Of a stretch of 64,000 nucleotides of DNA, positions 1 to 64,000 are shown in pieces. The stretch comes from Aotearoamyces nothofagi (lineage: Eukaryota > Ascomycota > Leotiomycetes > Leotiales > Tympanidaceae): positions 186,001-250,000 of the forward strand of contig JADDTR010000003.1 of NCBI GenBank assembly GCA_015345905.1, given 5' to 3'. Numbering within the stretch: the first letter of the stretch is position 1; each line of letters begins with the position of its first letter. Position numbers and translations under genes: made by a program. Under the pieces are notes generated by a model. The model was not told the origin of the DNA and ran no database searches. It worked only from the letters and a program-made list of their open reading frames with translations.

Positions 1-1770
1 GTGGAAGCGTTGCCGTACGAGGTAGGTAGCTGGACACAGCGTGGTGCGGTGCGTTGTGTTGGGAGAGTGGAGTACAGAGGTACAATATGATGTTTATTTC
101 TAGTGGACGAGATTAGACTGTTGTCCGATATACCTCAGCTGGATTATAGAGAATGGATGTATGGATACTGTACGTACTGTGGTAGTGGAGTGAAGTGAGA
201 CACTTCGCACATGTATGTCCCAGCAGCCTCGTGCTTCACATTTCCGACATGGCTGTACGCTCGTCATGGCCTGGCGGGTTCTACAGGGAGTACTGTAGTT
301 ATAAGACAGTACTGGTCGCTGTATACTCGAATGCTTAGCACATAGGTAGCTACATATACAGTACATGGCTGACAACCTGGTCCATGTTCTCGTTATTGCG
401 CGCAGTAAGTAAGAGGCATTGCACGGTGCACCAGTAGGTCCCAGAAATATATATCCTGCTAGCCGTAGTTCTGCGGTAGCTGTTTAAGCACAGTACCCAT
501 GCAGTCGGTCCACGATAGCAATATCGTAGGTGTCCTGTACTGTCGAACATGCTCTGCATCCTGGTTCTGGGGGAAGCCGTCTAGTAGGATATCGGTAGCT
601 GTAGAGACGCATTCCTGTTAGTTCCTTAGTGCTGCCCCTCAGGAGCCACGAACTCCATACCTCACCTTACGTTGAGATACCTAGGAACCTACAGTACATA
701 CCTACCTACCCACCTTGGTACCGCTCACCAGGTCTGCCATTGTGCTTAGTACCTAGCGGCTGAATATCTCGGGCGCTGAGGTGCCTAGCACTGGGTATCC
801 TGGGTATCTTTCCATACTTCGTAAGGTGTCGAGCCCCTTGCAACGTATTCGTCGTAGTACGCCGTACCTTGCGCTGTAGTGTCCATGGTTTCCGGGTTCG
901 GACCTTTCTTTCGCCTCTCGCGCAGTGGGCCTATCGCGCCCTGTTGGGAATTTGGAATAAAAGAGCGTCTGCTCAGCTCGAGTACAGCGTAGCGGAACAA
1001 GGGAAGCTTCTAAAGCCTTTCCGTCTTCGCTGGAACGTTGCATGTTGGATACAGCCCGCAGGTAGGCTCGCCCGGCAAAACGCTGCTGGAACCTCGGTAC
1101 TTCCTGATTAGACTTCTATTGCGCACTCGCGCCCTCCTTGTCGCCGCGGGCTACGGTACCGGAGCCACTGAAACCACCCAAGCCACCCAAGCCACCGAGT
1201 CCTTTGACAGCCACTCACTCAAGCCATGCCACCCACTGGTTCTTTATGTTGGCCACGGGAGAAAGGCAGAAAAAAAGGAAGAAAAAACGGGGAAATAGAA
1301 CGGGTGCTTCCACGGTAATGGGACGATTCTTGCAGCAGGAATTGGTGCCGTGCATGCCAAACCGTCGTAGACATGTATGGGGACCTACGGCTTGGGCCCA
1401 CGCCCGCGGTTAGTCATACGCACAAGTCCTGTATGTACATACACCAGGTACAGTACATAGCTAGGGAAGGCAAGCAAAGTGATAAGATAGCTAGTGCACA
1501 GTACATACGAGGCACGCATGGGACAGCGTGGCGGAGACGTGCTGGGAGCAGGTCCTGACAGTACAGTACTGTATATATGGGTGATCTGAGATGTGATCCC
1601 TCGTGGCTCCCCTGCCACATCGGAGCATTATAGCACCATCGCGGCGGTAGGCAGGCCCTAGGTGCTGTAGTATTACACCTACCTTGTACGTATTATGCTG
1701 TAGGAGGAGATCATAGCAGTCGAGGAGTGCACTACCAGAGCATCATGGCATCACAGCACACTTAGACTCC

Positions 1771-1800
1771 GTGCTATGCCGTGCTATGCCGTGCTATGCC
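1771..1800. repeat. 10-bp tandem repeat, three copies
   Basis: Three exact copies of GTGCTATGCC, followed by two near copies of a CCATACCGCCAGGC-like unit. The same ATGCC word recurs as a longer array near 49083. Confidence 0.85.
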
Positions 1801-2104
1801 ATACCGCCAGGCCCATACCGCCAGGCCGGTTCCTTCGCGGTCATGTGTCATCTGTCATGTGCTAAGGCATGTGCCCCGGGCGCAGCCTTGCCAGCGTGCC
1901 AGCGTGCCAGCGTGACGGCTGCGCACACGGCCTATAAGGCACAAGTCCGCTGGGGACGAGACGGCAAAACACATCCTGCAGCGCACGTTGCCGAGGGACT
2001 CCGGCGTGGAGCCGGCCCTTGACCTCCTGGCGGCAGCGCCGTGGGCGGGAAGCACGGTGCGGTGCGCACTGTGCTGCAAGCCGCGGCCTGTCTGTCGGCC
2101 GGCA

Positions 2105-2134
2105 CAGGCAGGGCAGGCAGGGCAGGCAGGGCAG
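2105..2134. repeat. 9-bp tandem repeat, about three copies
   Basis: About three copies of AGGCAGGGC. Closely related GGCAGGAC-type arrays occur at 13581 and 23744, in two other gene-free islands. Confidence 0.8.
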
Positions 2135-3048
2135 ATAGGGTTCAGGGCCCCAGCGTAGGGCACAGGGAGGCCTGAAGCCCTGGACTGGAGTGCCTCGCAG
2201 CCGGTGCAGTACTGTGCTGTACTGCGCTGTACTGCAAGCCGAGAGGGACGGGGACCGGGACGGGGACGGTAGGCAGGCCTGGCAGGCCTGGCAGGTACCT
2301 GGCCACTGGAACAGCACGCCCGGAAGTGCCCAGGTGCGGTCGGCCGCAAGCCTGGAGCCCGCCGCCGCTCCAGCTGCCACGCGAGCTGCAGGGTCCCGGC
2401 GAGGCATCGCGTCCCCTACGAGCGCGGGCTCAGCAGCGCCCAGCAGCGCTCCGCAGCGCTCCGCAGCGCCCAGCACCTAAAGGTCCCTAAGGCAGGTCCC
2501 TAACGCAACGCAACGCTCCTCCCTGCCCCCCTAGGGCTCCCTAACGCCCTAGGGTGCCCTCACGCCCTAGGCCCCATCGCCGCCCGCCGTCCTCCCACTA
2601 GGTTGTACCGAGCATCTCGCACCGCTCGCCCGTCCGGCCTGTTCGCGTTTTTCCACCTGCATCTTCGCATTTCGCATGCCTCGTCCTCTTTGCCGCCCGC
2701 GATGCCTCCCGCTATGCCACTCGCCTCGACATGCGCTTTGCTCTCCCACCCACACCCGCACCCACACCACTCCGAAAAAAGCTCGGGCTTGACCGGCCCT
2801 ATCCAGAAAGCGTCGAGGCTGATGTCTACTTCTCCTCACCCCTGCCCGTTTTCACGTCTCTGGTCTCTGGAATACCTGATGACAGGAAGCCACGGCGCTG
2901 GAACGCGTGGATGCGCCTAGACCCTTTAAATCTCTACATCTCCACGGTACATGTATATAAACACAATGCTCTTATCTCTGCTAAGCATATCTCTCCTGCG
3001 TCCTCCGACAGATCGATAATCTCCAAGTGACGTGATTACCTGATCAAG

Positions 3049-3080
3049 CATCTCTCTCTCTCTCTCTATCTCTCTCTCTC
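3049..3080. repeat. CT microsatellite
   Basis: A TC dinucleotide run with one interruption, continuing into a longer pyrimidine-rich tract. It lies about 180 bases upstream of the start codon at 3256 and could be part of a pyrimidine-rich fungal promoter. Confidence 0.8.
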
Positions 3081-3255
3081 CATTTTCCTCCTCTCCCTCT
3101 CTGCCCTCTCTGCCCTCTTCCTCTCCCGTCTCCCTCTTCCGCTTCTGCCACCGCGGCTGTGCATTTCCAGCTACCCTGACATCCATTCCTCCGTCGAAAC
3201 AAGCATTGGTAGAGCATCAGTCGCTGCCGTTGATGCCGGTTCATGAACCCCACAG

Positions 3256-6026
3256 ATGCAGGGCCGGCGTAACGATGCGTCAAGCAGACAGCCGCCCAAT
3301 CGACTACCCATAATAGCTCCTAGGCAAGCAAACGTGCCGTTTGAAGGCTACTCTGCTCCGCCAGTCTTGGCCAGTTCTACTTCAGAAACGACGAGGACGA
3401 GGCTACCGCCCCGGTCGAGAAGTGGCTGTTGGTAAGTTCAAGATGTCCACTCTGCTAGTTCTTCATACTGACATAGTGGTGTTGACAGGACATGTAGAAC
3501 AAGAAGTCAGCCACCCGCTTTTGGTATGAGAGAAAGCATGCTGACTTGGCATAGAAGTGAAATGTGATGAGCGGAGGCCAACATGCGGAGTAAGTTCGGC
3601 CATCCATTGGGAACGAATTTAAGAGGTTAACCAAGTTATAGCAGTGTGCTCGCCTTGGTCATGACTGGTGATTATTTCCCTACAAGTGTAAGAGATACGA
3701 AAAACTGACTTTGGTTGGGCGAATAGTGACTACAATCCAAGATTGGTATTCAGAGACGATACGCCGAGGGTCATAGAGCGAATGCAAGAAGTCAGGACAA
3801 GGGGAAACTCTGTATGGGACCGTACATTCGAGCAGGCGCCTAGACCCAGCATCGCTACTCATAGAATGATAGCGGGTACCCGAGAAGTCGACTATGGCAA
3901 TCCATCCATCCAAGATTCGCTACCGGCATTTTCAAGCCTGACTACCGACGAAGAACGGGAGATGAAAGCAGAATCACAAAGTCCCGGCACATACCTTGTG
4001 ATTGCGAATCAAAGCAGTTTTATAAGCCTGCCAGAATATTCCGAGGATGAGCAGCCGCAGACAAGTCCGAGTCTTTTAGCAGCTCGCCCTGAAGCCGCAT
4101 TCTACAAAGAAAGTCCAGATAGAAGTGTCAGCCCCCCAGAACCAGACCCAGAAGATCCCAACATCGTTATTCTCAAGACCTTTCGAGATACTTCGCGCCG
4201 GCCGTCACTAATCCCATCTCACCCTTCTAGAACAAGCCCAAAATATCCAGGTCCGCCAGCACTCCCATCGCCTCAACCCCGTTCAGCTACCTCTAGCGTT
4301 TCAGCTGGATCAAAAATCGAAGAAGCACGAAGTGGAGGCCGGGATTCCCAATTATTGCGACATTACCGGAGCTCCATATCTAAGACTGTCCTACAATTTG
4401 GACTTCCTGATACGGAGGAAGATATATTTGAGATCCAAGCTCGATCTTTCCCTCCTGTGAGTCTAAGTTCTTGCTAGAATCTTCGTCGTATGGCTATTAC
4501 TGGTGATAGAAAATTGAAATAATTCGATTTGTCAGTGTATGTAGCTCTGGCAGAGCTAGGATGGCCTGAGATCATTAATCCTATCATCAGTCAGCCGAAG
4601 ATTTTCTCGTGTGCTTTTCGTCAAGATTCTTGACCTCAAATTATAGACTAATGTATGACAGCTTTTTCATGCCATGATGGCGATTTCGGCGCTTAGTCTT
4701 GCTTGCCGCAATAGTATGCATCACGCCGATGCCCTGGAACACTACCAGCAGGTCATTCCAGAAATGAGAGATGCAATCCGGAGTGAAGAAGACTCCGTCT
4801 CCAATGGAGTACTATATACTCACTACCTACTTTTATTGTACGAGGTAAGTTCTGGTTCCTAAGTGCTATCCCGCAGCTTCCACTCAAATCTAGTGCTCGG
4901 CTTCTCATATAAAGTTATTCATCCAAAGTTGAGATGGGAGCTGGCCACATTTAATCTATGGCATCTGTTCCTGGCAGTTTATATTGAGATGATTCTAACG
5001 AAGTGCAGGTTGCCAATACTGGGACCTCGGTTTCGAATATGTGGCAAGCTCATTGTGACCGGCTTCTCTCAGTAATCACCCTTCGCCAACGAGCAAATCT
5101 CAGCGAGCCTTATGGATTTATCGTCTGGATGGTATGCATCGTTGATATATATGCACTGCTGAGTGGTAGTGGAACGGGCAATTTCGTGGAGACCGTCTTG
5201 AAGAACAACATGCTACCAGCCCATGGTGTACCACCTAGAGAGCCTGATCTCTCTGAATCATTCTCCCCTCTTGAACTACCCTACTTTTCCAGCTTGCAGG
5301 ATATCAATCAGCAGTTGATACTGCTTGCCATAGAGGTCGGAACAACGGCTCGAGATCTTAGAACAGAGTATCTCCAGCGTCAATATGAAGGTGGGGTAGC
5401 ACTTGGACACAACCATATCTATGCAACAAATAGGCAAGCTCGTGTCAGGCGCGTCCAGGGTCTTTGTCGTAATCAGTCCAATCTATGGGCGACAAAATAC
5501 TCTCATATCTGGCCAAGATACATAGGTTCGAGGCCATTGCCTCATAGAATCCTTGTCACTTTAGAACATGTAAGCACTCATTCGTCTAACCAAGTATTCT
5601 TACTAATGATACTAGGCCCAAGAACTTTACCGGGTCTGTGTGATATACGCTCACACAAGCATGTATCCGGGACACGCAGCGGAACACGCAGCAGAGTACA
5701 ACGCCGAAGTATCGACGTGTGCCACAGAAATCATCGAGATGGCGCAACGGGTCGTGGCAGATGAGAGGTGGGAGCTTCGGTCTCTTTCATTTGCATTGTT
5801 TCTCGCGGGTTTCGCGTCGAAGAACCTGGCAGAAAAGGGCATGGCACTTCACCTCATAAATGTTCTAGAACGGCATTGCTACGGGGGCAACACAAAAGCC
5901 TTGAAGGAGCTATTAGAAATGGTCTACCGCTGCCAACAGGAGGCTGCACAGGGTGGCCATCCATCAGTTGGATGGGTCGAGGAAATGAGAAAACGCGGCA
6001 TTAAACTCATTATGTTGGGCCTATAA
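3256..6026 (+). CDS. Zn(II)2Cys6 transcription factor (Fungal_trans_2 type)
   Basis: Predicted nuclear regulator of 712 residues. I join exons 3256-3431, 3489-3505, 3555-3589, 3642-3667, 3727-4456, 4662-4844, 5009-5569 and 5616-6026; all junction phases close. The spliced product has a perfect C-X2-C-X6-C-X6-C-X2-C-X6-C cluster at about residues 57-84 (GCWTCRTRK, VKCDERR, GQCARLGHDC), the canonical DNA-binding zinc cluster. The long C-terminal part (FPPLFHAMMAISAL, then helical segments to the end) fits the PF11951 regulatory domain. ATG 3256 follows an in-frame TGA at 3244. Four introns interrupt the zinc-cluster code, one exon being only 17 nt. The regulated genes are unknown and no metabolic cluster adjoins it. 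Family is fairly certain; the 205-nt intron before 4662 is the weakest junction. Confidence 0.88.
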
Positions 6027-6658
6027 AACTTCACCATCGGGTCCTAAGGAGCATCGAGTGTGCATAAAGGCTTTGAGTATATCGTTGTGAGAGTGCATTG
6101 GATAAAGACTTTCGGAGGGTCATACTAGAAGAGGTTAACAAAAGCTATCGGCAAGCCCGAAGCTCGATACGAGGAAAATGGGATGGGAGGAAAAGTCGGC
6201 ATTTAAAAGAGATACCCCGAAACGAATAGTGTATATGCAATAGGCGTCAGATGCGAGTACTTCTAATCTAAAATTAAATACGATCTCGTCCGAATCGTCC
6301 CCTGATGGATGTAGTTGGCAGGTGTACGGCGACATCCGCCACGCAACAATTTAGTTGCGAGTTACGGCAGGCATTTAACTCCAGTTGCTAGTACGGCAGC
6401 CGGGGCTGGGGCTGCATGGCGGACGGGGCAGAATACGGAGGAGTAGCAGGGCCATGTTGTGCATTGGCCTCCAAAAGGCCCTGGGGGCCGTCGGAAGGAG
6501 ATCTCCGTACCGCTTGTGAGACATCGGCCACAGCAAACACATCTTCACTTCCAGTTGATGCCTCGATCCTCTCCCTTGAGAGATATACTCTTTTAACACT
6601 ACGAGCTATACTTCTACAAGTCATATGAGAAGCCATCGTGCGCCCGCAATAACCAGGC
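6027..6658. other. intergenic, no gene seen
   Basis: Three-prime flank of the zinc-cluster gene and promoter of the DUF3074 gene. Nothing recognisable was found. Confidence 0.6.
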
Positions 6659-7774
6659 ATGGCGCAAAGCTCCAGGGCGCTTGGACCTCTCGTCCGCCTT
6701 GATGGCATCTCCATCAGCCAGCTCCCCGCTGGGGGCAAAGGCGCGCCTACAGGCTCTACAGCAGCACCGGTAGACTCCTCATCCCAACCGCTTCCGGACA
6801 TCGGGAGGTTCCTCGCAGACATTATCTCCGAGGCCACCCCCTTCATTGACAATATCACACCGAAGTCTGGCGCCAGTTCGACGTGGAAGCCCAAAGGCTC
6901 CCCTAAACACTACTCCTCCTCGGAAGCCGCCATTGACGTTTACGAGCACGTGGTACTAGGCAAGGACATTGATACAATACCTGGCATAGACCAATTGAGC
7001 GCTGATAAGAAGGATGAGACTTGGTTTTGCAGAAGGAGCGTCCATCGAAATGCGGCGGAGCCGAAAACTGCTAGTTGGGATGAGTTCGCGCACGCCTTTA
7101 AGGACAATCATCCGCAAGCCGAGGATGCCTTTACAGCATCAGTCATTGGTGCTAGGGAGGCGATTATCTGGGACACGCGCGGCATTGAGATCGAAGTGCA
7201 TGGGGAACGGTGGGTCGATGCTACTCTGGCAGTGGTTGAGATGAAACATAAAATTGACCCGAAGCCGCTTAAAAATCGCACATTTCCAGTCCTTCAACTC
7301 ACGGCTGCCTTGGCTGGGGCGCGAGAATTTATTGTGGTCTCAATACCAATTATAGACTTCAATAAATCGCCGTATGCCGAATATGCACGCGACAAGAGCT
7401 TGGTGGTTGGGGCGTACGTTTCGATAGAGCGGATCCGGGTCCTCCCGCAAGGCGGGGAGATAGAGTGGATTATGGCTACTGCATCGAACGCGGGAGGCGT
7501 ACTGCCTCAATGGCTGCAAAACATGGCTGTCCCAGGGAAGGTTGCTGAGGATGTCGATATGTTTTTAAAATGGATTCCAAGTCAGAGGAAGGGAAAGGGG
7601 AGAGATAAGCCTGCGCTAGTGAAAAGATCCTCGACATTTGATAAAAGCTTACCAGCAGCTCCCATCCATTCTGATACCACAAGCCTATCCACCGTGCCTC
7701 CCTCACCAATCTCGAAAACGGCCGAGGCCCCGGGGCCTTGGAACAAAAGTCTACCAGCTGCGCCTGTGAAGTAA
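6659..7774 (+). CDS. DUF3074 (START-like) domain protein
   Basis: Intronless gene of 371 residues. The N-terminus (ALGPLVRLDGISISQLP) and the block from about residue 120 to 305 match the fungal DUF3074 family as I know it: ETWFCRRSVH, ASWDEFAHAF, WVDATLAVVEMKHK, FPVLQLTAALA, EFIVVSIP, YVSIERIR, EIEWIMATASNAGG, LPQWLQNMAVPG and a closing lysine-rich KWIPSQRKGKG. The family is thought to adopt a START/Bet v1-like ligand-binding fold, but its substrate is not established. The tail (about 320-371) is Ser/Pro-rich, with two copies of KSLPAAP, and is probably disordered. Start chosen because the family-like N-terminus begins right after this ATG. Confidence 0.88.
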   Translation: MAQSSRALGPLVRLDGISISQLPAGGKGAPTGSTAAPVDSSSQPLPDIGRFLADIISEATPFIDNITPKSGASSTWKPKGSPKHYSSSEAAIDVYEHVVLGKDIDTIPGIDQLSADKKDETWFCRRSVHRNAAEPKTASWDEFAHAFKDNHPQAEDAFTASVIGAREAIIWDTRGIEIEVHGERWVDATLAVVEMKHKIDPKPLKNRTFPVLQLTAALAGAREFIVVSIPIIDFNKSPYAEYARDKSLVVGAYVSIERIRVLPQGGEIEWIMATASNAGGVLPQWLQNMAVPGKVAEDVDMFLKWIPSQRKGKGRDKPALVKRSSTFDKSLPAAPIHSDTTSLSTVPPSPISKTAEAPGPWNKSLPAAPVK

Positions 7775-8638
7775 AATTCAGTGTTGTATAAGGTTGAACG
7801 CGATCGGATTGTGGATTACTGTACTGTACAAGTACTGTATAATTAGCGTCAGGGTCAGTAGTATCGGAACATTGAGACGTATGGTTTACTTCAAGGAGTT
7901 ATAGGGTGATAATGTACATCCACACTGCACAGATAACGAGATCTGGCACATCTTTCAAAGTGAGATTCGCGAGTTCGGCATCGTAAGCTTCGCGGCCCTT
8001 ATTTATGGCAGATTAACTGGTCTCGCCATTGGGATAATAGGCCAATAGTTCCTTGCCCTTAAATTATGATATCCTGTCAGAATGCCAGTTCTTCTGCTCG
8101 CTTTGAGGCTCTAGATGTCCTTTTATTAGGCATGACGCGAATAATAGTGGCCGGGGGGAGGAGGCTAGAGGGTCCCGGCACCGATATATGCCTAGAGATT
8201 ACTCCTGCTACGAGCGATTAGAAGTAGCATTTCCGTTGGATTAGGGAGTATAAGGTGCTTGAAGATGATCTGTCCTGTTTCAGTAGGAGGAATTGAAGTG
8301 ATAGTGAAGAATGCCTAACAAAGCAAGTCTCGAGTAGTAGGGAGGTTTTAATTTTTTGACCGTTGGGGTTGGACCCTTCGGAAAGATTGTCGCTGCCCCG
8401 CGACTAGCGCCAGCGTGCCTTAGGTACCTCCGTAATGCGGTAAAGCTCCTAGATAGCGACGACCCCTCGTCATAAACGAGGATTGACGTACGACAACTTC
8501 AAGTAACCTCCCAAACCATCGATATATCATCCAGTTCTCCAAAACGATCGTTGCAAGGCGGCCACAGACAGCCCGGCCCATACAAGACTGAACTCACGAC
8601 TCAGCACGCTCCAAGTCCCCACACACCCCGCCCCAACA
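7775..8638. other. intergenic, no gene seen
   Basis: No coding support. Around 7815-7843 is a cluster of TACTGTAC/GTACTGTA words, the same word family that recurs in the gene-free islands. The last 150 bases are the presumed promoter of the lumazine synthase gene. Confidence 0.6.
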
Positions 8639-9286
8639 ATGGCACCCGTGAAAGGTCCCGGCGCAGCCCAGCAGCACGACGGCAGCCCCCTCCGAATTTG
8701 CATCGTGCACGCGCGCTGGAACCTGCAGATCATCGAGCCTCTCGTCACCGGCGCCAAAGCGAAACTGCTCGAAGCGGGCGTGAAGGAGTGCAACATCGTC
8801 GTGCAGTCCGTGCCCGGCAGCTGGGAGCTCCCCATCGCCGCGCAGCGCCTGTACTCGGCCTCGCAGATCCAGTCGACGTCGCGCTCCTCGCTGGGTGCCG
8901 GCGATCTTCTCGGCGCGTCGACGACCGACCTCACGGCTATGGATATCTCGCCTACGGGCGCGTCGACGGCCTCCACGGCCCCGTTTGATGCCCTCATTGC
9001 TATCGGCGTCCTCATCAAGGGCCAAACTATGCACTTCGAGTACATTGCTGAGGCTGTCTCGACGGGCTTGATGCGGGTGCAGCTCGATGCGGGTGTTCCA
9101 CTGATCTTTGGCCTGCTGACCGTCTTGAACGAGGAGCAGGCAAAGACTCGCGCAGGGCTTTCAGAGAGCAGCGTCAAGGGCGAGGAGGGTGATTATAAGG
9201 CACACAACCATGGCGAAGATTGGGGAGTAGCGGCTGTAGAGTTAGGCTGCAGAAGGAGAGAGTGGGCAGAAGGGAAGATATTGTAA
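8639..9286 (+). CDS. RIB4: 6,7-dimethyl-8-ribityllumazine synthase
   Basis: Penultimate enzyme of riboflavin synthesis. It condenses 5-amino-6-ribitylamino-uracil with dihydroxybutanone phosphate to give lumazine. Intronless, 215 residues. Family landmarks: RICIVHARWN near the N-terminus (substrate-binding Trp in the ARWN loop), VPGSWELP at 58-65, and GQTMHFEYI at 128-136 with the conserved histidine at 132. Residues about 75-115 are a Ser/Thr/Gly-rich insertion between the core strands, as known in fungal lumazine synthases and absent from bacterial ones. The first 15 residues are a short polar extension. It is GC-richer than its neighbours. It converges on the minus-strand gene at 9550 with a 263-base gap. 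Confidence 0.96.
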   Translation: MAPVKGPGAAQQHDGSPLRICIVHARWNLQIIEPLVTGAKAKLLEAGVKECNIVVQSVPGSWELPIAAQRLYSASQIQSTSRSSLGAGDLLGASTTDLTAMDISPTGASTASTAPFDALIAIGVLIKGQTMHFEYIAEAVSTGLMRVQLDAGVPLIFGLLTVLNEEQAKTRAGLSESSVKGEEGDYKAHNHGEDWGVAAVELGCRRREWAEGKIL

Positions 9287-9549
9287 GGTTTACAAATGAA
9301 TGGACTTGCTTCGTTCTACTGGGATGGTCTGGATAGACAAAATAAAGCAATAGCAAATGTTCTATATGAAGGGATTATATTACCACCATAGCGGTGTTTG
9401 TTCATTCTTGCTGATCTAGATGCATGATTTTCTCTCGGGTTTCAGTATCCCAGACCCAAGCTCTCAAGTTCGGATTAAACGCCATTGTCATGCATGTACA
9501 AGAATTTCAACACCATCTCTCTCTCACGCCAAATGTTTCGACAAGCCAA

Positions 9550-12500
9550 TTAGAATATTCCCATCTCGTTCAACCCATTAGTATCTCTCTTGCTCTTCCA
9601 CATAGACTTCTTCTTCTCTCTCTTTTGCCTCATCGCCTCCCAGCCCTCTTCATCATCCTCGTCAGACGCATTACCAGACTTCCTAACAGTTTTCACTGTG
9701 GCAGAGTTCCCTTTACTTTCACTCCAATCTTGTAAGGCTCCTGACATACTTTTCGTCCGCGACTTATCAGCTATCGCGTATTGTGACACTGGCCTGTAAC
9801 GTCCTGGCATACCGACATTACTTCGTTCCGACGGGGCAATAGATGGGGCATATCCGTTGCCTTGAAGGGGAGTCGATGTGTTCCTTTGTTGCATCCAAGG
9901 AGCAGAATTCGGATCTAATGAGCTCATTGCCCGTTGATGTGAACTACCAGGCCTTGAGGGACCCTGAAAGCTAGTCATTGTTGAAGACCTTGGGAAGGGT
10001 GAAAGTTGAGGAGCCTGTCCGCCTTGCGATTGAGGACGTCCTTGGCCTCCTTGTCCCGATGTCATCATCTGCATGAATTGCATTTGCATTTGCATAAACT
10101 GCTGCATCTGCTGAGCCATCTCCATCTGGGCATGGTCTCCAGGCGTAAGCATCGGACCCATAGGTCCCATTCCATTGAAACTTCCCATGGTCATGGAATG
10201 CGGCATGCCCATACCACTAAAGCCATTAGCCGGAGGTTGTCCGTACTCTCCAGCAGTATTCGGACTGCCACGTCTCATAGCACGAGATCTCTCCTCATTA
10301 GCAATCACACCTACGAGACCTCCCGGAGGTAAGCCTCTCGGAACACCGCCATGAACGGATCCTGCTCCACTGCCGAGGGCTAAAGATTCTCGGTTCGAAG
10401 AATTCACCAAACTAGCACCGAAGTAAGGATCTTGAGGCAGGTTCCGCGCGAATACAGGAAGACGAGCATCTGGTTCACCTGGTACTGGTTCAGCGGCAGT
10501 TGGTTGAGCTGGAGCAGGATATGACCCAAGTTGACTCGCGGCGCGAAGGTTTGGGTTGGAACTCATGCTGGATAGCTGTGTTGGAGGCCGATTCTTGTTA
10601 GGAAATCCATGGGCAGCTAAAATCGCCAAGGGAACTTCCTCGTCCTCTTCCTCGCCATCCTCCGCATTTACGGCGCCATAAATTTGAAGATTTGGAGTGC
10701 TTTGAGACATGATCGCTGGTCGTCCTCCTATTGAAGACGAGGACTCGCCCGTAACTTTCATCATTTGTTGTCGATAGACGGCCATGTGAGCCTCTTGCTT
10801 GCGTCTCTGTTTGGCCAGCTGCTTTTGTTTCTCTGCTTCATCCTCGTCATCATCATACGCATCATCATCGTTATCATCATCTGAATTTCCACCAGTGCTT
10901 TTCATTCGGTCGTGGTCCTGTCTATATCTCTCGAATTGGGCAGGTGTCATAATCTTAGGTATCGGAGTGTTGCCTTTTGGAGGACTATTTGGCCGTTGGT
11001 TGTACGTATGATTTGAGTTAGCTGGCGAGATTACGGAGCGGTCGAACATGTTGTCTTCTCTAATATTGGTGCCAAATATCGATGCTTGCGAGCCACTATC
11101 CACTGGTTTTCTCGAAACTAATGCCCGTGAAGATTCGCCATTATACACGTCATGCGAGGATGCATTTATCCAATTGTCTCGTTCTTTGGATTCAGACGAA
11201 GGTTCACCTGCAAGTTGTCGCATGGCATTGACAGACTCTCTTAGTAATGCGGCATCCTCGTCCACAGCGTCCCCATACTCCAAGGTGGATTGTCGGCGAG
11301 CCGAAAATGCACTGCTTCTTTTCAATCCATTTTCGACGAGGCCACCTGGTCGTTGCTGTCTCGCCATACCATTTACGACGCTGTGGGTTAACGGACTGTC
11401 GTGCTGAGGAACAGGAGGTGGTACATTATGGTCATGGCCTAGACCAGAATTGGACATGAGCCGGTCCTGGGAGCTCCACGAGTAAGCTGCGGGCTCTACT
11501 TCTTTTGTATTATCAAGGTGCAGAGGCGACGGTTGGTTTGCGCGGCTACTGGTATGAAAACGAGGGGCAGCTGGACCGGGTGTCATATACTCCTAGTTTG
11601 AAGTTAGACATATCCTCACCGATTTAGTACTTTCCCCTTACCGGACTCTGCGACATTGCGCGATTGCTCTCTGGCTCCAGAACGGCGCTCTTCCGCTTTC
11701 CAAATCCCGAAAACATGCCCGCAAAATCTCCTCCTAGGCTTAAGCCCAAGTCTCTCTCATCCAGCTTCGGGGGAGTCGCCGTGCTCGCATAGCTGCTGCT
11801 CGTAGCCGCCCTAGGCCTATTGGCTCCTTCGTCTTCCGGGGGCGTTTGTGCTGGGGAGGAACCTTTCGTATCGAGAGCTTTTGTTGGCGATGGGGTAGAC
11901 TTCTGGCGTCCAAACGAAAATGTCCGGCCAGCAGCTTTTAGAGAAAATACTGAGGAAGATTTTGGCAGGTGTAGCTGTGCATTGCTGAAAGATTTATCAT
12001 GTGCAGGCCGACCTTCGTCCTGGCTGTGAATGTTTTCTATGGAAGGAGATGTTGAGAAGGCACCGAGACGGGAAGAATTGTCAGGTGCCGAGAATGTATT
12101 TGTGTGAGATGCTCCACTGCCACTCGATGACTGTCAGCACCTAACGGAAAATGGATCTGTACAAGAAAAGCGTTCTGCATACGAAGTGATCAAGTGTTAC
12201 AAGTCACAGGTGACTCCATGTAACGACCCACCGCGTATGATTACATGTGGTGGTAGATTTGAGGACACCCCACCTTGAGATGCTTCCCCAGCCCCCCCGC
12301 GATCTCAACAGAACGGAAGATCTACTTGGGACCATTGCGATAGAGAGGAAGTACAGGTGGCTATCTACGTACCGGTTGCCCTTGATATCCTCAAACATGT
12401 TATCCTCTTCATGGGCCGATGAAATGCTTGATCTTCCCAACACTTTCGCCATCTTGACTCCTCCATCAAATGATATGCTGCCACTCTCGGGCCGTTCAAA

Positions 12501-12599
12501 AACACGGAATGAAGGTTCCGTTATAGGAACATTTTCGAAGCCTTCGAGTGCATTTGCGGACGATTTTCGCCGCCCGAAGCCTTTTGGAAATTTCGGCAT
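9550..12599 (-). CDS. conserved fungal disordered protein, 916 aa, unknown function
   Basis: Three exons fit: 12599-12373, about 12122-11642 and 11592-9550. The phases close to 916 residues. The N-terminus (MPKFPKGFGRRKSS) and the block SLKAAGRTFSFGRQK look like a conserved Pezizomycotina family I have seen but cannot name. The protein is mostly low complexity: an acidic and charged stretch followed by a Lys/Gln-rich helix (AEKQKQLAKQRRKQEAH), a Met/Gln-rich run (QMQQFMQMQMQFMQMM), many Ser/Pro tracts and a conserved-looking basic end (EGWEAMRQKREKKKSMWKSK). No catalytic domain or membrane segment is seen. A scaffold or signalling role is possible but only a guess. The acceptor near 12122 (CGAG) is unusual; a nearby CAG would break the frame. 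Confidence 0.75.
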
Positions 12600-13292
12600 A
12601 TAGATCGTATATCGTCGGTCGCCGGGAAGAGCAGCCTTGCTGTCATGTGAAAGGCACTCCAATTCTAAACCCGGTGAGGGTTCTCCAAGTACAACGACGC
12701 AGTATTAAGGCCCTCGGGAGGAGATGATACAAAGATTGACAAAGCTGATGGTAACTCTAGAATAAACAGGTAGCCAACGCAGTAACCTGCGGTGATGTCG
12801 TATATTGTTATTGAGGAAAATCAGCCTGCAGCATAGCCAAAAGGCAAAGTGTCAGCAAGGTTTGGATTCACTGCAGCTTCCCGTTGCTCCAGCCGCTGTT
12901 CGCAGATCTGGCTGCATGAGATGTCACGAATTAGACAGCTTGTACGACAAATCAGCGCGCTGTGGTCATTAAAACTTGGGCCGGTTTTGATGGTGGCAGG
13001 GGCGTTTCCCGATGGCTGGTAAGTCCAGCCAAGAATGTGTCGACAGCGTTGGAAAAGCGACAGCTAAAAGGACGACTACTCTCCAGCCTGTATTCACGGA
13101 CCGCTAAATCATTCTATTCTGTGGTGTTCGCTCTTGAGGCTATTGGGCGTGTGAAGAGCGTTGACGCGAGCCAGAAGTTTGACGGGTGGTCCAAGAATAG
13201 AATGGCATTGTGGTTTTTGTTTGGCCGGCTCACGCTCGATCGTCCGCAGCAAAAGAATGAAAGGGCTTACCGAGTAACCAGAAAGACGCGCT

Positions 13293-13346
13293 GAATATGC
13301 AGAATATGCCGAATATGCCGAATATACAGAATATACAGAATATACA
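13293..13346. repeat. 9-bp tandem repeat, six copies
   Basis: Six units: GAATATGCA, GAATATGCC twice, then GAATATACA three times. The two variants are in separate blocks, as expected from local slippage. Confidence 0.9.
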
Positions 13347-13580
13347 GAACAAGCTGGAGATGCTGAATCCTCCACTATGCTACAGCGCAGACTGCAAGCA
13401 CAACTGAGGAAAGAGACGGCAGCAACATGTACGGACGGGCCTTCGGCGAGAGACGAAGGACAGATGGGCCGGGTGATGACGAGACCAGATGTTGGGTGCT
13501 GTGAGAGATGCTGTGCAGGCTCTAAAGGGGGTGCGGTGGGCCTGTGGCTGCCTCCAGCAGGCACCGAGCAGGCTGTATGC

Positions 13581-13630
13581 GGACCGGACAGGACCGGACA
13601 GGACAGGACAGGGCAGGGCAGGGCAGGGCC
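13581..13630. repeat. GGACC/GGACA/GGGCA short tandem array
   Basis: A run of 5-bp units that drifts from GGACCGGACA to GGACAGGACA to GGGCAGGGCA. It resembles the arrays at 2105 and 23744. Confidence 0.85.
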
Positions 13631-13743
13631 TACTACAGACTACAGTACAGTATTTCACGCGTTGGCGGGGGGGGGGCTTTAGGGCGGGTTTTAGAGTTGG
13701 TGCTGCTGCCAAACTGGCACGGCCGGCACGCAGAGCCAGGCAA

Positions 13744-13810
13744 GGGTGCTTAAGGTGCTTAGGGTGCTTAAGGGTTCTTAGGGTGCTTGGGGTGCTAATG
13801 GTGCTTAAGG
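13744..13810. repeat. degenerate 9-10 bp repeat (GGTGCTTAAG)
   Basis: About seven degenerate units of GGTGCTTAAG/GGTGCTTAGG. It is followed at about 13831-13861 by three CTGCCACGG-like 9-mers. Confidence 0.8.
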
Positions 13811-14485
13811 TTGTTTGTACGGTACCGTAGGCTGCCACCGCTGCCACGGCTGCCACGGCTGCGTCGCTCGCCACCGCTGCCCTATGCCCGCCCAGGGCAC
13901 GCCCCAGGCACCTGAGGAGCCCGTGAAATCCAGTCACGGGCAGGGTCGCTCGTACTGTAAGTCGTAAGGGCCGCACTGGAAACAGACACCGGCCCCGCTG
14001 GAAGCTGCAGCATCTGCCCACTAGTTAGGGGTGGGAGCCACTGTACCAAGCCAGTGCGGGTGTTGCTGGCGGTGCCTCCGGGGCCTTGGGCCAGGCACGC
14101 AGGGAGGCGAGGAAGCCTGGCAGTGCTCCGTCGCGATGCACGTGCTGAGCAGTGCTCGGAGAAGAGGGCGCGGACGAGTGTCGGACATTAGTATGTGCTG
14201 CAATGCAATGCAGTACTGCTCGGTGCCGTGGGCTTCCTCCTCCAGGGCCAGAGGGGTCGCTTGCCCAGCACCCCAGCCGCCCCAACACGCCCAAGCGCCT
14301 CGTCCATCCACCGACTACACTCCACCGACTACACTGCAGTACTGTACTGTACAGTGCAAGCTGCCAACAGGATATACCGAGAAAATGCTTGGATCGCCGA
14401 GGCCGCCGGGCAGATTGCCAGAAAGCTTCCACGGTTGTCTCTTCAAGAGTGGATACCCTCGCCGCTGATTCCCGTGTTTAGGCTG

Positions 14486-14520
14486 GTAGTTCACGTAGTT
14501 CACGTAGTTCACGTAGTTCT
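14486..14520. repeat. 9-bp tandem repeat GTAGTTCAC
   Basis: Three exact copies of GTAGTTCAC and a partial fourth. Confidence 0.88.
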
Positions 14521-16219
14521 CCATCTTTTCTGAAGCGGCATGTCCAGGTATCGCAGTAGCCGACTCCTTAGTGCTCCGTTCTTGTTCTTTAATGCCACCT
14601 CGCTCGTATCTACTGTACCGTGCTATAGTAGCGTAGGGAGTCACGGGAGTCTTAAGTGGTCATATCTACTGCACAGTGTCCTTGGAGACACTCCCCATCG
14701 AGCTTCTGCAAAGATGCGCTGACCCTCCTGAAAGGCGCAATCCGCACCTTCTGCTGGAGGCGTGAAGGCCTTGATTTTCTATGCAGTAGAATAGGTTTGT
14801 TCCAGTACAGTACAGGCGATACGGGATTACCGGGGGCCATCGAGGCATCTCGCGTCACTACTGTATAGCGTCCTCTCGACCATTGATCTCGAGGCCAAAT
14901 CTGGACCTGAAGTCCGTTATTGAATATAGGTACGGAACAGTAAGCACTGTAGTGTAGTACTCTACTCGAGCACACCTCTGTACAGCACAATCGTAGATTT
15001 CAGATCTAGCTCACAGCGAAAACGGCATCGCGACGCCCCTGACACTTTCTCCACGGGATTATTTGTCTGATTGTACTCGCGTTTCTCTTCTTCCTTCCGA
15101 CGCGCCAAATCCAGCACTATCATAAGCCGCAAACTCTCGTATTCACGACGGAGAGTGCGCCGACAAAGCCTCGGGGTCCCGAAATGAAGAGGTCACAGCG
15201 GCCACAGGGGCACGCGAGAGCCGGATAGCGGCCATACCTTAAACTCCACCCTGGCGTGGCCGAGGTTCAAACTGGCCCTGTGTTCTGCGGAGAGCAGCAT
15301 GAATACAAATCGGTAATCGCGGCGATGATCAAGAATAAGACGGAATAGAAAGCGAGGAGAAGCTGCCAGTTTGGCACCAAGGAGAGAAGCTATGCTGGTT
15401 CACTCCGCTGTATCACGTGCACGTATCGATTTCTCCCTATCTAAGGTATGTATGTAATTCTTATCTGTCTTCAGATATGCAAGTCGACGTCAAGAGTCGG
15501 ATGCAGCCTCTCGTTCAAGATGCCTTTGGTCTGGGTACTACTGTGAAGCGCTGCCCTGCTCTGTCCCAACGGAAGAAGACTAATTGGAACACTGTACAAG
15601 TACAGTTGATACAAAGAATACTCGATAGCTCCCATGACAGATACCCTAACACTTCTTTCATCTTTCTTGACTCCTACTCTCTCAGTTGCACCCGGCCATG
15701 GTAGCCACTCTGTTTTATGAGGCAAGAAAGGTATATGTATGCTCGGTGCATCAATGGCTATGCTGTGTCGTGTCAGCATTAGCGATGCTCTCATTGGTCC
15801 TTAGATCAAAGCTGCAGATGAACGCGTCTTGAGCCGGCCTGGCACCGGGCTTGGCTGGCTTTCATAAGCTCTCCGCCAGCGAGCAGAAGCTCCGTTTATG
15901 CCACCCTCTCCCAGCTATTACATCTTTGATTGCGGCCTCTCCGGGGTTCCCCATTTTGTGCGAGTTCTCAAATCGCATGACATCCAGGCAAGTCGTACTC
16001 CGTCCTGGCCGCTGACCGGAGACCGGAGACCGGTAGACCAGAGACCCAGTCCCGGCACTTTGGCGGGAGGTTTGGTATGGCCAGCACATGCATCCTCGCC
16101 TACACCTTACTGTTGGCAATATAATTGACTGTTTTGCTCCACAGATCTCGCAGCATTTCTACGTGCATGTATGCCGGAAGCCCTGTACGACTCTTCCAAG
16201 CTCTTGCTCGGCTCCCAGC

Positions 16220-16261
16220 GTCGCTCCGTCGCTCTGTCGCTCTGTCGCTCTGTCGCTCTGT
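16220..16261. repeat. 8-bp tandem repeat GTCGCTCT
   Basis: Four to five copies of GTCGCTCT, the first with one substitution. Confidence 0.88.
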
Positions 16262-16526
16262 CACTTCGTGAGTCCGCGGTAGGATAGACGTGGCAGGATT
16301 TAGGGTTATGGTCAGAGGTAGATGCACGTACTGTAGGTAGGCACATAAGCCCTCGGGGACGTTCCGAAGCACGTCGCATAAGGTAGGGCGAGGTACGCTT
16401 GCAACCGCGCGATAGGCGTGGTGAGCGTAGTGAGCGTAGCGGACGTGATAGCAGCCCGTGGTTCTCAGATAAGCTCTGCGCCAACTCTACGCGCGCGACG
16501 CAGGCCCACCTGATCAGCCAGCTGGC

Positions 16527-16623
16527 ACCAACTGCCACCAACTGCCACCAACTGCCACCAGCTGCGCGAGGGCCATCTGAAGCCATCTGAAGCCATCTGA
16601 GGCCGTCTGAAGCCATCTGAAGC
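16527..16623. repeat. two abutting 10-bp tandem repeats
   Basis: About three copies of CAACTGCCAC (16527-16561), then after a 10-base spacer about five copies of AGCCATCTGA with one GGCCGTCTGA variant. Two different 10-bp units side by side suggest a local tendency to duplicate about one helical turn. Confidence 0.85.
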
Positions 16624-17013
16624 CCGCTAGCGAGCTGTCTGAAACGCTCGGATGCCATTCGGCCACCGGCCTCGCTCGCCCCACTTGGTCCTGCAAGGCT
16701 CCAGCCGCTTCCGGCCTAGCCTGCATCTTCCCCACACTCTCTAGCGCGGGACGTGACGTTGACGACTCGCTTGCCTGCCAATCATCGACGCCAAAGCTGG
16801 AGCTGTGACGGCAATTGGACGCGACGTAACTGACGAAGCTTAATGTGCGAGTGGCTGCTGGATATTCCCACGCTCCTCCCGCTTCTCATCTACACCCCCC
16901 CCCGGAGACCGCAACACCCTTATAGTCGCTGTCCATCGCTCACTCATCACCACATTCCTCCTCTCAACTATAATCCCGCCATCTCTCGTCCGCCCCTTGC
17001 CGCAACGACAATC

Positions 17014-17046
17014 ACGACACTCACGACACTCACGACACTCACGACG
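17014..17046. repeat. 9-bp tandem repeat ACGACACTC
   Basis: Three to four copies of ACGACACTC in the probable leader of the gene at 17293. Confidence 0.85.
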
Positions 17047-17292
17047 AATCACCCGCGGCGGATTCGTTCGTTTGTAAGACGACAAAGAAACTCGAGACAC
17101 GCCGCTCTCCACCCACGAAGAAAGATCCCATTCCAGGCGATAACGACCACGCCTCTGCTGCGTACAAGAGCCACCCTGCCTCGACTCCACAGAGGAGTCC
17201 TTGTTAAGTCAAGACGGCACACCATACTCTGAGCAGTCCACGCCGCTCCACACTTATCAGACCACTTCCCTTTCACATACACATTTATCAAA

Positions 17293-18123
17293 ATGTCTAA
17301 CGACAATAACACCTCTGCCAGCAATGACGCTCCCGGGCGTCCTCGCCGTACTTCCATGACCTCCAATACCTTTGCCGCTATCTTCGGCCGATCCAACAGC
17401 ATCAGCACCCCCTCGGCAAATGTGGCAGCACAGCCGACCCCGATCACTCCCTCACAGCGTCAGCAGCGTCGGATGTCTATCTCGACACTTGGGCTTTCTG
17501 GCACCTCTCCAATCCAGACATCGTCATTTGGGTTCCCTGCTGGTCGAAGAGCCAGCGTCTCTACTGCCGGTTCCGACTCCATCGATGAGAGTGCCATTGA
17601 TGACGACGATGGTCCGGCTCGGAGCGTACCTACCACACCCTATGCTCGACGTATAAGCTTCGGAGCCCAGGCTCTCTTTAATGCTAGGCCAGGGAATGGT
17701 AGTCCAGGCACATCCGGTAGAGCACCCCCTCACCCAAACAGTAGTCCATTACCCTCTATCCCAGATTATGAAAAAGGTCGGAGAAAGAAGTCCCAAAGCA
17801 CACAGGCAAGCATGCAACCAATGCCTAGAACTAAATCTGACTATCCCTCGACTCGGTCAGCCGAAGGCTTGAACTGGTCTGAGCAGTTTAGATCCCGTGC
17901 AGAGAGTGCGGTTACGAGACCGTTACTCAGCACCAGTCCTTCAAACACGATGCCGAAATCTCCTATTTCACAGCACCAGAGAGCTAAGAGTGTCAGTGAG
18001 ATGCCTGCCCCTCCTGTCGCTTCTATCCCAGCCCCATCTCGGCCACAACCTCAGTCGGCTCTTAGTCGGAAGCCAGATGCTGTTGGGGAACGGATCCTTA
18101 GGGGAGATTTTTACATGGATTGA
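17293..18123 (+). CDS. conserved fungal Ser/Pro-rich protein, 276 aa, unknown function
   Basis: Intronless and strongly Ser/Pro/Arg-rich. It contains repeated RR-x-S/RRxSxS sites (RPRRTSMTS, QRRMSIST, GRRASVST, ARRISFG) that look like basophilic-kinase targets. A central acidic patch (ESAIDDDDG) and a short C-terminal motif ending GERILRGDFYMD stand out; that end resembles a conserved fungal C-terminus, though I cannot name the family. It has no signal peptide, membrane segment or enzyme fold. The ATG lies after a clean leader, AAAATGTC context. A role as a phosphorylated adaptor is inference only. Confidence 0.75.
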   Translation: MSNDNNTSASNDAPGRPRRTSMTSNTFAAIFGRSNSISTPSANVAAQPTPITPSQRQQRRMSISTLGLSGTSPIQTSSFGFPAGRRASVSTAGSDSIDESAIDDDDGPARSVPTTPYARRISFGAQALFNARPGNGSPGTSGRAPPHPNSSPLPSIPDYEKGRRKKSQSTQASMQPMPRTKSDYPSTRSAEGLNWSEQFRSRAESAVTRPLLSTSPSNTMPKSPISQHQRAKSVSEMPAPPVASIPAPSRPQPQSALSRKPDAVGERILRGDFYMD

Positions 18124-19150
18124 GGCATTGAGCGTACATTTCCACGGCCCTTGACAGTTTGGAATGAGATGTGAGTGGAGGTTAAGCACATGAATTATAT
18201 CGATGATTTTGAAGGCGTTTATGGGGAAATATGGGAAGCGATTTTGCTTGAAGACAATGATGGATGAAGGTATGGGAATTGTACGCTGGACGTTTCATTC
18301 TTGTTCCCCTGGGAAGTCGTAAAATATCAGCTTAGCTTAGCTTTGCGACATAGTTCTATGATGATATTTCAACGGGCCTCAGCACTTTGCAGGTCGTAGA
18401 AAAGGCAGCTAGGCTGCTGCCACTATACCTAGCTACGGATCGTACGGAATGGAATCTGTTGTAGGATTTAGCTAGCACTGTTATTTTCTAGAGGAAAAAC
18501 AAAAAAATTCAATGTATATATATATCGTTACTGTATGAATAATGAAACTCCTTATCTATACTGAAACACCTTTTAAAATATGACCAAGTACTAAATATCG
18601 AAATATCATTGTCAATCTCACAAATAAAAAATAATAATAATAAATTCAGACCGCTAAGCCTTTTACTTCCCGCGGATGTTTAGGAATCCATGGTATATAA
18701 TGATAAGCCGGGCCTTGTGGATCATACAAGTATAGCAGTAGCTACTGTACCCCACATAAATCAAACACTAAGCGATCATAGAGAGATAAAGAGCGAGGGT
18801 TGGGCCAGTTATCGTATTCTGACGAAATGAAATGAAGAGAGAGGTCTACAATACAACCACTTATGAACGGGACAGAAAAGGAGACGGCGATTCAGTCAAT
18901 TACCCCTCGATTCTATAAATTCTTTTTACATCTCTTGATATAAATTGCGTAGCTAGCACCATAAATATATTATTCTCGTAAGGTGTTGTAATTTATTTCA
19001 TTTATAACTATCTACGTAAACACATATCACTTGCCGCTCCCGGTATCAAGCCTCAAAACGCCCAAAACCAACTGTTCCAGAAAAAAAGAATGCCTTGGTG
19101 TTATAAAAGCAGGTCCAACCCTTCATAGTACCCATCCCAGAAATCCCAAT
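18124..19150. other. AT-rich intergenic stretch, no gene seen
   Basis: Convergent-gene spacer. 18480-18660 is very AT-rich, with short A and AATAA tracts that could serve as polyadenylation signals. No open frame of interest. Confidence 0.6.
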
Positions 19151-19931
19151 CTATGAACCCACAGCATGACTAAAAACCTTCGCAGCTAATTGACTCAGCA
19201 GCTGCATCTTAGAGGTCTGATCAAGCTGCTGAAATACTTCGTACACGCTCTTGCCCCTCGCATCCCTAATACTTCCCAACCTATTTCCTGCAACTGCTCC
19301 CGCCAGCATACCAGCAAAATTGGCAACAATGAATCCCATAGCTGCGCCACTTAGTCCTCCTATAACACTCCAAAACTTTCCTGTTGGCTTGCCTCCATTG
19401 TCTGCCATGCCCTCCTCGCGAAGCATCTCTTCGAACACATCACCAAATTGTTCATTTTCAAATTGCTGCTTCTCCTCTTCATTCTTCGCTTTGGCGCCGA
19501 AGCCAAAGGAAGACCAGGGGAAGGAACCCGAGCTAGGATTGCTAGATGGGCCGTCACTGGGGATTTCTTCGTCGGCGTTTGAGCCATGATATATGCGTGC
19601 GGAGTCATAGTCGCGGCGACGTCCTGGGTCCGAGAGAGTGTAGTAGGCATCGTTTATTCGCTGGAATTTGCGAGTTCGCTCAGCTCGTTCTGGGGAATTG
19701 GACGGAACTCGGTCAGGGTGCGTTTTTAGAGCTGCGCTACGATCTGTCAGTATATAATAGCACAAGATGGTTATTGTATGAGCTACCGTTTATATGCGTC
19801 TCGGATTTGCTGCGTTGTCGCTGTAAAGGGAATTTCGAGAGCAGCATCTATTGCTTGATTAGTAGGTGGTTCTGTTTCGAAGGGTCAAATTGTGGGAACT
19901 TGCAGTAATCTGAAGGAATTTCGCCAACCAT
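19151..19931 (-). CDS. J-domain (DnaJ-like) protein with glycine-rich hydrophobic C-terminus
   Basis: Predicted Hsp70 co-chaperone of 224 residues. Exons 19931-19904, 19847-19787 and 19736-19151 join to give an N-terminal J domain: SDYYAALEIPFTATTQQIRDAYKR, the diagnostic HPD in LKTHPDRVP, and FQRINDAYYTLSDPGRRRDYD. The first intron begins GCAAGT rather than GT and ends TAG, with CTAAT near its 3' end. Only this GC-AG junction restores the conserved DYYAALEIP helix. After a Ser/Gly-rich linker (SGSFPWSSFGFG), residues about 145-190 form a glycine-rich hydrophobic hairpin (FWSVIGGLSGAAMGFIVANFAGMLAGAVAG), suggesting membrane association. It lacks the zinc-finger and substrate domains of type I/II DnaJ. 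It starts 462 bases from the divergent gene at 20394. Confidence 0.88.
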
Positions 19932-20393
19932 GATTAAAGTCACTGATAGGAGCTTGATAGGAAGAATAGCGAATTGGATATAGAGGTTATAAAGTAGAGA
20001 ATGTAGAAGTTGGCCGTCGAGAACGAGACAAGGGCCTCACGAGGTAGTGCCCGTCAACCACAACAGCGTCACTGTGGCGCAAAATATTTGAAATGTGGCT
20101 TGTTCGCTCTGTATATCACGTGCCAAGGCGGGTCTCCGCACTACAGCGGGCCCTGGGCCGTCGCTAAAGCCCCACCAAGTGTCAGACCAATCACGTGCCA
20201 AGCCAGCCTCCTGAATAACGATGGAGCTTAGCTACTGGTTCTCTGAACTCTGAAACTCTGGCCGAGAGCTGAACTGAGCGCTTCTTGGTGTACATAAGAA
20301 CCATCCACAACTGCATCGTACTACTGCAGAACATATCAACCAAGTGGCATACGTCAACACCTATCAATAATCCCATATTAGCATCCAATCGAA
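19932..20393. promoter_or_regulatory. divergent promoter region
   Basis: Shared upstream region of the minus-strand J-protein gene and the plus-strand gene at 20394. It contains two CACGTG-like hexamer contexts (TCACGTGCC near 20117 and 20191) that could bind bHLH factors. That is inference from the word alone. Confidence 0.45.
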
Positions 20394-21020
20394 ATGGGTT
20401 GGTTCGACGGCGTATCAGAAGTCGGAAGTGAGCAACATGGCCACTCTCACAGCAGCAAAAGACACAGTTCGAGTCAATCCGTATTTGGGCTTGGTGGTTC
20501 ACATCACAACTCATCACGATCTTCTCTCTTTGGTATGCAAAGCATCATTCTCCGTTCCCGCGAAACCTCGTACATCATGAAACACCTCTTAACTATTGAC
20601 TACGATACTGATATGGCTTTAGGTGGGCGCTCGTCATCGTACTATAAACGATCTTCGAGGAAGGGATATCTTGGGAAGATCTATTCCGAATTACGACGCC
20701 TCCTGCGCGACTTGATATACTATATGAAGCGACACCCACTCAAAGTCTTTGTTCTTGTCATTATGCCTCTAATTACTGGCGGAGCACTGACGGGCCTATT
20801 GAGAAGGTTCGGTGTCAGACTACCCGTTGGTCTCGAAAGGATGATTGGGAAAGTTGGTGGTGGGAGTGGACATGGCGAGACGATTATTGGTAGAAGCCGT
20901 GATGGAAATCTCCAGTTCGAGAGAAAGAGCTACGAAGGATCTCTTGGTGGTATCGGCTCAACCATAGCAGGACTAGGAGGCGCTAAAGGTCTATTAAGTG
21001 CGGCGAAGATGTTCATGTGA
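20394..21020 (+). CDS. small fungal membrane-associated protein, unknown function
   Basis: It begins MGWFDGVSEVG, followed by a His/Ser-rich segment and a basic helix (YSELRRLLRDLIYYMKRHPLK) leading into one hydrophobic span (VFVLVIMPLITGGALTGLL). The tail is Gly-rich. The frame is open throughout (208 residues), but 20533-20622 starts GTATGC, ends TTTAG and is 90 nt, so it is probably an in-frame intron. Removing it joins SSLFG to GRSSSYYK and gives 178 residues. I prefer the spliced form because the removed peptide is unlike its low-complexity surroundings. Function is unknown. Confidence 0.72.
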   Translation: MGWFDGVSEVGSEQHGHSHSSKRHSSSQSVFGLGGSHHNSSRSSLFGMQSIILRSRETSYIMKHLLTIDYDTDMALGGRSSSYYKRSSRKGYLGKIYSELRRLLRDLIYYMKRHPLKVFVLVIMPLITGGALTGLLRRFGVRLPVGLERMIGKVGGGSGHGETIIGRSRDGNLQFERKSYEGSLGGIGSTIAGLGGAKGLLSAAKMFM

Positions 21021-21284
21021 TGAACTATGAATATTTGACTTATGGATATAATGGCGTCGAGGTTTACTTTTGTAGGATAATTCGGATTTAACCTTTGTTA
21101 ATGAATTGCTGAACAAACCGGACGCGACGAAGTAGAAAGTTTTATAGAATGGCAATAGTTATGGGGCCGCTCGTTTTGGAGTAAGAAAGGAACTTCATTA
21201 AATAAAATAGAAACTCTATGTATATATGTTCATGGGGAGCTCTGCGATGCGATGCCATGCAATCCCAGCCCGATCCTTTTTGGC

Positions 21285-22604
21285 TCATCTCCTCCCTTTC
21301 TTCTTCGCTCCACCCACGGGCTTTCTCGCCGAAACAACTGCAAAAGTTTTTTCGGGTTCTACAGGCACGCCGTTTCCCAAGTTGTCACTCTCATCATCAC
21401 CACTACTAGATCCAGAATCCGAATTCGGCACTACAGTCACCTCGCCCCTGCGCCTGCCCGAGGACGGATCACTAGGGCTTGCAGTTTCATATTGAGCCCT
21501 AGACGACACGGGGTATGCACCTCCAGGTAGCGAACGCCTTACTGATGAGTATTGAATTTCTGGAGGGCCGGAGAAATTCCTCCTGCCTAGGTTTTGAGTA
21601 TGAGCATATTGCTGAGGAATAGGTGGTGGGATGCCTGGAGACGTTTGGTACTCAAAAGGGTCGATGAGGTAAGGTTGAGAAGAAACCGAACTTTGCCTTG
21701 ATCTCGGCCCCGGAAGCCAGCCTACTTCGTGAGGTAGAGGAGCTCTCGGACCATTCCCAGAAGAAGTCGGGCGGGTACCATCCGAGACGTGCCTGCCTCC
21801 TTGCAAGTATTGATGTGGAAATTGGGGAGGCGGAGTATTTCGAGATGACTGGAGCGATGACGAAGAACGTGGCCGAGAGGGTGAATTGCGAATTGCGGAT
21901 GCTGAAGGAGGATAGTAGCCTATTGGGGCATAACTAACCCCCCCGTCTGGGCCGTCAACAACCATACCCGGTGGTGGCACCGCTGGAGAAGAACGTGGAG
22001 GGCTGTCATCGTGATGCCTATTGCTGCGGCGTCGTGGCTCGGAATGTAGATTCTCCTCAGACTGTACGAGAGGAACAGTGACCATCACACGGTTTGGCTT
22101 TCGATTGCGTTCATTGCCGCTACCACCACTTGAACCACTCCCTTTTCTCCCCTTCGAAGTGGCTGCAGACTGCATTCGTTTCCTACGCCTTTCCAATGCG
22201 GCGACCTCATCTTCATGAAGCTTTACTTCGAGTTTTCCACGCTCCTGAGCTCGCCGTATCCGGGCTAGAGCAGACTGTACAAGGGCTTCCTCTTTGTCCC
22301 GTAAAGCGACCTGTGCAGCACTAACATTTCCCTCATCTTCGCTATCCGAATCCCCATTCGACTCCGACTCATATGAATAAGGTTTTCTCGATCTTGCCTT
22401 TGGGGTTAAATCGACTCCAGTAAATTCCAAAGGATCGCTGACGAATCTCCTCCCAGCAAAATTAACTCCGACGCCTTGTGTATCTGTATCATCACTATCA
22501 AGCTCTTCAATACGTATATGCTCCTGCCAAAGTGCTTGATCTCGCTCCCACTTCTTCTGCTGCTTGCTCCCCTTCGCCCCTGGTGGTCTTCCCCATGAGG
22601 GCAT
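21285..22604 (-). CDS. fungal Ser/Pro-rich coiled-coil protein, 439 aa, unknown function
   Basis: Intronless. The N-terminal third is charged and helical: WERDQALWQEHIRIEELDSDD, then a probable coiled coil at about 95-145 (ALRDKEEALVQSALARIRRAQERGKLEVK...LERRRKRMQ). The rest is Ser/Pro/Gly/Tyr-rich and likely disordered, ending in a basic GGAKKKGRR. No catalytic motif was seen. It sits only 26 bases downstream of the PRA1-like stop codon on the same strand, which is exceptionally tight for a fungus. No name can be given. Confidence 0.7.
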   Translation of the reverse strand: MPSWGRPPGAKGSKQQKKWERDQALWQEHIRIEELDSDDTDTQGVGVNFAGRRFVSDPLEFTGVDLTPKARSRKPYSYESESNGDSDSEDEGNVSAAQVALRDKEEALVQSALARIRRAQERGKLEVKLHEDEVAALERRRKRMQSAATSKGRKGSGSSGGSGNERNRKPNRVMVTVPLVQSEENLHSEPRRRSNRHHDDSPPRSSPAVPPPGMVVDGPDGGVSYAPIGYYPPSASAIRNSPSRPRSSSSLQSSRNTPPPQFPHQYLQGGRHVSDGTRPTSSGNGPRAPLPHEVGWLPGPRSRQSSVSSQPYLIDPFEYQTSPGIPPPIPQQYAHTQNLGRRNFSGPPEIQYSSVRRSLPGGAYPVSSRAQYETASPSDPSSGRRRGEVTVVPNSDSGSSSGDDESDNLGNGVPVEPEKTFAVVSARKPVGGAKKKGRR

Positions 22605-22630
22605 CGTCCTGGGAGATCGCGGCCGACCAC

Positions 22631-23161
22631 CTAAACCGCCTCCCCGCCAAAATCCGCCTCAATGGGCCTGTCCATGAATGATGCATGTCCTATAATAGTA
22701 ACACCTGAGGCACCAATGAGCCAAAGGATCGTTGAAAATGGTGAGGCAATGAAACCAAGAGGCACCGAAACAATCAGGAGAGCGGTATAGAGTTGAGATG
22801 ATGTGATGCGCATAGTGCCAAGTTCCAGATCCCTCCCGTCAAGCTTTCCGATTACCCACATGCCGCCTACGACAAGGATGATGACGAAGAGCAAAAGCCA
22901 GTTGGTGATTAAGCTGTAAATGCTGAGCATGACAAATACAGCGGCATAGTTGCTAGAAAAGTGGCCAAGGTTGTAATTGACCCGTGTTTGTACTTCAGCA
23001 AAGTTCGCTGGCTTTGACAAACGCTTGAGATCAAGGAACTCGGAGATCGGTCGAAGATTTGCGAATCTGGCCGCTATGGACTGGGACCTTACACCAGCGA
23101 AGCGGTCAGAGAGGTTCAACCTCGACGTGAAGACGTCCAGAGGGATCTGTATGCGGGCCAT
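22631..23161 (-). CDS. PRA1-family prenylated Rab acceptor (Yip3-like)
   Basis: Membrane protein of 176 residues that in the family binds prenylated Rab GTPases and helps recycle them between ER/Golgi membranes and GDI. The PRA1 layout is complete: an N-terminal amphipathic region, the block LRPISEFLDLKRLSKP, RVNYNLGHFSSNYAAV, then two hydrophobic hairpins (FVMLSIYSLITNWLLLFVIILVVGGMW and ALLIVSVPLGFI...TILWLIGASGVTII), the HASFMDRP motif and an acidic tail ending GGEAV. Length is typical. No intron. The upstream region is the repeat-rich island at 23162-24825. The following gene on the same strand begins 26 bases after its stop. Confidence 0.92.
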   Translation of the reverse strand: MARIQIPLDVFTSRLNLSDRFAGVRSQSIAARFANLRPISEFLDLKRLSKPANFAEVQTRVNYNLGHFSSNYAAVFVMLSIYSLITNWLLLFVIILVVGGMWVIGKLDGRDLELGTMRITSSQLYTALLIVSVPLGFIASPFSTILWLIGASGVTIIGHASFMDRPIEADFGGEAV

Positions 23162-23743
23162 TGCGTTTGAATGTTTTGAGACAAGGCAGGGTATTTAGAG
23201 TGTTCCTTCGGAACCTTCTGAGCTGGTTGTTATTGTCGAAAACCCCGATCGTGGCTTTCCGCACCTAGCACAATTAGGCGTAGAAGGGAGCTGTTATTGC
23301 TACTGATAGAGATAGAGCGTTGGGGACGGTTCTCGTGTGTTTTGTCGAGAGATCTGTCAAAGTCTGGCAGTTCGAAAGGGAAGTCAGCGTCGCGACCTCG
23401 TAAGCCCTGAAGGACCAAGAGCTAGCCTAGCCTCAGGAGTCTCGGGCTACTAACCTTGCATGTAAGGTAGCGACAACAATAGTCCGAAGTGGAGCTGTGC
23501 GAAAGGAGGTATAGGAGGAGAACTTCGTAGCAGACACGTATGCTTGGAAGATTACGATCCGGAATGCTGGCGTTGGATTGTATGTATCCGGATGAGAGAC
23601 GCTTCCCGAAAGCTGTTGGCAATACCCGATGTCGAAACTCTCCAGAACTCTCAGGGGGGGGAGGAAGAGATCCGCACGGACGCCGTTGTCGAGCTGGCGC
23701 CTTAGACGGTCTCTATTTGCGTCTCTGTGCCTTGCCAACCTCG

Positions 23744-23780
23744 GGACAGGCAGGACAGGCAGGACAGGCAGGACAGGCAC
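23744..23780. repeat. 9-bp tandem repeat AGGACAGGC
   Basis: About four copies of AGGACAGGC, related to the arrays at 2105 and 13581. Confidence 0.88.
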
Positions 23781-24244
23781 GAGCGGCCGTTAGGGAATCC
23801 AGTTGTTGCTGGAGATGCTACTCCATGGAGAAGACTTGAAGAAGAAGGAGGACAAAAGGAAGAGGGTCCGGGTTCGTGGGAGCTTGCAGCAGGCTTATGT
23901 ACTTGGAGTGGCGCGCGCGCATTCTGGCATTTCGAGGTGCGGAGGGAGACAAGCACTGTTGTTGTCATGCAGCCTACCAGTGCCGTCTGTGGCATACAGG
24001 ATACAGATACAGGAGACGGATACAGGATACAGATACAGGATCCAGGACCATTCCAAGGCGGACAGCAGCAGGCCGGAGCGCAGCAGCGCTGGGGCAGGCT
24101 GGAGCCAGCTGGAGCAGGCTGGGAGTGCAGTCCCACAGGCAGGCTGGAGGAGGTGCCTAAGCTAGGGTAGGGGACCTTTGGTGCTGCCGATGCGTTAGGC
24201 TTGGGCACACTATGCGTCCAGTCCAGTGCTGACTGTAAGGACTG

Positions 24245-24426
24245 GACAGTGTAGTGTAGTGCTGTACTGTACTGTACTGCCCTGTACTGTACTGCCCTGT
24301 ACTGTACTGCCCTGTACTGTACTGCCCTGTACTGTGAAGCCCTGTACTGCACTGTGAAGCCCTGTACTGCACTGTGAAGCCCTGAACCGCACTGTAAAGC
24401 CCTGTAAAGCCCTGTAAAGCCCTGCA
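24245..24426. repeat. CTGTACTG tandem-repeat block
   Basis: A 180-base block. It starts with GTACT units separated by GCCCT, passes through three ACTGTGAAGCCCTG units, and ends in GTAAAGCCCT 10-mers. Each variant forms its own sub-array. A shorter GGATACA/GATACAGG array lies at about 23995-24050. Confidence 0.88.
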
Positions 24427-24825
24427 CTGCCCTGTACCGGAGCCTAGAGCAGTCGGTGCCTGCTCTGCGACCGCGCCGTCCAGCGCTGTGCTGAGGTGGA
24501 TTCGGAGGCCGCTCATTGGAAACAGCGCATCCATCCACGGCGACGCGGCCGACCGGCCAACCACCACAGCCTGCCAGCCCCGCTACCGGCGACCAAGGCC
24601 CTGCCCGACATCCGCCGCAGCACTAAATGGCACCTACTACAGCAAGGGATAGGCACCCTCGGTAGGGTGCATTTGCCGTGTTTGGGATCGACGCGCAGCA
24701 GTTTGCGCGATCGTTCAAAATCTATTCATTGCCAGCGTCTTACCAGAGGCCACTTCAGCGGTGTAGTTGTTGCCACTCCTGCTGACTCCTGTCGACCCCG
24801 CCCAGCGACACCGACCAACGGGACA

Positions 24826-26155
24826 ATGAGGCTGTCTCTCTTCGCCGTCGCCCTTCTGGCCTGCTTCCTGACCGTGGTCGCCGCGTGGAGCAAAGAGGGT
24901 GCGTTTCGATCCCACACCTTTGATGCCCTCCAAACCTCCCGAATACTAACGCCTGGGTGCTAGACCATGAAATCTTTCGTCTGCGTGACGAGGTCGAGGC
25001 TTCCGAGGGCCCGGATGTTACTTTCTACGACTTCCTAGGCATCAAGCCCAATGCCAACCAAGAAGACATTGGCAAGGCCTACAAGAAAAGGTCGCGGAGT
25101 CTTCACCCCGACAAAGTAAAGCAGCAGTTCATTGCCGACAAATCCACCGGCAAGGGCAAAGCGAAGTCGAAGAAGCCAGGTGTCCACGTCTCCAAGGGTC
25201 CGACTCAAGCGGAAATCAAGGCTGCTGCCAAGGCTGCCAGTGATCGGTTTGCACGTTTGGGTCTGGTAACTGCCATCTTGCGCGGTGCCGACAGAGAGCG
25301 ATATGACCATTTTCTGAGGAATGGCTTCCCGAAGTGGAAGGGTACTGGGTACTACTATGCGCGATTCAGACCCGGTCTTGGTACCGTGCTCACTGGATTG
25401 TTCATCTTTGTCGGTGGAGGTGGTCACTACATTGCTCTGTACATGAGCTGGAAGAGGCAGCAGGAATTCGTGGGAAGATACATCAAGTTTGCCAGACGTG
25501 CGGCTTGGGGCGAAAACCTGGCTATACCTGGTCTCGAGAACACGGGCACATCTACTCCTCCAGCTGCCAATACGGACAGCGATGCGGAACCACATCAGCA
25601 ACCGCTGAACAGGAGACAAAGACGCATGCAAGAGAAGGATGCAAAGAAGGAGAAGCCAGAGAAAAAACCGAAAGGTTCAAAGACTGCTAAGATTTCCCCA
25701 GCTTCTACCCCTACCGGTGTTACAGGCCCTAAGAAGCGGGTTGTCGCTGAAAATGGGAAGGTACTCGTAGTCGACTCGGTTGGCAATGTATACTTGGAGC
25801 AAAAGGATGAGGAGGGCGAGACCCATGAATTTTTGCTTGATGTATGTAACAATGATTACACGTTGTGGAGACTTCTGCTAACAGAATATAGCTGAACGAA
25901 CTCCCTGTGCCAACAATTAAGGACACTGCTCTATACCGGATGCCCATTTGGGCGTTTGGCAAGATTGCTGGCCGATTTATCAAGAAGGATGAGAAAGAAG
26001 AGTCTGACATTGAAGATGAAGAAGGGGAAGTTGACGATGTCCAGGTTCAGGAAGAAGCAGAGGACTTTGAGGTTCTAGAGAAAGTCAAAACATCGGCGCC
26101 CAATGGTAACGGAAAGGCTGTCAAGCGTAACAAGAAGAGTGGTCGTGGTCGGTAG
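24826..26155 (+). CDS. ER membrane J-domain protein (ERdj1/DNAJC1-like)
   Basis: Predicted luminal Hsp70 (BiP/Kar2) co-chaperone of the ER membrane, 404 residues. Exons 24826-24898, 24964-25841 and 25892-26155 close in frame. A signal peptide (RLSLFAVALLACFLTVVAAW) is followed by DVTFYDFLGIKPNANQEDIGKAYKKRSRSLHPDK with the HPD triad, an Ala/Lys insertion inside the J domain, and FARLGLVTAILRGADRERYDHFLRNGFPKWKGTGYYY. A transmembrane span (VLTGLFIFVGGGGHYIALYM) then leads to a lysine-rich cytosolic segment. After a basic linker come a conserved ELPVPTIKDTALYRMPIW block and an acidic then basic tail (KRNKKSGRGR). The family usually has this signal-J-TM-cytosolic order. The yeast counterpart is uncertain, so no symbol is given. 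Confidence 0.9.
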
Positions 26156-27220
26156 TCCCATCTGACGAGCCCTCGTCACTAGCTGTGCTCTGTATTTTTT
26201 GTACTTATACAATATGGCAAAAAGAGCATTAACGGGCAAAAGAACAAAAGCAGAAATCGGGATTGTTTTTGGATGTAATAAGACCTAGATTCTGTTTTGT
26301 TGATACCTCAATTGGCGCTTGTTATTCTGCTTCGCATTTGCGGTGAAAATGATGTATTGGAACTGAGACGGCTTGCTTGACATTCTAGAACACTTAAAAT
26401 AAAATGTCAATAATTAGGAGATAACAATTCCTTTTAGTTGTGGATGGAACGAAATAGCTCACATCAGTCTAAATAGTATAACTTTGCGTTTAATCATAGA
26501 ACTTCTAGCCTATTCTTATTCTTAAAGGTTCCCAAAATTGCCTGTTCAGGCCTCCTGGTCCCTGTATGGTAAGGAGGAGTGGGCAAATTGTAATTAGAGC
26601 ACTATAGGTAGAGTTTTCACATGAATTATCACGTGGGCTTCTCACAAGAAGTGAACAGAAAGTAAAAAGATTTTCATTGATGCTATGGTATAAGAAAATT
26701 TGTCACAATCAAAATATCTGCTTACTGTGCACATGTCAGTGTTAGTAGTGTAGGGGAAGGAGGTCCGCCAGAGGAGTAAACAGCCCTGGGAAAGCCGGTG
26801 GATCCATCCAGATGGGAACCGCATTTTGCCGTCCGAGCAAGGGCCAGCCTGCACAGAAGTAGTCCACCCAGTGGTGCTTTGTGGTGAGTAGTGAGAGCTT
26901 GACAAGCTTGTTGTAGGATGATGGGGTGGGGAAATAGAGCCTTCCGACTGAACACTTCAGGGTTAGGACATACATACCTCGCACGACTTCTCTAATAAGC
27001 AAGAGCATGCAGACCACTATGATCCATCAGCAACCTGTTGAAGTAGAGATTGAAGAAAGTAGATGCCTATGACCGAAAACTCCTGACAAATCAACTCTAA
27101 AGAAATGCTCCCAACAGTCCCAAGAGCGACTCTGCCAACAGAAGGTCACAAAAAAAAACAATGACACGCATGGCCACACTAAATCTATAGAAGAGCTAGT
27201 TACATGGATTGCCGAGATAT
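26156..27220. other. convergent intergenic region, no gene seen
   Basis: AT-rich 3' flanks of two convergent genes. Short frames on the minus strand show no family features. Confidence 0.6.
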
Positions 27221-28108
27221 CTAGAGCATCTCCTCGTCTTGGCCATATCCTCCAACACAAACTCCTGAACCATACTGACGACTGTGAGCAAAGGTTCCGT
27301 ACTGGTTCTCCATCGCTTGCTGCTGCTGTTCGGGCGTTCGCTCCCAGCTCTCGGTATTCTTGTAAACGGGATTGGTAGAGTTGCTGTATGTTGGACCGCC
27401 GACAGCTGTACCGAAGTGGGAGTAGCTATCTTTTGAGGTTTGTTGGGCCGACAATTCGTACTCCCGCTGTGCTAACGCCTCATATCCCGACAGCATATAG
27501 GGTTCTGACTGACCGACATTGGTAGGACCAGACCATCTTCCGTCGCCGCCTTGAATAGGGGTAATAGGAGCATTGCTCTGTTCGCTATCACTCATCACGT
27601 CCTCTGATCCATTGAGGTGTTGCTGCTGGTCTTGGTTTGTATGGCTCCTCGAAGCATGCTCCTCCAGAATTTTCCTCTCGTAGCGAATCTTTGCCATTTG
27701 CTCCTCTTGATTGAAGCTTGTTGCTGGCCACGTACCCGATTCTTGGGCAAGTGCATGGCCACCATAGTTCGGTGGTGAGATACGCCACAGTTCAACGAGT
27801 CTCATCTGCTGACCGGAATCAGCTGTTTTGAAAAGTTCAATCTGTGATGGGAACAAGGTAGTGATATCCACGCCATGCCTAGCCAGTATGATTTCGGTTG
27901 CTTGCTGATCTGTGACAGTAGGCCTGGATGCCTTCTGTGGAACGATATGTGCGGAGTGGTGGTAGTGTTGCGTAATGGAATATGCTATAGCATCCTCAGG
28001 CTGGGTGGTCTGGTAGATCTGGTTCTGGGGAGCTTGGTCTACGTAAGACGGGTTATGAAGAGAGAGGTTGCGGGAGAATAGCGTTGCGAGGTCATCCTGC
28101 ATCTGCAT
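27221..28108 (-). CDS. Gln/Tyr-rich fungal protein with one conserved block, unknown function
   Basis: About 295 residues from the ATG of MQMQDDLATLF. The frame extends 11 codons further upstream but without an ATG. A possible 5' intron (GTAAGC...CACAGTAG) lies at about 28141-28180, so the 5' end is uncertain. Residues about 60-115 look structured and conserved: VTDQQATEIILARHGVDITTLFPSQIELFKTAD followed by QMRLVELWRISPP. Downstream is Gln/Ser/Tyr/Asn-rich disorder with a short charged helix (EEQMAKIRYERKILEEHA). It ends in a Gly-rich CVGGYGQDEEML. No signal peptide or enzyme motif. I do not recognise the family. Confidence 0.65.
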   Translation of the reverse strand: MQMQDDLATLFSRNLSLHNPSYVDQAPQNQIYQTTQPEDAIAYSITQHYHHSAHIVPQKASRPTVTDQQATEIILARHGVDITTLFPSQIELFKTADSGQQMRLVELWRISPPNYGGHALAQESGTWPATSFNQEEQMAKIRYERKILEEHASRSHTNQDQQQHLNGSEDVMSDSEQSNAPITPIQGGDGRWSGPTNVGQSEPYMLSGYEALAQREYELSAQQTSKDSYSHFGTAVGGPTYSNSTNPVYKNTESWERTPEQQQQAMENQYGTFAHSRQYGSGVCVGGYGQDEEML

Positions 28109-29584
28109 GTTGGGCAGGTTACGAGTAGCCTTGTTGAGCACGGTTAGCTACTGTGTAGCACACAGGTCTGCAGCTTACCTTGCTGCGATAAGTTCTCAAG
28201 AAAATGGACCTCCAAGTACAGCCAGGTGATAATGGCAGCGGCCGACTGTAGAAAATAGGAGGGAGAGCTGATCGATCGTGTCTGAGAGCAGCGAGTAGCT
28301 AAAGTCAGAGGTACCAACGTGAAGAAAGGCAGAAGAAGCAGAGCAGACTTTGGCACAGATGCGGAGATCTTTCTTTGTATTCACTAAGCTATGTATTTAC
28401 TTGTGTGTTATTGTGTGAGTAACGAAACAGGGAATTTAGGACCGGATGAGGCGGTGAGTGCGTTTACGGGACGAAAGAAGCTACGTCGCAGAAGACAACG
28501 GTAAAGCAGATATCGAGACTCGACAATGATTAACAAAGGGCGTAAATTAGTTGAATAGCTGGGTTTGTTGCTGGCGGTAATGCGGAAAGAATGAAAGAAG
28601 AAAGAAAGAAAGAAAGGAAGGAGGGAGGGCATCGAGGGAGTGGAAATTATATCTTTGTACCCCACCACGTGCCCGCCCCTCCCTTGTCAACGAAGCGACT
28701 TCGAAACAAGGGTTACTTACTGTGGGTAGCGCGTGGGTAATGCAGCCCCCTATCAACGTTACCGTACAGTATAAAGTGCCGAACAAGACAACTCGTAAGT
28801 CTCTATGCTGTACTTACTGTACTGCACTGCACTGCACTATACGAGCCACGGTCACAGAGTAATAATCCAGATATACAGCAGCACAGCAGCACAGCAGTAC
28901 ATGGAAATGGAAATGGAAATGGAAATGGATAAAATGACGGATCCAGTCCCACCCATTTCCCACACGTCATGTCTCATTTGCTTATAAGTTTACCTAGCGC
29001 TTGGCTACGAGTACACCATCGCACTTGCTTTTCCAATGAATCTGCGACACGACGAGCATCTGGCCCGTTTGAGAAAGTCATACAGCAGTCAAAGTCCACC
29101 GTTGCATTCTGAGCACCAATACAGCTAGCTAGCTATCTTGGGCAGCCATCACCTCCGTTAGCACTTGGCAAGTGAACAGGCACGTTGCAAATATCTCACC
29201 CAAGTAGGACAGCATAAACAGACACATTACATTAATTATGGCTATAATTTCATGATTGTGCAATAAATGCTATACCTACCTGTAATTTGTTATAACATCT
29301 GACGTAGAGCAATTGCTGCGAAAGTGAATGGAATGTCTCGCTCTTATCCGCGTATCCTTAATCCTTATCAGCCACACCTGCATGCACTTGAGGCTGTGGA
29401 GGCTTGACGGCGACATGTTGGTCCTTTTCGGTACGGCTGCCTCAGGCTACAATAATAAGCTCATCCGCGTAGACACGGTGCCTGGAGCTGTCTACGAAGT
29501 ATAGCCAAGCTGCCATAAACCGCTACGCTCAGCTTCAACTTCAACAACGGGGCCTGAAGCTTTTCCACAGTACGAATCTTCATC
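28109..29584. other. divergent intergenic region, no gene seen
   Basis: Holds the promoters of the minus-strand Gln-rich gene and the plus-strand proteasome gene. It contains a GAAA-rich tract at about 28590-28625, TGTACTG/CACTG words near 28805-28840 and the hexamer repeat listed separately. No credible coding frame. Confidence 0.55.
28901..28929. repeat. ATGGAA hexamer repeat
   Basis: About five tandem ATGGAA units, just after a CAGCACAG repeat. It would read as Met-Glu repeats but lies in no credible gene. Confidence 0.88.
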
Positions 29585-30623
29585 ATGGTAAGCTCTAGAC
29601 AGTCCCATCTCGTCTCTGAAGCCATGATAGCCACCCTGCATACCGTCAGTAACTGACCTTGTCTTGCTGTAGACGTCAATAGGTACCGGTTACGATCTTC
29701 AGAACTCTGTTTTCTCTCCAGATGGCAGGAATTTCCAAGTCGAATATGCGATGAAGGCAGTTGAGAATGGAGGTACCTCAGTGGGCATACGGTGTAAAGA
29801 TGGCGTCGTCCTCGCTGTTGAGAAGCTAGTCACCAGCAAACTGCTGAAACCAAACGCCAACAAGCGCATTGCTACTATCGACAGACATATTGGCGCAGTA
29901 TGTATATCCCAGAATGATGCGATGGAACTGTATTTCTAATAGTGTATCCTTCAGGTATCATCAGGGCTTGTACCTGACGGCCGACATTTCACCTCCCGAG
30001 CACGCGACGAGGCAGCATCGTGGCGTCAAGTCTACAAGACACCAATCACTACTGCAGATCTCGCTAGCAGAATGGGTGGCTATCTGCAAGCTTATACACT
30101 ATATTCATCTGTACGACCTTTCGGTATCACCGCTATTGTAGCAGGCTGGGATTCAGAGGTCGAGCTGAATATTGATGGTCAGGTTGGTAGCGGACCCCAA
30201 GCTGGTGCGGGAGGCAAGTCGAAAGATAAGACATATGGTGGCCCAGGTCTTTTCATGATCGAGCCGAGTGGACAGTACTGGGGCTACTATGGTGCTGCAA
30301 CTGGTAAGGGTAGACAAAGTGCGAAGGCAGAGCTAGAGAAGTTGGACTTGGCAGCTGGAACTCTAAGTTTGAAGGAAGGGGTCATGGAAGCTGCGCGGAT
30401 TATCTACGTTGCACATGATGAGAACAAAGATAAGGATTTCGAGCTGGAGATGACATGGATCAGTGATTTCGACGGACCGACAAAGGGACGGCACGAAGAA
30501 GTACCCAAGGAACTTCTCGAGGAGGCCGAGAAAGCAGCCAAGATTGCATTAGAGGGTGAAGATGACGAGGATGAAAAGAAGGACGACGATAAGCCGGCGG
30601 AGGATGATAAGATGGAGGAATAA
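29585..30623 (+). CDS. PRE10: 20S proteasome subunit alpha-7 (Pre10/PSMA3)
   Basis: Outer-ring alpha subunit of the 20S proteasome, 298 residues. Exon 1 is the start codon alone (29585-29587), followed by a GT-AG intron and exons 29673-29897 and 29955-30623. The spliced N-terminus [30 protein letters not shown] is diagnostic: the alpha signature gives YD...FSPDGR...QVEYA, and the subunit-specific features are [24 protein letters not shown] and [56 protein letters not shown] and KDFELEM complete the fold. The extra segment [19 protein letters not shown] is a loop insertion relative to yeast. The acidic Asp/Glu/Lys tail is typical of this subunit. Without the one-codon exon no ATG precedes TSIGTGYD, so the model rests on that splice. 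Confidence 0.96.
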
Positions 30624-31212
30624 GAGAACGTACGGCGAGATGCCTTGTATCAATATCTGCTTTGACGCTTCGTCGTGAAGAAAATAGAAATGTGCCATGC
30701 CATGCCCTGCTATGCTCTTCGCTTTACTTCGCATGTTGCCTATTGACAAGGTGAAGATTAACATCCCTTTGTAGACCTTCCGTAGTGTTTACTGTTTACT
30801 GTCAAGAGAGTCATTGTTTACCATTCATGTCACATCATATTATTAAGAGAGTTATGGATTGGGTAGGTAAATTAGGGAATCTATATAAACAACAGCTTAT
30901 GATTCGCCGGATCTTATCTCCAAAATGGATAGAATACCCTAAACAAACAGCGAATGCTGTTGTACATGAGAGAAAAGCCAACTAGATGCATTAGCTAGGC
31001 AATTGCCAAGATCCATCGCGGTATCGACGCTTGTGTATAGAAAAATCAAGATTTGAGACGAGGAATCAAAAGGAAGCTGACCACGACGAAAGGAACTATG
31101 TAGAAGGAAATTAAGCAGTTAGCTTTGAGTGTAATGGCTATTGAAGACCTAGAGAGGAAGTTTGTTAAAATACGAATCTCTCTCCATATGTGTACAGAGG
31201 ACGGTAACATAC
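30624..31212. other. convergent intergenic region, no gene seen
   Basis: 3' flanks of the proteasome and pheromone genes. AT-rich, no coding signal. A short ATGCC cluster occurs near 30690-30710. Confidence 0.6.
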
Positions 31213-32058
31213 TTATAGGCTCGCAAGAGCTTCGGCAGCAGCGCCAGCAAGAGCATTTGCATCGCGCTTGGCCTTGGAGCAAGGTTCGCCGACACGGTGG
31301 CAAAAAGCCTCAGCCTCAGCCGTTGGATCGCGCTTGGCCTTGGAGCAAGGTTCGCCCACTCGGTGGCAGAAGGCCTCAGCGTCGCGCTTGGCCTTAGAGC
31401 AGGGCTCACCAACACGGTGACAGAATGGCTGAGGGGCAGGTATGGGCGCAGAGAAGGCTTCAGCGACAGCCTCAGCTGCACGCTTGACCTTCGAGCACGG
31501 CTCACCGACACGATGGCAGAAGGCCTCAGCGTCACGCTTGAGCTTGGAACATGGCTCTCCTACACGATGGCAGAATGCCTCGGCGTCTGAGAAACTGGTG
31601 TCAGCTTGCGTCTCATTAGATACATGTGATGGGATAGATATAGACTTACCAGCGTCGGCAGCCGCTTCAGGCTCGGGGAAAGCAGAGCGCAAGCTAAGAG
31701 CTTCATAGTAGGCTACTGGGTTTGGCTGGGCCTCAGCAACGGCAGCTGCCAAAGCATCTGCGGCACGCTTTGCTTTGGAACAGGGCTCACCGACTCGGTG
31801 ACAGAAAGCCTCCGCGTTGGCATTAGCATTAGCGTTGGCCTTTGGCTCAGCAAAAGCCTCAGCGACGGCCTCTGCTGCACGCTTGATCTTCGAACAAGGT
31901 TCGCCGACACGGTGGCAGAAAGCTTCGGCTTCGGCAGTACGCCTGACTTTGGAACAAGGCTCACCAACGCGATGGCAGAAAGGGTCCGCATCAGGGACGG
32001 CAGCGGCTTTAACGGTGACTGCTAGAATAATGACACAAAGTGCAGAGGTAAGCTTCAT
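31213..32058 (-). CDS. alpha-type mating pheromone precursor, eight copies of FCHRVGEPCSK
   Basis: Secreted peptide-pheromone precursor, 260 residues after splicing exons 32058-31650 and 31586-31213. A signal peptide (MKLTSALCVIILAVTVKA) precedes eight identical cores FCHRVGEPCSK, each followed by one variable aliphatic residue and a Kex2 site (KR seven times, RR once). The spacers are almost wholly X-Ala/X-Pro dipeptides, the substrate of Ste13-type dipeptidyl aminopeptidase, always in register with the following Phe. This is the yeast/filamentous MF-alpha architecture. The core has the two-Cys, central-Gly plan of Pezizomycotina alpha-pheromones, but with Phe for the usual first Trp and Glu where Gln is common. 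Copies differ at many synonymous sites but not in peptide. The 63-nt intron is in frame and stop-free, so unspliced reading also stays open (281 residues) but loses dipeptide register. Class certain, name of orthologue not assigned. Confidence 0.95.
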   Translation of the reverse strand: MKLTSALCVIILAVTVKAAAVPDADPFCHRVGEPCSKVRRTAEAEAFCHRVGEPCSKIKRAAEAVAEAFAEPKANANANANAEAFCHRVGEPCSKAKRAADALAAAVAEAQPNPVAYYEALSLRSAFPEPEAAADAGKSISIPSHVSNETQADTSFSDAEAFCHRVGEPCSKLKRDAEAFCHRVGEPCSKVKRAAEAVAEAFSAPIPAPQPFCHRVGEPCSKAKRDAEAFCHRVGEPCSKAKRDPTAEAEAFCHRVGEPCSKAKRDANALAGAAAEALASL

Positions 32059-33857
32059 GATGATTGATTGGTTTGATGAAGGTTATGTGTGGGAGTGTAA
32101 GGGCACTTGCACACTGCGGTATTGAGGTTTGATTTGTGGAGATGATGGTAAGATCGTCTGAAGGAATGGTGCAATGAGAAAGAAATCTGTTGATAGAGGA
32201 AGTTGAGCTGCTTATATACATAAAACAAAGCTGTTCACTGTGGTAGAGTCCTATAGCCAAAAGACTAGATGGTTGTCAATGAAACGAATAGGGCCAATAA
32301 GAAATCCTCAATAGGAGGGGAAAGGACCCCTGACTGCTAGCAGCCACAAAGAATATACGAGAGCGACTGTCAATAGTAAAGTCGTCGAGAAGACACCAAA
32401 GAATTATTTGAAACATTTTTGGAAGTTGCGGCAATACCTACTCAGTTGTAGAGGCAGGGTTGAGTCGGTAGTTAAAGACAATTATCATGGCAGACGAACT
32501 CTTCAACTCCACTTCTATTGATGAAACGAAAACTGACCGCACAGACTTAGCTATTATGCATCAATATTCCATCTCCCTTTAAACATTTCCTTAAAACCGA
32601 AGTCAATGCCATTGCAGAAGTCTTGGCCGTCTACTGCCATGGACCAGGGATTAGATGTCATCAGGAGGCGAGCATGATTCAAATCCCACACATCTCTGGG
32701 ACATCAAAGAATAAACAGTCGAAGCCGGAGATTCCGATAAAGATCTGCATCTGCCTGTCTTTCTTTACGAACATTCTCGTCGTCGTCCGTGGTTGCGCCA
32801 GTCCATATCTTATTCAGAGCCTCATTAGGAATGTCTTTGAAAATAAGCGATACCTCCGAATTTGATAACACTCCAGCCAGAGACCCTCGACAACGCAACA
32901 TCGCAATGAAAGAATATGGACAAGAACAAGCAATTATCGCTGTCTAAGGAATTGAAAGTCTCTGAAGAGAATCAACTGGCTTGAGACACCGGCCCAAATA
33001 ACGACCAGATAACCAAGGAACCCAGACGCGCAGCCATAGATATCCCAACTAAACAGTTGAGGAAAGTTTGATTCTCTGGCTTAATGATAATAGGTGGACC
33101 TTTTCGTGCCCAAACCACATTGGTGATGTTGTGACGCTTCTCGTTTTGGGGATGTTATGGGCAAACAGCCATTTCCCTCCGCTACAAAGTGAATGCCGAG
33201 TAAAAAAATGACGGGCCTTTTAAGCATCTCACTAGCAAACAGCAACACCACAGCCACTACCGACTATTGAACACTGGTAAAGAGCTTTTGCGGCTTAATC
33301 TAGCAGAAGGTGCTACGGGAAAGGGAATGATTTAGAAACAAGTGAATTGAAACCAGATTACCCAAATGCTGTTAAAACGGTCCTCAGATGCCTCCAGATA
33401 TATATGACTGGAGAGCCAGCCCTGTGCTTGACCTGAACCGAGGAGTGGCTGATGGCTATGGCTCATGTTTGCCCTGGAGAGAACATAGGGATGTGAACGA
33501 GACTTAAAGGAAGAGAGCTGTAGAATATATGTAGCCGTTAAGTGGACGAAGCTCACAGAGACAATCCCAGAGACTGTCTTCGGAGAAGAAAAAGAAGAGA
33601 GGACGTCAAATCTTTGACCCACCCTTTATCTCGTGCGCCGGCGATGCTTTAACCTTGAGGTATTTGGCTTTCGGTGGTTGTCTGGCAATCAGCCACGGCA
33701 ATGCCTGGATATCACCTTCCGGCCCTCCGCCTTCGGCTTCGCTGTAACGGGAAGCCTAAGCGACCAGCGAAAGCGGGTATTACCTTGCCTTCGGATGCTG
33801 GACAATCTGCCTTCAAATTCCATCACCTACAACGTTCTCTCTCATATCTTATTAACC
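32059..33857. other. divergent intergenic region, no firm gene
   Basis: Contains the promoters of the pheromone gene (minus) and IDH1 (plus). A 65-codon minus-strand frame at 32704-32901 (NEALNKIWTGATTDD) weakly recalls an EH-domain helix but has no supporting context and I do not call it. Nothing else is supported. Confidence 0.5.
32211..32222 (-). promoter_or_regulatory. TATA-like box of the pheromone gene
   Basis: Reads TATGTATATAAG on the minus strand, about 155 bases upstream of the pheromone start codon. The only TATA-type element noted close to this gene; position and strand fit a strong inducible promoter. Confidence 0.5.
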
Positions 33858-35185
33858 ATGGCGATGAGGGGCTCACTATCACGGTCGGCACAGGTAAGAT
33901 TTCCTGATTCCACTCTTGCCCGTGCCCTTAATGGACCTCAATGGCTAGAGATGCATCCGCTAACCTCGGCTTGTTATCAGAACATTCTGCGAACCGCCCA
34001 AGCTCCGTCCCGAGGCTTCGCAACAGTGCAATCGGGTAGCTAAAACCATTACCACTTGACGTGACCTTGAGAGCTGATTCCTATCTCAGATATCTTTAAG
34101 CCAACAAAGTATGGGGGCAAGTACACAGTGACCCTCATTCCGGGCGATGGTATCGGTGCCGAAGTCGCGGAATCCGTCAAGACCGTTTTCAAGGCCGACA
34201 ATGTTCCAATAGAGTGGGAACAAGTCGACGTGTCTGGTCTTGAGACTGGGAACAAACAGTCGGAGGAGCTCTTCCGCGAGTCAATTGCTTCCCTCAAGCG
34301 CAATAAGCTTGGTCTAAAGGGTATCCTTCACACCCCTGTCGAGCGCTCCGGCCACCAATCTTTCAACGTCGCACTTAGACAAGAGCTGGACATCTATGCT
34401 TCCATCGTTCTGATCAAGAACATTCCCGGCTACAAGACCCGACACGATAACGTTGACCTGTGCATTATCCGCGAGAACACCGAGGGTGAATACTCAGGTC
34501 TTGAGCATCAATCTGTTCCTGGTGTTGTCGAGTCCCTCAAAATCATTACCCGTGCCAAATCCGAGCGCATCGCAAAGTTTGCTTTCAGCTTCGCACTGGC
34601 CAACAACCGCAAGAAGGTTACCTGTATTCACAAGGCTAACATCATGAAGCTTGCTGACGGTCTGTTCCGCAATACCTTTAACGCAGTCGCCAAGGAATTC
34701 CCAACCCTGGAGACAAATGATATGATTGTCGACAATGCCTCCATGCAATGTGTTTCGCGTCCTCAGCAGTTTGATGTCATGGTCATGCCCAACTTGTACG
34801 GAGGTATCTTGTCCAACGTCGGTGCTGCTCTTGTTGGTGGACCAGGTATTGTGCCAGGTTGCAACATGGGCCGTGATGTTGCGGTGTTTGAGCCTGGTTG
34901 CCGACACGTCGGTCTCGATATCAAGGGCAAGGATCAAGCGAACCCAACTGCGATGTTACTGTCTGGTGCTATGCTTTTGAGGCATCTTGGTCTTGATGAA
35001 CATGCTAACCGAATCTCCAAATCGGTTTATGATGTTATCGCTGATGGGTTAGTTGTTTCTTTATGTTCTTTAATAACATTCTAACATATCTATGTAGTGC
35101 TGTTCGAACACGAGATATGGGCGGCAACAACTCTACCCACCAGTTTACACGGGCAGTTTTGGATAAGATGGAGGCTGCATTCTAG
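33858..35185 (+). CDS. IDH1: mitochondrial NAD-dependent isocitrate dehydrogenase, subunit 1
   Basis: Regulatory subunit of the TCA-cycle enzyme that oxidises isocitrate to 2-oxoglutarate, 378 residues. Exons 33858-33893, 33981-34035, 34090-35047 and 35098-35185 close in frame. The short Arg/Ser-rich N-terminus (MAMRGSLSRSAQNILRTAQAPSRGFATVQS) fits a mitochondrial presequence. Family marks: YTVTLIPGDGIGAEV, LIKNIPGYKTRHDNVDLCIIRENTEGEYSGLEHQ (split here), KVTCIHKANIMKLADGLF, DNASMQCVSRPQQFDVMVMPNLYGGILSNV, and AALVGGPGIVPGCNMG. The SRPQQFD segment replaces the catalytic-subunit pattern, which with the CNMG end points to subunit 1 rather than IDH2. The last exon gives AVRTRDMGGNNST, the usual C-terminus. 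Confidence 0.96.
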
Positions 35186-35562
35186 AGTACCGGATCGTAC
35201 TGTACATAAGGGGGCCATATACGTAAGCATCCACCGGCTGCGCGAGGCATAAGACGAAGACTGTACTTTAGCATACATGAGCAAGTGATTCCCAGACACT
35301 CTTTCCCTTTCGCAATACATGAAGTGCCGATTCAGCGAACCTCTTTGAGGACCTATGCACGTACAACGATACGTATTGTGCGCATAATCAACCTGAAGTG
35401 CAATTGATGTTGTTGTACATCACTGATTTTCATTCATTGGAGTCTGAATGTACCAAGTGGGGTGTCCAGTTTTCTTTCAAATTATCAGTAACCATCTCTT
35501 CTAATGAATGACAATAGCAACTACAGTTCTCCAAGTGACTAACCTCTCTATTCTTGTTCAGG
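35186..35562. other. convergent intergenic region, no gene seen
   Basis: 3' flanks of IDH1 and the following minus-strand gene. Nothing recognised. Confidence 0.6.
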
Positions 35563-36438
35563 CTAAGTCCTACGTCTCTTACGTAGCCTAGTCTCATCCG
35601 CATGTCTGTTGCTTGGTGCATTGGCGAACTGGACTTTCAATTCAATGGCAGCATCGACCGAATTCCTCGCGATTTCTGGCAAAGGAGGATTAAAGATGTG
35701 TAGAATAGCGAGTGCCACTGGTCCTTCTCCAATAGTACTCATAATACGCTCTGCGTCAAACACTTGTCCCGTAACTCTCTCAACCTCCTGAATCTGTGCA
35801 TTCAGCCAAATCTTATTCTCGGTCTCGATTTCCGTAAGCATTCTTTGCCATGAGGCTTTCATGTTCTCTTTGTATTTCTCGAGTACAGATTTGCACATCT
35901 CCACCCAAATCTCTTGGATGTCATGGTTTGAGGCAATCAAGCGAAGATATTGAGCATTTGATAGTGGGGTGCTGTATCTCGGGTGAGGCGCATTTGGATA
36001 GATAGAATGCCAGTCTTCGACAGCCTTTTCGAATTTCCTTCCGTAGCCTGCATCGAGTTTGCAACGGATAGTCTTAGTAGCAGCCTCTATAGCAGCGTGG
36101 AGATTGGGTGCAGTGATAGAAGAGGCCTGAACAGATTGGATTCTCTCGTCCATGATCGACCGGGCCTTTTCGTTGGTTGACAGGAATGCACGGAGCTGGG
36201 TCTTCGTCATGTTATGTAACGTCTTATATACCTCAATTGGCATTCCTTCTGTTGCTAATTGGGACAGTCCTAGTGGCATCTCTGCAACTGCTTCTGCAAT
36301 ATTAAATTTCCCTAGCACATCAAGCTTCTCCCGGAGGTTGGTCAATATCTGAGATGAGACTTCTCGTGGCTTCTTAGGAACTGTAAAGTATGGGAACTCC
36401 TTGTTGGCGAACAGCAGCTCTCTGGATGATTTCTCCAT
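35563..36438 (-). CDS. helical protein of 291 aa, unknown function
   Basis: Intronless frame with good coding character: predominantly alpha-helical, few low-complexity tracts. Notable blocks are KEFPYFTVPKKPREVSSQILTNL (split), MPLGLSQLATEGMPIEVYKTL, HPRYSTPLSNAQYLRLIASNHDIQEIW and ILHIFNPPLPEIARN. It ends in a basic RLRKRRRT that could act as a nuclear localisation signal. No signal peptide or membrane span. I recognise no domain. An upstream 5' exon cannot be excluded, since no clear promoter was seen. Confidence 0.65.
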   Translation of the reverse strand: MEKSSRELLFANKEFPYFTVPKKPREVSSQILTNLREKLDVLGKFNIAEAVAEMPLGLSQLATEGMPIEVYKTLHNMTKTQLRAFLSTNEKARSIMDERIQSVQASSITAPNLHAAIEAATKTIRCKLDAGYGRKFEKAVEDWHSIYPNAPHPRYSTPLSNAQYLRLIASNHDIQEIWVEMCKSVLEKYKENMKASWQRMLTEIETENKIWLNAQIQEVERVTGQVFDAERIMSTIGEGPVALAILHIFNPPLPEIARNSVDAAIELKVQFANAPSNRHADETRLRKRRRT

Positions 36439-37144
36439 TGAAGAAGCTTTGTCGAGAAGGGATGGACTGATGTGGTCTACCGCAACGACTATAATGCAGC
36501 GCTTTTTAGCGATTTATGGCACAATGGTGGGTGGGTTGCCACAAGAGATGGTGTATCAAGCCGAGGGCATTATGGTACTAACTCACCTTGAATCTCCGAA
36601 TTAGTCGTTAGAGATGCATTGATTGCCTTGAAAGAACGTTTAAAGCGGCCTGTGATTGGAATGTAAGGCTCAAACTTCATCGCCATGCTTATGCCACGAG
36701 TTTGTTACTATCTTGAGTGGTTATCGTCGCTGTATGTCGAAAGCATAACTTGAGTCAGCTTCATTACCGAAAAGAACATCGTACGGCACCACTAGAATAA
36801 TTCACAGATCAACGAGCTGGGGTAAATGCTTAAGATAGAAAGAAGTCTGCTTCTCACTATTTGAGCGTTTATGTCATTGGTGGATCCATAATAGGTTAGG
36901 ACCTCAATATAATGTATACAGGGGCTTCAAGACTTCTTAGAATGGGACTTCCGAGGCATATGAGAGACATCGGTATAAAGTAATGAATTTTATAGACGGA
37001 ACACCTGCCTGCATCTCATATGGCTGCTATAAGTGACTTCGGCCTATAATAGAAACCTGGAATACCGAAGAAGAAAGAGAATGTTTGAAGTGATGCCTTT
37101 ACCATACTCCTACGCCATGCTATTCAAATTCCCACTGTAACACT
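36439..37144. other. intergenic, no gene seen
   Basis: Upstream of the 291-residue gene and downstream of BUD23. Mixed AT-rich sequence with no coding frame I can support. Confidence 0.6.
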
Positions 37145-38043
37145 CTAAAAGGCAATATTTCGTTTTCGTCCAGTATATTTCGATGTCGCTTTGACAACCT
37201 TCCCTTTCCTTTCCATCTGCTCTTTCTTGCTTACAATCCAAGCCTTTGAACCCTTCTTGATCTCTTTTCTTCCTTTTTCTCTGTGTTTTCTCCGTGCATC
37301 CATGACCTCCACGCCATCCATACCTTTGACAACGCCAGTAATATCACCTCCATTACCTTCAGCAGTTGATCCGCCAACTGTTAGAACCAAGTACAACTTG
37401 GCATTTTTGGTTCCGCCATCATCCTCAAGAATACCTGCACCAAAGCCAGCTTTGATAGCCGCACCACTGATCATCGTCCGCTGCTGCTCATTCTTAGGGT
37501 AAAATTGGCAAACAGCTCTTCCGCCTCTCTTCAGACTTGCGTATAAGCCATTAAAGAATCTAGATAATCTGCCAGTAGGGGAAACATCGCTACTTTCGGC
37601 ATTGCATAACCATTGTATAGCACTGATAGAAATGGCCGCGTCGAAACTACCAGCCCGAAATGGCACGCCTTGCCCGATATCTGCAAGCATGAGGTCGCCT
37701 TCCACATCTCGCTGCAATGCTACATCAAGCATAGAAGCTGAGATGTCCATTCCGACCCATATATGTGGTCCACCATGTTCCTCTTCGACAGATGAAAGAA
37801 TTTCGCCTGATAGACCAGAGCCGCAGCCAATGTCCAGGATCACGGAGGGATCAGCCAGATCAAGGAGTTCTAGAGCTCGATTGGTCATGGAAGCTTGAAT
37901 ATTTTGTATCCGTGAGGATGTCGTGTATTTACGGGCTTCTGTGTCATTGTAATGAAGGTCTGGTGGGCTATCAGATGGTTATTAGCAGCTATTAACTTGC
38001 TGGACAATTTGGGTACATACAGAATGTCCTCGGGTCGAGACAT
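37145..38043 (-). CDS. BUD23: 18S rRNA (guanine-N7)-methyltransferase Bud23
   Basis: SAM-dependent methyltransferase that modifies a guanine of 18S rRNA and supports 40S subunit export, acting with Trm112. 281 residues from exons 38043-38021 and 37967-37145. N-terminus MSRPEDILPPDLHYNDTEARKYT is the family start. Motif I is ILDIGCGSGLSGEIL, followed by WVGMDISASML, GDLMLADIGQGVPFRAGSFDAAISISAIQWLCNA (split), RFFNGLYASLKRGGRAVCQFYPKN. The basic C-terminal domain (KAWIVSKKEQMERKGKVVKATSKYTGRKRN) is the hallmark of Bud23/WBSCR22. It shares a 300-base divergent promoter with SVP26. Confidence 0.96.
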
Positions 38044-38343
38044 GATGAATGGAACTGCCTTAGCAGGGCTAGTTTCACAGGTTCACGCAATGTCCACTCT
38101 GTCCTCTATGTCGGTCCCTTAACTGTGATATCTCGCGTTCTTCTTCAACAATTTTCGCAGAATGCTTATCGGCGCAAGATCGTCGTCATATTTTGGAGAC
38201 ATTTTTTTTTGGAAGCGCAGCCGGCATTTGCCGCAAAATCCGGGGAAGTGAACACGATATCCAACTTAATTAAGTTTGACACGCTCGACATGCCCAACGC
38301 GTCACAGTGTGCGAGATAATGAAAGTTTTATAACAGATTAACC
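38044..38343. promoter_or_regulatory. divergent promoter of BUD23 and SVP26
   Basis: 300 bases between two divergent start codons. It contains a T-run (about 38203-38212) and a TTAATTAA-like AT patch near 38265 that could favour nucleosome exclusion. No specific factor site is claimed. Confidence 0.5.
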
Positions 38344-39118
38344 ATGTGGATTCTACCACTTGTCGGCTACCTAGGCATGCTCCTGGGGTTTGGCTTTCTT
38401 ACTCTTGCCATCGGTATGTTACCTCATCTTTGCACCCCAATATACGAGCTTTAACTGACACTTGTACAGCTTCTGGACTTTATTATATGTCTGAACTGGT
38501 CGAGGAACATACCGTCCTTGCTAAGAAACTCGTCACTCGCATGATCTACGCAGTAATCGTCATTCAAATCCTCCTCGCCGTTATCGATCGCTTCCCTTTC
38601 TTTCTCTCGCTCATGACCATTATTTCACACGTTGTCTATCTTGGGAATATGCGGCGCTTTCCTGTCGTGAAGCTCTCAGATCTGTTGTTTTTGACATCAT
38701 GTGGTATATATAACCTTACTTTTACTACACTAGCTAATGGCATGCTAATGTTTTGTCAATAGTTCTGGTGCTTGTAAACCATTACCTATGGTTCAAGCAT
38801 TTTTCTTCAGTGCCTAGAGGGCCCACGCGCTCTATGTACGATACTCCAGATCTACCAACATTCACAGAAATTGCGTCATACTTCGGTCTCTGCGTTTGGC
38901 TAGTGCCATTTGCCCTCTTCGTCAGTTTGTCAGCAAGTGATAACGTCCTACCAACAATGGGCAGTGAGGAACCAAGCGGAATAACTAGAGTTGGATTAGA
39001 TAAGAAGCATGGCCGCCAGGGTATGGCGAAAGCTGTTGTTGATGGGATCAGGGATTGGATTGGGCAGGCTGGAGATGCCCTGGGATGGTGGAGAACTGAT
39101 AGGCGTAGTGGTTTCTGA
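38344..39118 (+). CDS. SVP26: Erv26/Svp26 family ER-Golgi cargo adaptor
   Basis: Tetraspan membrane adaptor that in yeast packages glycosyltransferases and alkaline phosphatase into COPII vesicles. 219 residues from exons 38344-38413, 38470-38703 and 38763-39118; all phases close. Family signature is strong: LPLVGYLGMLLGFGFLTLAIASGLYY spans the first splice (shown in part), then SELVEEHTVLAKK, a hydrophobic MIYAVIVIQILLAVI, FPFFLSLMTIISHVVYLGNMRRFP (in part), and VLVLVNHYLWFKHFS across the second splice. The C-terminal part after the fourth span (SGITRVGLDKKHGRQGMAK) is longer than in yeast and cytosolic. The second intron uses a GTATAT donor. Confidence 0.95.
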
Positions 39119-40083
39119 TGCGAGTATAACAGTTGTACGAAGGACACGGCGTTAAGATATGGTCTAACAGAGCCCATAAAGGAATATTCTAGTGAACGGT
39201 AAGAGTGTAGAATCCAAGATACAGGGTCAATTCTTCATCTGAAGAGCATGTAGCCTATGAAGTTGTCTCTGTTTTTAAAGGAAGCTCCCTTTCATGTTAT
39301 TAGACTTTCATGCACCACTAGCCTTTTGCGTTTCGCGAATTGTCTTTAAGCTGTGAAATATCCAACCTCTTATTTTACCCCCCTCAACTGCTAGCATCCT
39401 GGGCATCCTGGGCATCCTCGACCTTGCGAAAATCTGAAAATTATGGTTAAATTCCCTGCTGACTTCCTGCCGTCATTAAGGTAAGCCAGCCTGCTTCGAT
39501 AACGATAGTACTAGGATGTCTAGTAGAGCCACAATATAAGAGACTACTACAACTGTCACAAAGTAAAAGGTAGTTAGATTTTCCAGTTCGAATCTCTAAG
39601 CTTAGTATTGAGAGCCCCATTAATGATTTTAAAGCCCTTATCAAAGAAGGGGTCCAATCCAAGGGGAAACTATTCCAAAATCCGACTCCGATAAATCGAC
39701 GCTCATCTATGCTAGGGTAGCAGAACTATTCTATTATTAGTTAAGAAATATAATTGCAACAGGCAATGACCTTGACAAGAAGTTCGTCATTGCTAAATTT
39801 ACAAGCATTCGCATGATTAGGAAATGCTGATCAGATGCATATGATTGTATAAGTTAAGCTCGCCCTAAGACGTAGAGCGCGGTAACTAAGAGAGTATAGC
39901 AGAGAATGTGCTTCTAGGGATATAATATGCTGCATGCATAATGGCTCTAGAACTGTTATCAGTGTATGAAAATAGCAAATATGTATAGCAAATAGATGTA
40001 GTAACGTCCCAAGACCCATCCTCCTTCATATGCCTGGTAGCAAATTCTAGGAAACACCAACGACGCCGAGATGTTTGACTTCC
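39119..40083. other. AT-rich intergenic region, no gene seen
   Basis: About 960 bases between convergent genes. The base composition is lower in GC than elsewhere and there are many stops. I looked for transposon relics and terminal repeats and saw none that I can support. Confidence 0.5.
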
Positions 40084-40807
40084 TCAAACACGACCATATG
40101 TCTTGCCGGTGGTCTCCAACTCTGCGATCTCTTCGAGACGACCATCATACATTGCATAGATCTCGTTCGCGAGATTCAAGTGGGATTGCTCAATCGTTTT
40201 GAGATTATTGAAGATATTCACCTCAATAGAACGTCTCTTCTTTAGCAGATCACTCAGACGTTCCCAAACAGAGTTCTGAGCTTTCGTACTATAGACAAGC
40301 TACTTAGTCGAGGACTTGATAAAATACGGGTGCTGTTTATTGGCAAGTACAAGCTGTATTACCCGGCAGCCTGTCCCTATAAACGACCCTAGTGTGAAGC
40401 AAAAGAGACTGTAACTATTATATGGATTGACCTGAGAAAGGTTCTCTAAAATAATAGCGAAAATAAAGGCAGAAGCATAGAAAAACGGCAAACATAAATT
40501 AAAATGAACTGAAAATGATAGACTAAATATGGAGATTTGGGACTTACAATTTGAGTCTCCGATCATTGTAGGCCACTGAAAGCTTGGCATATGCTTTGTT
40601 GACCCGTTGGGCATGCTCATGCTCGATAGCCCTCCGCTTTGCATCCTTGCGTTTCCGGCTCTAGCAAACATAAGTCCTCGACCGTAGATGATTATAGACA
40701 GACACGCAAGAAGTACACACCGATGCTACCATATCCTGGGCCGTTCGGACATTATCTATCACGCTCATACCTTGGCTTGGTTTGGCTGCCTCGCCAGATG
40801 ACGACAT
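40084..40807 (-). CDS. small coiled-coil protein, 134 aa, unknown function
   Basis: Built from exons 40807-40721, 40660-40548 and 40288-40084; each junction is GT-AG and the total closes exactly at a stop. The product starts MSSSGEAAKPSQGMSVIDNV, has a basic helix (SRKRKDAKRRAIEHEHAQRV) and then a long heptad-like helix (NSVWERLSDLLKKRRSIEV, IFNNLKTIEQSHLNLANEIY, GRLEEIAELE). It resembles small subunits of tethering or lysosome-related-organelle complexes in shape only. The second intron, 259 nt, is long for this window and hides the gene from simple frame scans. It starts 346 bases from the divergent PXR1. No family assigned. Confidence 0.7.
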
Positions 40808-41153
40808 GGCTACTCGCCGGGAGAGTGATTGGGAGGCGATGTTGCCGATGAAAGATCTGTTGTATTGCCAGGGCTCAGAGGGAGATGATTGGTAATATCT
40901 TTCAAGAGGACGGTTTCCTCCCGGTCTGTTACAGAATTGATATCTTCGCTTTAGTAGTCAAGTCACAAGGGAGAGCCGGAATAGGCGCGACGCGCCGGAC
41001 GTGAACAATATTATTGCCTTAGGCAGATATTCAACCCCAAGAAGGCTTTAATCCTCGACACCCTAAAAATCCGATAAGAAAATAATTACATCGACCTCTT
41101 CCTCTCCACGATAACCATATTCCCACAGCATTAATTGCCCACATTAGCCCGCT
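40808..41153. promoter_or_regulatory. divergent promoter region
   Basis: Between the coiled-coil gene (minus) and PXR1 (plus). No specific motif claimed. Confidence 0.45.
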
Positions 41154-42334
41154 ATGGGATTGGCAGGGCCACGGAAGTAAGCGCATGACTTGTATACAAA
41201 GATTTGTTTGCTAACCCAGACTAGACGTGTAAAGCTTTCTCACGATCCAAATAATACAACATGGACTCGCGACACAGGTGGCTTCGGCCATAAGATCATG
41301 ACGGCCCACGGTTGGCAGCCTGGCGAATACCTTGGAGCTAAAAGTGCTGCACATGCAGAATTCCATACTGCAGCAAATGCCTCACACATCAGGGTCTTCG
41401 TCAAGGACGACAATTTAGGCCTAGGAGCAAAAAAAGGCAGTGGATTAGCAGAGGGCGAGTGCACTGGGCTGGATGTATTCCAAAGATTACTTGGCAGACT
41501 AAATGGAGACGATGAAGAGGAGATAGCCAAGGAACAGCAGTCGAGGGAGGACCTGAAGAGGGCGATCTATACCGAGCAGCGGTGGGGTTCGATCAGATTT
41601 GTGAAAGGTGGATTCTTGATTGGGGACAAGATACAGGACCTCATAGATGGCGAGGTCGACCGTCTACGACAGCTCGAGGGCAAAGATCCCGATTTAACCG
41701 GCAATCCAGCTGGTCCTGATAGCTCGAGTGAAGGCTCAGAGTCAGAAATCACTCTTGAACCTATTGCCAAACCGAAAAAGTCGAAAAAGTCGAAAAAGTC
41801 TAAGAAATCCAAGACAGAGAGTCAACCTGCAGAACCGACCAAAGTGTCAAGTACCTCAGCTCTGCTAGAAGAAGAAACATCGAAGCGGAAGTCCAAGACA
41901 AAGCGCAAAGAAGAGGAAAGTCAGGTGGATAAGAAACTTCTGAAGAAGCACAAGAAGAGGAAAGAAAGGACCCGTGATGATGATGCTATTGCCGAAAGTA
42001 CTCCCGAGAAGTCGTCAAAGAAATCGAAGCGTTCAAAGCACAAAACTAGCCAAGAAAGCGACTCTCACTCATCAAATTTGACCCCTGCCGAAGAAACCCC
42101 ACTCCGATTACCATCTCCTGTATCCACCAGTACGACATCTTCGAGTAGGCCAAGCACCCCGCAGGCCCTACTTGGAGGCCGACATGCAGTAAGATCTCGA
42201 AACATTGCGCAAAAGAGGTTGGCAGTAATGGATATGGCGTCACTAAACCAGGTTAGACAGTACCCCTGTGGAGCTTTCTTTTTTATGGAATTCAGCAGCT
42301 AACCAATCCTCAGATTTTTATGATCAAACAATAA
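41154..42334 (+). CDS. PXR1: G-patch protein PXR1/GNO1 (PinX1-related)
   Basis: Nucleolar G-patch protein that in yeast activates the Prp43 helicase in rRNA and snoRNA processing and can restrain telomerase. 356 residues from exons 41154-41176, 41225-42251 and 42314-42334. The spliced start MGLAGPRKRVKLSHDPNNTTW matches the family. The G-patch covers about residues 25-70 (GFGHKIMTAHGWQPGEYLGA, HIRVFVKDDNLGLGAKKG). A second conserved block is GLDVFQRLLGRLNG and WGSIRFVKGGFLIGDKI. The rest is Lys/Ser-rich with four KKSKKSKKSK-type units, as usual for Pxr1. The seven-codon last exon adds IFMIKQ, matching the family C-terminus LNxIFMI and confirming the last splice. Confidence 0.96.
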
Positions 42335-42689
42335 GACCTAATCTAACGAATAAATACCACCTGTTGGGCAAGATCACTTTTTGGGAGCCTAGTTGGAACC
42401 TTTGAAACTTCCACCATTCCAATTTTAACTAGTATTAGACACAAACATAACGCTTTATTTTGATCTCTTGTCAACGATTGCAATAAAGAAGCTGCTATGG
42501 TTCTATGAACTGTATAAAGTGGAAGGATGTGCAAGTTCTATTAATCAAATCCGTTGACTAGTAGTAAAATAAACTCAGTGCCAATTGAGTTAGTCGAATT
42601 TCACAAGAATAGTAATGTTGTCGAAGCTAAATGGAAGCTAAATGGGTATCAAAATAAGTACCTCTCGACATCAGAAGTGGTACAATAAT
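42335..42689. other. convergent intergenic region, no gene seen
   Basis: 3' flanks of PXR1 and MSH4. AT-rich. Nothing recognised. Confidence 0.6.
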
Positions 42690-45600
42690 TCAGCGCACGG
42701 TCTCAACATCCGTACCCTCCTCAACCTCTTCGTAACCTTTATCCTCAACACTGCCAGCGGAATCGCTCTCTATCTGCTCCATACGACGGACAAACTCATC
42801 CTGCAGTTTCCGTAACCAACTTAACAGTACTTTCCCTTCCATGGGGCCATCCCTAGCTTGTAACAAACTCTCACGTAAGCTTAGAACAAGTCTCCTTCTC
42901 TTAGAAACTGCCAAAGCCTTCGATGATGACTTTTTGGCAGCTGCTTGCGCTTCGAGTGATAGTGAAACTCTCTCAGCAACTTCGAGGACTTTCGGAGGAA
43001 GATCAATGACGCGGGCCAATGCTAGGCCATAGTGATATTCTTTAACAGAACCGTCAGCAATCTTGTAGAGCATAGTCATTTGATCATCTTGACTCGTATC
43101 GACTGCAAGATGCATGCTGATCACACCACTACGTTCTGCTAGGATTTGCGCTGTTTCATGCTTAGCAGAGGCACAGCCCTCGCCTACAACTGGTAGGCAT
43201 ACCTAGTTCTCGGAAGTGAGTTGCAAACCAGACTAGTGCTTTGCTCTCTATAAGAGCTTCTGAAATACTGAGAGCAATCGCGAGACCATCTCGGGTGCTG
43301 GTCCCTCGACCAAGCTCATCTATGATTGCAATGCTATTTTTGTCGATATTTCTATTCCCTGTCAGGTTCCTTGTTGAGACTCAAAACTTAGATTTGGGTG
43401 TAGAGTATTCTACCTGAGAATGAATGCTGTTTCTCGCATCTCCGAAGCAAACGTGGAGACATTGGCTTCGATGCAATCATCCATAGAAACTCTCGCGAAT
43501 AGTTGCTGAACTAGTGGAAAAGAGGCATAGGTGGCTGGCACGAAACTCCCAATTTGCGCCATCACTGTCATCAGAGCGATTGACCGAATGTATGTGCTCT
43601 TACCACTCATGTTGCAACCGGTGATTATTTGAAATCGGGTCTGCTGTGTGGCATATACATCGTTGGGAATAAATTTCTCGGAGTGAGCCTGTGACGGGCG
43701 TCAATAATGCAGACACACATTCAGTGTCGCCCTCACCTTTTCCCGTACTGGATGCCGCCCTGCCTTGATAGCAAGGCAGTCTGTGAGTTCTGGACGAACA
43801 TACTCTCGGATAGTCACTAGCGCAGCAAATGCTGCAATCATATCCAACATGGCGATACTCTCGCAGATCCGGAAAAGGGTTGGAATCTCAGCGTGAATAT
43901 CCTCTAGGAGAGCCTGGACCGTCTTGTCACTCATCAAGACAACTTCTTGGTGTGAATCCTCAATCCGCTGATTAAGTTTCATAAGATCTAACGTCTGGCA
44001 TTCAATAAACCCCTTTTTCCGGTAACGATTCACTAGGACATCAGGCATAGTCCGTTCCTTGAAACTAGCCTCTGGTACTCTTAGGTAATATCGCCTAGCA
44101 TGATCGTATCTAGTCTCTGCGTGGAGCTCAAAGTTTTCTGTGAATAACAGTCAGATATCGAAGCGATCGGCTCGATTATGGCATCCTACCGTTGATCTCG
44201 GTCACATGTTGGTGGACATCTTCTGTAGCCTCTTTGTACGTTTGGCGAGCGACATCAAGTAATCCATTGACGCCTGACTATTTCTCTATTAGCTTGAATG
44301 GCTTTGAATGCCGTAAGAGCATCGCATACCTTTACAGCATAAGTCCGTTGATTACGTAGATCTAGAGGAGTGCTCTGATATGTCACATCTTCATTGATCA
44401 TAGCACTTATTAGCTTCGCTGTTGGCTCTATTTTTTCTGGCCTCAGCAATTCCTTGATCGAAGCCAGTAGAGTTGAATGGGCATTGGACAATGATTCATG
44501 GACGGGCCCGACTGAATGTGCGAAGCTCTTTAAAATCAGAATATGGTTAATTGACTGCTCCGCATAGTGTATATCTGGTTTTGTTGGGCGAATGATGAGC
44601 TGGATCTGTAAGTGTCATGTTGTTCAAATATCGATGAGGCATATAGCTTACATTTGTGAGAAGCTTATCAACATCGAGAAAACCTTTGAGTGCTAGATGT
44701 TTCGAATTAATTTAGTATATGAATTAATTAACAATCCTCACCTCGTCTAGTGGCAAAGAACATTTCTTCCATTTTCTGTAGCTCGTCTACAGCATCATAA
44801 CGGATAGTAAGTAACGCAGCTTGCGTCGAGGGCTGCAAGATGTTGCTTCGGAGAAGTCGAGTTCCCATTGGCGTAAGCGTCTCATTCAATAGACCGAAAA
44901 GACAGTCCTTGGATTTTGCATTCTGAATATTTTGAATGAGTTCAAGAGATTGGATGGTCGAAAGATCAATCATCATGGATCCTTCAGACGCCTGATATTT
45001 GATGCGTAGAGAATGGAAGGAAAAAGAAAGAGATAACCCGAGGTCGATATACTTCAGTGCCTAGGTATCGCAAACATCAGGCTATTTGATGGCACGCATC
45101 GCTCAGCATCTGACGAAGAGAATATGACCTACTGCAGCTAAACAGCAAGTAGCGAAGTAGTTACCACCAATAGCGACTTTGATGGCCTCAACATCTTCTA
45201 GGAACGCCAATTGCTGGATATAGTCTAGTCCAGCGCTTTCAGACCAGTATCTGCGATCCAAAACAGTTATCTTGGATCCTAAGACGTTCTCCTCAATTAA
45301 AGAGTACATCTTTGACTTAGGGTTTGGTGGCCCAGAGGTGGACACAATGAGAATTTCGGTGGGGTCAAAGACCTGAAGCTTATTCAATGTCCTGACATAG
45401 AACTGGTTATCGCAAATCTGGCTCAGGACAGCCTCTCCAGTGGATATATTTACGAAAGCGAGACCGACGGTTGGGGATACGCCTCGAGCCTCGCTGATAG
45501 CGCAGATAATCTGCTGCGTTTCGCCACCAATAATAGAACCTGCAGTCCGCGAACGGTTCCTTGTGGCCGGACGACTGCCGGTACGGCTGGTGCTTTGACG

Positions 45601-45705
45601 GATACCAGGAAGACGGGGAGTGGAATTAAAGTAGCCGTATGTGCCATACTGATCTGAAGTTGTGTTAGTAGTTGATTGGGAGGCAGATGGTGGCGTAGTC
45701 GTCAT
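42690..45705 (-). CDS. MSH4: meiotic MutS homologue Msh4
   Basis: Meiosis-specific MutS protein that pairs with Msh5 to stabilise recombination intermediates and promote crossovers; it lacks the mismatch-recognition domain. Nine exons: 45705-45133, 45060-44742, 44692-44652, 44605-44330, 44277-44190, 44137-43737, 43688-43414, 43351-43203 and 43150-42690, summing to 860 residues with no internal stop. After a Ser/Thr-rich N-terminus come [20 protein letters not shown], the clamp/lever domains ([36 protein letters not shown]), Walker [10 protein letters not shown] at about 590, [10 protein letters not shown], Walker [12 protein letters not shown] at about 666 and [18 protein letters not shown]. 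All ATPase residues I checked are present, so the gene looks intact. It shares a 270-base divergent promoter with RSA4. Confidence 0.95.
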
Positions 45706-45975
45706 CTTGACTAGATTTCCTGCGTATTAATGGTCAATAGTCACCGTCACTTCACATATTGCAAATACTTATCAGCCTTGACAAAATAATCATTTTACAG
45801 AAGAGCGACGAGCCAAGTAAGATGCAATATCAAAAGTGCAAATGAGCTAATCAACGGACTACTTGATTAGCGCGAGGCTGTAAATGCACGGGCCATCTAT
45901 CGTGTTGAAATTTCGCCTTGTCGATTTTCAAGACTCGCATCCTCACGTTTGATAAATACCTTCCCCACGATTGCC
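45706..45975. promoter_or_regulatory. 270-base divergent promoter of MSH4 and RSA4
   Basis: A meiotic gene and a growth gene diverge from 270 bases. No specific binding site is claimed. Confidence 0.5.
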
Positions 45976-47655
45976 ATGTCGACTGTACTTCCACCGCCAA
46001 ATAAACGCCAAAGGCTGGAAGCCTCTGAGCTATCAAGGGATCAGCAAGAGGTTGATGTAATCCCAGCCGATGCCGGAAGTTTGCGCATACAATTTTTTGA
46101 CGAAACAACTGGCCTTCCTATCGGGCAAGGTCCCGTCTTGGTACCTGTAGCAGACGCGAACCCGAAGAACTTAGAATTACTCCTCAATACCCTTCAAGGA
46201 CATGTAAGCTAAAAATTTGTTGCTGAGTGCCTTCGAGTCTTATACAAGTACTGATTAGTCCGCTAGGATGCCTCTGAGCATATTCCATATAGATTCACAC
46301 TCCCTGTACCCGAAAAGAAATCCTCAAGTAATCTCATTACTACCGCCTTCCCATCGAATATCTACAAAGCTTTGATTATCCCTGGATTAGTTAGCACAGA
46401 AGAAGTCCAAAATATATCAGCTGCCCCGCAGGCTGTCTTCAGGGTTCAGGCAGTATCGCGATGTGCATCGAGCATACCGGGTCATGGAGAAGCAATTCTA
46501 GCCACGCAATTCTCCCCTCGCAGCTCCTCGCGAATGGTGAGCGGAAGCGGTGATCATACGGCGAGAATATGGGACTGTGATACTGGCACCCCAGTGCATA
46601 CACTTAAAGGCCATACGAGCTGGGTATTAGCAGTGTGCTGGTCTCCCGACGATAGCAGGATAGCAACTGGTAGTATGGATAATACGGTAAGATTATGGGA
46701 CCCTAAGACGGGAAAGCAAGTTGGCAATCCCATGAAAGGACACACAAAGTGGATTACGAGCCTGGCCTGGGAGCCATACCACGCTCAAAAGGCCGGCGAG
46801 CCTAGGCTGGCGTCTTCTTCAAAAGATTCTACTGTTAGGGTTTGGTCGATAAACCAGCAGAGGATTGAAATGGTCCTCAGTGGTCATAAGGGTTCAGTGT
46901 CATGCGTTAAATGGGGAGGGATTGGTTTCATTTATACTGCCTCACATGACAAAACGATAAAGGTCTGGAGTGCCAGTGAAGGAACACTCATACATACATT
47001 GAGCGCACATGCCCATTGGGTGAACCATCTTGCACTTTCCACAGATTTTGTCCTCCGAACAGCATATCATGACCACACCGGTCAGATCCCCACCACGGAA
47101 GAAGAAAAGGCTGAAAAGGCCAAGGAGCGTTTCCTCAAGGCCGCCACGATACAAGGTAATGTTGTGGAACGTCTAGTGTCCGCAAGTGATGACTTCACAA
47201 TGTATCTCTGGGAACCTTCGAAAGGCACCAAGCCTATAGCACGGATGTTGGGACACCAGAAACAAGTGAATCATGTCACATTCTCCCCGGACGGGTTGCT
47301 GATAGCCTCGGCCGGGTTTGATAATCACACAAAGCTATGGAATGCGAGAGATGGAAAATTTATCAACACACTTCGAGGCCATGTGGCACCAGTATATCAA
47401 TGCTCCTTTTCCCCGGACTCGAGGCTCTTAGTCACATGTTCGAAAGATACGACGCTGAAAGTTTGGGATATGCGGACACATAAGTTAGCTGTTGGTATGT
47501 CATCAATGGCCTCATTCTCTAGGTGTTTACTAATTCTTACTCCGGTAGATCTCCCAGGCCACAAAGATGAAGTATATGCCGTAGACTGGAGCCCCGACGG
47601 CGAGAAGGTGGGGAGTGGTGGTAAAGACAAGGCTGTGAGGGTGTGGAGGCACTGA
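45976..47655 (+). CDS. RSA4: ribosome assembly protein 4 (Notchless/NLE1 orthologue)
   Basis: Pre-60S assembly factor bound by the AAA ATPase Rea1 for its release. 520 residues from exons 45976-46203, 46267-47494 and 47549-47655. Residues about 30-110 form the NLE ubiquitin-like domain (SLRIQFFDETTGLPIGQGPV, LNTLQGH, DASEHIPYRF). A WD40 propeller follows, with clear repeats: GHGEAILATQFSPR, GHTSWVLAVCWSPDDSRIATGSMDNTVRLWD (in part), GHTKWITSLAWEP, GHKGSVSCVKWG, AHAHWVNHLALS, GHQKQVNHVTFSPDG, GHVAPVYQCSFSPDS and GHKDEVYAVDWSPDGEKVGSGG. The third exon supplies the last blade. The 54-nt intron 47495-47548 is stop-free and in frame; leaving it in would put an unrelated hydrophobic stretch between blades. 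Confidence 0.97.
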
Positions 47656-48474
47656 ATGGGCCAAGCCTTGTATTGTCTTCGAAGTTATGACCTCTCTGGA
47701 TAGCCTAATCAAAAGCCGGCGATTATTTTATGATAGAGGAAAGAGTAGTCAAGTTGAAGGATGAGCATGAAGCCTGTCTAGAAAGAGAACGCATTGCATG
47801 TCTGCGGCACGGATCTAGCCGTCCCCTAGGCTCGACGATGTTAATAACTGATAAGCTGTTAGCAACTCTCATGAGAATTGAAACAAGCGGATTCGGCAGC
47901 TGGGGAAGCTGGACTAGCTGTCACATATCACATTGCTCGGGCTAGGCTATATCCGCAGCAAATCTATCTAAGTTGCTTCACTTTTAAGATGCTACCCTTC
48001 GTGAAATCGAAATGCTGTGAAACGTGATGCGGGGTCATATGGCCATGTGGCATCACCATCGTCCGCATCAGCTGTTGCTGTTGCTGTTGCTATGCTCCGG
48101 GGCAACTGCTTGGCAGAACATCTCGGCCGGACAGCTCGGTATCCACGGCATCCAAACAAACACAGTCGCATGGTGTTCGCAGTGGTGGTGCCCCTACTGC
48201 CGCTGGTTAAATGCAAACATCATCAGGTTGATGCCTCATCAGTGTACCGTGCCGACTCGTGGTGGTTTTGAGGCATTTCCTGCCTTACGCACACAGGCAT
48301 CGGAAACAATCGGCCAAGGATGTGAGAACGTTGAGCCGTCGCAAGGGAAAAGGGTTGAACGGGCGGGGATGGGTAAGCTTCACGCTCGAGAGAAGCATGC
48401 TTGGCACGCGTAAGTGCACGCCGTGCTAAGTGGCTGTGTTGCCAACACAGGACGGAGGACCAGAGCCTGTATGG

Positions 48475-48522
48475 ACGAGATGACGAGATGACGAGATGGC
48501 GAGACGGCGAGACGGCGAGACG
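48475..48522. repeat. 9-bp tandem repeat GACGAGATG/GGCGAGACG
   Basis: Three ATGACGAG-type units pass into three or four CGGCGAGA-type units. A CTGTTG array lies nearby at 48071-48091. Confidence 0.87.
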
Positions 48523-48845
48523 GAGCACTCTGATAGCCTTGTGGTGTTTGGCTTGCCGTCCATGTACTGGACGATCATGATCATGTCCATGGGTGCTGTG
48601 GCGACGCAATGGCTGCCCCACAGCCGTGGGCCAGAAGCGCCTCCCCTGCTTCCCGGCGCGGTAGCGCAGCAGCCTGCAGGCAGCCAGTGCAGGAAAAAGA
48701 CAGCGTCTGCACTGCGCCAGCAGAGGCTTGCGGGTTAAGAATGTGGCTTAGGCCGGGCGCCGTAAGAGGCCGTGGAGGGCAGCCTCTCTCACGCTGGGAT
48801 CTGCGCGCTGGCGTGCCGGGCAGACCTGTTGCTGCAGCTGTGGAC

Positions 48846-48889
48846 TGCACCTGCAACAGCACCTGCAACAGCACCTGCAACTGCACCTG
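48846..48889. repeat. 12-bp tandem repeat CACCTGCAACAG
   Basis: Three to four copies of CACCTGCAACAG with a CACCTGCAACTG variant. It would encode Ala-Thr-Ala-Pro-like peptides in one frame, but not in a credible gene. Confidence 0.87.
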
Positions 48890-49082
48890 TATACTGTATC
48901 CTGACGCAGGCCGGCCGAGCCCGCAGGACTCCGAGCGTGCGAACACCCCGTTCCATGCCCCGGCTTGCAGTCCAGGTAGATAGTAGATAGATAGCGGCCC
49001 AAGCAAGATGAGATGGTGCAGGTGCGGCTGGACGGGAGCAGGAGCTGGAGTAACTGTCCTGCCCCGTGATCCGTCCAGGGCC

Positions 49083-49138
49083 GTGCCATGCAATGCCATG
49101 CAATGCCATGCCATGCCATGCCATGCCATGCTATGCCC
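49083..49138. repeat. ATGCC / ATGCAATGCC tandem array
   Basis: Two CATGCAATGC units followed by about five CCATG pentamers. Shares its word with the array at 1771. Confidence 0.88.
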
Positions 49139-49949
49139 GACATCTCGCACCTGTCGTCGACCCGCTCGGGAAGGGATGTGTATGTGTGCAAGCACGGCCA
49201 TCCCATGCACCTGCTGCCTTCTTGTGCGCTCTGTTGAGGGCGTTGCTATCGTAGTACCGCACGTATAGCGGTCGAAATCTGGAAAACAGTGCCCGACACA
49301 CGGCTGCCCATGCGGCTGCTGTGCTCTCCGGCGTGGCTACAGCGTGTGCTGGGCCAGTGCACCGACAGGCCCATTTCCCACCCAACAGCCCTTGCCTGCA
49401 GCCATGCTATTTGGCAGCCATGCTACAGCATTTGGCAATCAACAAGGTAGCAAAAGGTAGCAAAAGGCCGCTAGTTTGGCTACGGCCATGCGCATCACCC
49501 TCTGCTGATCCCTGTTTTGGTTTTGGGGCCACCGAGCAATGACATCGGTTCTGCCAGATCACTCGCAAATAAATTCATCGAACACGCCAGAAGAATGCTC
49601 AGGACAGGACAGTGATATTCTCTGCACCTGCACCCCCGAATTGCCTCACTTGTCGCGTTCTCTCCCGCACAGTAAATCCAGCCCAAGTCCCCAGTGTCCT
49701 TGTTATCTACCACGAGACCCTCCCTCCCGCGTTAAATCGAGTACAGCCTTATCTCAGCAAGCACGAAAGCGGTACCGACGACATCCCACCAGCCTAACGT
49801 ATTTATCTTTCCATCTCCTGGAAATCACCTTCTCCAACCTCCGAATGATTGCGCAACAATCCAATCCTCCCAGCACACCTGTTCGCCTTCTTTCTCTATT
49901 GCCTCCTTCCGCTATAGCCTCGATTTGAACATCGTCACGCGCAGCAATC

Positions 49950-52900
49950 ATGACGGTCTTTGTGGTTTCCCTGTATGTATCCATTCCGAGATCACCATGC
50001 AAGCATTGTAATTATAATATGCGGCCATTCACAGACCCTATCTGCTTAAGCTTTAAGATATCGAGTGATAAATTTATCGGGTCTCTACCTCGAGCTGGTA
50101 TTGGCATTTTCTGCAAGATCAATTCCATCTCCAAAAGTGGTTCCATTTCAATTTTACAGCCCGTACAGACCGCTAACATCTTTGCGACACAGCTTTCTAC
50201 CATACACTATCAACTTTACTCTACCGACTCCGACCATCCATGCTCCCCGTCCAGATCGTGCACAACCCTCGCGACGGACAACGGCTACTATTGATACCTC
50301 GAAGAACGCTCCAAGTCTCTTTCCCTCGCGAGAGTTCACTCCTCCGGCCACACCGGCAAAGGAAGATGACACAGAAGGATTCTTCGCCCAAGCCCAAGCT
50401 TCTATCAAGAAGCATTTCCCGAAACAAGAAGATGGACGTACGTTAATAACGCCTAGTGACCCTCATGCCCCTGCATGGGGTTCTGGACGCCTCTTTACAC
50501 AGCCAAAGTCTAGAGCCAGCTCTCCGCCTCCGGCATCCATACTTGAACATAAGAAAGTTGCCGGCAAAGCAGAGCCATTGGGACGAGCGGGAATTCGTCA
50601 GCCAGTATATATGGGGCGAAGTGATAGCCATGATCGTGTCTTTGCCGAAGCCAACTGGACTGTTGAGCCTGCGGACCAAGGCAATGGCGGACTACGAAAT
50701 GCAGTACACGCATCTGCCAGAGTTGGAAGTTTGGATAACGAATATACCTGGGTAGGCACACTCGGCATGCCAACAGACGCACTGGAAGATACGCAGCAAA
50801 GGCAAGACATCGAGGATAAACTAGCTACAGAATACGACTCATTGACAGTATTCTGCAAGGATAGCGATTTTGATGGACACTACACGCATTACAGCAAGCA
50901 AATCCTCTGGCCTGTTTTCCACTACCAGATTCCGGACAATCCGAAAAGCAAGGCTTATGAGGATCATTCGTGGGTTTACTATGTTGCCGTCAACCAGGCC
51001 TTTGCGGACAAGATCATAAAAAATTGGAAGCGAGGGGACATAATATGGATTCACGATTATCATCTACTCCTCGTCCCATCCATGGTGCGAAAGAAGTTAC
51101 CTGATGCCAAAATTGGGTTCTTCCTCCATGTTGCATTCCCTTCCTCCGAAGTCTTCCGGTGCCTCGCAGTTCGAAAGGAATTGCTGGAGGGCATGCTAGG
51201 CGCTAATCTCATCGGATTCCAAATAAATGAATACTCGCGTCATTTTTTGCAGACCTGTAGTCGATTGCTGTGTGTTGAAGCGACAAATGACGGCGTACAA
51301 CTGGATGAGCGATTCGTTGATGTTATCAATCTTGCTATTGGCATTGACCCGGTTGCACTAAGCACAGCACGTGCAGACCCGGCTGTGGAAATATGGCTGG
51401 AAACGATGCAAGAACGCTATCGAGGAAAGAAGTTGATTGTTGCGAGAGACAAGCTGGACCACGTTCGCGGCGTCAGACCAAAGCTTTTGGCTTACGAGCT
51501 ATTCTTAAATAAATACCCAGAATGGAGGGACCGAGTGGTGATGATTCAAGTTGCTACATCCACCACCGAGCAAGCCGAACTAGATGCCACTGTCTCGGAC
51601 ATTGTCACGCGGGTCAACTCATCTTGGGCTAATCTTGCGTATCAGCCGCTTGTTTATCTGAAGCAGGACATCAGCTATCCACAATATCTTGCGCTATTGA
51701 CAGTTGCTGATGCTTTGATGATTGCTAGTCAGCGTGAAGGAATGAACTTGACCAGTCATGAATACCTTGTATGCCAGGATGGCAAATTTGAGGGCCATAA
51801 CAAGTATGGATCTCTCATTTTGAGCGAATTTACGGGGAGTGCTTCCGTATTCGGTGGCAACGAATTGTCGGTAAACCCATGGGACTACCGCCAATGCGCC
51901 GAAGCGATCAAGACTGCACTGGAAATGGGGGACGAAGAGAAAGAGAGGAGATGGAAGAACTTGTACAAAGCCGTCATGCACCACACAGCAGCGCATTGGT
52001 TCACTACGTTCACTCAGAAACTAGAAAAAGTCTATGAGGAGCAAAACAGACGAGACACGACTTCGGTACCCCGTCTATCAATCAGTGCTCTAGCCCAGAA
52101 GTACCAGGCTTCGGAGCGTCGCCTCTTCATACTTGATTATGAAGGCACTTTGGCATCTTGGGGATCACCTAGTAGTATCATATTGACAAGCCCACAGGTT
52201 AGTATCTTCCCACTCCTTGGATACTTTAATACTAATAGGACGTAGCGCACCCTCGATGTGCTTAATGACATTCTACAAGACGATAAGAATACTGTATATG
52301 TTATGAGCGGCCGCACACCCGATGAACTCGACCAGCTTTTCAAGCGTGTTCCCAACCTTGGCCTCATTGCTGAGAACGGATGTTTTATCAAAGAGTTTGG
52401 CACTAACAAGTGGATCGAGATGGCAGACGGCGCCACGATGCGAGCCTGGAAAGACTCTGTAGAGGGAATAATGAAGTATTACCAGGAGAGAACTCCTGGC
52501 AGTTGGATTGAATCGCGAAATTGCTCTTTGGTCTTCCACTACAAGAATTGTGAGGACTTTGAGGCTGCCTCTCGCCAGGCTGGAGACTGTGCTAGCCACA
52601 TCAACGATGCCTGTGAAGACCAGCGTGTTAGGGCTGTTCCAATCGAGGGTACGTTTATCTTCTGTATGAAAAATAAAAACCATAAGCACATCTGCTAACA
52701 TTCTATAGGAGCGGTCACTGTCGAACCGATAGACTGGACCAAAGGAACTGCAGCTAATTTAATCCTCGAGGGACTTAAGGATAAAATGCATCTAAACGAA
52801 TCCGACGAGGCGCCAATGGACTTCCTCATGGTCGCAGGTGACGGCCGTGAAGATGAAGTTATCTTCCGCTGGGCTAACGAATTGGGGAAGTCGGGATATG

Positions 52901-53076
52901 TGAAGAATGTTACGACTGTGAGTCTTGGAAGCAGGAACACGGAAGCAACGCATACTCTTACACAAGGTGTTACTGGTATGCTATCACTCTTTAAGCTTAC
53001 CCCTTTTCAACGGCTTGCTAACTAGCCCAAAGGCGTCCTAACTGCTTTACAAAAGCTCGCTGCCTTGCAAAGGTAG
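49950..53076 (+). CDS. TPS3: trehalose-phosphate synthase complex regulatory subunit (TPS3/TSL1-like)
   Basis: Large subunit of the trehalose synthase/phosphatase complex, 913 residues from exons 49950-49972, 50193-52197, 52246-52648, 52709-52975 and 53033-53076. N-terminus MTVFVVSLFLPYTINF spans a 220-nt intron. A glycosyltransferase-20 domain (about 200-640) has WIHDYHLLLVP and SQREGMNLTSHEY, but the catalytic-loop consensus DRLDYIKG reads DKLDHVRG and FLHxPFPSSE reads FLHVAFPSSE. The C-terminal HAD phosphatase-like domain begins LDYEGTL (second Asp of DxDGT replaced by Glu, about residue 657), has MSGRTP, and ends GDGREDE where GDDRTDE is usual. These changes argue for a non-catalytic Tps3/Tsl1 role rather than Tps2. 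The disordered linker at 40-150 is Ser/Pro-rich. Regulatory assignment is inference from residues. Confidence 0.88.
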
Positions 53077-54090
53077 AGCGTGATCTAGCGATTGTTCTTG
53101 ACAATCAACACCAACTACACCACTTAATTTCTTTTGATGCTTCTATCTTTATTATACTTGCCATGCCTCGTTTGCTTTGCGCTAGAGCTATAACCCTCTT
53201 CCTTCGTTTTAGCTTAAGAAGGGCAGAGATGGAATCTGATCTGGATGTGGATGTGGATGGAAAGAGAATGAGAGGAAACGACGAGTAGACTGAGTTATTG
53301 ATTTTGTGAGCAAAGCATAAGCGTGGCGTATCATTAGGAGGAAGGCAACGGACATGAGCACAAAAGTCACGGTGCCTACATAACGAGGCGAGCGTAGAAT
53401 CGGTATGAATAAATAGTATTTTCACGAAGCCAAAAGCCTCATACATCTCAACTCAGTTTCAGTTATTAACATATCTCAGCACTCATACCCTATACAGTAG
53501 ACGATGAAAGGATCAAAATGGAGGCTGCATGCACTCCGTGCCCAACAAGGTGAACAAGGTTGGAGTAGGGCGGAGCACGTACAGGGTGCGTGGATCACAT
53601 CTCCAGTTACTGCCACTGTGTGGCACGTGTGTGGCTGGACCCCTGCCTACGTTCTGAAACCCAGCCAGGCGCCAGACGTCATCGACAAGGCTGCGATATC
53701 CAACCGATGAATTGGCGCCCCGAAAGCAAGAAACATGCAAGAAGCAAGACAACTCTCATCTATCAGATGATGCATGCGATCCCCATTCGCTCTGTCCCTA
53801 GATTTCCGACAGGTTATATCTACGACTCCACTGTACCTACCTTAAGCAGCTCACAGCTTAGATTATGATGGCGGTGGCTGTGTCGTTCCTCTCTTGTCTA
53901 ATTGCGATGTGATGGCATAGAATATCCTCGGCCGCTCTGTTGTTCGTTCATTCCTCATTCCTCATCCATCAGCTTCATGTTTGCCTGTATATAAGAAAGC
54001 GCAGCATGTACGAGTCCATCCATCTCTAGTAACATATCCATGCCTCCTCTCACATGCTCAGCTAGAAAAACTCTGTATGCCACTCCAACA
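53077..54090. other. intergenic, no gene seen
   Basis: 3' flank of the trehalose gene and promoter of the CAP gene. Short frames without family features. Confidence 0.6.
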
Positions 54091-54882
54091 ATGCGATTGT
54101 CTCTTGTTTCTGCACAGCTCCTAGCGCTTCTATGCCTCCCGACTACCATCTACGCCGATACCTCGACTGTCTTATCCACGGTAACTGCATCTACTGCTCC
54201 GGAAACCACTCCCACTCAATATACCTCCGACTCGGATTTTCAGGACGCGATGCTGGTTGCTCATAACTTCTATCGAGAAGAACACAATTCGACGGATCTG
54301 ATATGGAATGATACCAGTGCGGAATATGCTGGGAATTGGTCAGAAAAGTGCGCTTTTAAGCATTCTGTAAGTTTTGGACATCTATGGTCTCAGCACAGTC
54401 CTCTCTGTCTAGTAAAACGTGATAGTCGATGTAGGACACAATATCTGTTTTGCAGTAAAGCTAATAGATCACATCAGGGCGGTCCGACGGGCGAAAATCT
54501 TGCAGCTGGTTACCCCAACGTAACTGCGTCGGTGGATGCCTGGGGTCTCGAACGACTGAAATATAACTTCAAAAAGGCTCAATTCAGTGAATCAACTGGA
54601 CACTTCACACAACTTGTATGGAAGACCACGACAACTGTCGGCTGCGGACGAAGCGAGTGCAATGGCACTGGAGGGACCGCTGGGTGGTACGTGGTATGCG
54701 AATACTATCCTCCCGGAAATGTGGTAGGGGAGTTTGCACAGAATGTACAGAGCGAAATTAAAGGGAAAGCGGAAAATGGCGTCGAAGCTGGCATGGAGGG
54801 TGCCGGAAATATGAGTGTGCCATATTGGTATTCGTTTGGATTGGTTATGGCTGCTGTAAGCGTCGCGATGGCGCTTGGATGA
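54091..54882 (+). CDS. secreted CAP/SCP/PR-1 domain protein, probably GPI-anchored
   Basis: 226 residues from exons 54091-54366 and 54478-54882. A signal peptide (MRLSLVSAQLLALLCLPTTIYA) is followed by a Thr/Ser-rich linker and a CAP domain: MLVAHNFYREEHN, YAGNWSEKCAFKHSGGPTGENLAAGYP (shown across the splice in part), GHFTQLVWK, VGCGRSEC and YVVCEYYPPGN. The HFTQLVW and CEYYPPGN signatures and cavity His are in place. Fungal relatives (Pry proteins) bind and export sterols. Several N-x-S/T sites fit secretion. The hydrophobic C-terminus (WYSFGLVMAAVSVAMALG) suggests a GPI anchor. The 111-nt intron is in frame and stop-free, and retaining it would split the GENLA motif from its helix. An upstream in-frame ATG at 54040 would place a polar stretch before the signal peptide. 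Confidence 0.9.
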   Translation: MRLSLVSAQLLALLCLPTTIYADTSTVLSTVTASTAPETTPTQYTSDSDFQDAMLVAHNFYREEHNSTDLIWNDTSAEYAGNWSEKCAFKHSVSFGHLWSQHSPLCLVKRDSRCRTQYLFCSKANRSHQGGPTGENLAAGYPNVTASVDAWGLERLKYNFKKAQFSESTGHFTQLVWKTTTTVGCGRSECNGTGGTAGWYVVCEYYPPGNVVGEFAQNVQSEIKGKAENGVEAGMEGAGNMSVPYWYSFGLVMAAVSVAMALG

Positions 54883-56100
54883 GAAAGTGGATATAATTTA
54901 TCATATTATGATACCCCAAAGCATCGTTTAACGGCTATTTCGGAGATGACAGACGAGTACAATGGTTGTGAATTTGCTGCTGGTCAGTTGAGATTTCGGC
55001 GTGACTTCGTCATCTTCTTTCACAGAACCTGTTTACACTTCTTTTGTTTTTTGGTAGATGACAGCTGACTGGCCCATGCTGCTAGGCAGCAGTATGGGAT
55101 CTCCTAATCCTCGTGTACTTGCCCCGGTGCTTCTTGCCCCTTCATCTCTGTTTTGACTGATGGATATTGAAAGTAGACGCCGGATGGCTGGTTGTCTCTC
55201 CTCCCTAGGCTTTTTCTTGTAGTTGTTTTCTTCTTTTCTGCTATCATGTATTTGGCTATTAAAAGTATGCTGCATATAGTACCCTTCTAGCACAGAGGGG
55301 CCAACGAGGATGTTGTCTAGCAACTAGGGATACAAGGGAAGCTGGAAATTGAGCTAGAATCACTCACCAGGCCGATCACAGATCAGGCAGGCTATTGAGA
55401 GGTATATCTTTCTCACCAGAAGAATATAGTTGCAAGGCCAAGCAAGGCCAATCAAGACTATCAGATACCTTCGCTTGGTTCTGGGTTTGCTTTAAAGGGG
55501 AGAAGTTGAGAGTGTTGAAGTTGAGGGATGCGGGATGAGAGACGTGCACCTCAGGCATGAAGGCTTGCCGACTCAGGCCAGCTCTAAGGCCTCAGCCTCA
55601 GCTCAGCCTCAGCCCCAGAGACAGGCAGTCATATGGCAGCGAGCATGCACCAGCCACACGTGCCACACCGTCGCATTCCGCCTCTCCCCACCTCCATGAC
55701 GGCCCCCCTTCTAATTTAAGCTCCTCGTGCTACTCTGCTTTTGGGGGCGAGACGGCCCCAGGACGCTGTTGGCTCGGTCAGCTGAAAAGGGTCATTATGT
55801 CTATATATTCTTGCACATCCTCTGCTGCTGTTGCTGCTGCTGCTGCTCCTCTACTCTCCTCTTTGTATACGCCGTCCGATCCACGCCACGCAGACAGACA
55901 CCGCACATCCTATAGCATCTACTCCTTATCCATCTAGCATTTGTGACTGCACCTTTCGTCGTACCGGCTCTCTACATAATACTTGCAGACAACTTCATTA
56001 CTCTGATCTCAAATTGGCATTGAGAACATCCTAAAGGAACAAAATCTCTAAGCCCTTTCAAAGGCCCGGGCACCCTCGAGGAGGCCCGCGATTTCTCCAA
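54883..56100. other. intergenic, no gene seen
   Basis: Contains a short CTG/GCT run (about 55826-55852) and pyrimidine-rich sequence. The last 200 bases are the probable leader of the gene starting at 56101. No coding support. Confidence 0.6.
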
Positions 56101-56839
56101 ATGTGTCTCATCAAATGTATGTAAGATCTCATCAGCTTCCCCTTCCAATATCAATCTCTCCGTCCAGTCAAGGGAAAACTAACCTCCCGCCACAGTTCGT
56201 TCTGAACATGACGATTCCGAGCCGGCCCGTCCCGTAACCTACGTCCGCCGCCGCCCCTCTCACTCCTCTCACCGCAACAGCACAACCATAATCGCACGAC
56301 CCGTCTCCCAGCAATCAATACACTCGCACCGCCTCTCCACAGCCGTAATTGAGCAGGCACCGCGACCCTCGCAATACGTAGTCGCGCCAGCCCGTACCTC
56401 GATTCCACAAATCGTACATGCGCCATCGCCGCCTCGCACCCCGCGGACTTCGGGTAATATGATAATTTCACATGAAGCCGGCCCACGGGCTAGCAAGGGG
56501 AGCATGCACAGTCAACACAGCAGGCATGAAGCTCGTAGATCAGAGGTTCTGTATGCAACGCAATCAGGGGAACGGAGTCGTGAGAGGATGAGGGATGGTA
56601 GCCGGGAGCGGATTAGTAGAGTATTTTTGACTACGTCGGACAACGATGTACGGAGACCGGAAGGTACTCGTCAGGCACTAAATCTTGAAGACGATCCAGC
56701 TAGAAGAAGCAGGAGTAGGAGTATTGCTTATGAGAAGAATCCTCGACTTTCTGGGCGAGTGGCAGAAAGAGAGAGGGTGTTAGTGGAGGAGGACGATGGA
56801 AGAAGAAGAGAATACTACCGGACTCCGGGGAATCATTGA
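56101..56839 (+). CDS. basic Arg/Ser-rich fungal protein, 219 aa, unknown function
   Basis: A 16-nt first exon (56101-56116, MCLIK plus one base) joins across GTATGT...CACAG to 56196-56839, giving one open frame. The product reads MCLIKFRSEHDDSEPARPVTY, then RRRPSHSSHRNSTTIIARPVS, IHSHRLSTAVIEQAPRPSQY, IVHAPSPPRTPRTSGN and a charged Arg/Glu tail with RS-like dipeptides (RRSRSRSIAYEKNP). It appears disordered with no enzyme motif. The MCLIKF start recalls a fungal family of small Arg-rich proteins, function unknown. Its 3' end lies 221 bases from the convergent F-box gene. Confidence 0.72.
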
Positions 56840-57060
56840 TCTATTTTGGGTATATAGTCGGCATGAGCATGGTGTTTAGTGGCGTTTAGAACAGGATAGA
56901 TCATTGAGATATTGGACAAGAGAATACTTTCTCTTCTTTTTGATGCAGATGGATAGGGTATAAGAATCGTTCGATTTTTGCTTCCTCTATGGTACTCAAT
57001 TTCTCATTCTAGACTCATACTCAATCTAGCCATACTCCAAAGTCCACAACCACTACGAGT

Positions 57061-60000
57061 CTATCGGATCTGGATGTCAATCCTCGCAACACCGGTGAGT
57101 TCCTCGACCAAATCCGTTGACTCCCACGTAACCGATTGAACATATGAGCGTCCCATGGATCTCCTACTGTGGTACAATATCTCCCCTCGAGAATGTGCTA
57201 CTGCAACAGTCTCAAAGGAGTCGTCCGAACTATACTCTGCGAGCTGCGGGACTGGTTCCGACAGATCTCCCATGAGAACATCTCCATCCGGATCAACATT
57301 GCTCGCAGCATGAGCTTCATAATAGCCCGGAGACTGACACTCTGGATCTGCAGAAACTGTGGATGCACTGCCATCAAACATTTCTTGCTCTGGCGTCTCA
57401 GGAGGCTCAGAAACGGCAGATAATGGCCATAGAAGAGGTGGATCTAGCATCTCAACATCGCCTTCGCCATCAATTTGTCTGATCGTCCCATCCCTTATGA
57501 CAAGTTGTTCCTTGATATTGCCATCCCATCTACCGTCATCAATTCTCCATGTCTTTGCCTTTCCGTTCCGTCCAAACGCCCAAATTGTCATATTCGGTCC
57601 AGAATCAATCACCAGCTCCACCAAATCAGTACATTTTCCAATCTCATGGCCTCTCACCTGCAAAGGCCAGTGACTCTTGTCTGTCCCATGAAACATTCCC
57701 CATGTAGGATCGTTTGAATGGTCCTGCCACTGAAACAGCGCACCATCATTCCGCCAATCAGACCATTCCCGATTACCTGCTGTACTCCATCCATACGGCC
57801 GACCTCCACCCTCGTATGGCATAGCAATGCCGCTTTCTTCCGCCTGACTATCAGCAAAGACATCTGCAGGTACACTAAAGAGCCAAATACTCTTCTCCTT
57901 GCCTGAACCATATGCAGCCACAACTCTGACACCCCACGTTAGATCACTACCACTTGCATATACAATCGGGCAGCCATCGCCGATGAAGCCAGCAAACCAA
58001 ATTTTCCTTAGCAACTTCGTCGGGCCACCTACCGGCGCATCGCTACCAAGGCAGAGCAATCCGGTAGATGGATCAGTGAACAATATATGGTAGCCATCGC
58101 TCAAAGGAACCGCACGATAGTGATCACTATCATCCCTTACACAAGTCGACTGTAGTTCGTGGTCATTACGGCTGCTCCAACCACTATACTTACCAACCTT
58201 ATACCAGAACGGACTCAACTTTGACTCTCTTGACCTCCCACAAAAATTATTGCTAAATTTGCTAGCCAATACAGAGCGTTCACCAGGGCTTCCAGCACTG
58301 CTGATCAGTCTTAATTTCTTTGCACTGTCCACGCCTGTTCTTGGCGGAAGGAAAAAGAGGTAGTCGCTCGGAGCGGTAAGGGGAAACCAGCGGTTCAGGT
58401 CTTGTCCTGTGATAGCATCGACCCAGTGTAACTCGATGCCCGAGCTAGACCCGAAAGCAACGCAGCGACGCTGAGGACAAAGAGCAACTGATCGAGGAGG
58501 ATCATCTGCACTGCAAAGAGGAGCATATACTGTTGGCATGGACCATTCAACAGGCATTGAGAAGTAAATGGACTGAGGTAGCTGAAGAGCATTTCGGTGC
58601 GTGTGGTCAGTCGGATATAGATTATCAATAGATGGACATGTAGGATCGCTCAGGGTCTGGCCAAAATCAAAGATTTGTTCGAGAGCAGAAGGTCCTGCGG
58701 CGGCAAGTGGGATGGTGGTAGGCTCATTTGATACTGCGACATAGGCGCTTGGCTGGTTCGAGGAGCGTGTTGCGATATAGTCGCGCCATCTTTCACCTCT
58801 AGAGAGTGGGTTGTTGTAGATTGCACTACCTCCATCGTGATAGTTTCCCAGAGATGAAGCACTTCTTCTCCTACTAGAGTTACCCGTAATAGCGCAGACG
58901 AGGCCCATGCGACTGTCCATGAGAACAGCAATGGCATCGCGACTGCAAGACGTGTCCATACTACAAGAGATGACTCTCCTGGGACAGATAATACTAGTAA
59001 TAGGCTTCATACCTCCGCTGATAAAGCCTTCGTTTTCCAAGCCAGTTTTATGACTGCGATTGAGCTCGTAGACATATACTAGGCAACCATGGGCCACCAT
59101 CAAAAATTCACCACAAGAACTAGCTGTGAAAGTAATGCCTGAATCTCCATCATCTGTTCTAGGATAATGAACGCCAGCTTCCGTGAAGTCCGTCGTAGAG
59201 ATGAGTATAAAGGGTGTTTTGCTGGCCACTCTGAGGGGTGGCCGTGAATTCCCATCTCCAGTGTTTAGCCCGTTCCCGGTCCAATCTGGTCCGAGAGCAC
59301 ACTCGCGCGCGATTGCTTTGCTCATACGCCATTCATCATTGGCTCGAACCCGGGAATCAACAATATGATTGGAAACAAGTTCCCGCTGCATACTCCTGGA
59401 CCAGCCACCACGCTTAAGCATAGTCTCAAGGATTGACCGCTCCAAACTAGCGATAAACCACGACTGCGAAATATGGCGAGCAGCATTGAAATCTGGGGGC
59501 CCAAGATGGAGGTATATTTGCTGGAGGATCTCTCTTGGTAGCTGCGATGCTGCAGGTATCTTCCGATAGGACGACCAGTACGGGATAGAACTCTTGAGTG
59601 ATAGGTATTCATCATAGCCTATGTTACCTACCAATTGTTCAAAATTATCAGCCGAAAGGGTTGGAGCTGAGTAAAGGGGCTTCAAGTTTCCGAAATTTGT
59701 TAGCGAAGGTGTTGGTTTGCTGTCTACTGCATCCCCAGTTTGGGAGAAGCCATTGAATTGGCATGAATCAGGAGGCACTATGCTAGGACATGAATCTGGA
59801 GTCATAGCCCCATTCAGGGTGTCTCTTTGAGGGGGTTGCAATACTTCAGAGAAGGTGGCACAGAAGGGTTCATGAGGACAAGGTTCCAATAAGTTGTCCT
59901 CAAAGACGGCACAGGGATCCGTCGGATCATCGAAGGAAGTAGTACTCCGACACGTGCGGTTTTCTATAGCGTGTACATCGATCTGAATTGATCTCTCCTT

Positions 60001-60648
60001 CTTTCTTATGCGAGACTCGGCTCTAGCAAGTGGATTAGATGTTCGTGGCTGTCTGTCCAAAGTTCTACCTCTTTCTACTTCTCGACCTTTTCCCTTATTC
60101 ACTAAATTTCCATGAAGACCAATAGAGGCAAATCCAAAGTCTGCGGGTGTTTCAGTCGCAGCGAGATCCTCGCCGGGCATGTGTGACTGTTCGAAGCTGT
60201 GGAAATGCGAGAAGGAGCCAGGACGAGGTAGCTCCTTATCAGGATCTGGTGGTGTTCCGCCTGGTGGAGTAACAGCTATGTTCGAAGATAAGGAGGTGCT
60301 TCTTTTTCCGGCTGTTTTGTAGGTAACTATACTCATCAGCCATTGTTGGGTATCAAAATGAGACGACAGACCTTCGTGAGCATTGCCTTTGGCCGGTTCC
60401 TCTGGCATCAAATATGCCTTATTAGATGCACTTTCTGGCTCCCCAAGCACCATAATGTGGTGCGTATCGGATTCTAGAATAACAGCTATTGATGTATGGG
60501 GAGTCGCTGTAGATGGGCGAGAGGAAGTATGACCCGATTGGGGATCTGCGACTCCCCTAGATAAGAGTATATGGGAAGACGTTGTTTTAGAAGGCTCTTC
60601 CACGGCCGACTTGGCAATGAGGGTCGAATGGTAAGAGATAATTGTCAT
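57061..60648 (-). CDS. large fungal F-box domain protein, 1195 aa
   Basis: Intronless. Residues about 369-405 read as an F-box (LPREILQQIYLHLGPPDFNAARHISQSW in part), expected to bind Skp1 and bring substrates to an SCF ubiquitin ligase. The first 360 residues are Ser/Thr/Pro-rich and probably disordered. Residues about 460-1050 look beta-rich and repetitive (VASKTPFILISTTDF, FTASSCGEFLMVAHGCLVYVYELN, VIACSMDTSC-like, SVALCPQRRCVAFGSSSGIELHWVD, GYHILFTDPSTGLLCLGSD, MTIWAFGRNGKAKTW), suggesting a degenerate WD/beta-propeller for substrate binding. The acidic tail is Ser/Glu-rich. Targets are unknown. Near-ideal F-box start LPREIL makes the domain call fairly firm; the propeller is inference. 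Confidence 0.85.
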   Translation of the reverse strand: MTIISYHSTLIAKSAVEEPSKTTSSHILLSRGVADPQSGHTSSRPSTATPHTSIAVILESDTHHIMVLGEPESASNKAYLMPEEPAKGNAHEGLSSHFDTQQWLMSIVTYKTAGKRSTSLSSNIAVTPPGGTPPDPDKELPRPGSFSHFHSFEQSHMPGEDLAATETPADFGFASIGLHGNLVNKGKGREVERGRTLDRQPRTSNPLARAESRIRKKERSIQIDVHAIENRTCRSTTSFDDPTDPCAVFEDNLLEPCPHEPFCATFSEVLQPPQRDTLNGAMTPDSCPSIVPPDSCQFNGFSQTGDAVDSKPTPSLTNFGNLKPLYSAPTLSADNFEQLVGNIGYDEYLSLKSSIPYWSSYRKIPAASQLPREILQQIYLHLGPPDFNAARHISQSWFIASLERSILETMLKRGGWSRSMQRELVSNHIVDSRVRANDEWRMSKAIARECALGPDWTGNGLNTGDGNSRPPLRVASKTPFILISTTDFTEAGVHYPRTDDGDSGITFTASSCGEFLMVAHGCLVYVYELNRSHKTGLENEGFISGGMKPITSIICPRRVISCSMDTSCSRDAIAVLMDSRMGLVCAITGNSSRRRSASSLGNYHDGGSAIYNNPLSRGERWRDYIATRSSNQPSAYVAVSNEPTTIPLAAAGPSALEQIFDFGQTLSDPTCPSIDNLYPTDHTHRNALQLPQSIYFSMPVEWSMPTVYAPLCSADDPPRSVALCPQRRCVAFGSSSGIELHWVDAITGQDLNRWFPLTAPSDYLFFLPPRTGVDSAKKLRLISSAGSPGERSVLASKFSNNFCGRSRESKLSPFWYKVGKYSGWSSRNDHELQSTCVRDDSDHYRAVPLSDGYHILFTDPSTGLLCLGSDAPVGGPTKLLRKIWFAGFIGDGCPIVYASGSDLTWGVRVVAAYGSGKEKSIWLFSVPADVFADSQAEESGIAMPYEGGGRPYGWSTAGNREWSDWRNDGALFQWQDHSNDPTWGMFHGTDKSHWPLQVRGHEIGKCTDLVELVIDSGPNMTIWAFGRNGKAKTWRIDDGRWDGNIKEQLVIRDGTIRQIDGEGDVEMLDPPLLWPLSAVSEPPETPEQEMFDGSASTVSADPECQSPGYYEAHAASNVDPDGDVLMGDLSEPVPQLAEYSSDDSFETVAVAHSRGEILYHSRRSMGRSYVQSVTWESTDLVEELTGVARIDIQIR

Positions 60649-61080
60649 AGAGCTCCGGGAAGAACAGCGACGTTTTCCTGACTCGGGCCCTCAGGGTCAA
60701 ACTGGTTACTAAAACTCTGGAATGATAGTGGTTAGGGATACCAATTTCACGAATCGAAATATGATTTAATGAAAGGATCCGGAATTTCCAAGATACATAT
60801 TAAGCGATAGGAATAATGTCAACAGCTCATGAACGAGCATGTTCATTGTGGTGTTCATAGTTACGTCAAGGATTAACCAAATAAACCTACTCGCTTCGCC
60901 GTCGAGAAGGCGCGCCCTGTACTCTGTAGGAGTCCTAATTTTATCAACTACCAATAATTCGATCCTCATAATTATAGAAGATGTGATAACCACGTCTCCT
61001 TCGCTATGCATATAACACGTTTCTAAGCCAATTCCGCCAATTAAAAGACAAGCATCTATTTGTTCGTCGCCTTGTATTAT
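60649..61080. other. intergenic, no gene seen
   Basis: Promoter of the F-box gene and 3' flank of the channel gene. Nothing recognised. Confidence 0.6.
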
Positions 61081-63782
61081 TTACACGTTATCATCACCAT
61101 TATCCCGCCACACATGAGTATCGCCTAAACTCAGTGAACTTGCGGTGCTATCCTCATTGCTGAGCACAGGCACAACGGGATTTGAATCAGAGCGGTGGTC
61201 AATCCAAACTTTCTGCAATCTGTTTGGAATCAGCAAAGAGCCCATGACGTAGGTGCAAAACAACTTACGGGACGACCAGGCTTGGATTCACAAACACCTG
61301 CCCCCTTTCCCTATCCTCATCAACAGTCATACTTCTACGCCGAAGGTGGACAGGTGAAGAATCAATGCTGACCTCCTCGTCGGCGATGTTGAGACCTAGA
61401 TCATCTTCACGACGTATGCTTCGGAGAGCAATAAACTTCGTAAGAGGTTCATATGTACTTGCATAGAAATAGCTGAACCATATAGTTATGAGACCGAGTG
61501 GTAGGACTAGAACTGCTTGTGTCAATGCCCCTTGCGTAGCTATCCAGCCAGCCATGGCTATCTGGAATATGCCGATGCCGATCATTAGACGATAAGAAAT
61601 CATTGTCCAGGCTCCACCGGTTGCATGTTGTGGATGATCCATGGCATATAGCAACTGATACTTGTAGACGAAGTAGCCTATAACGAAGTAAAGCCATCCA
61701 AAGAAGAGAACCATATAGCCTGCTGGAAGTATGCTGTACACTAGACACAGAATAAATATGAGGATCGCAGATGGCAAGTAAAAGCCATACTTGAATACCG
61801 GAGGTTGAACGAGCTCTGCATAATCTCTAGGTGTCTTTGCCCCCATCCGCATGATGGGATATAGGGAGACGCTACCAAACTCCAGTAATCGTAATGGAAA
61901 GAGACCCACTGCTTGAAGCAGGATGAAGTTAGTATAGAAAACCCCAAGTCTTTTCAAAGATTTCGCAAGAGTGTAGGCAATCTTAGTCGTGTCTTTCAGC
62001 TGGTCTTGGAGCGTGGGTATAATGTTGGTAGCAGCGCCAAAAACGGTGAACACAAGAAAGATGTTGAAGAAGCTGAAAAAGAAGTTCTTCGAAATCACTG
62101 ACAGCTCCACTTCGCTTTGTGATATTGAGCCTTGCATGTTGGCCAAGGTATCATAAAGGAAAGGGACGGCAATGTTGAGAAGCGATACCACAAGAGTAGG
62201 CAGGCCAGTCTGAACAAGGGCCTTTACGATATCGTGACGGAAGAGAACCTCTGCTAGCTGTGGCCAGACCTTCTGGATTGAGCACAGATTCAATAGAGAA
62301 GCAAAGGATGCGACAGGAATAAGCCATATGATAGTGAGCACAAATATGAAGACGGTAACAGTCCAGGAACAAATCATGCGACTCGATCGGGGGAGGTATG
62401 TGTTAGTCCATACTATATCAGATGGTGCTGGGGCAAGTGTCGCTTGAAGCCGTCTCGGGGAGGGATCGATTAGCGCTTGAACAGCCATCTGGCAAGCTGC
62501 GGTGGAATCCATGGTAACGAAAGCCAACGGAGTGGGCTTATATTCCTTCTTCCTCGCTTCTCGGATCTTGTCGTCCAGTTTTCTAAGTTTCTCTTCATAA
62601 CAATGAATGGCATCTACCTTTCTGCTCTTCAGCTTCAAAAAACCATACCAAATTCGGGTCGTCGGACGAGGTTTGTCATAGGTTGCGACACCGTTATTGG
62701 AACCGGTCAAAAGATTATTGTTCTCCTCACCATCAGCATCTTCGTCATCGTCGCTTATAGTAGGAGCTGGAGGCTGAATATTAGGAAGAGATTCCAACTG
62801 TCTCTGGATGCTTTGTTGCCCAAGATAAACAGTCCACGCTTCCTCGAGTTTCCTCAATATGTAAGCTCTTTGATCCATCAGTTCATCAAGTTCTTTCCAG
62901 TCGCGGCACAATGTTACGCTTTCAACCTCTCCAATCTCAAGTTTTTCCAGGATCTCTTTGATACCCTCTTCGGATCTAAGCTCTGGAGGAATACCAGATA
63001 GTTTAATTGTTCTATCAGTAATCGTTGATTGGCTGCCGAGGTAATCTTGTCGAATCCGGATTATTTTCTTTGTCTGGTCCAGTAGGAAATAGAATGCCAG
63101 GCCAGTGAAGAGATAGGTAAAGACCAAATATGCCCACAGATAACTGTTGTCCACTTTCGGCGCGTCCTTCGGTTCCGTGAATGTACCATTCTCTACGCTC
63201 GAGAACCGGTAAAATGTACTTTGGCCTAATTCTAAAGATTCGTTTCTATCCCCACTATCCCAAGGGCTTGGTAGGCCAACAAAGTGGTGGTTAATGGGGG
63301 CCAGGATAACTGCGGTAATGATAAACATTATGCTAAAGAATCTGATCGACATCTTAAAGAACGATAAGAACTACCAGAGATTAGCATTGTATTTAGATTT
63401 TTGCACAAAGTATTTCATACCACAAAAGCATCAAGGCCTGCACAGGCAAGTACTTGTTGCTCGGTGATCCTATACAAGGCTGGTATCCAGCCAAAGAAAG
63501 TGTCTGGCAATTCTGGTAAAGCCGCAGCAGCGTCGGTGTGCCGTTTTCTCGCGGCGTATAACGACTTCCATCGCGGACGCAGTATCTAACATAGTCAGCA
63601 TTTCCTTCATTCGCAGCCTAGGTGTCCGCCTGCTCGAAAGGACTCACGCAGAAAGCTATGAATGATGAGAGCCCAAGCGCAGAGGATATAACTAATTGGA
63701 CGGCAGTATCCTTCTGTTTACCAACAGATGGATCTGTTGGGTCGTCGCCTTTACACTCATCGAGTAAGCCGAAGACGTCCAT
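61081..63782 (-). CDS. CSC1/RSN1-family (DUF221) osmosensitive calcium-permeable channel
   Basis: Multi-spanning membrane protein of the OSCA/TMEM63/Csc1 family, mechanically or osmotically gated cation channels. 846 residues from exons 63782-63648, 63585-63421, 63370-61269 and 61219-61081. N-terminal spans: VQLVISSALGLSSFIAFC, then LRPRWKSLYAARK, TFFGWIPALYRITEQQVL, GLDAFVFLSFFKMSIRF and SIMFIITAVILAPINHH. A cytosolic PHM7-like domain follows (LSGIPPELRSEEGIKEILEKL, RIWYGFLKL, AFVTMDSTAACQMAVQAL). The 7TM core begins APSDIVWTNTYL and includes FFFSFFNIFLVFTVFG and LRLLEFGSVSLYPIM. The last intron's donor (CC/GTAAGT) contains a TAA, so an unspliced reading stops early; splicing adds a 46-residue tail (LQKVWIDHRSDSN...DNGDDNV). 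Which yeast paralogue it matches is undecided. Confidence 0.94.
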
Positions 63783-64000
63783 CTTTCATGGTGTTCAGTA
63801 TGTTGAAGAAGATGTTGAAGAAACCGTTGCTGGCGCAGGATGCTGTAGCAGCTCCGCTTCGCGAAGTTAGATGATGACGATCCGCGCGCCACCACCGTAC
63901 ACGCCATGCAGCTATCCCTGGAACCCGGGCGCTCGGGCCTCACTTTATATACAGCCAATCATGGACAGCTTTAGTCCAGGCCCACATTTGCAACAGGCGG

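Follow-up and report, generated by a model that had tools for sequence, protein, structure and literature searches.

What does a gene make that repeats one short cysteine-containing peptide eight times, and which part of the repeat is likely to be released? The question is raised by a minus-strand gene at positions 31213-32058 of the window, the whole 64,000-nucleotide stretch of Aotearoamyces nothofagi DNA analyzed here, which lies on contig C3 of the genome that we searched (25.5 Mb, 55 contigs). A sequence-only reading had named the gene an alpha-pheromone precursor, and the repeated cores, the Kex2 sites and an X-Ala/X-Pro register in the spacers support that identity. We regard it as very likely that the gene is the prepro-alpha-pheromone of a filamentous ascomycete, processed as proposed below and sensed by a Ste2 receptor.

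The frame at 31213-32058 holds the peptide FCHRVGEPCSK in eight identical copies (8/8), set between Kex2 sites as that reading had reported. Every core carries Cys2, Gly6 and Cys9, that is, two cysteines spaced Cys-X6-Cys around a central glycine, and every core is followed by a Kex2 site (KR or RR). In order of translation on the minus strand, the copies lie at 31948-31980 (followed by VRR), 31888-31920 (IKR), 31774-31806 (AKR), 31543-31575 (LKR), 31489-31521 (VKR), 31393-31425 (AKR), 31339-31371 (AKR) and 31273-31305 (AKR), so that the sequence after Cys-Ser reads KVRR, KIKR, KAKR, KLKR, KVKR, KAKR, KAKR and KAKR in copies 1 to 8. Upstream of the first core, the precursor begins with MKLTSALCVIILAVTVKA, which is hydrophobic as judged by eye, and a probable signal peptide, MKLTSALCVIILAVTVKAA, occupies 32002-32058 of the minus strand (boundary likewise set by eye).

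Beneath the invariant peptide, the DNA of the copies has diverged. The third base varies among copies in 11 of the 11 core codons (11 polymorphic columns), and the eight copies are separated by at least 18 changes, all of them synonymous. A random change in the core would be synonymous with a chance of 0.21, or 0.27 when transitions are weighted fourfold, and 18 synonymous changes out of 18 are then expected with p ~1e-12 (8e-11 with the weighting); because the changes are all silent against such a background, the core peptide is held by selection, as had been proposed. The accompanying claim that the likeness of the copies does not reflect recent copying stands only in part. Of the copy pairs, 25 differ at 5-8 of 33 core positions, every difference being silent. 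Copies 2, 7 and 8, however, seem to have been copied recently: the three pairs among them differ at only 3-4 of 33 positions, 30 nucleotides are identical between copies 7 and 8, and 23 between copies 8 and 2. (Longer stretches shared by pairs 1-2, 4-5 and 6-7 were left out, since their neighbourhoods overlap.) These differences and shared stretches together argue for an older divergence under purifying selection combined with some recent copying or conversion.

The frame is very probably not continuous, a point that the sequence-only reading had missed. Unspliced, it comprises 281 codons; a predicted intron of 63 nucleotides at 31587-31649 (minus strand) reduces the protein to 260 amino acids. 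The intron begins with GTAAGT and ends with CAG, has a branch-point-like CTGAC element 18 nucleotides from its end, and is poorer in GC than the exons (41% vs 59%). Its length is a multiple of three and it contains no in-frame stop, and the frame therefore reads straight through it when no tools are applied. The evidence for the intron comes from the fourth spacer: unspliced, it is 63 residues long, an odd number, with X-Ala or X-Pro in 5 of 31 dipeptides, whereas spliced it is 42 residues long, an even number, with such dipeptides in 18 of 21. Because excision restores the even register, the stretch is very probably an intron. Introns with GT-AG boundaries have a precedent in the alpha-pheromone gene of Paracoccidioides (PMC3464258).

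With this intron removed, all seven spacers between copies, measured from the Kex2 cut to the phenylalanine, are even in length. Counted back from the phenylalanine, 49 of their 53 dipeptides (92%) are X-Ala or X-Pro, four being of other kinds; the other register gives 9%, and shuffled spacers give 53% on average and reached the observed value in none of 10,000 trials. The residue before the core is alanine or proline in 8/8 copies. The count covers the inter-copy spacers; the segment that joins the signal peptide to copy 1, whose start is uncertain (from an arbitrary start it is 9 residues long, an odd number), has X-Ala or X-Pro in all four of its core-adjacent dipeptides. Since such a register is the signature of trimming by a Ste13 dipeptidyl aminopeptidase, phenylalanine is the probable mature N terminus. 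On the proposed route, the signal peptide would bring the precursor into the secretory pathway, Kex2 would cleave after every KxKR or KxRR, a Ste13-type dipeptidyl aminopeptidase would strip the X-Ala/X-Pro dipeptides and stop at Phe-Cys, and the basic tail would be taken off by carboxypeptidase trimming. A point against this route is that it has to assume a trimming step for position 12, just before the dibasic pair, which is V in copies 1 and 5, I in copy 2, L in copy 4 and A in copies 3, 6, 7 and 8. The outcome would be a single peptide, most likely FCHRVGEPCS, released eight times from every precursor.

The dipeptide register also bears on whether the gene makes a pheromone at all. Ribosomal natural products of the ustiloxin or phomopsin kind arise from Kex2-processed repeats that are converted to modified cyclic peptides, and their precursors share the layout predicted here, with a signal peptide, repeats and Kex2 sites; proteins so built are common in fungi (PMC7329392). 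However, no Ste13 processing is predicted for ustiloxin-type precursors (PMC6339444), whereas the X-Ala/X-Pro register of the present gene is an alpha-pheromone signature. Moreover, the core contains no tyrosine, and the genome search reported a single UstYa/DUF3328 match, which is on C4, whereas the precursor gene is on C3. With the match off the window's contig and no tyrosine in the core, we rejected a natural-product origin, which we consider highly improbable.

Against the pheromone reading, Pfam gave six matches to the protein, every one under its cut-off, and no alpha-pheromone family above threshold. One of the six, PknG_rubred (E 0.17), also belongs to the profiles given for pheromone type G-2, a type listed for 35 genera including Escovopsis and Trichoderma (PMC7329392); this overlap is weak evidence. 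A search of solved structures returned no match up to E 10, and at the same limit no second precursor gene of this kind was reported in the genome.

The C terminus of the peptide is a separate question. The sequence-only reading had taken the invariant 11 residues as the unit, but Lys11 begins the KxKR/KxRR Kex2 site, so the 11-mer is probably not the mature form and the 10-mer FCHRVGEPCS is more likely. Could the peptide nonetheless be longer, either FCHRVGEPCSK or a set of 12-mers ending in a further V, I, A or L? Lys11 is invariant in 8/8 copies even though its third base varies, and Kex2 cleavage followed by Kex1 trimming of the dibasic pair alone would leave 12-mers. Position 12, however, is not constant, being V, I, A or L according to the copy, as fits a spacer and not the end of a ligand, and Lys11 would occupy P4 relative to the Kex2 cleavage, a position at which basic residues are preferred. 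Published motifs point both ways: that of Xylona heveae is printed as RFCHLPGQGCSK (PMC6339444), and the Trichoderma reesei peptide is called 11 amino acids long yet printed with 10 letters (PMC3068285), but the Fusarium pheromones are decapeptides, the length of FCHRVGEPCS (PMC7289986, PMC10057649). We view a longer peptide, which would be a variant of the pheromone reading, as rather unlikely and continue with the decapeptide.

If the decapeptide is an alpha-pheromone, the genome should be able to process and perceive it. The Ste2-type receptor that the sequence-only reading had suggested looking for is present on contig C6, in two exons encoding 406 amino acids when spliced; it matches the Pfam STE2 profile over positions 1-279 of 280 (E 2.2e-101), and its residues 17-299 align with the solved yeast Ste2 (E 1e-21). 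We propose that this receptor senses the released peptide, in mating or in hyphal chemotropism. Both proteases have candidates. Kex2 is represented on C1 by S8 and P domains spread over three frames at one locus, where a stop coincides with the frame switch in the P domain (profile positions 1-56, then 55-86), a pattern that fits an intron. A Ste13-type peptidase is encoded on C2 by a single frame of 917 amino acids with DPPIV_N (E 3e-118) and S9 domains. The genome search also found Ste3 on C13. A search for an hpp1-like a-type pheromone with the pattern GGNTGYWSNGTNATGTRR gave four matches vs none for the reversed-pattern control, and none was accepted because the frames are only 11-21 residues long and lack a second copy of the motif (both strands read); this pattern search of the genome thus yielded no convincing a-type partner.

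Whether such a peptide serves mating in the first place is a separate matter. In Fusarium oxysporum, alpha-pheromone regulates growth and serves both as a chemoattractant and as a quorum signal (PMC7289986). The present peptide might likewise act mainly in germination, chemotropism or quorum sensing, its part in mating having become secondary or been lost. The mating-type region leaves some room for such a role, which is compatible with an alpha-pheromone identity. A MAT-like locus on C10 comprises an I/LWEQ-ANTH protein, an alpha-box-like fragment, an HMG-box gene, an endonuclease/exonuclease-family protein and APC5. The first and fourth of these we take to be SLA2 and APN2, and the HMG-box gene is presumably MAT1-2-1; the order SLA2, MAT, APN2 is the one expected at a MAT locus. 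The HMG-box gene is split in two frames, with E-values of 1.3e-6 and 8.6e-4 apart and 5.2e-17 joined, although HMG boxes are not specific, there being 10 matches in the genome. The alpha-box-like fragment (C10:362392-362592; about 5392-5592 of locus L016, minus strand) covers positions 101-167 of 194 with an E-value of 1.3e-4; it scores 25 bits, below the cut-off of 28.1, and is interrupted by one internal stop. It may be what is left of MAT1-1-1 in a MAT1-2 locus, or it may point to homothallism in the past. This stop-interrupted fragment beside the HMG-box gene makes the mating system somewhat ambiguous. Against a mainly non-mating role stands the retention of mating machinery, namely Ste2, Ste3 and the HMG-box gene at the MAT-like locus, and we judge such a role unlikely.

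Two further features of the C10 locus may be recorded. The interval that separates the alpha-box-like fragment from the HMG-box gene contains an apparently multi-exon gene (about 6531-7547 of L016, minus strand). A MAT1-1-2-like identity was considered for the frames there; the two pieces compared with Pfam gave no match. The putative MAT1-2-1 frame (8273-8977 of L016, plus strand) carries tandem Asn-Gly-Pro-Ala/Val-type repeats (NGPAANGPVA...) ahead of its HMG box.

How unusual, then, is the peptide? Its Phe-Cys start and Gly-Glu pair had been singled out as atypical, but published motifs provide precedents for both in X. heveae RFCHLPGQGCSK (PMC6339444) and T. reesei WCYRIGEPCW (PMC3068285). 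T. reesei PPG1, of 286 amino acids, resembles the present precursor in its length, repeats, Kex2 sites, Gly-Glu-Pro-Cys and, probably, signal peptide, and its peptide equals FCHRVGEPCS at 6 of 10 positions by eye; it differs in having Trp1 and Trp10 where Phe and Ser stand here, and four copies instead of eight (PMC3068285). The X. heveae candidate, from a Xylonomycete, shares the Phe-Cys-His start and Cys-Ser-Lys end; compared by eye, FCHLPGQGCSK equals FCHRVGEPCSK at 7 of 11 positions, the differences being Leu-Pro-Gly-Gln-Gly in place of Arg-Val-Gly-Glu-Pro and an extra Arg in front (PMC6339444). The two are thus about equally close to the new core. The Fusarium peptides WCTWRGQPCW and WCTWKGQPCW are also decapeptides with Cys2, Cys9, a central Gly and Pro8, released from precursors with Kex2 and X-Ala/X-Pro signals and 11 near-identical repeats, but they have Gly-Gln and terminal Trp residues, and their position 3 varies where ours is invariant (PMC7289986, PMC7329813, PMC10057649).

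Eight copies had likewise been thought to be at the high end. Published counts are 1-16 with a mean of 5 (cited in PMC6339444), 11 in Fusarium (PMC10057649), and 1-13 in Ceratocystidaceae (PMC13037118), and within the Leotiomycetes Botrytis fragariae reaches 18 (PMC10569646); eight is above average, within the published 1 to 18, and not extreme. The eight-copy repeat also fits the range of 9-14 residues given for mature alpha-type pheromones (PMC10569646).

What sets the peptide apart is its ends. Compared with the consensus WCXXGXXCW (PMC3068285), the core lacks both terminal tryptophans, having Phe1 and Ser10, which counts against the pheromone reading. Other motifs also depart from the terminal Trp, for instance RCGHPGQPCG and CKYVGQGCW (PMC10569646) and RFCHLPGQGCSK (PMC6339444), and the Trp pair is not required in the wider alpha-pheromone family. 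As to whether the core had already been described, a search of the main texts of 5.39 million papers found no FCHRVGEPC, and the single match to RVGEPC was a paper on human NOTCH3, which is unrelated; the peptide may be annotated in sequence databases or supplementary tables, which lay outside that search. The architecture is that of a textbook filamentous-ascomycete precursor, and the new element is the peptide sequence, notable for lacking both terminal Trp.

The missing Trp10 has a possible consequence for the receptor. Molecular dynamics of the F. oxysporum receptor, in which Arg84 and Arg187 are among the residues treated, gives an anchoring role to Trp10, which in the model sits at the base of the binding pocket, and a variant library, WCXXXGQPCW, kept both Trp fixed (PMC12582325). 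A serine, or Ser-Lys, in place of Trp10 predicts that the Ste2 pocket differs and that cross-talk with relatives may be absent. It is conceivable that the lineage lost both terminal Trp (Phe replacing Trp1, Ser replacing Trp10), that the Ste2 pocket changed with them, and that the peptide does not activate the receptors of relatives; we offer this scenario tentatively and would sooner expect it to fail than to hold. Its Trp-bearing ancestor is an assumption, since the X. heveae motif is as close to the core as the Trichoderma one. If true, it would show cleanly how a pheromone and its receptor diverge together and isolate a lineage in mating. A natural pheromone without terminal Trp would also be a useful test of the residues that Ste2 receptors need. 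Otherwise the result is modest: one more peptide-receptor pair for a well-known system, with precursor and Ste2 from one genome.

The region upstream of the gene holds three TGAAACR sites between 32280 and 32528 (starts at 32280, 32409 and 32522; no strand assigned), 228-470 nucleotides from the ATG. Three in 1 kb compare with 0.40 expected and occur in 0.6% of Markov resamples, a figure to be read with the degenerate form having been picked post hoc. TGAAACA, the exact form of the yeast element, is present a single time, an unremarkable count (25% of Markov resamples). Three pheromone response elements have been reported for T. reesei ppg1 (PMC3068285), and the sites upstream of the present gene are only a weak lead to such elements.

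Among the frames of the window covered by the Pfam comparison (10 of the larger ones), the nearest with matches are a proteasome subunit (29943-30623, plus strand) on one side of the pheromone gene and an isocitrate/isopropylmalate dehydrogenase (34071-35084, plus strand) on the other, and these housekeeping neighbours are possible synteny markers. Elsewhere in the window, a plus-strand frame at 53995-54882 matches Pfam CAP (E 2.4e-17), its CAP/PR-1-like product being hydrophobic towards the N terminus, and dense short tandem arrays based on CTGTA, with periods of 5, 10, 15 and 20, fill 24262-24436 near a DnaJ-domain frame at 24924-25895.
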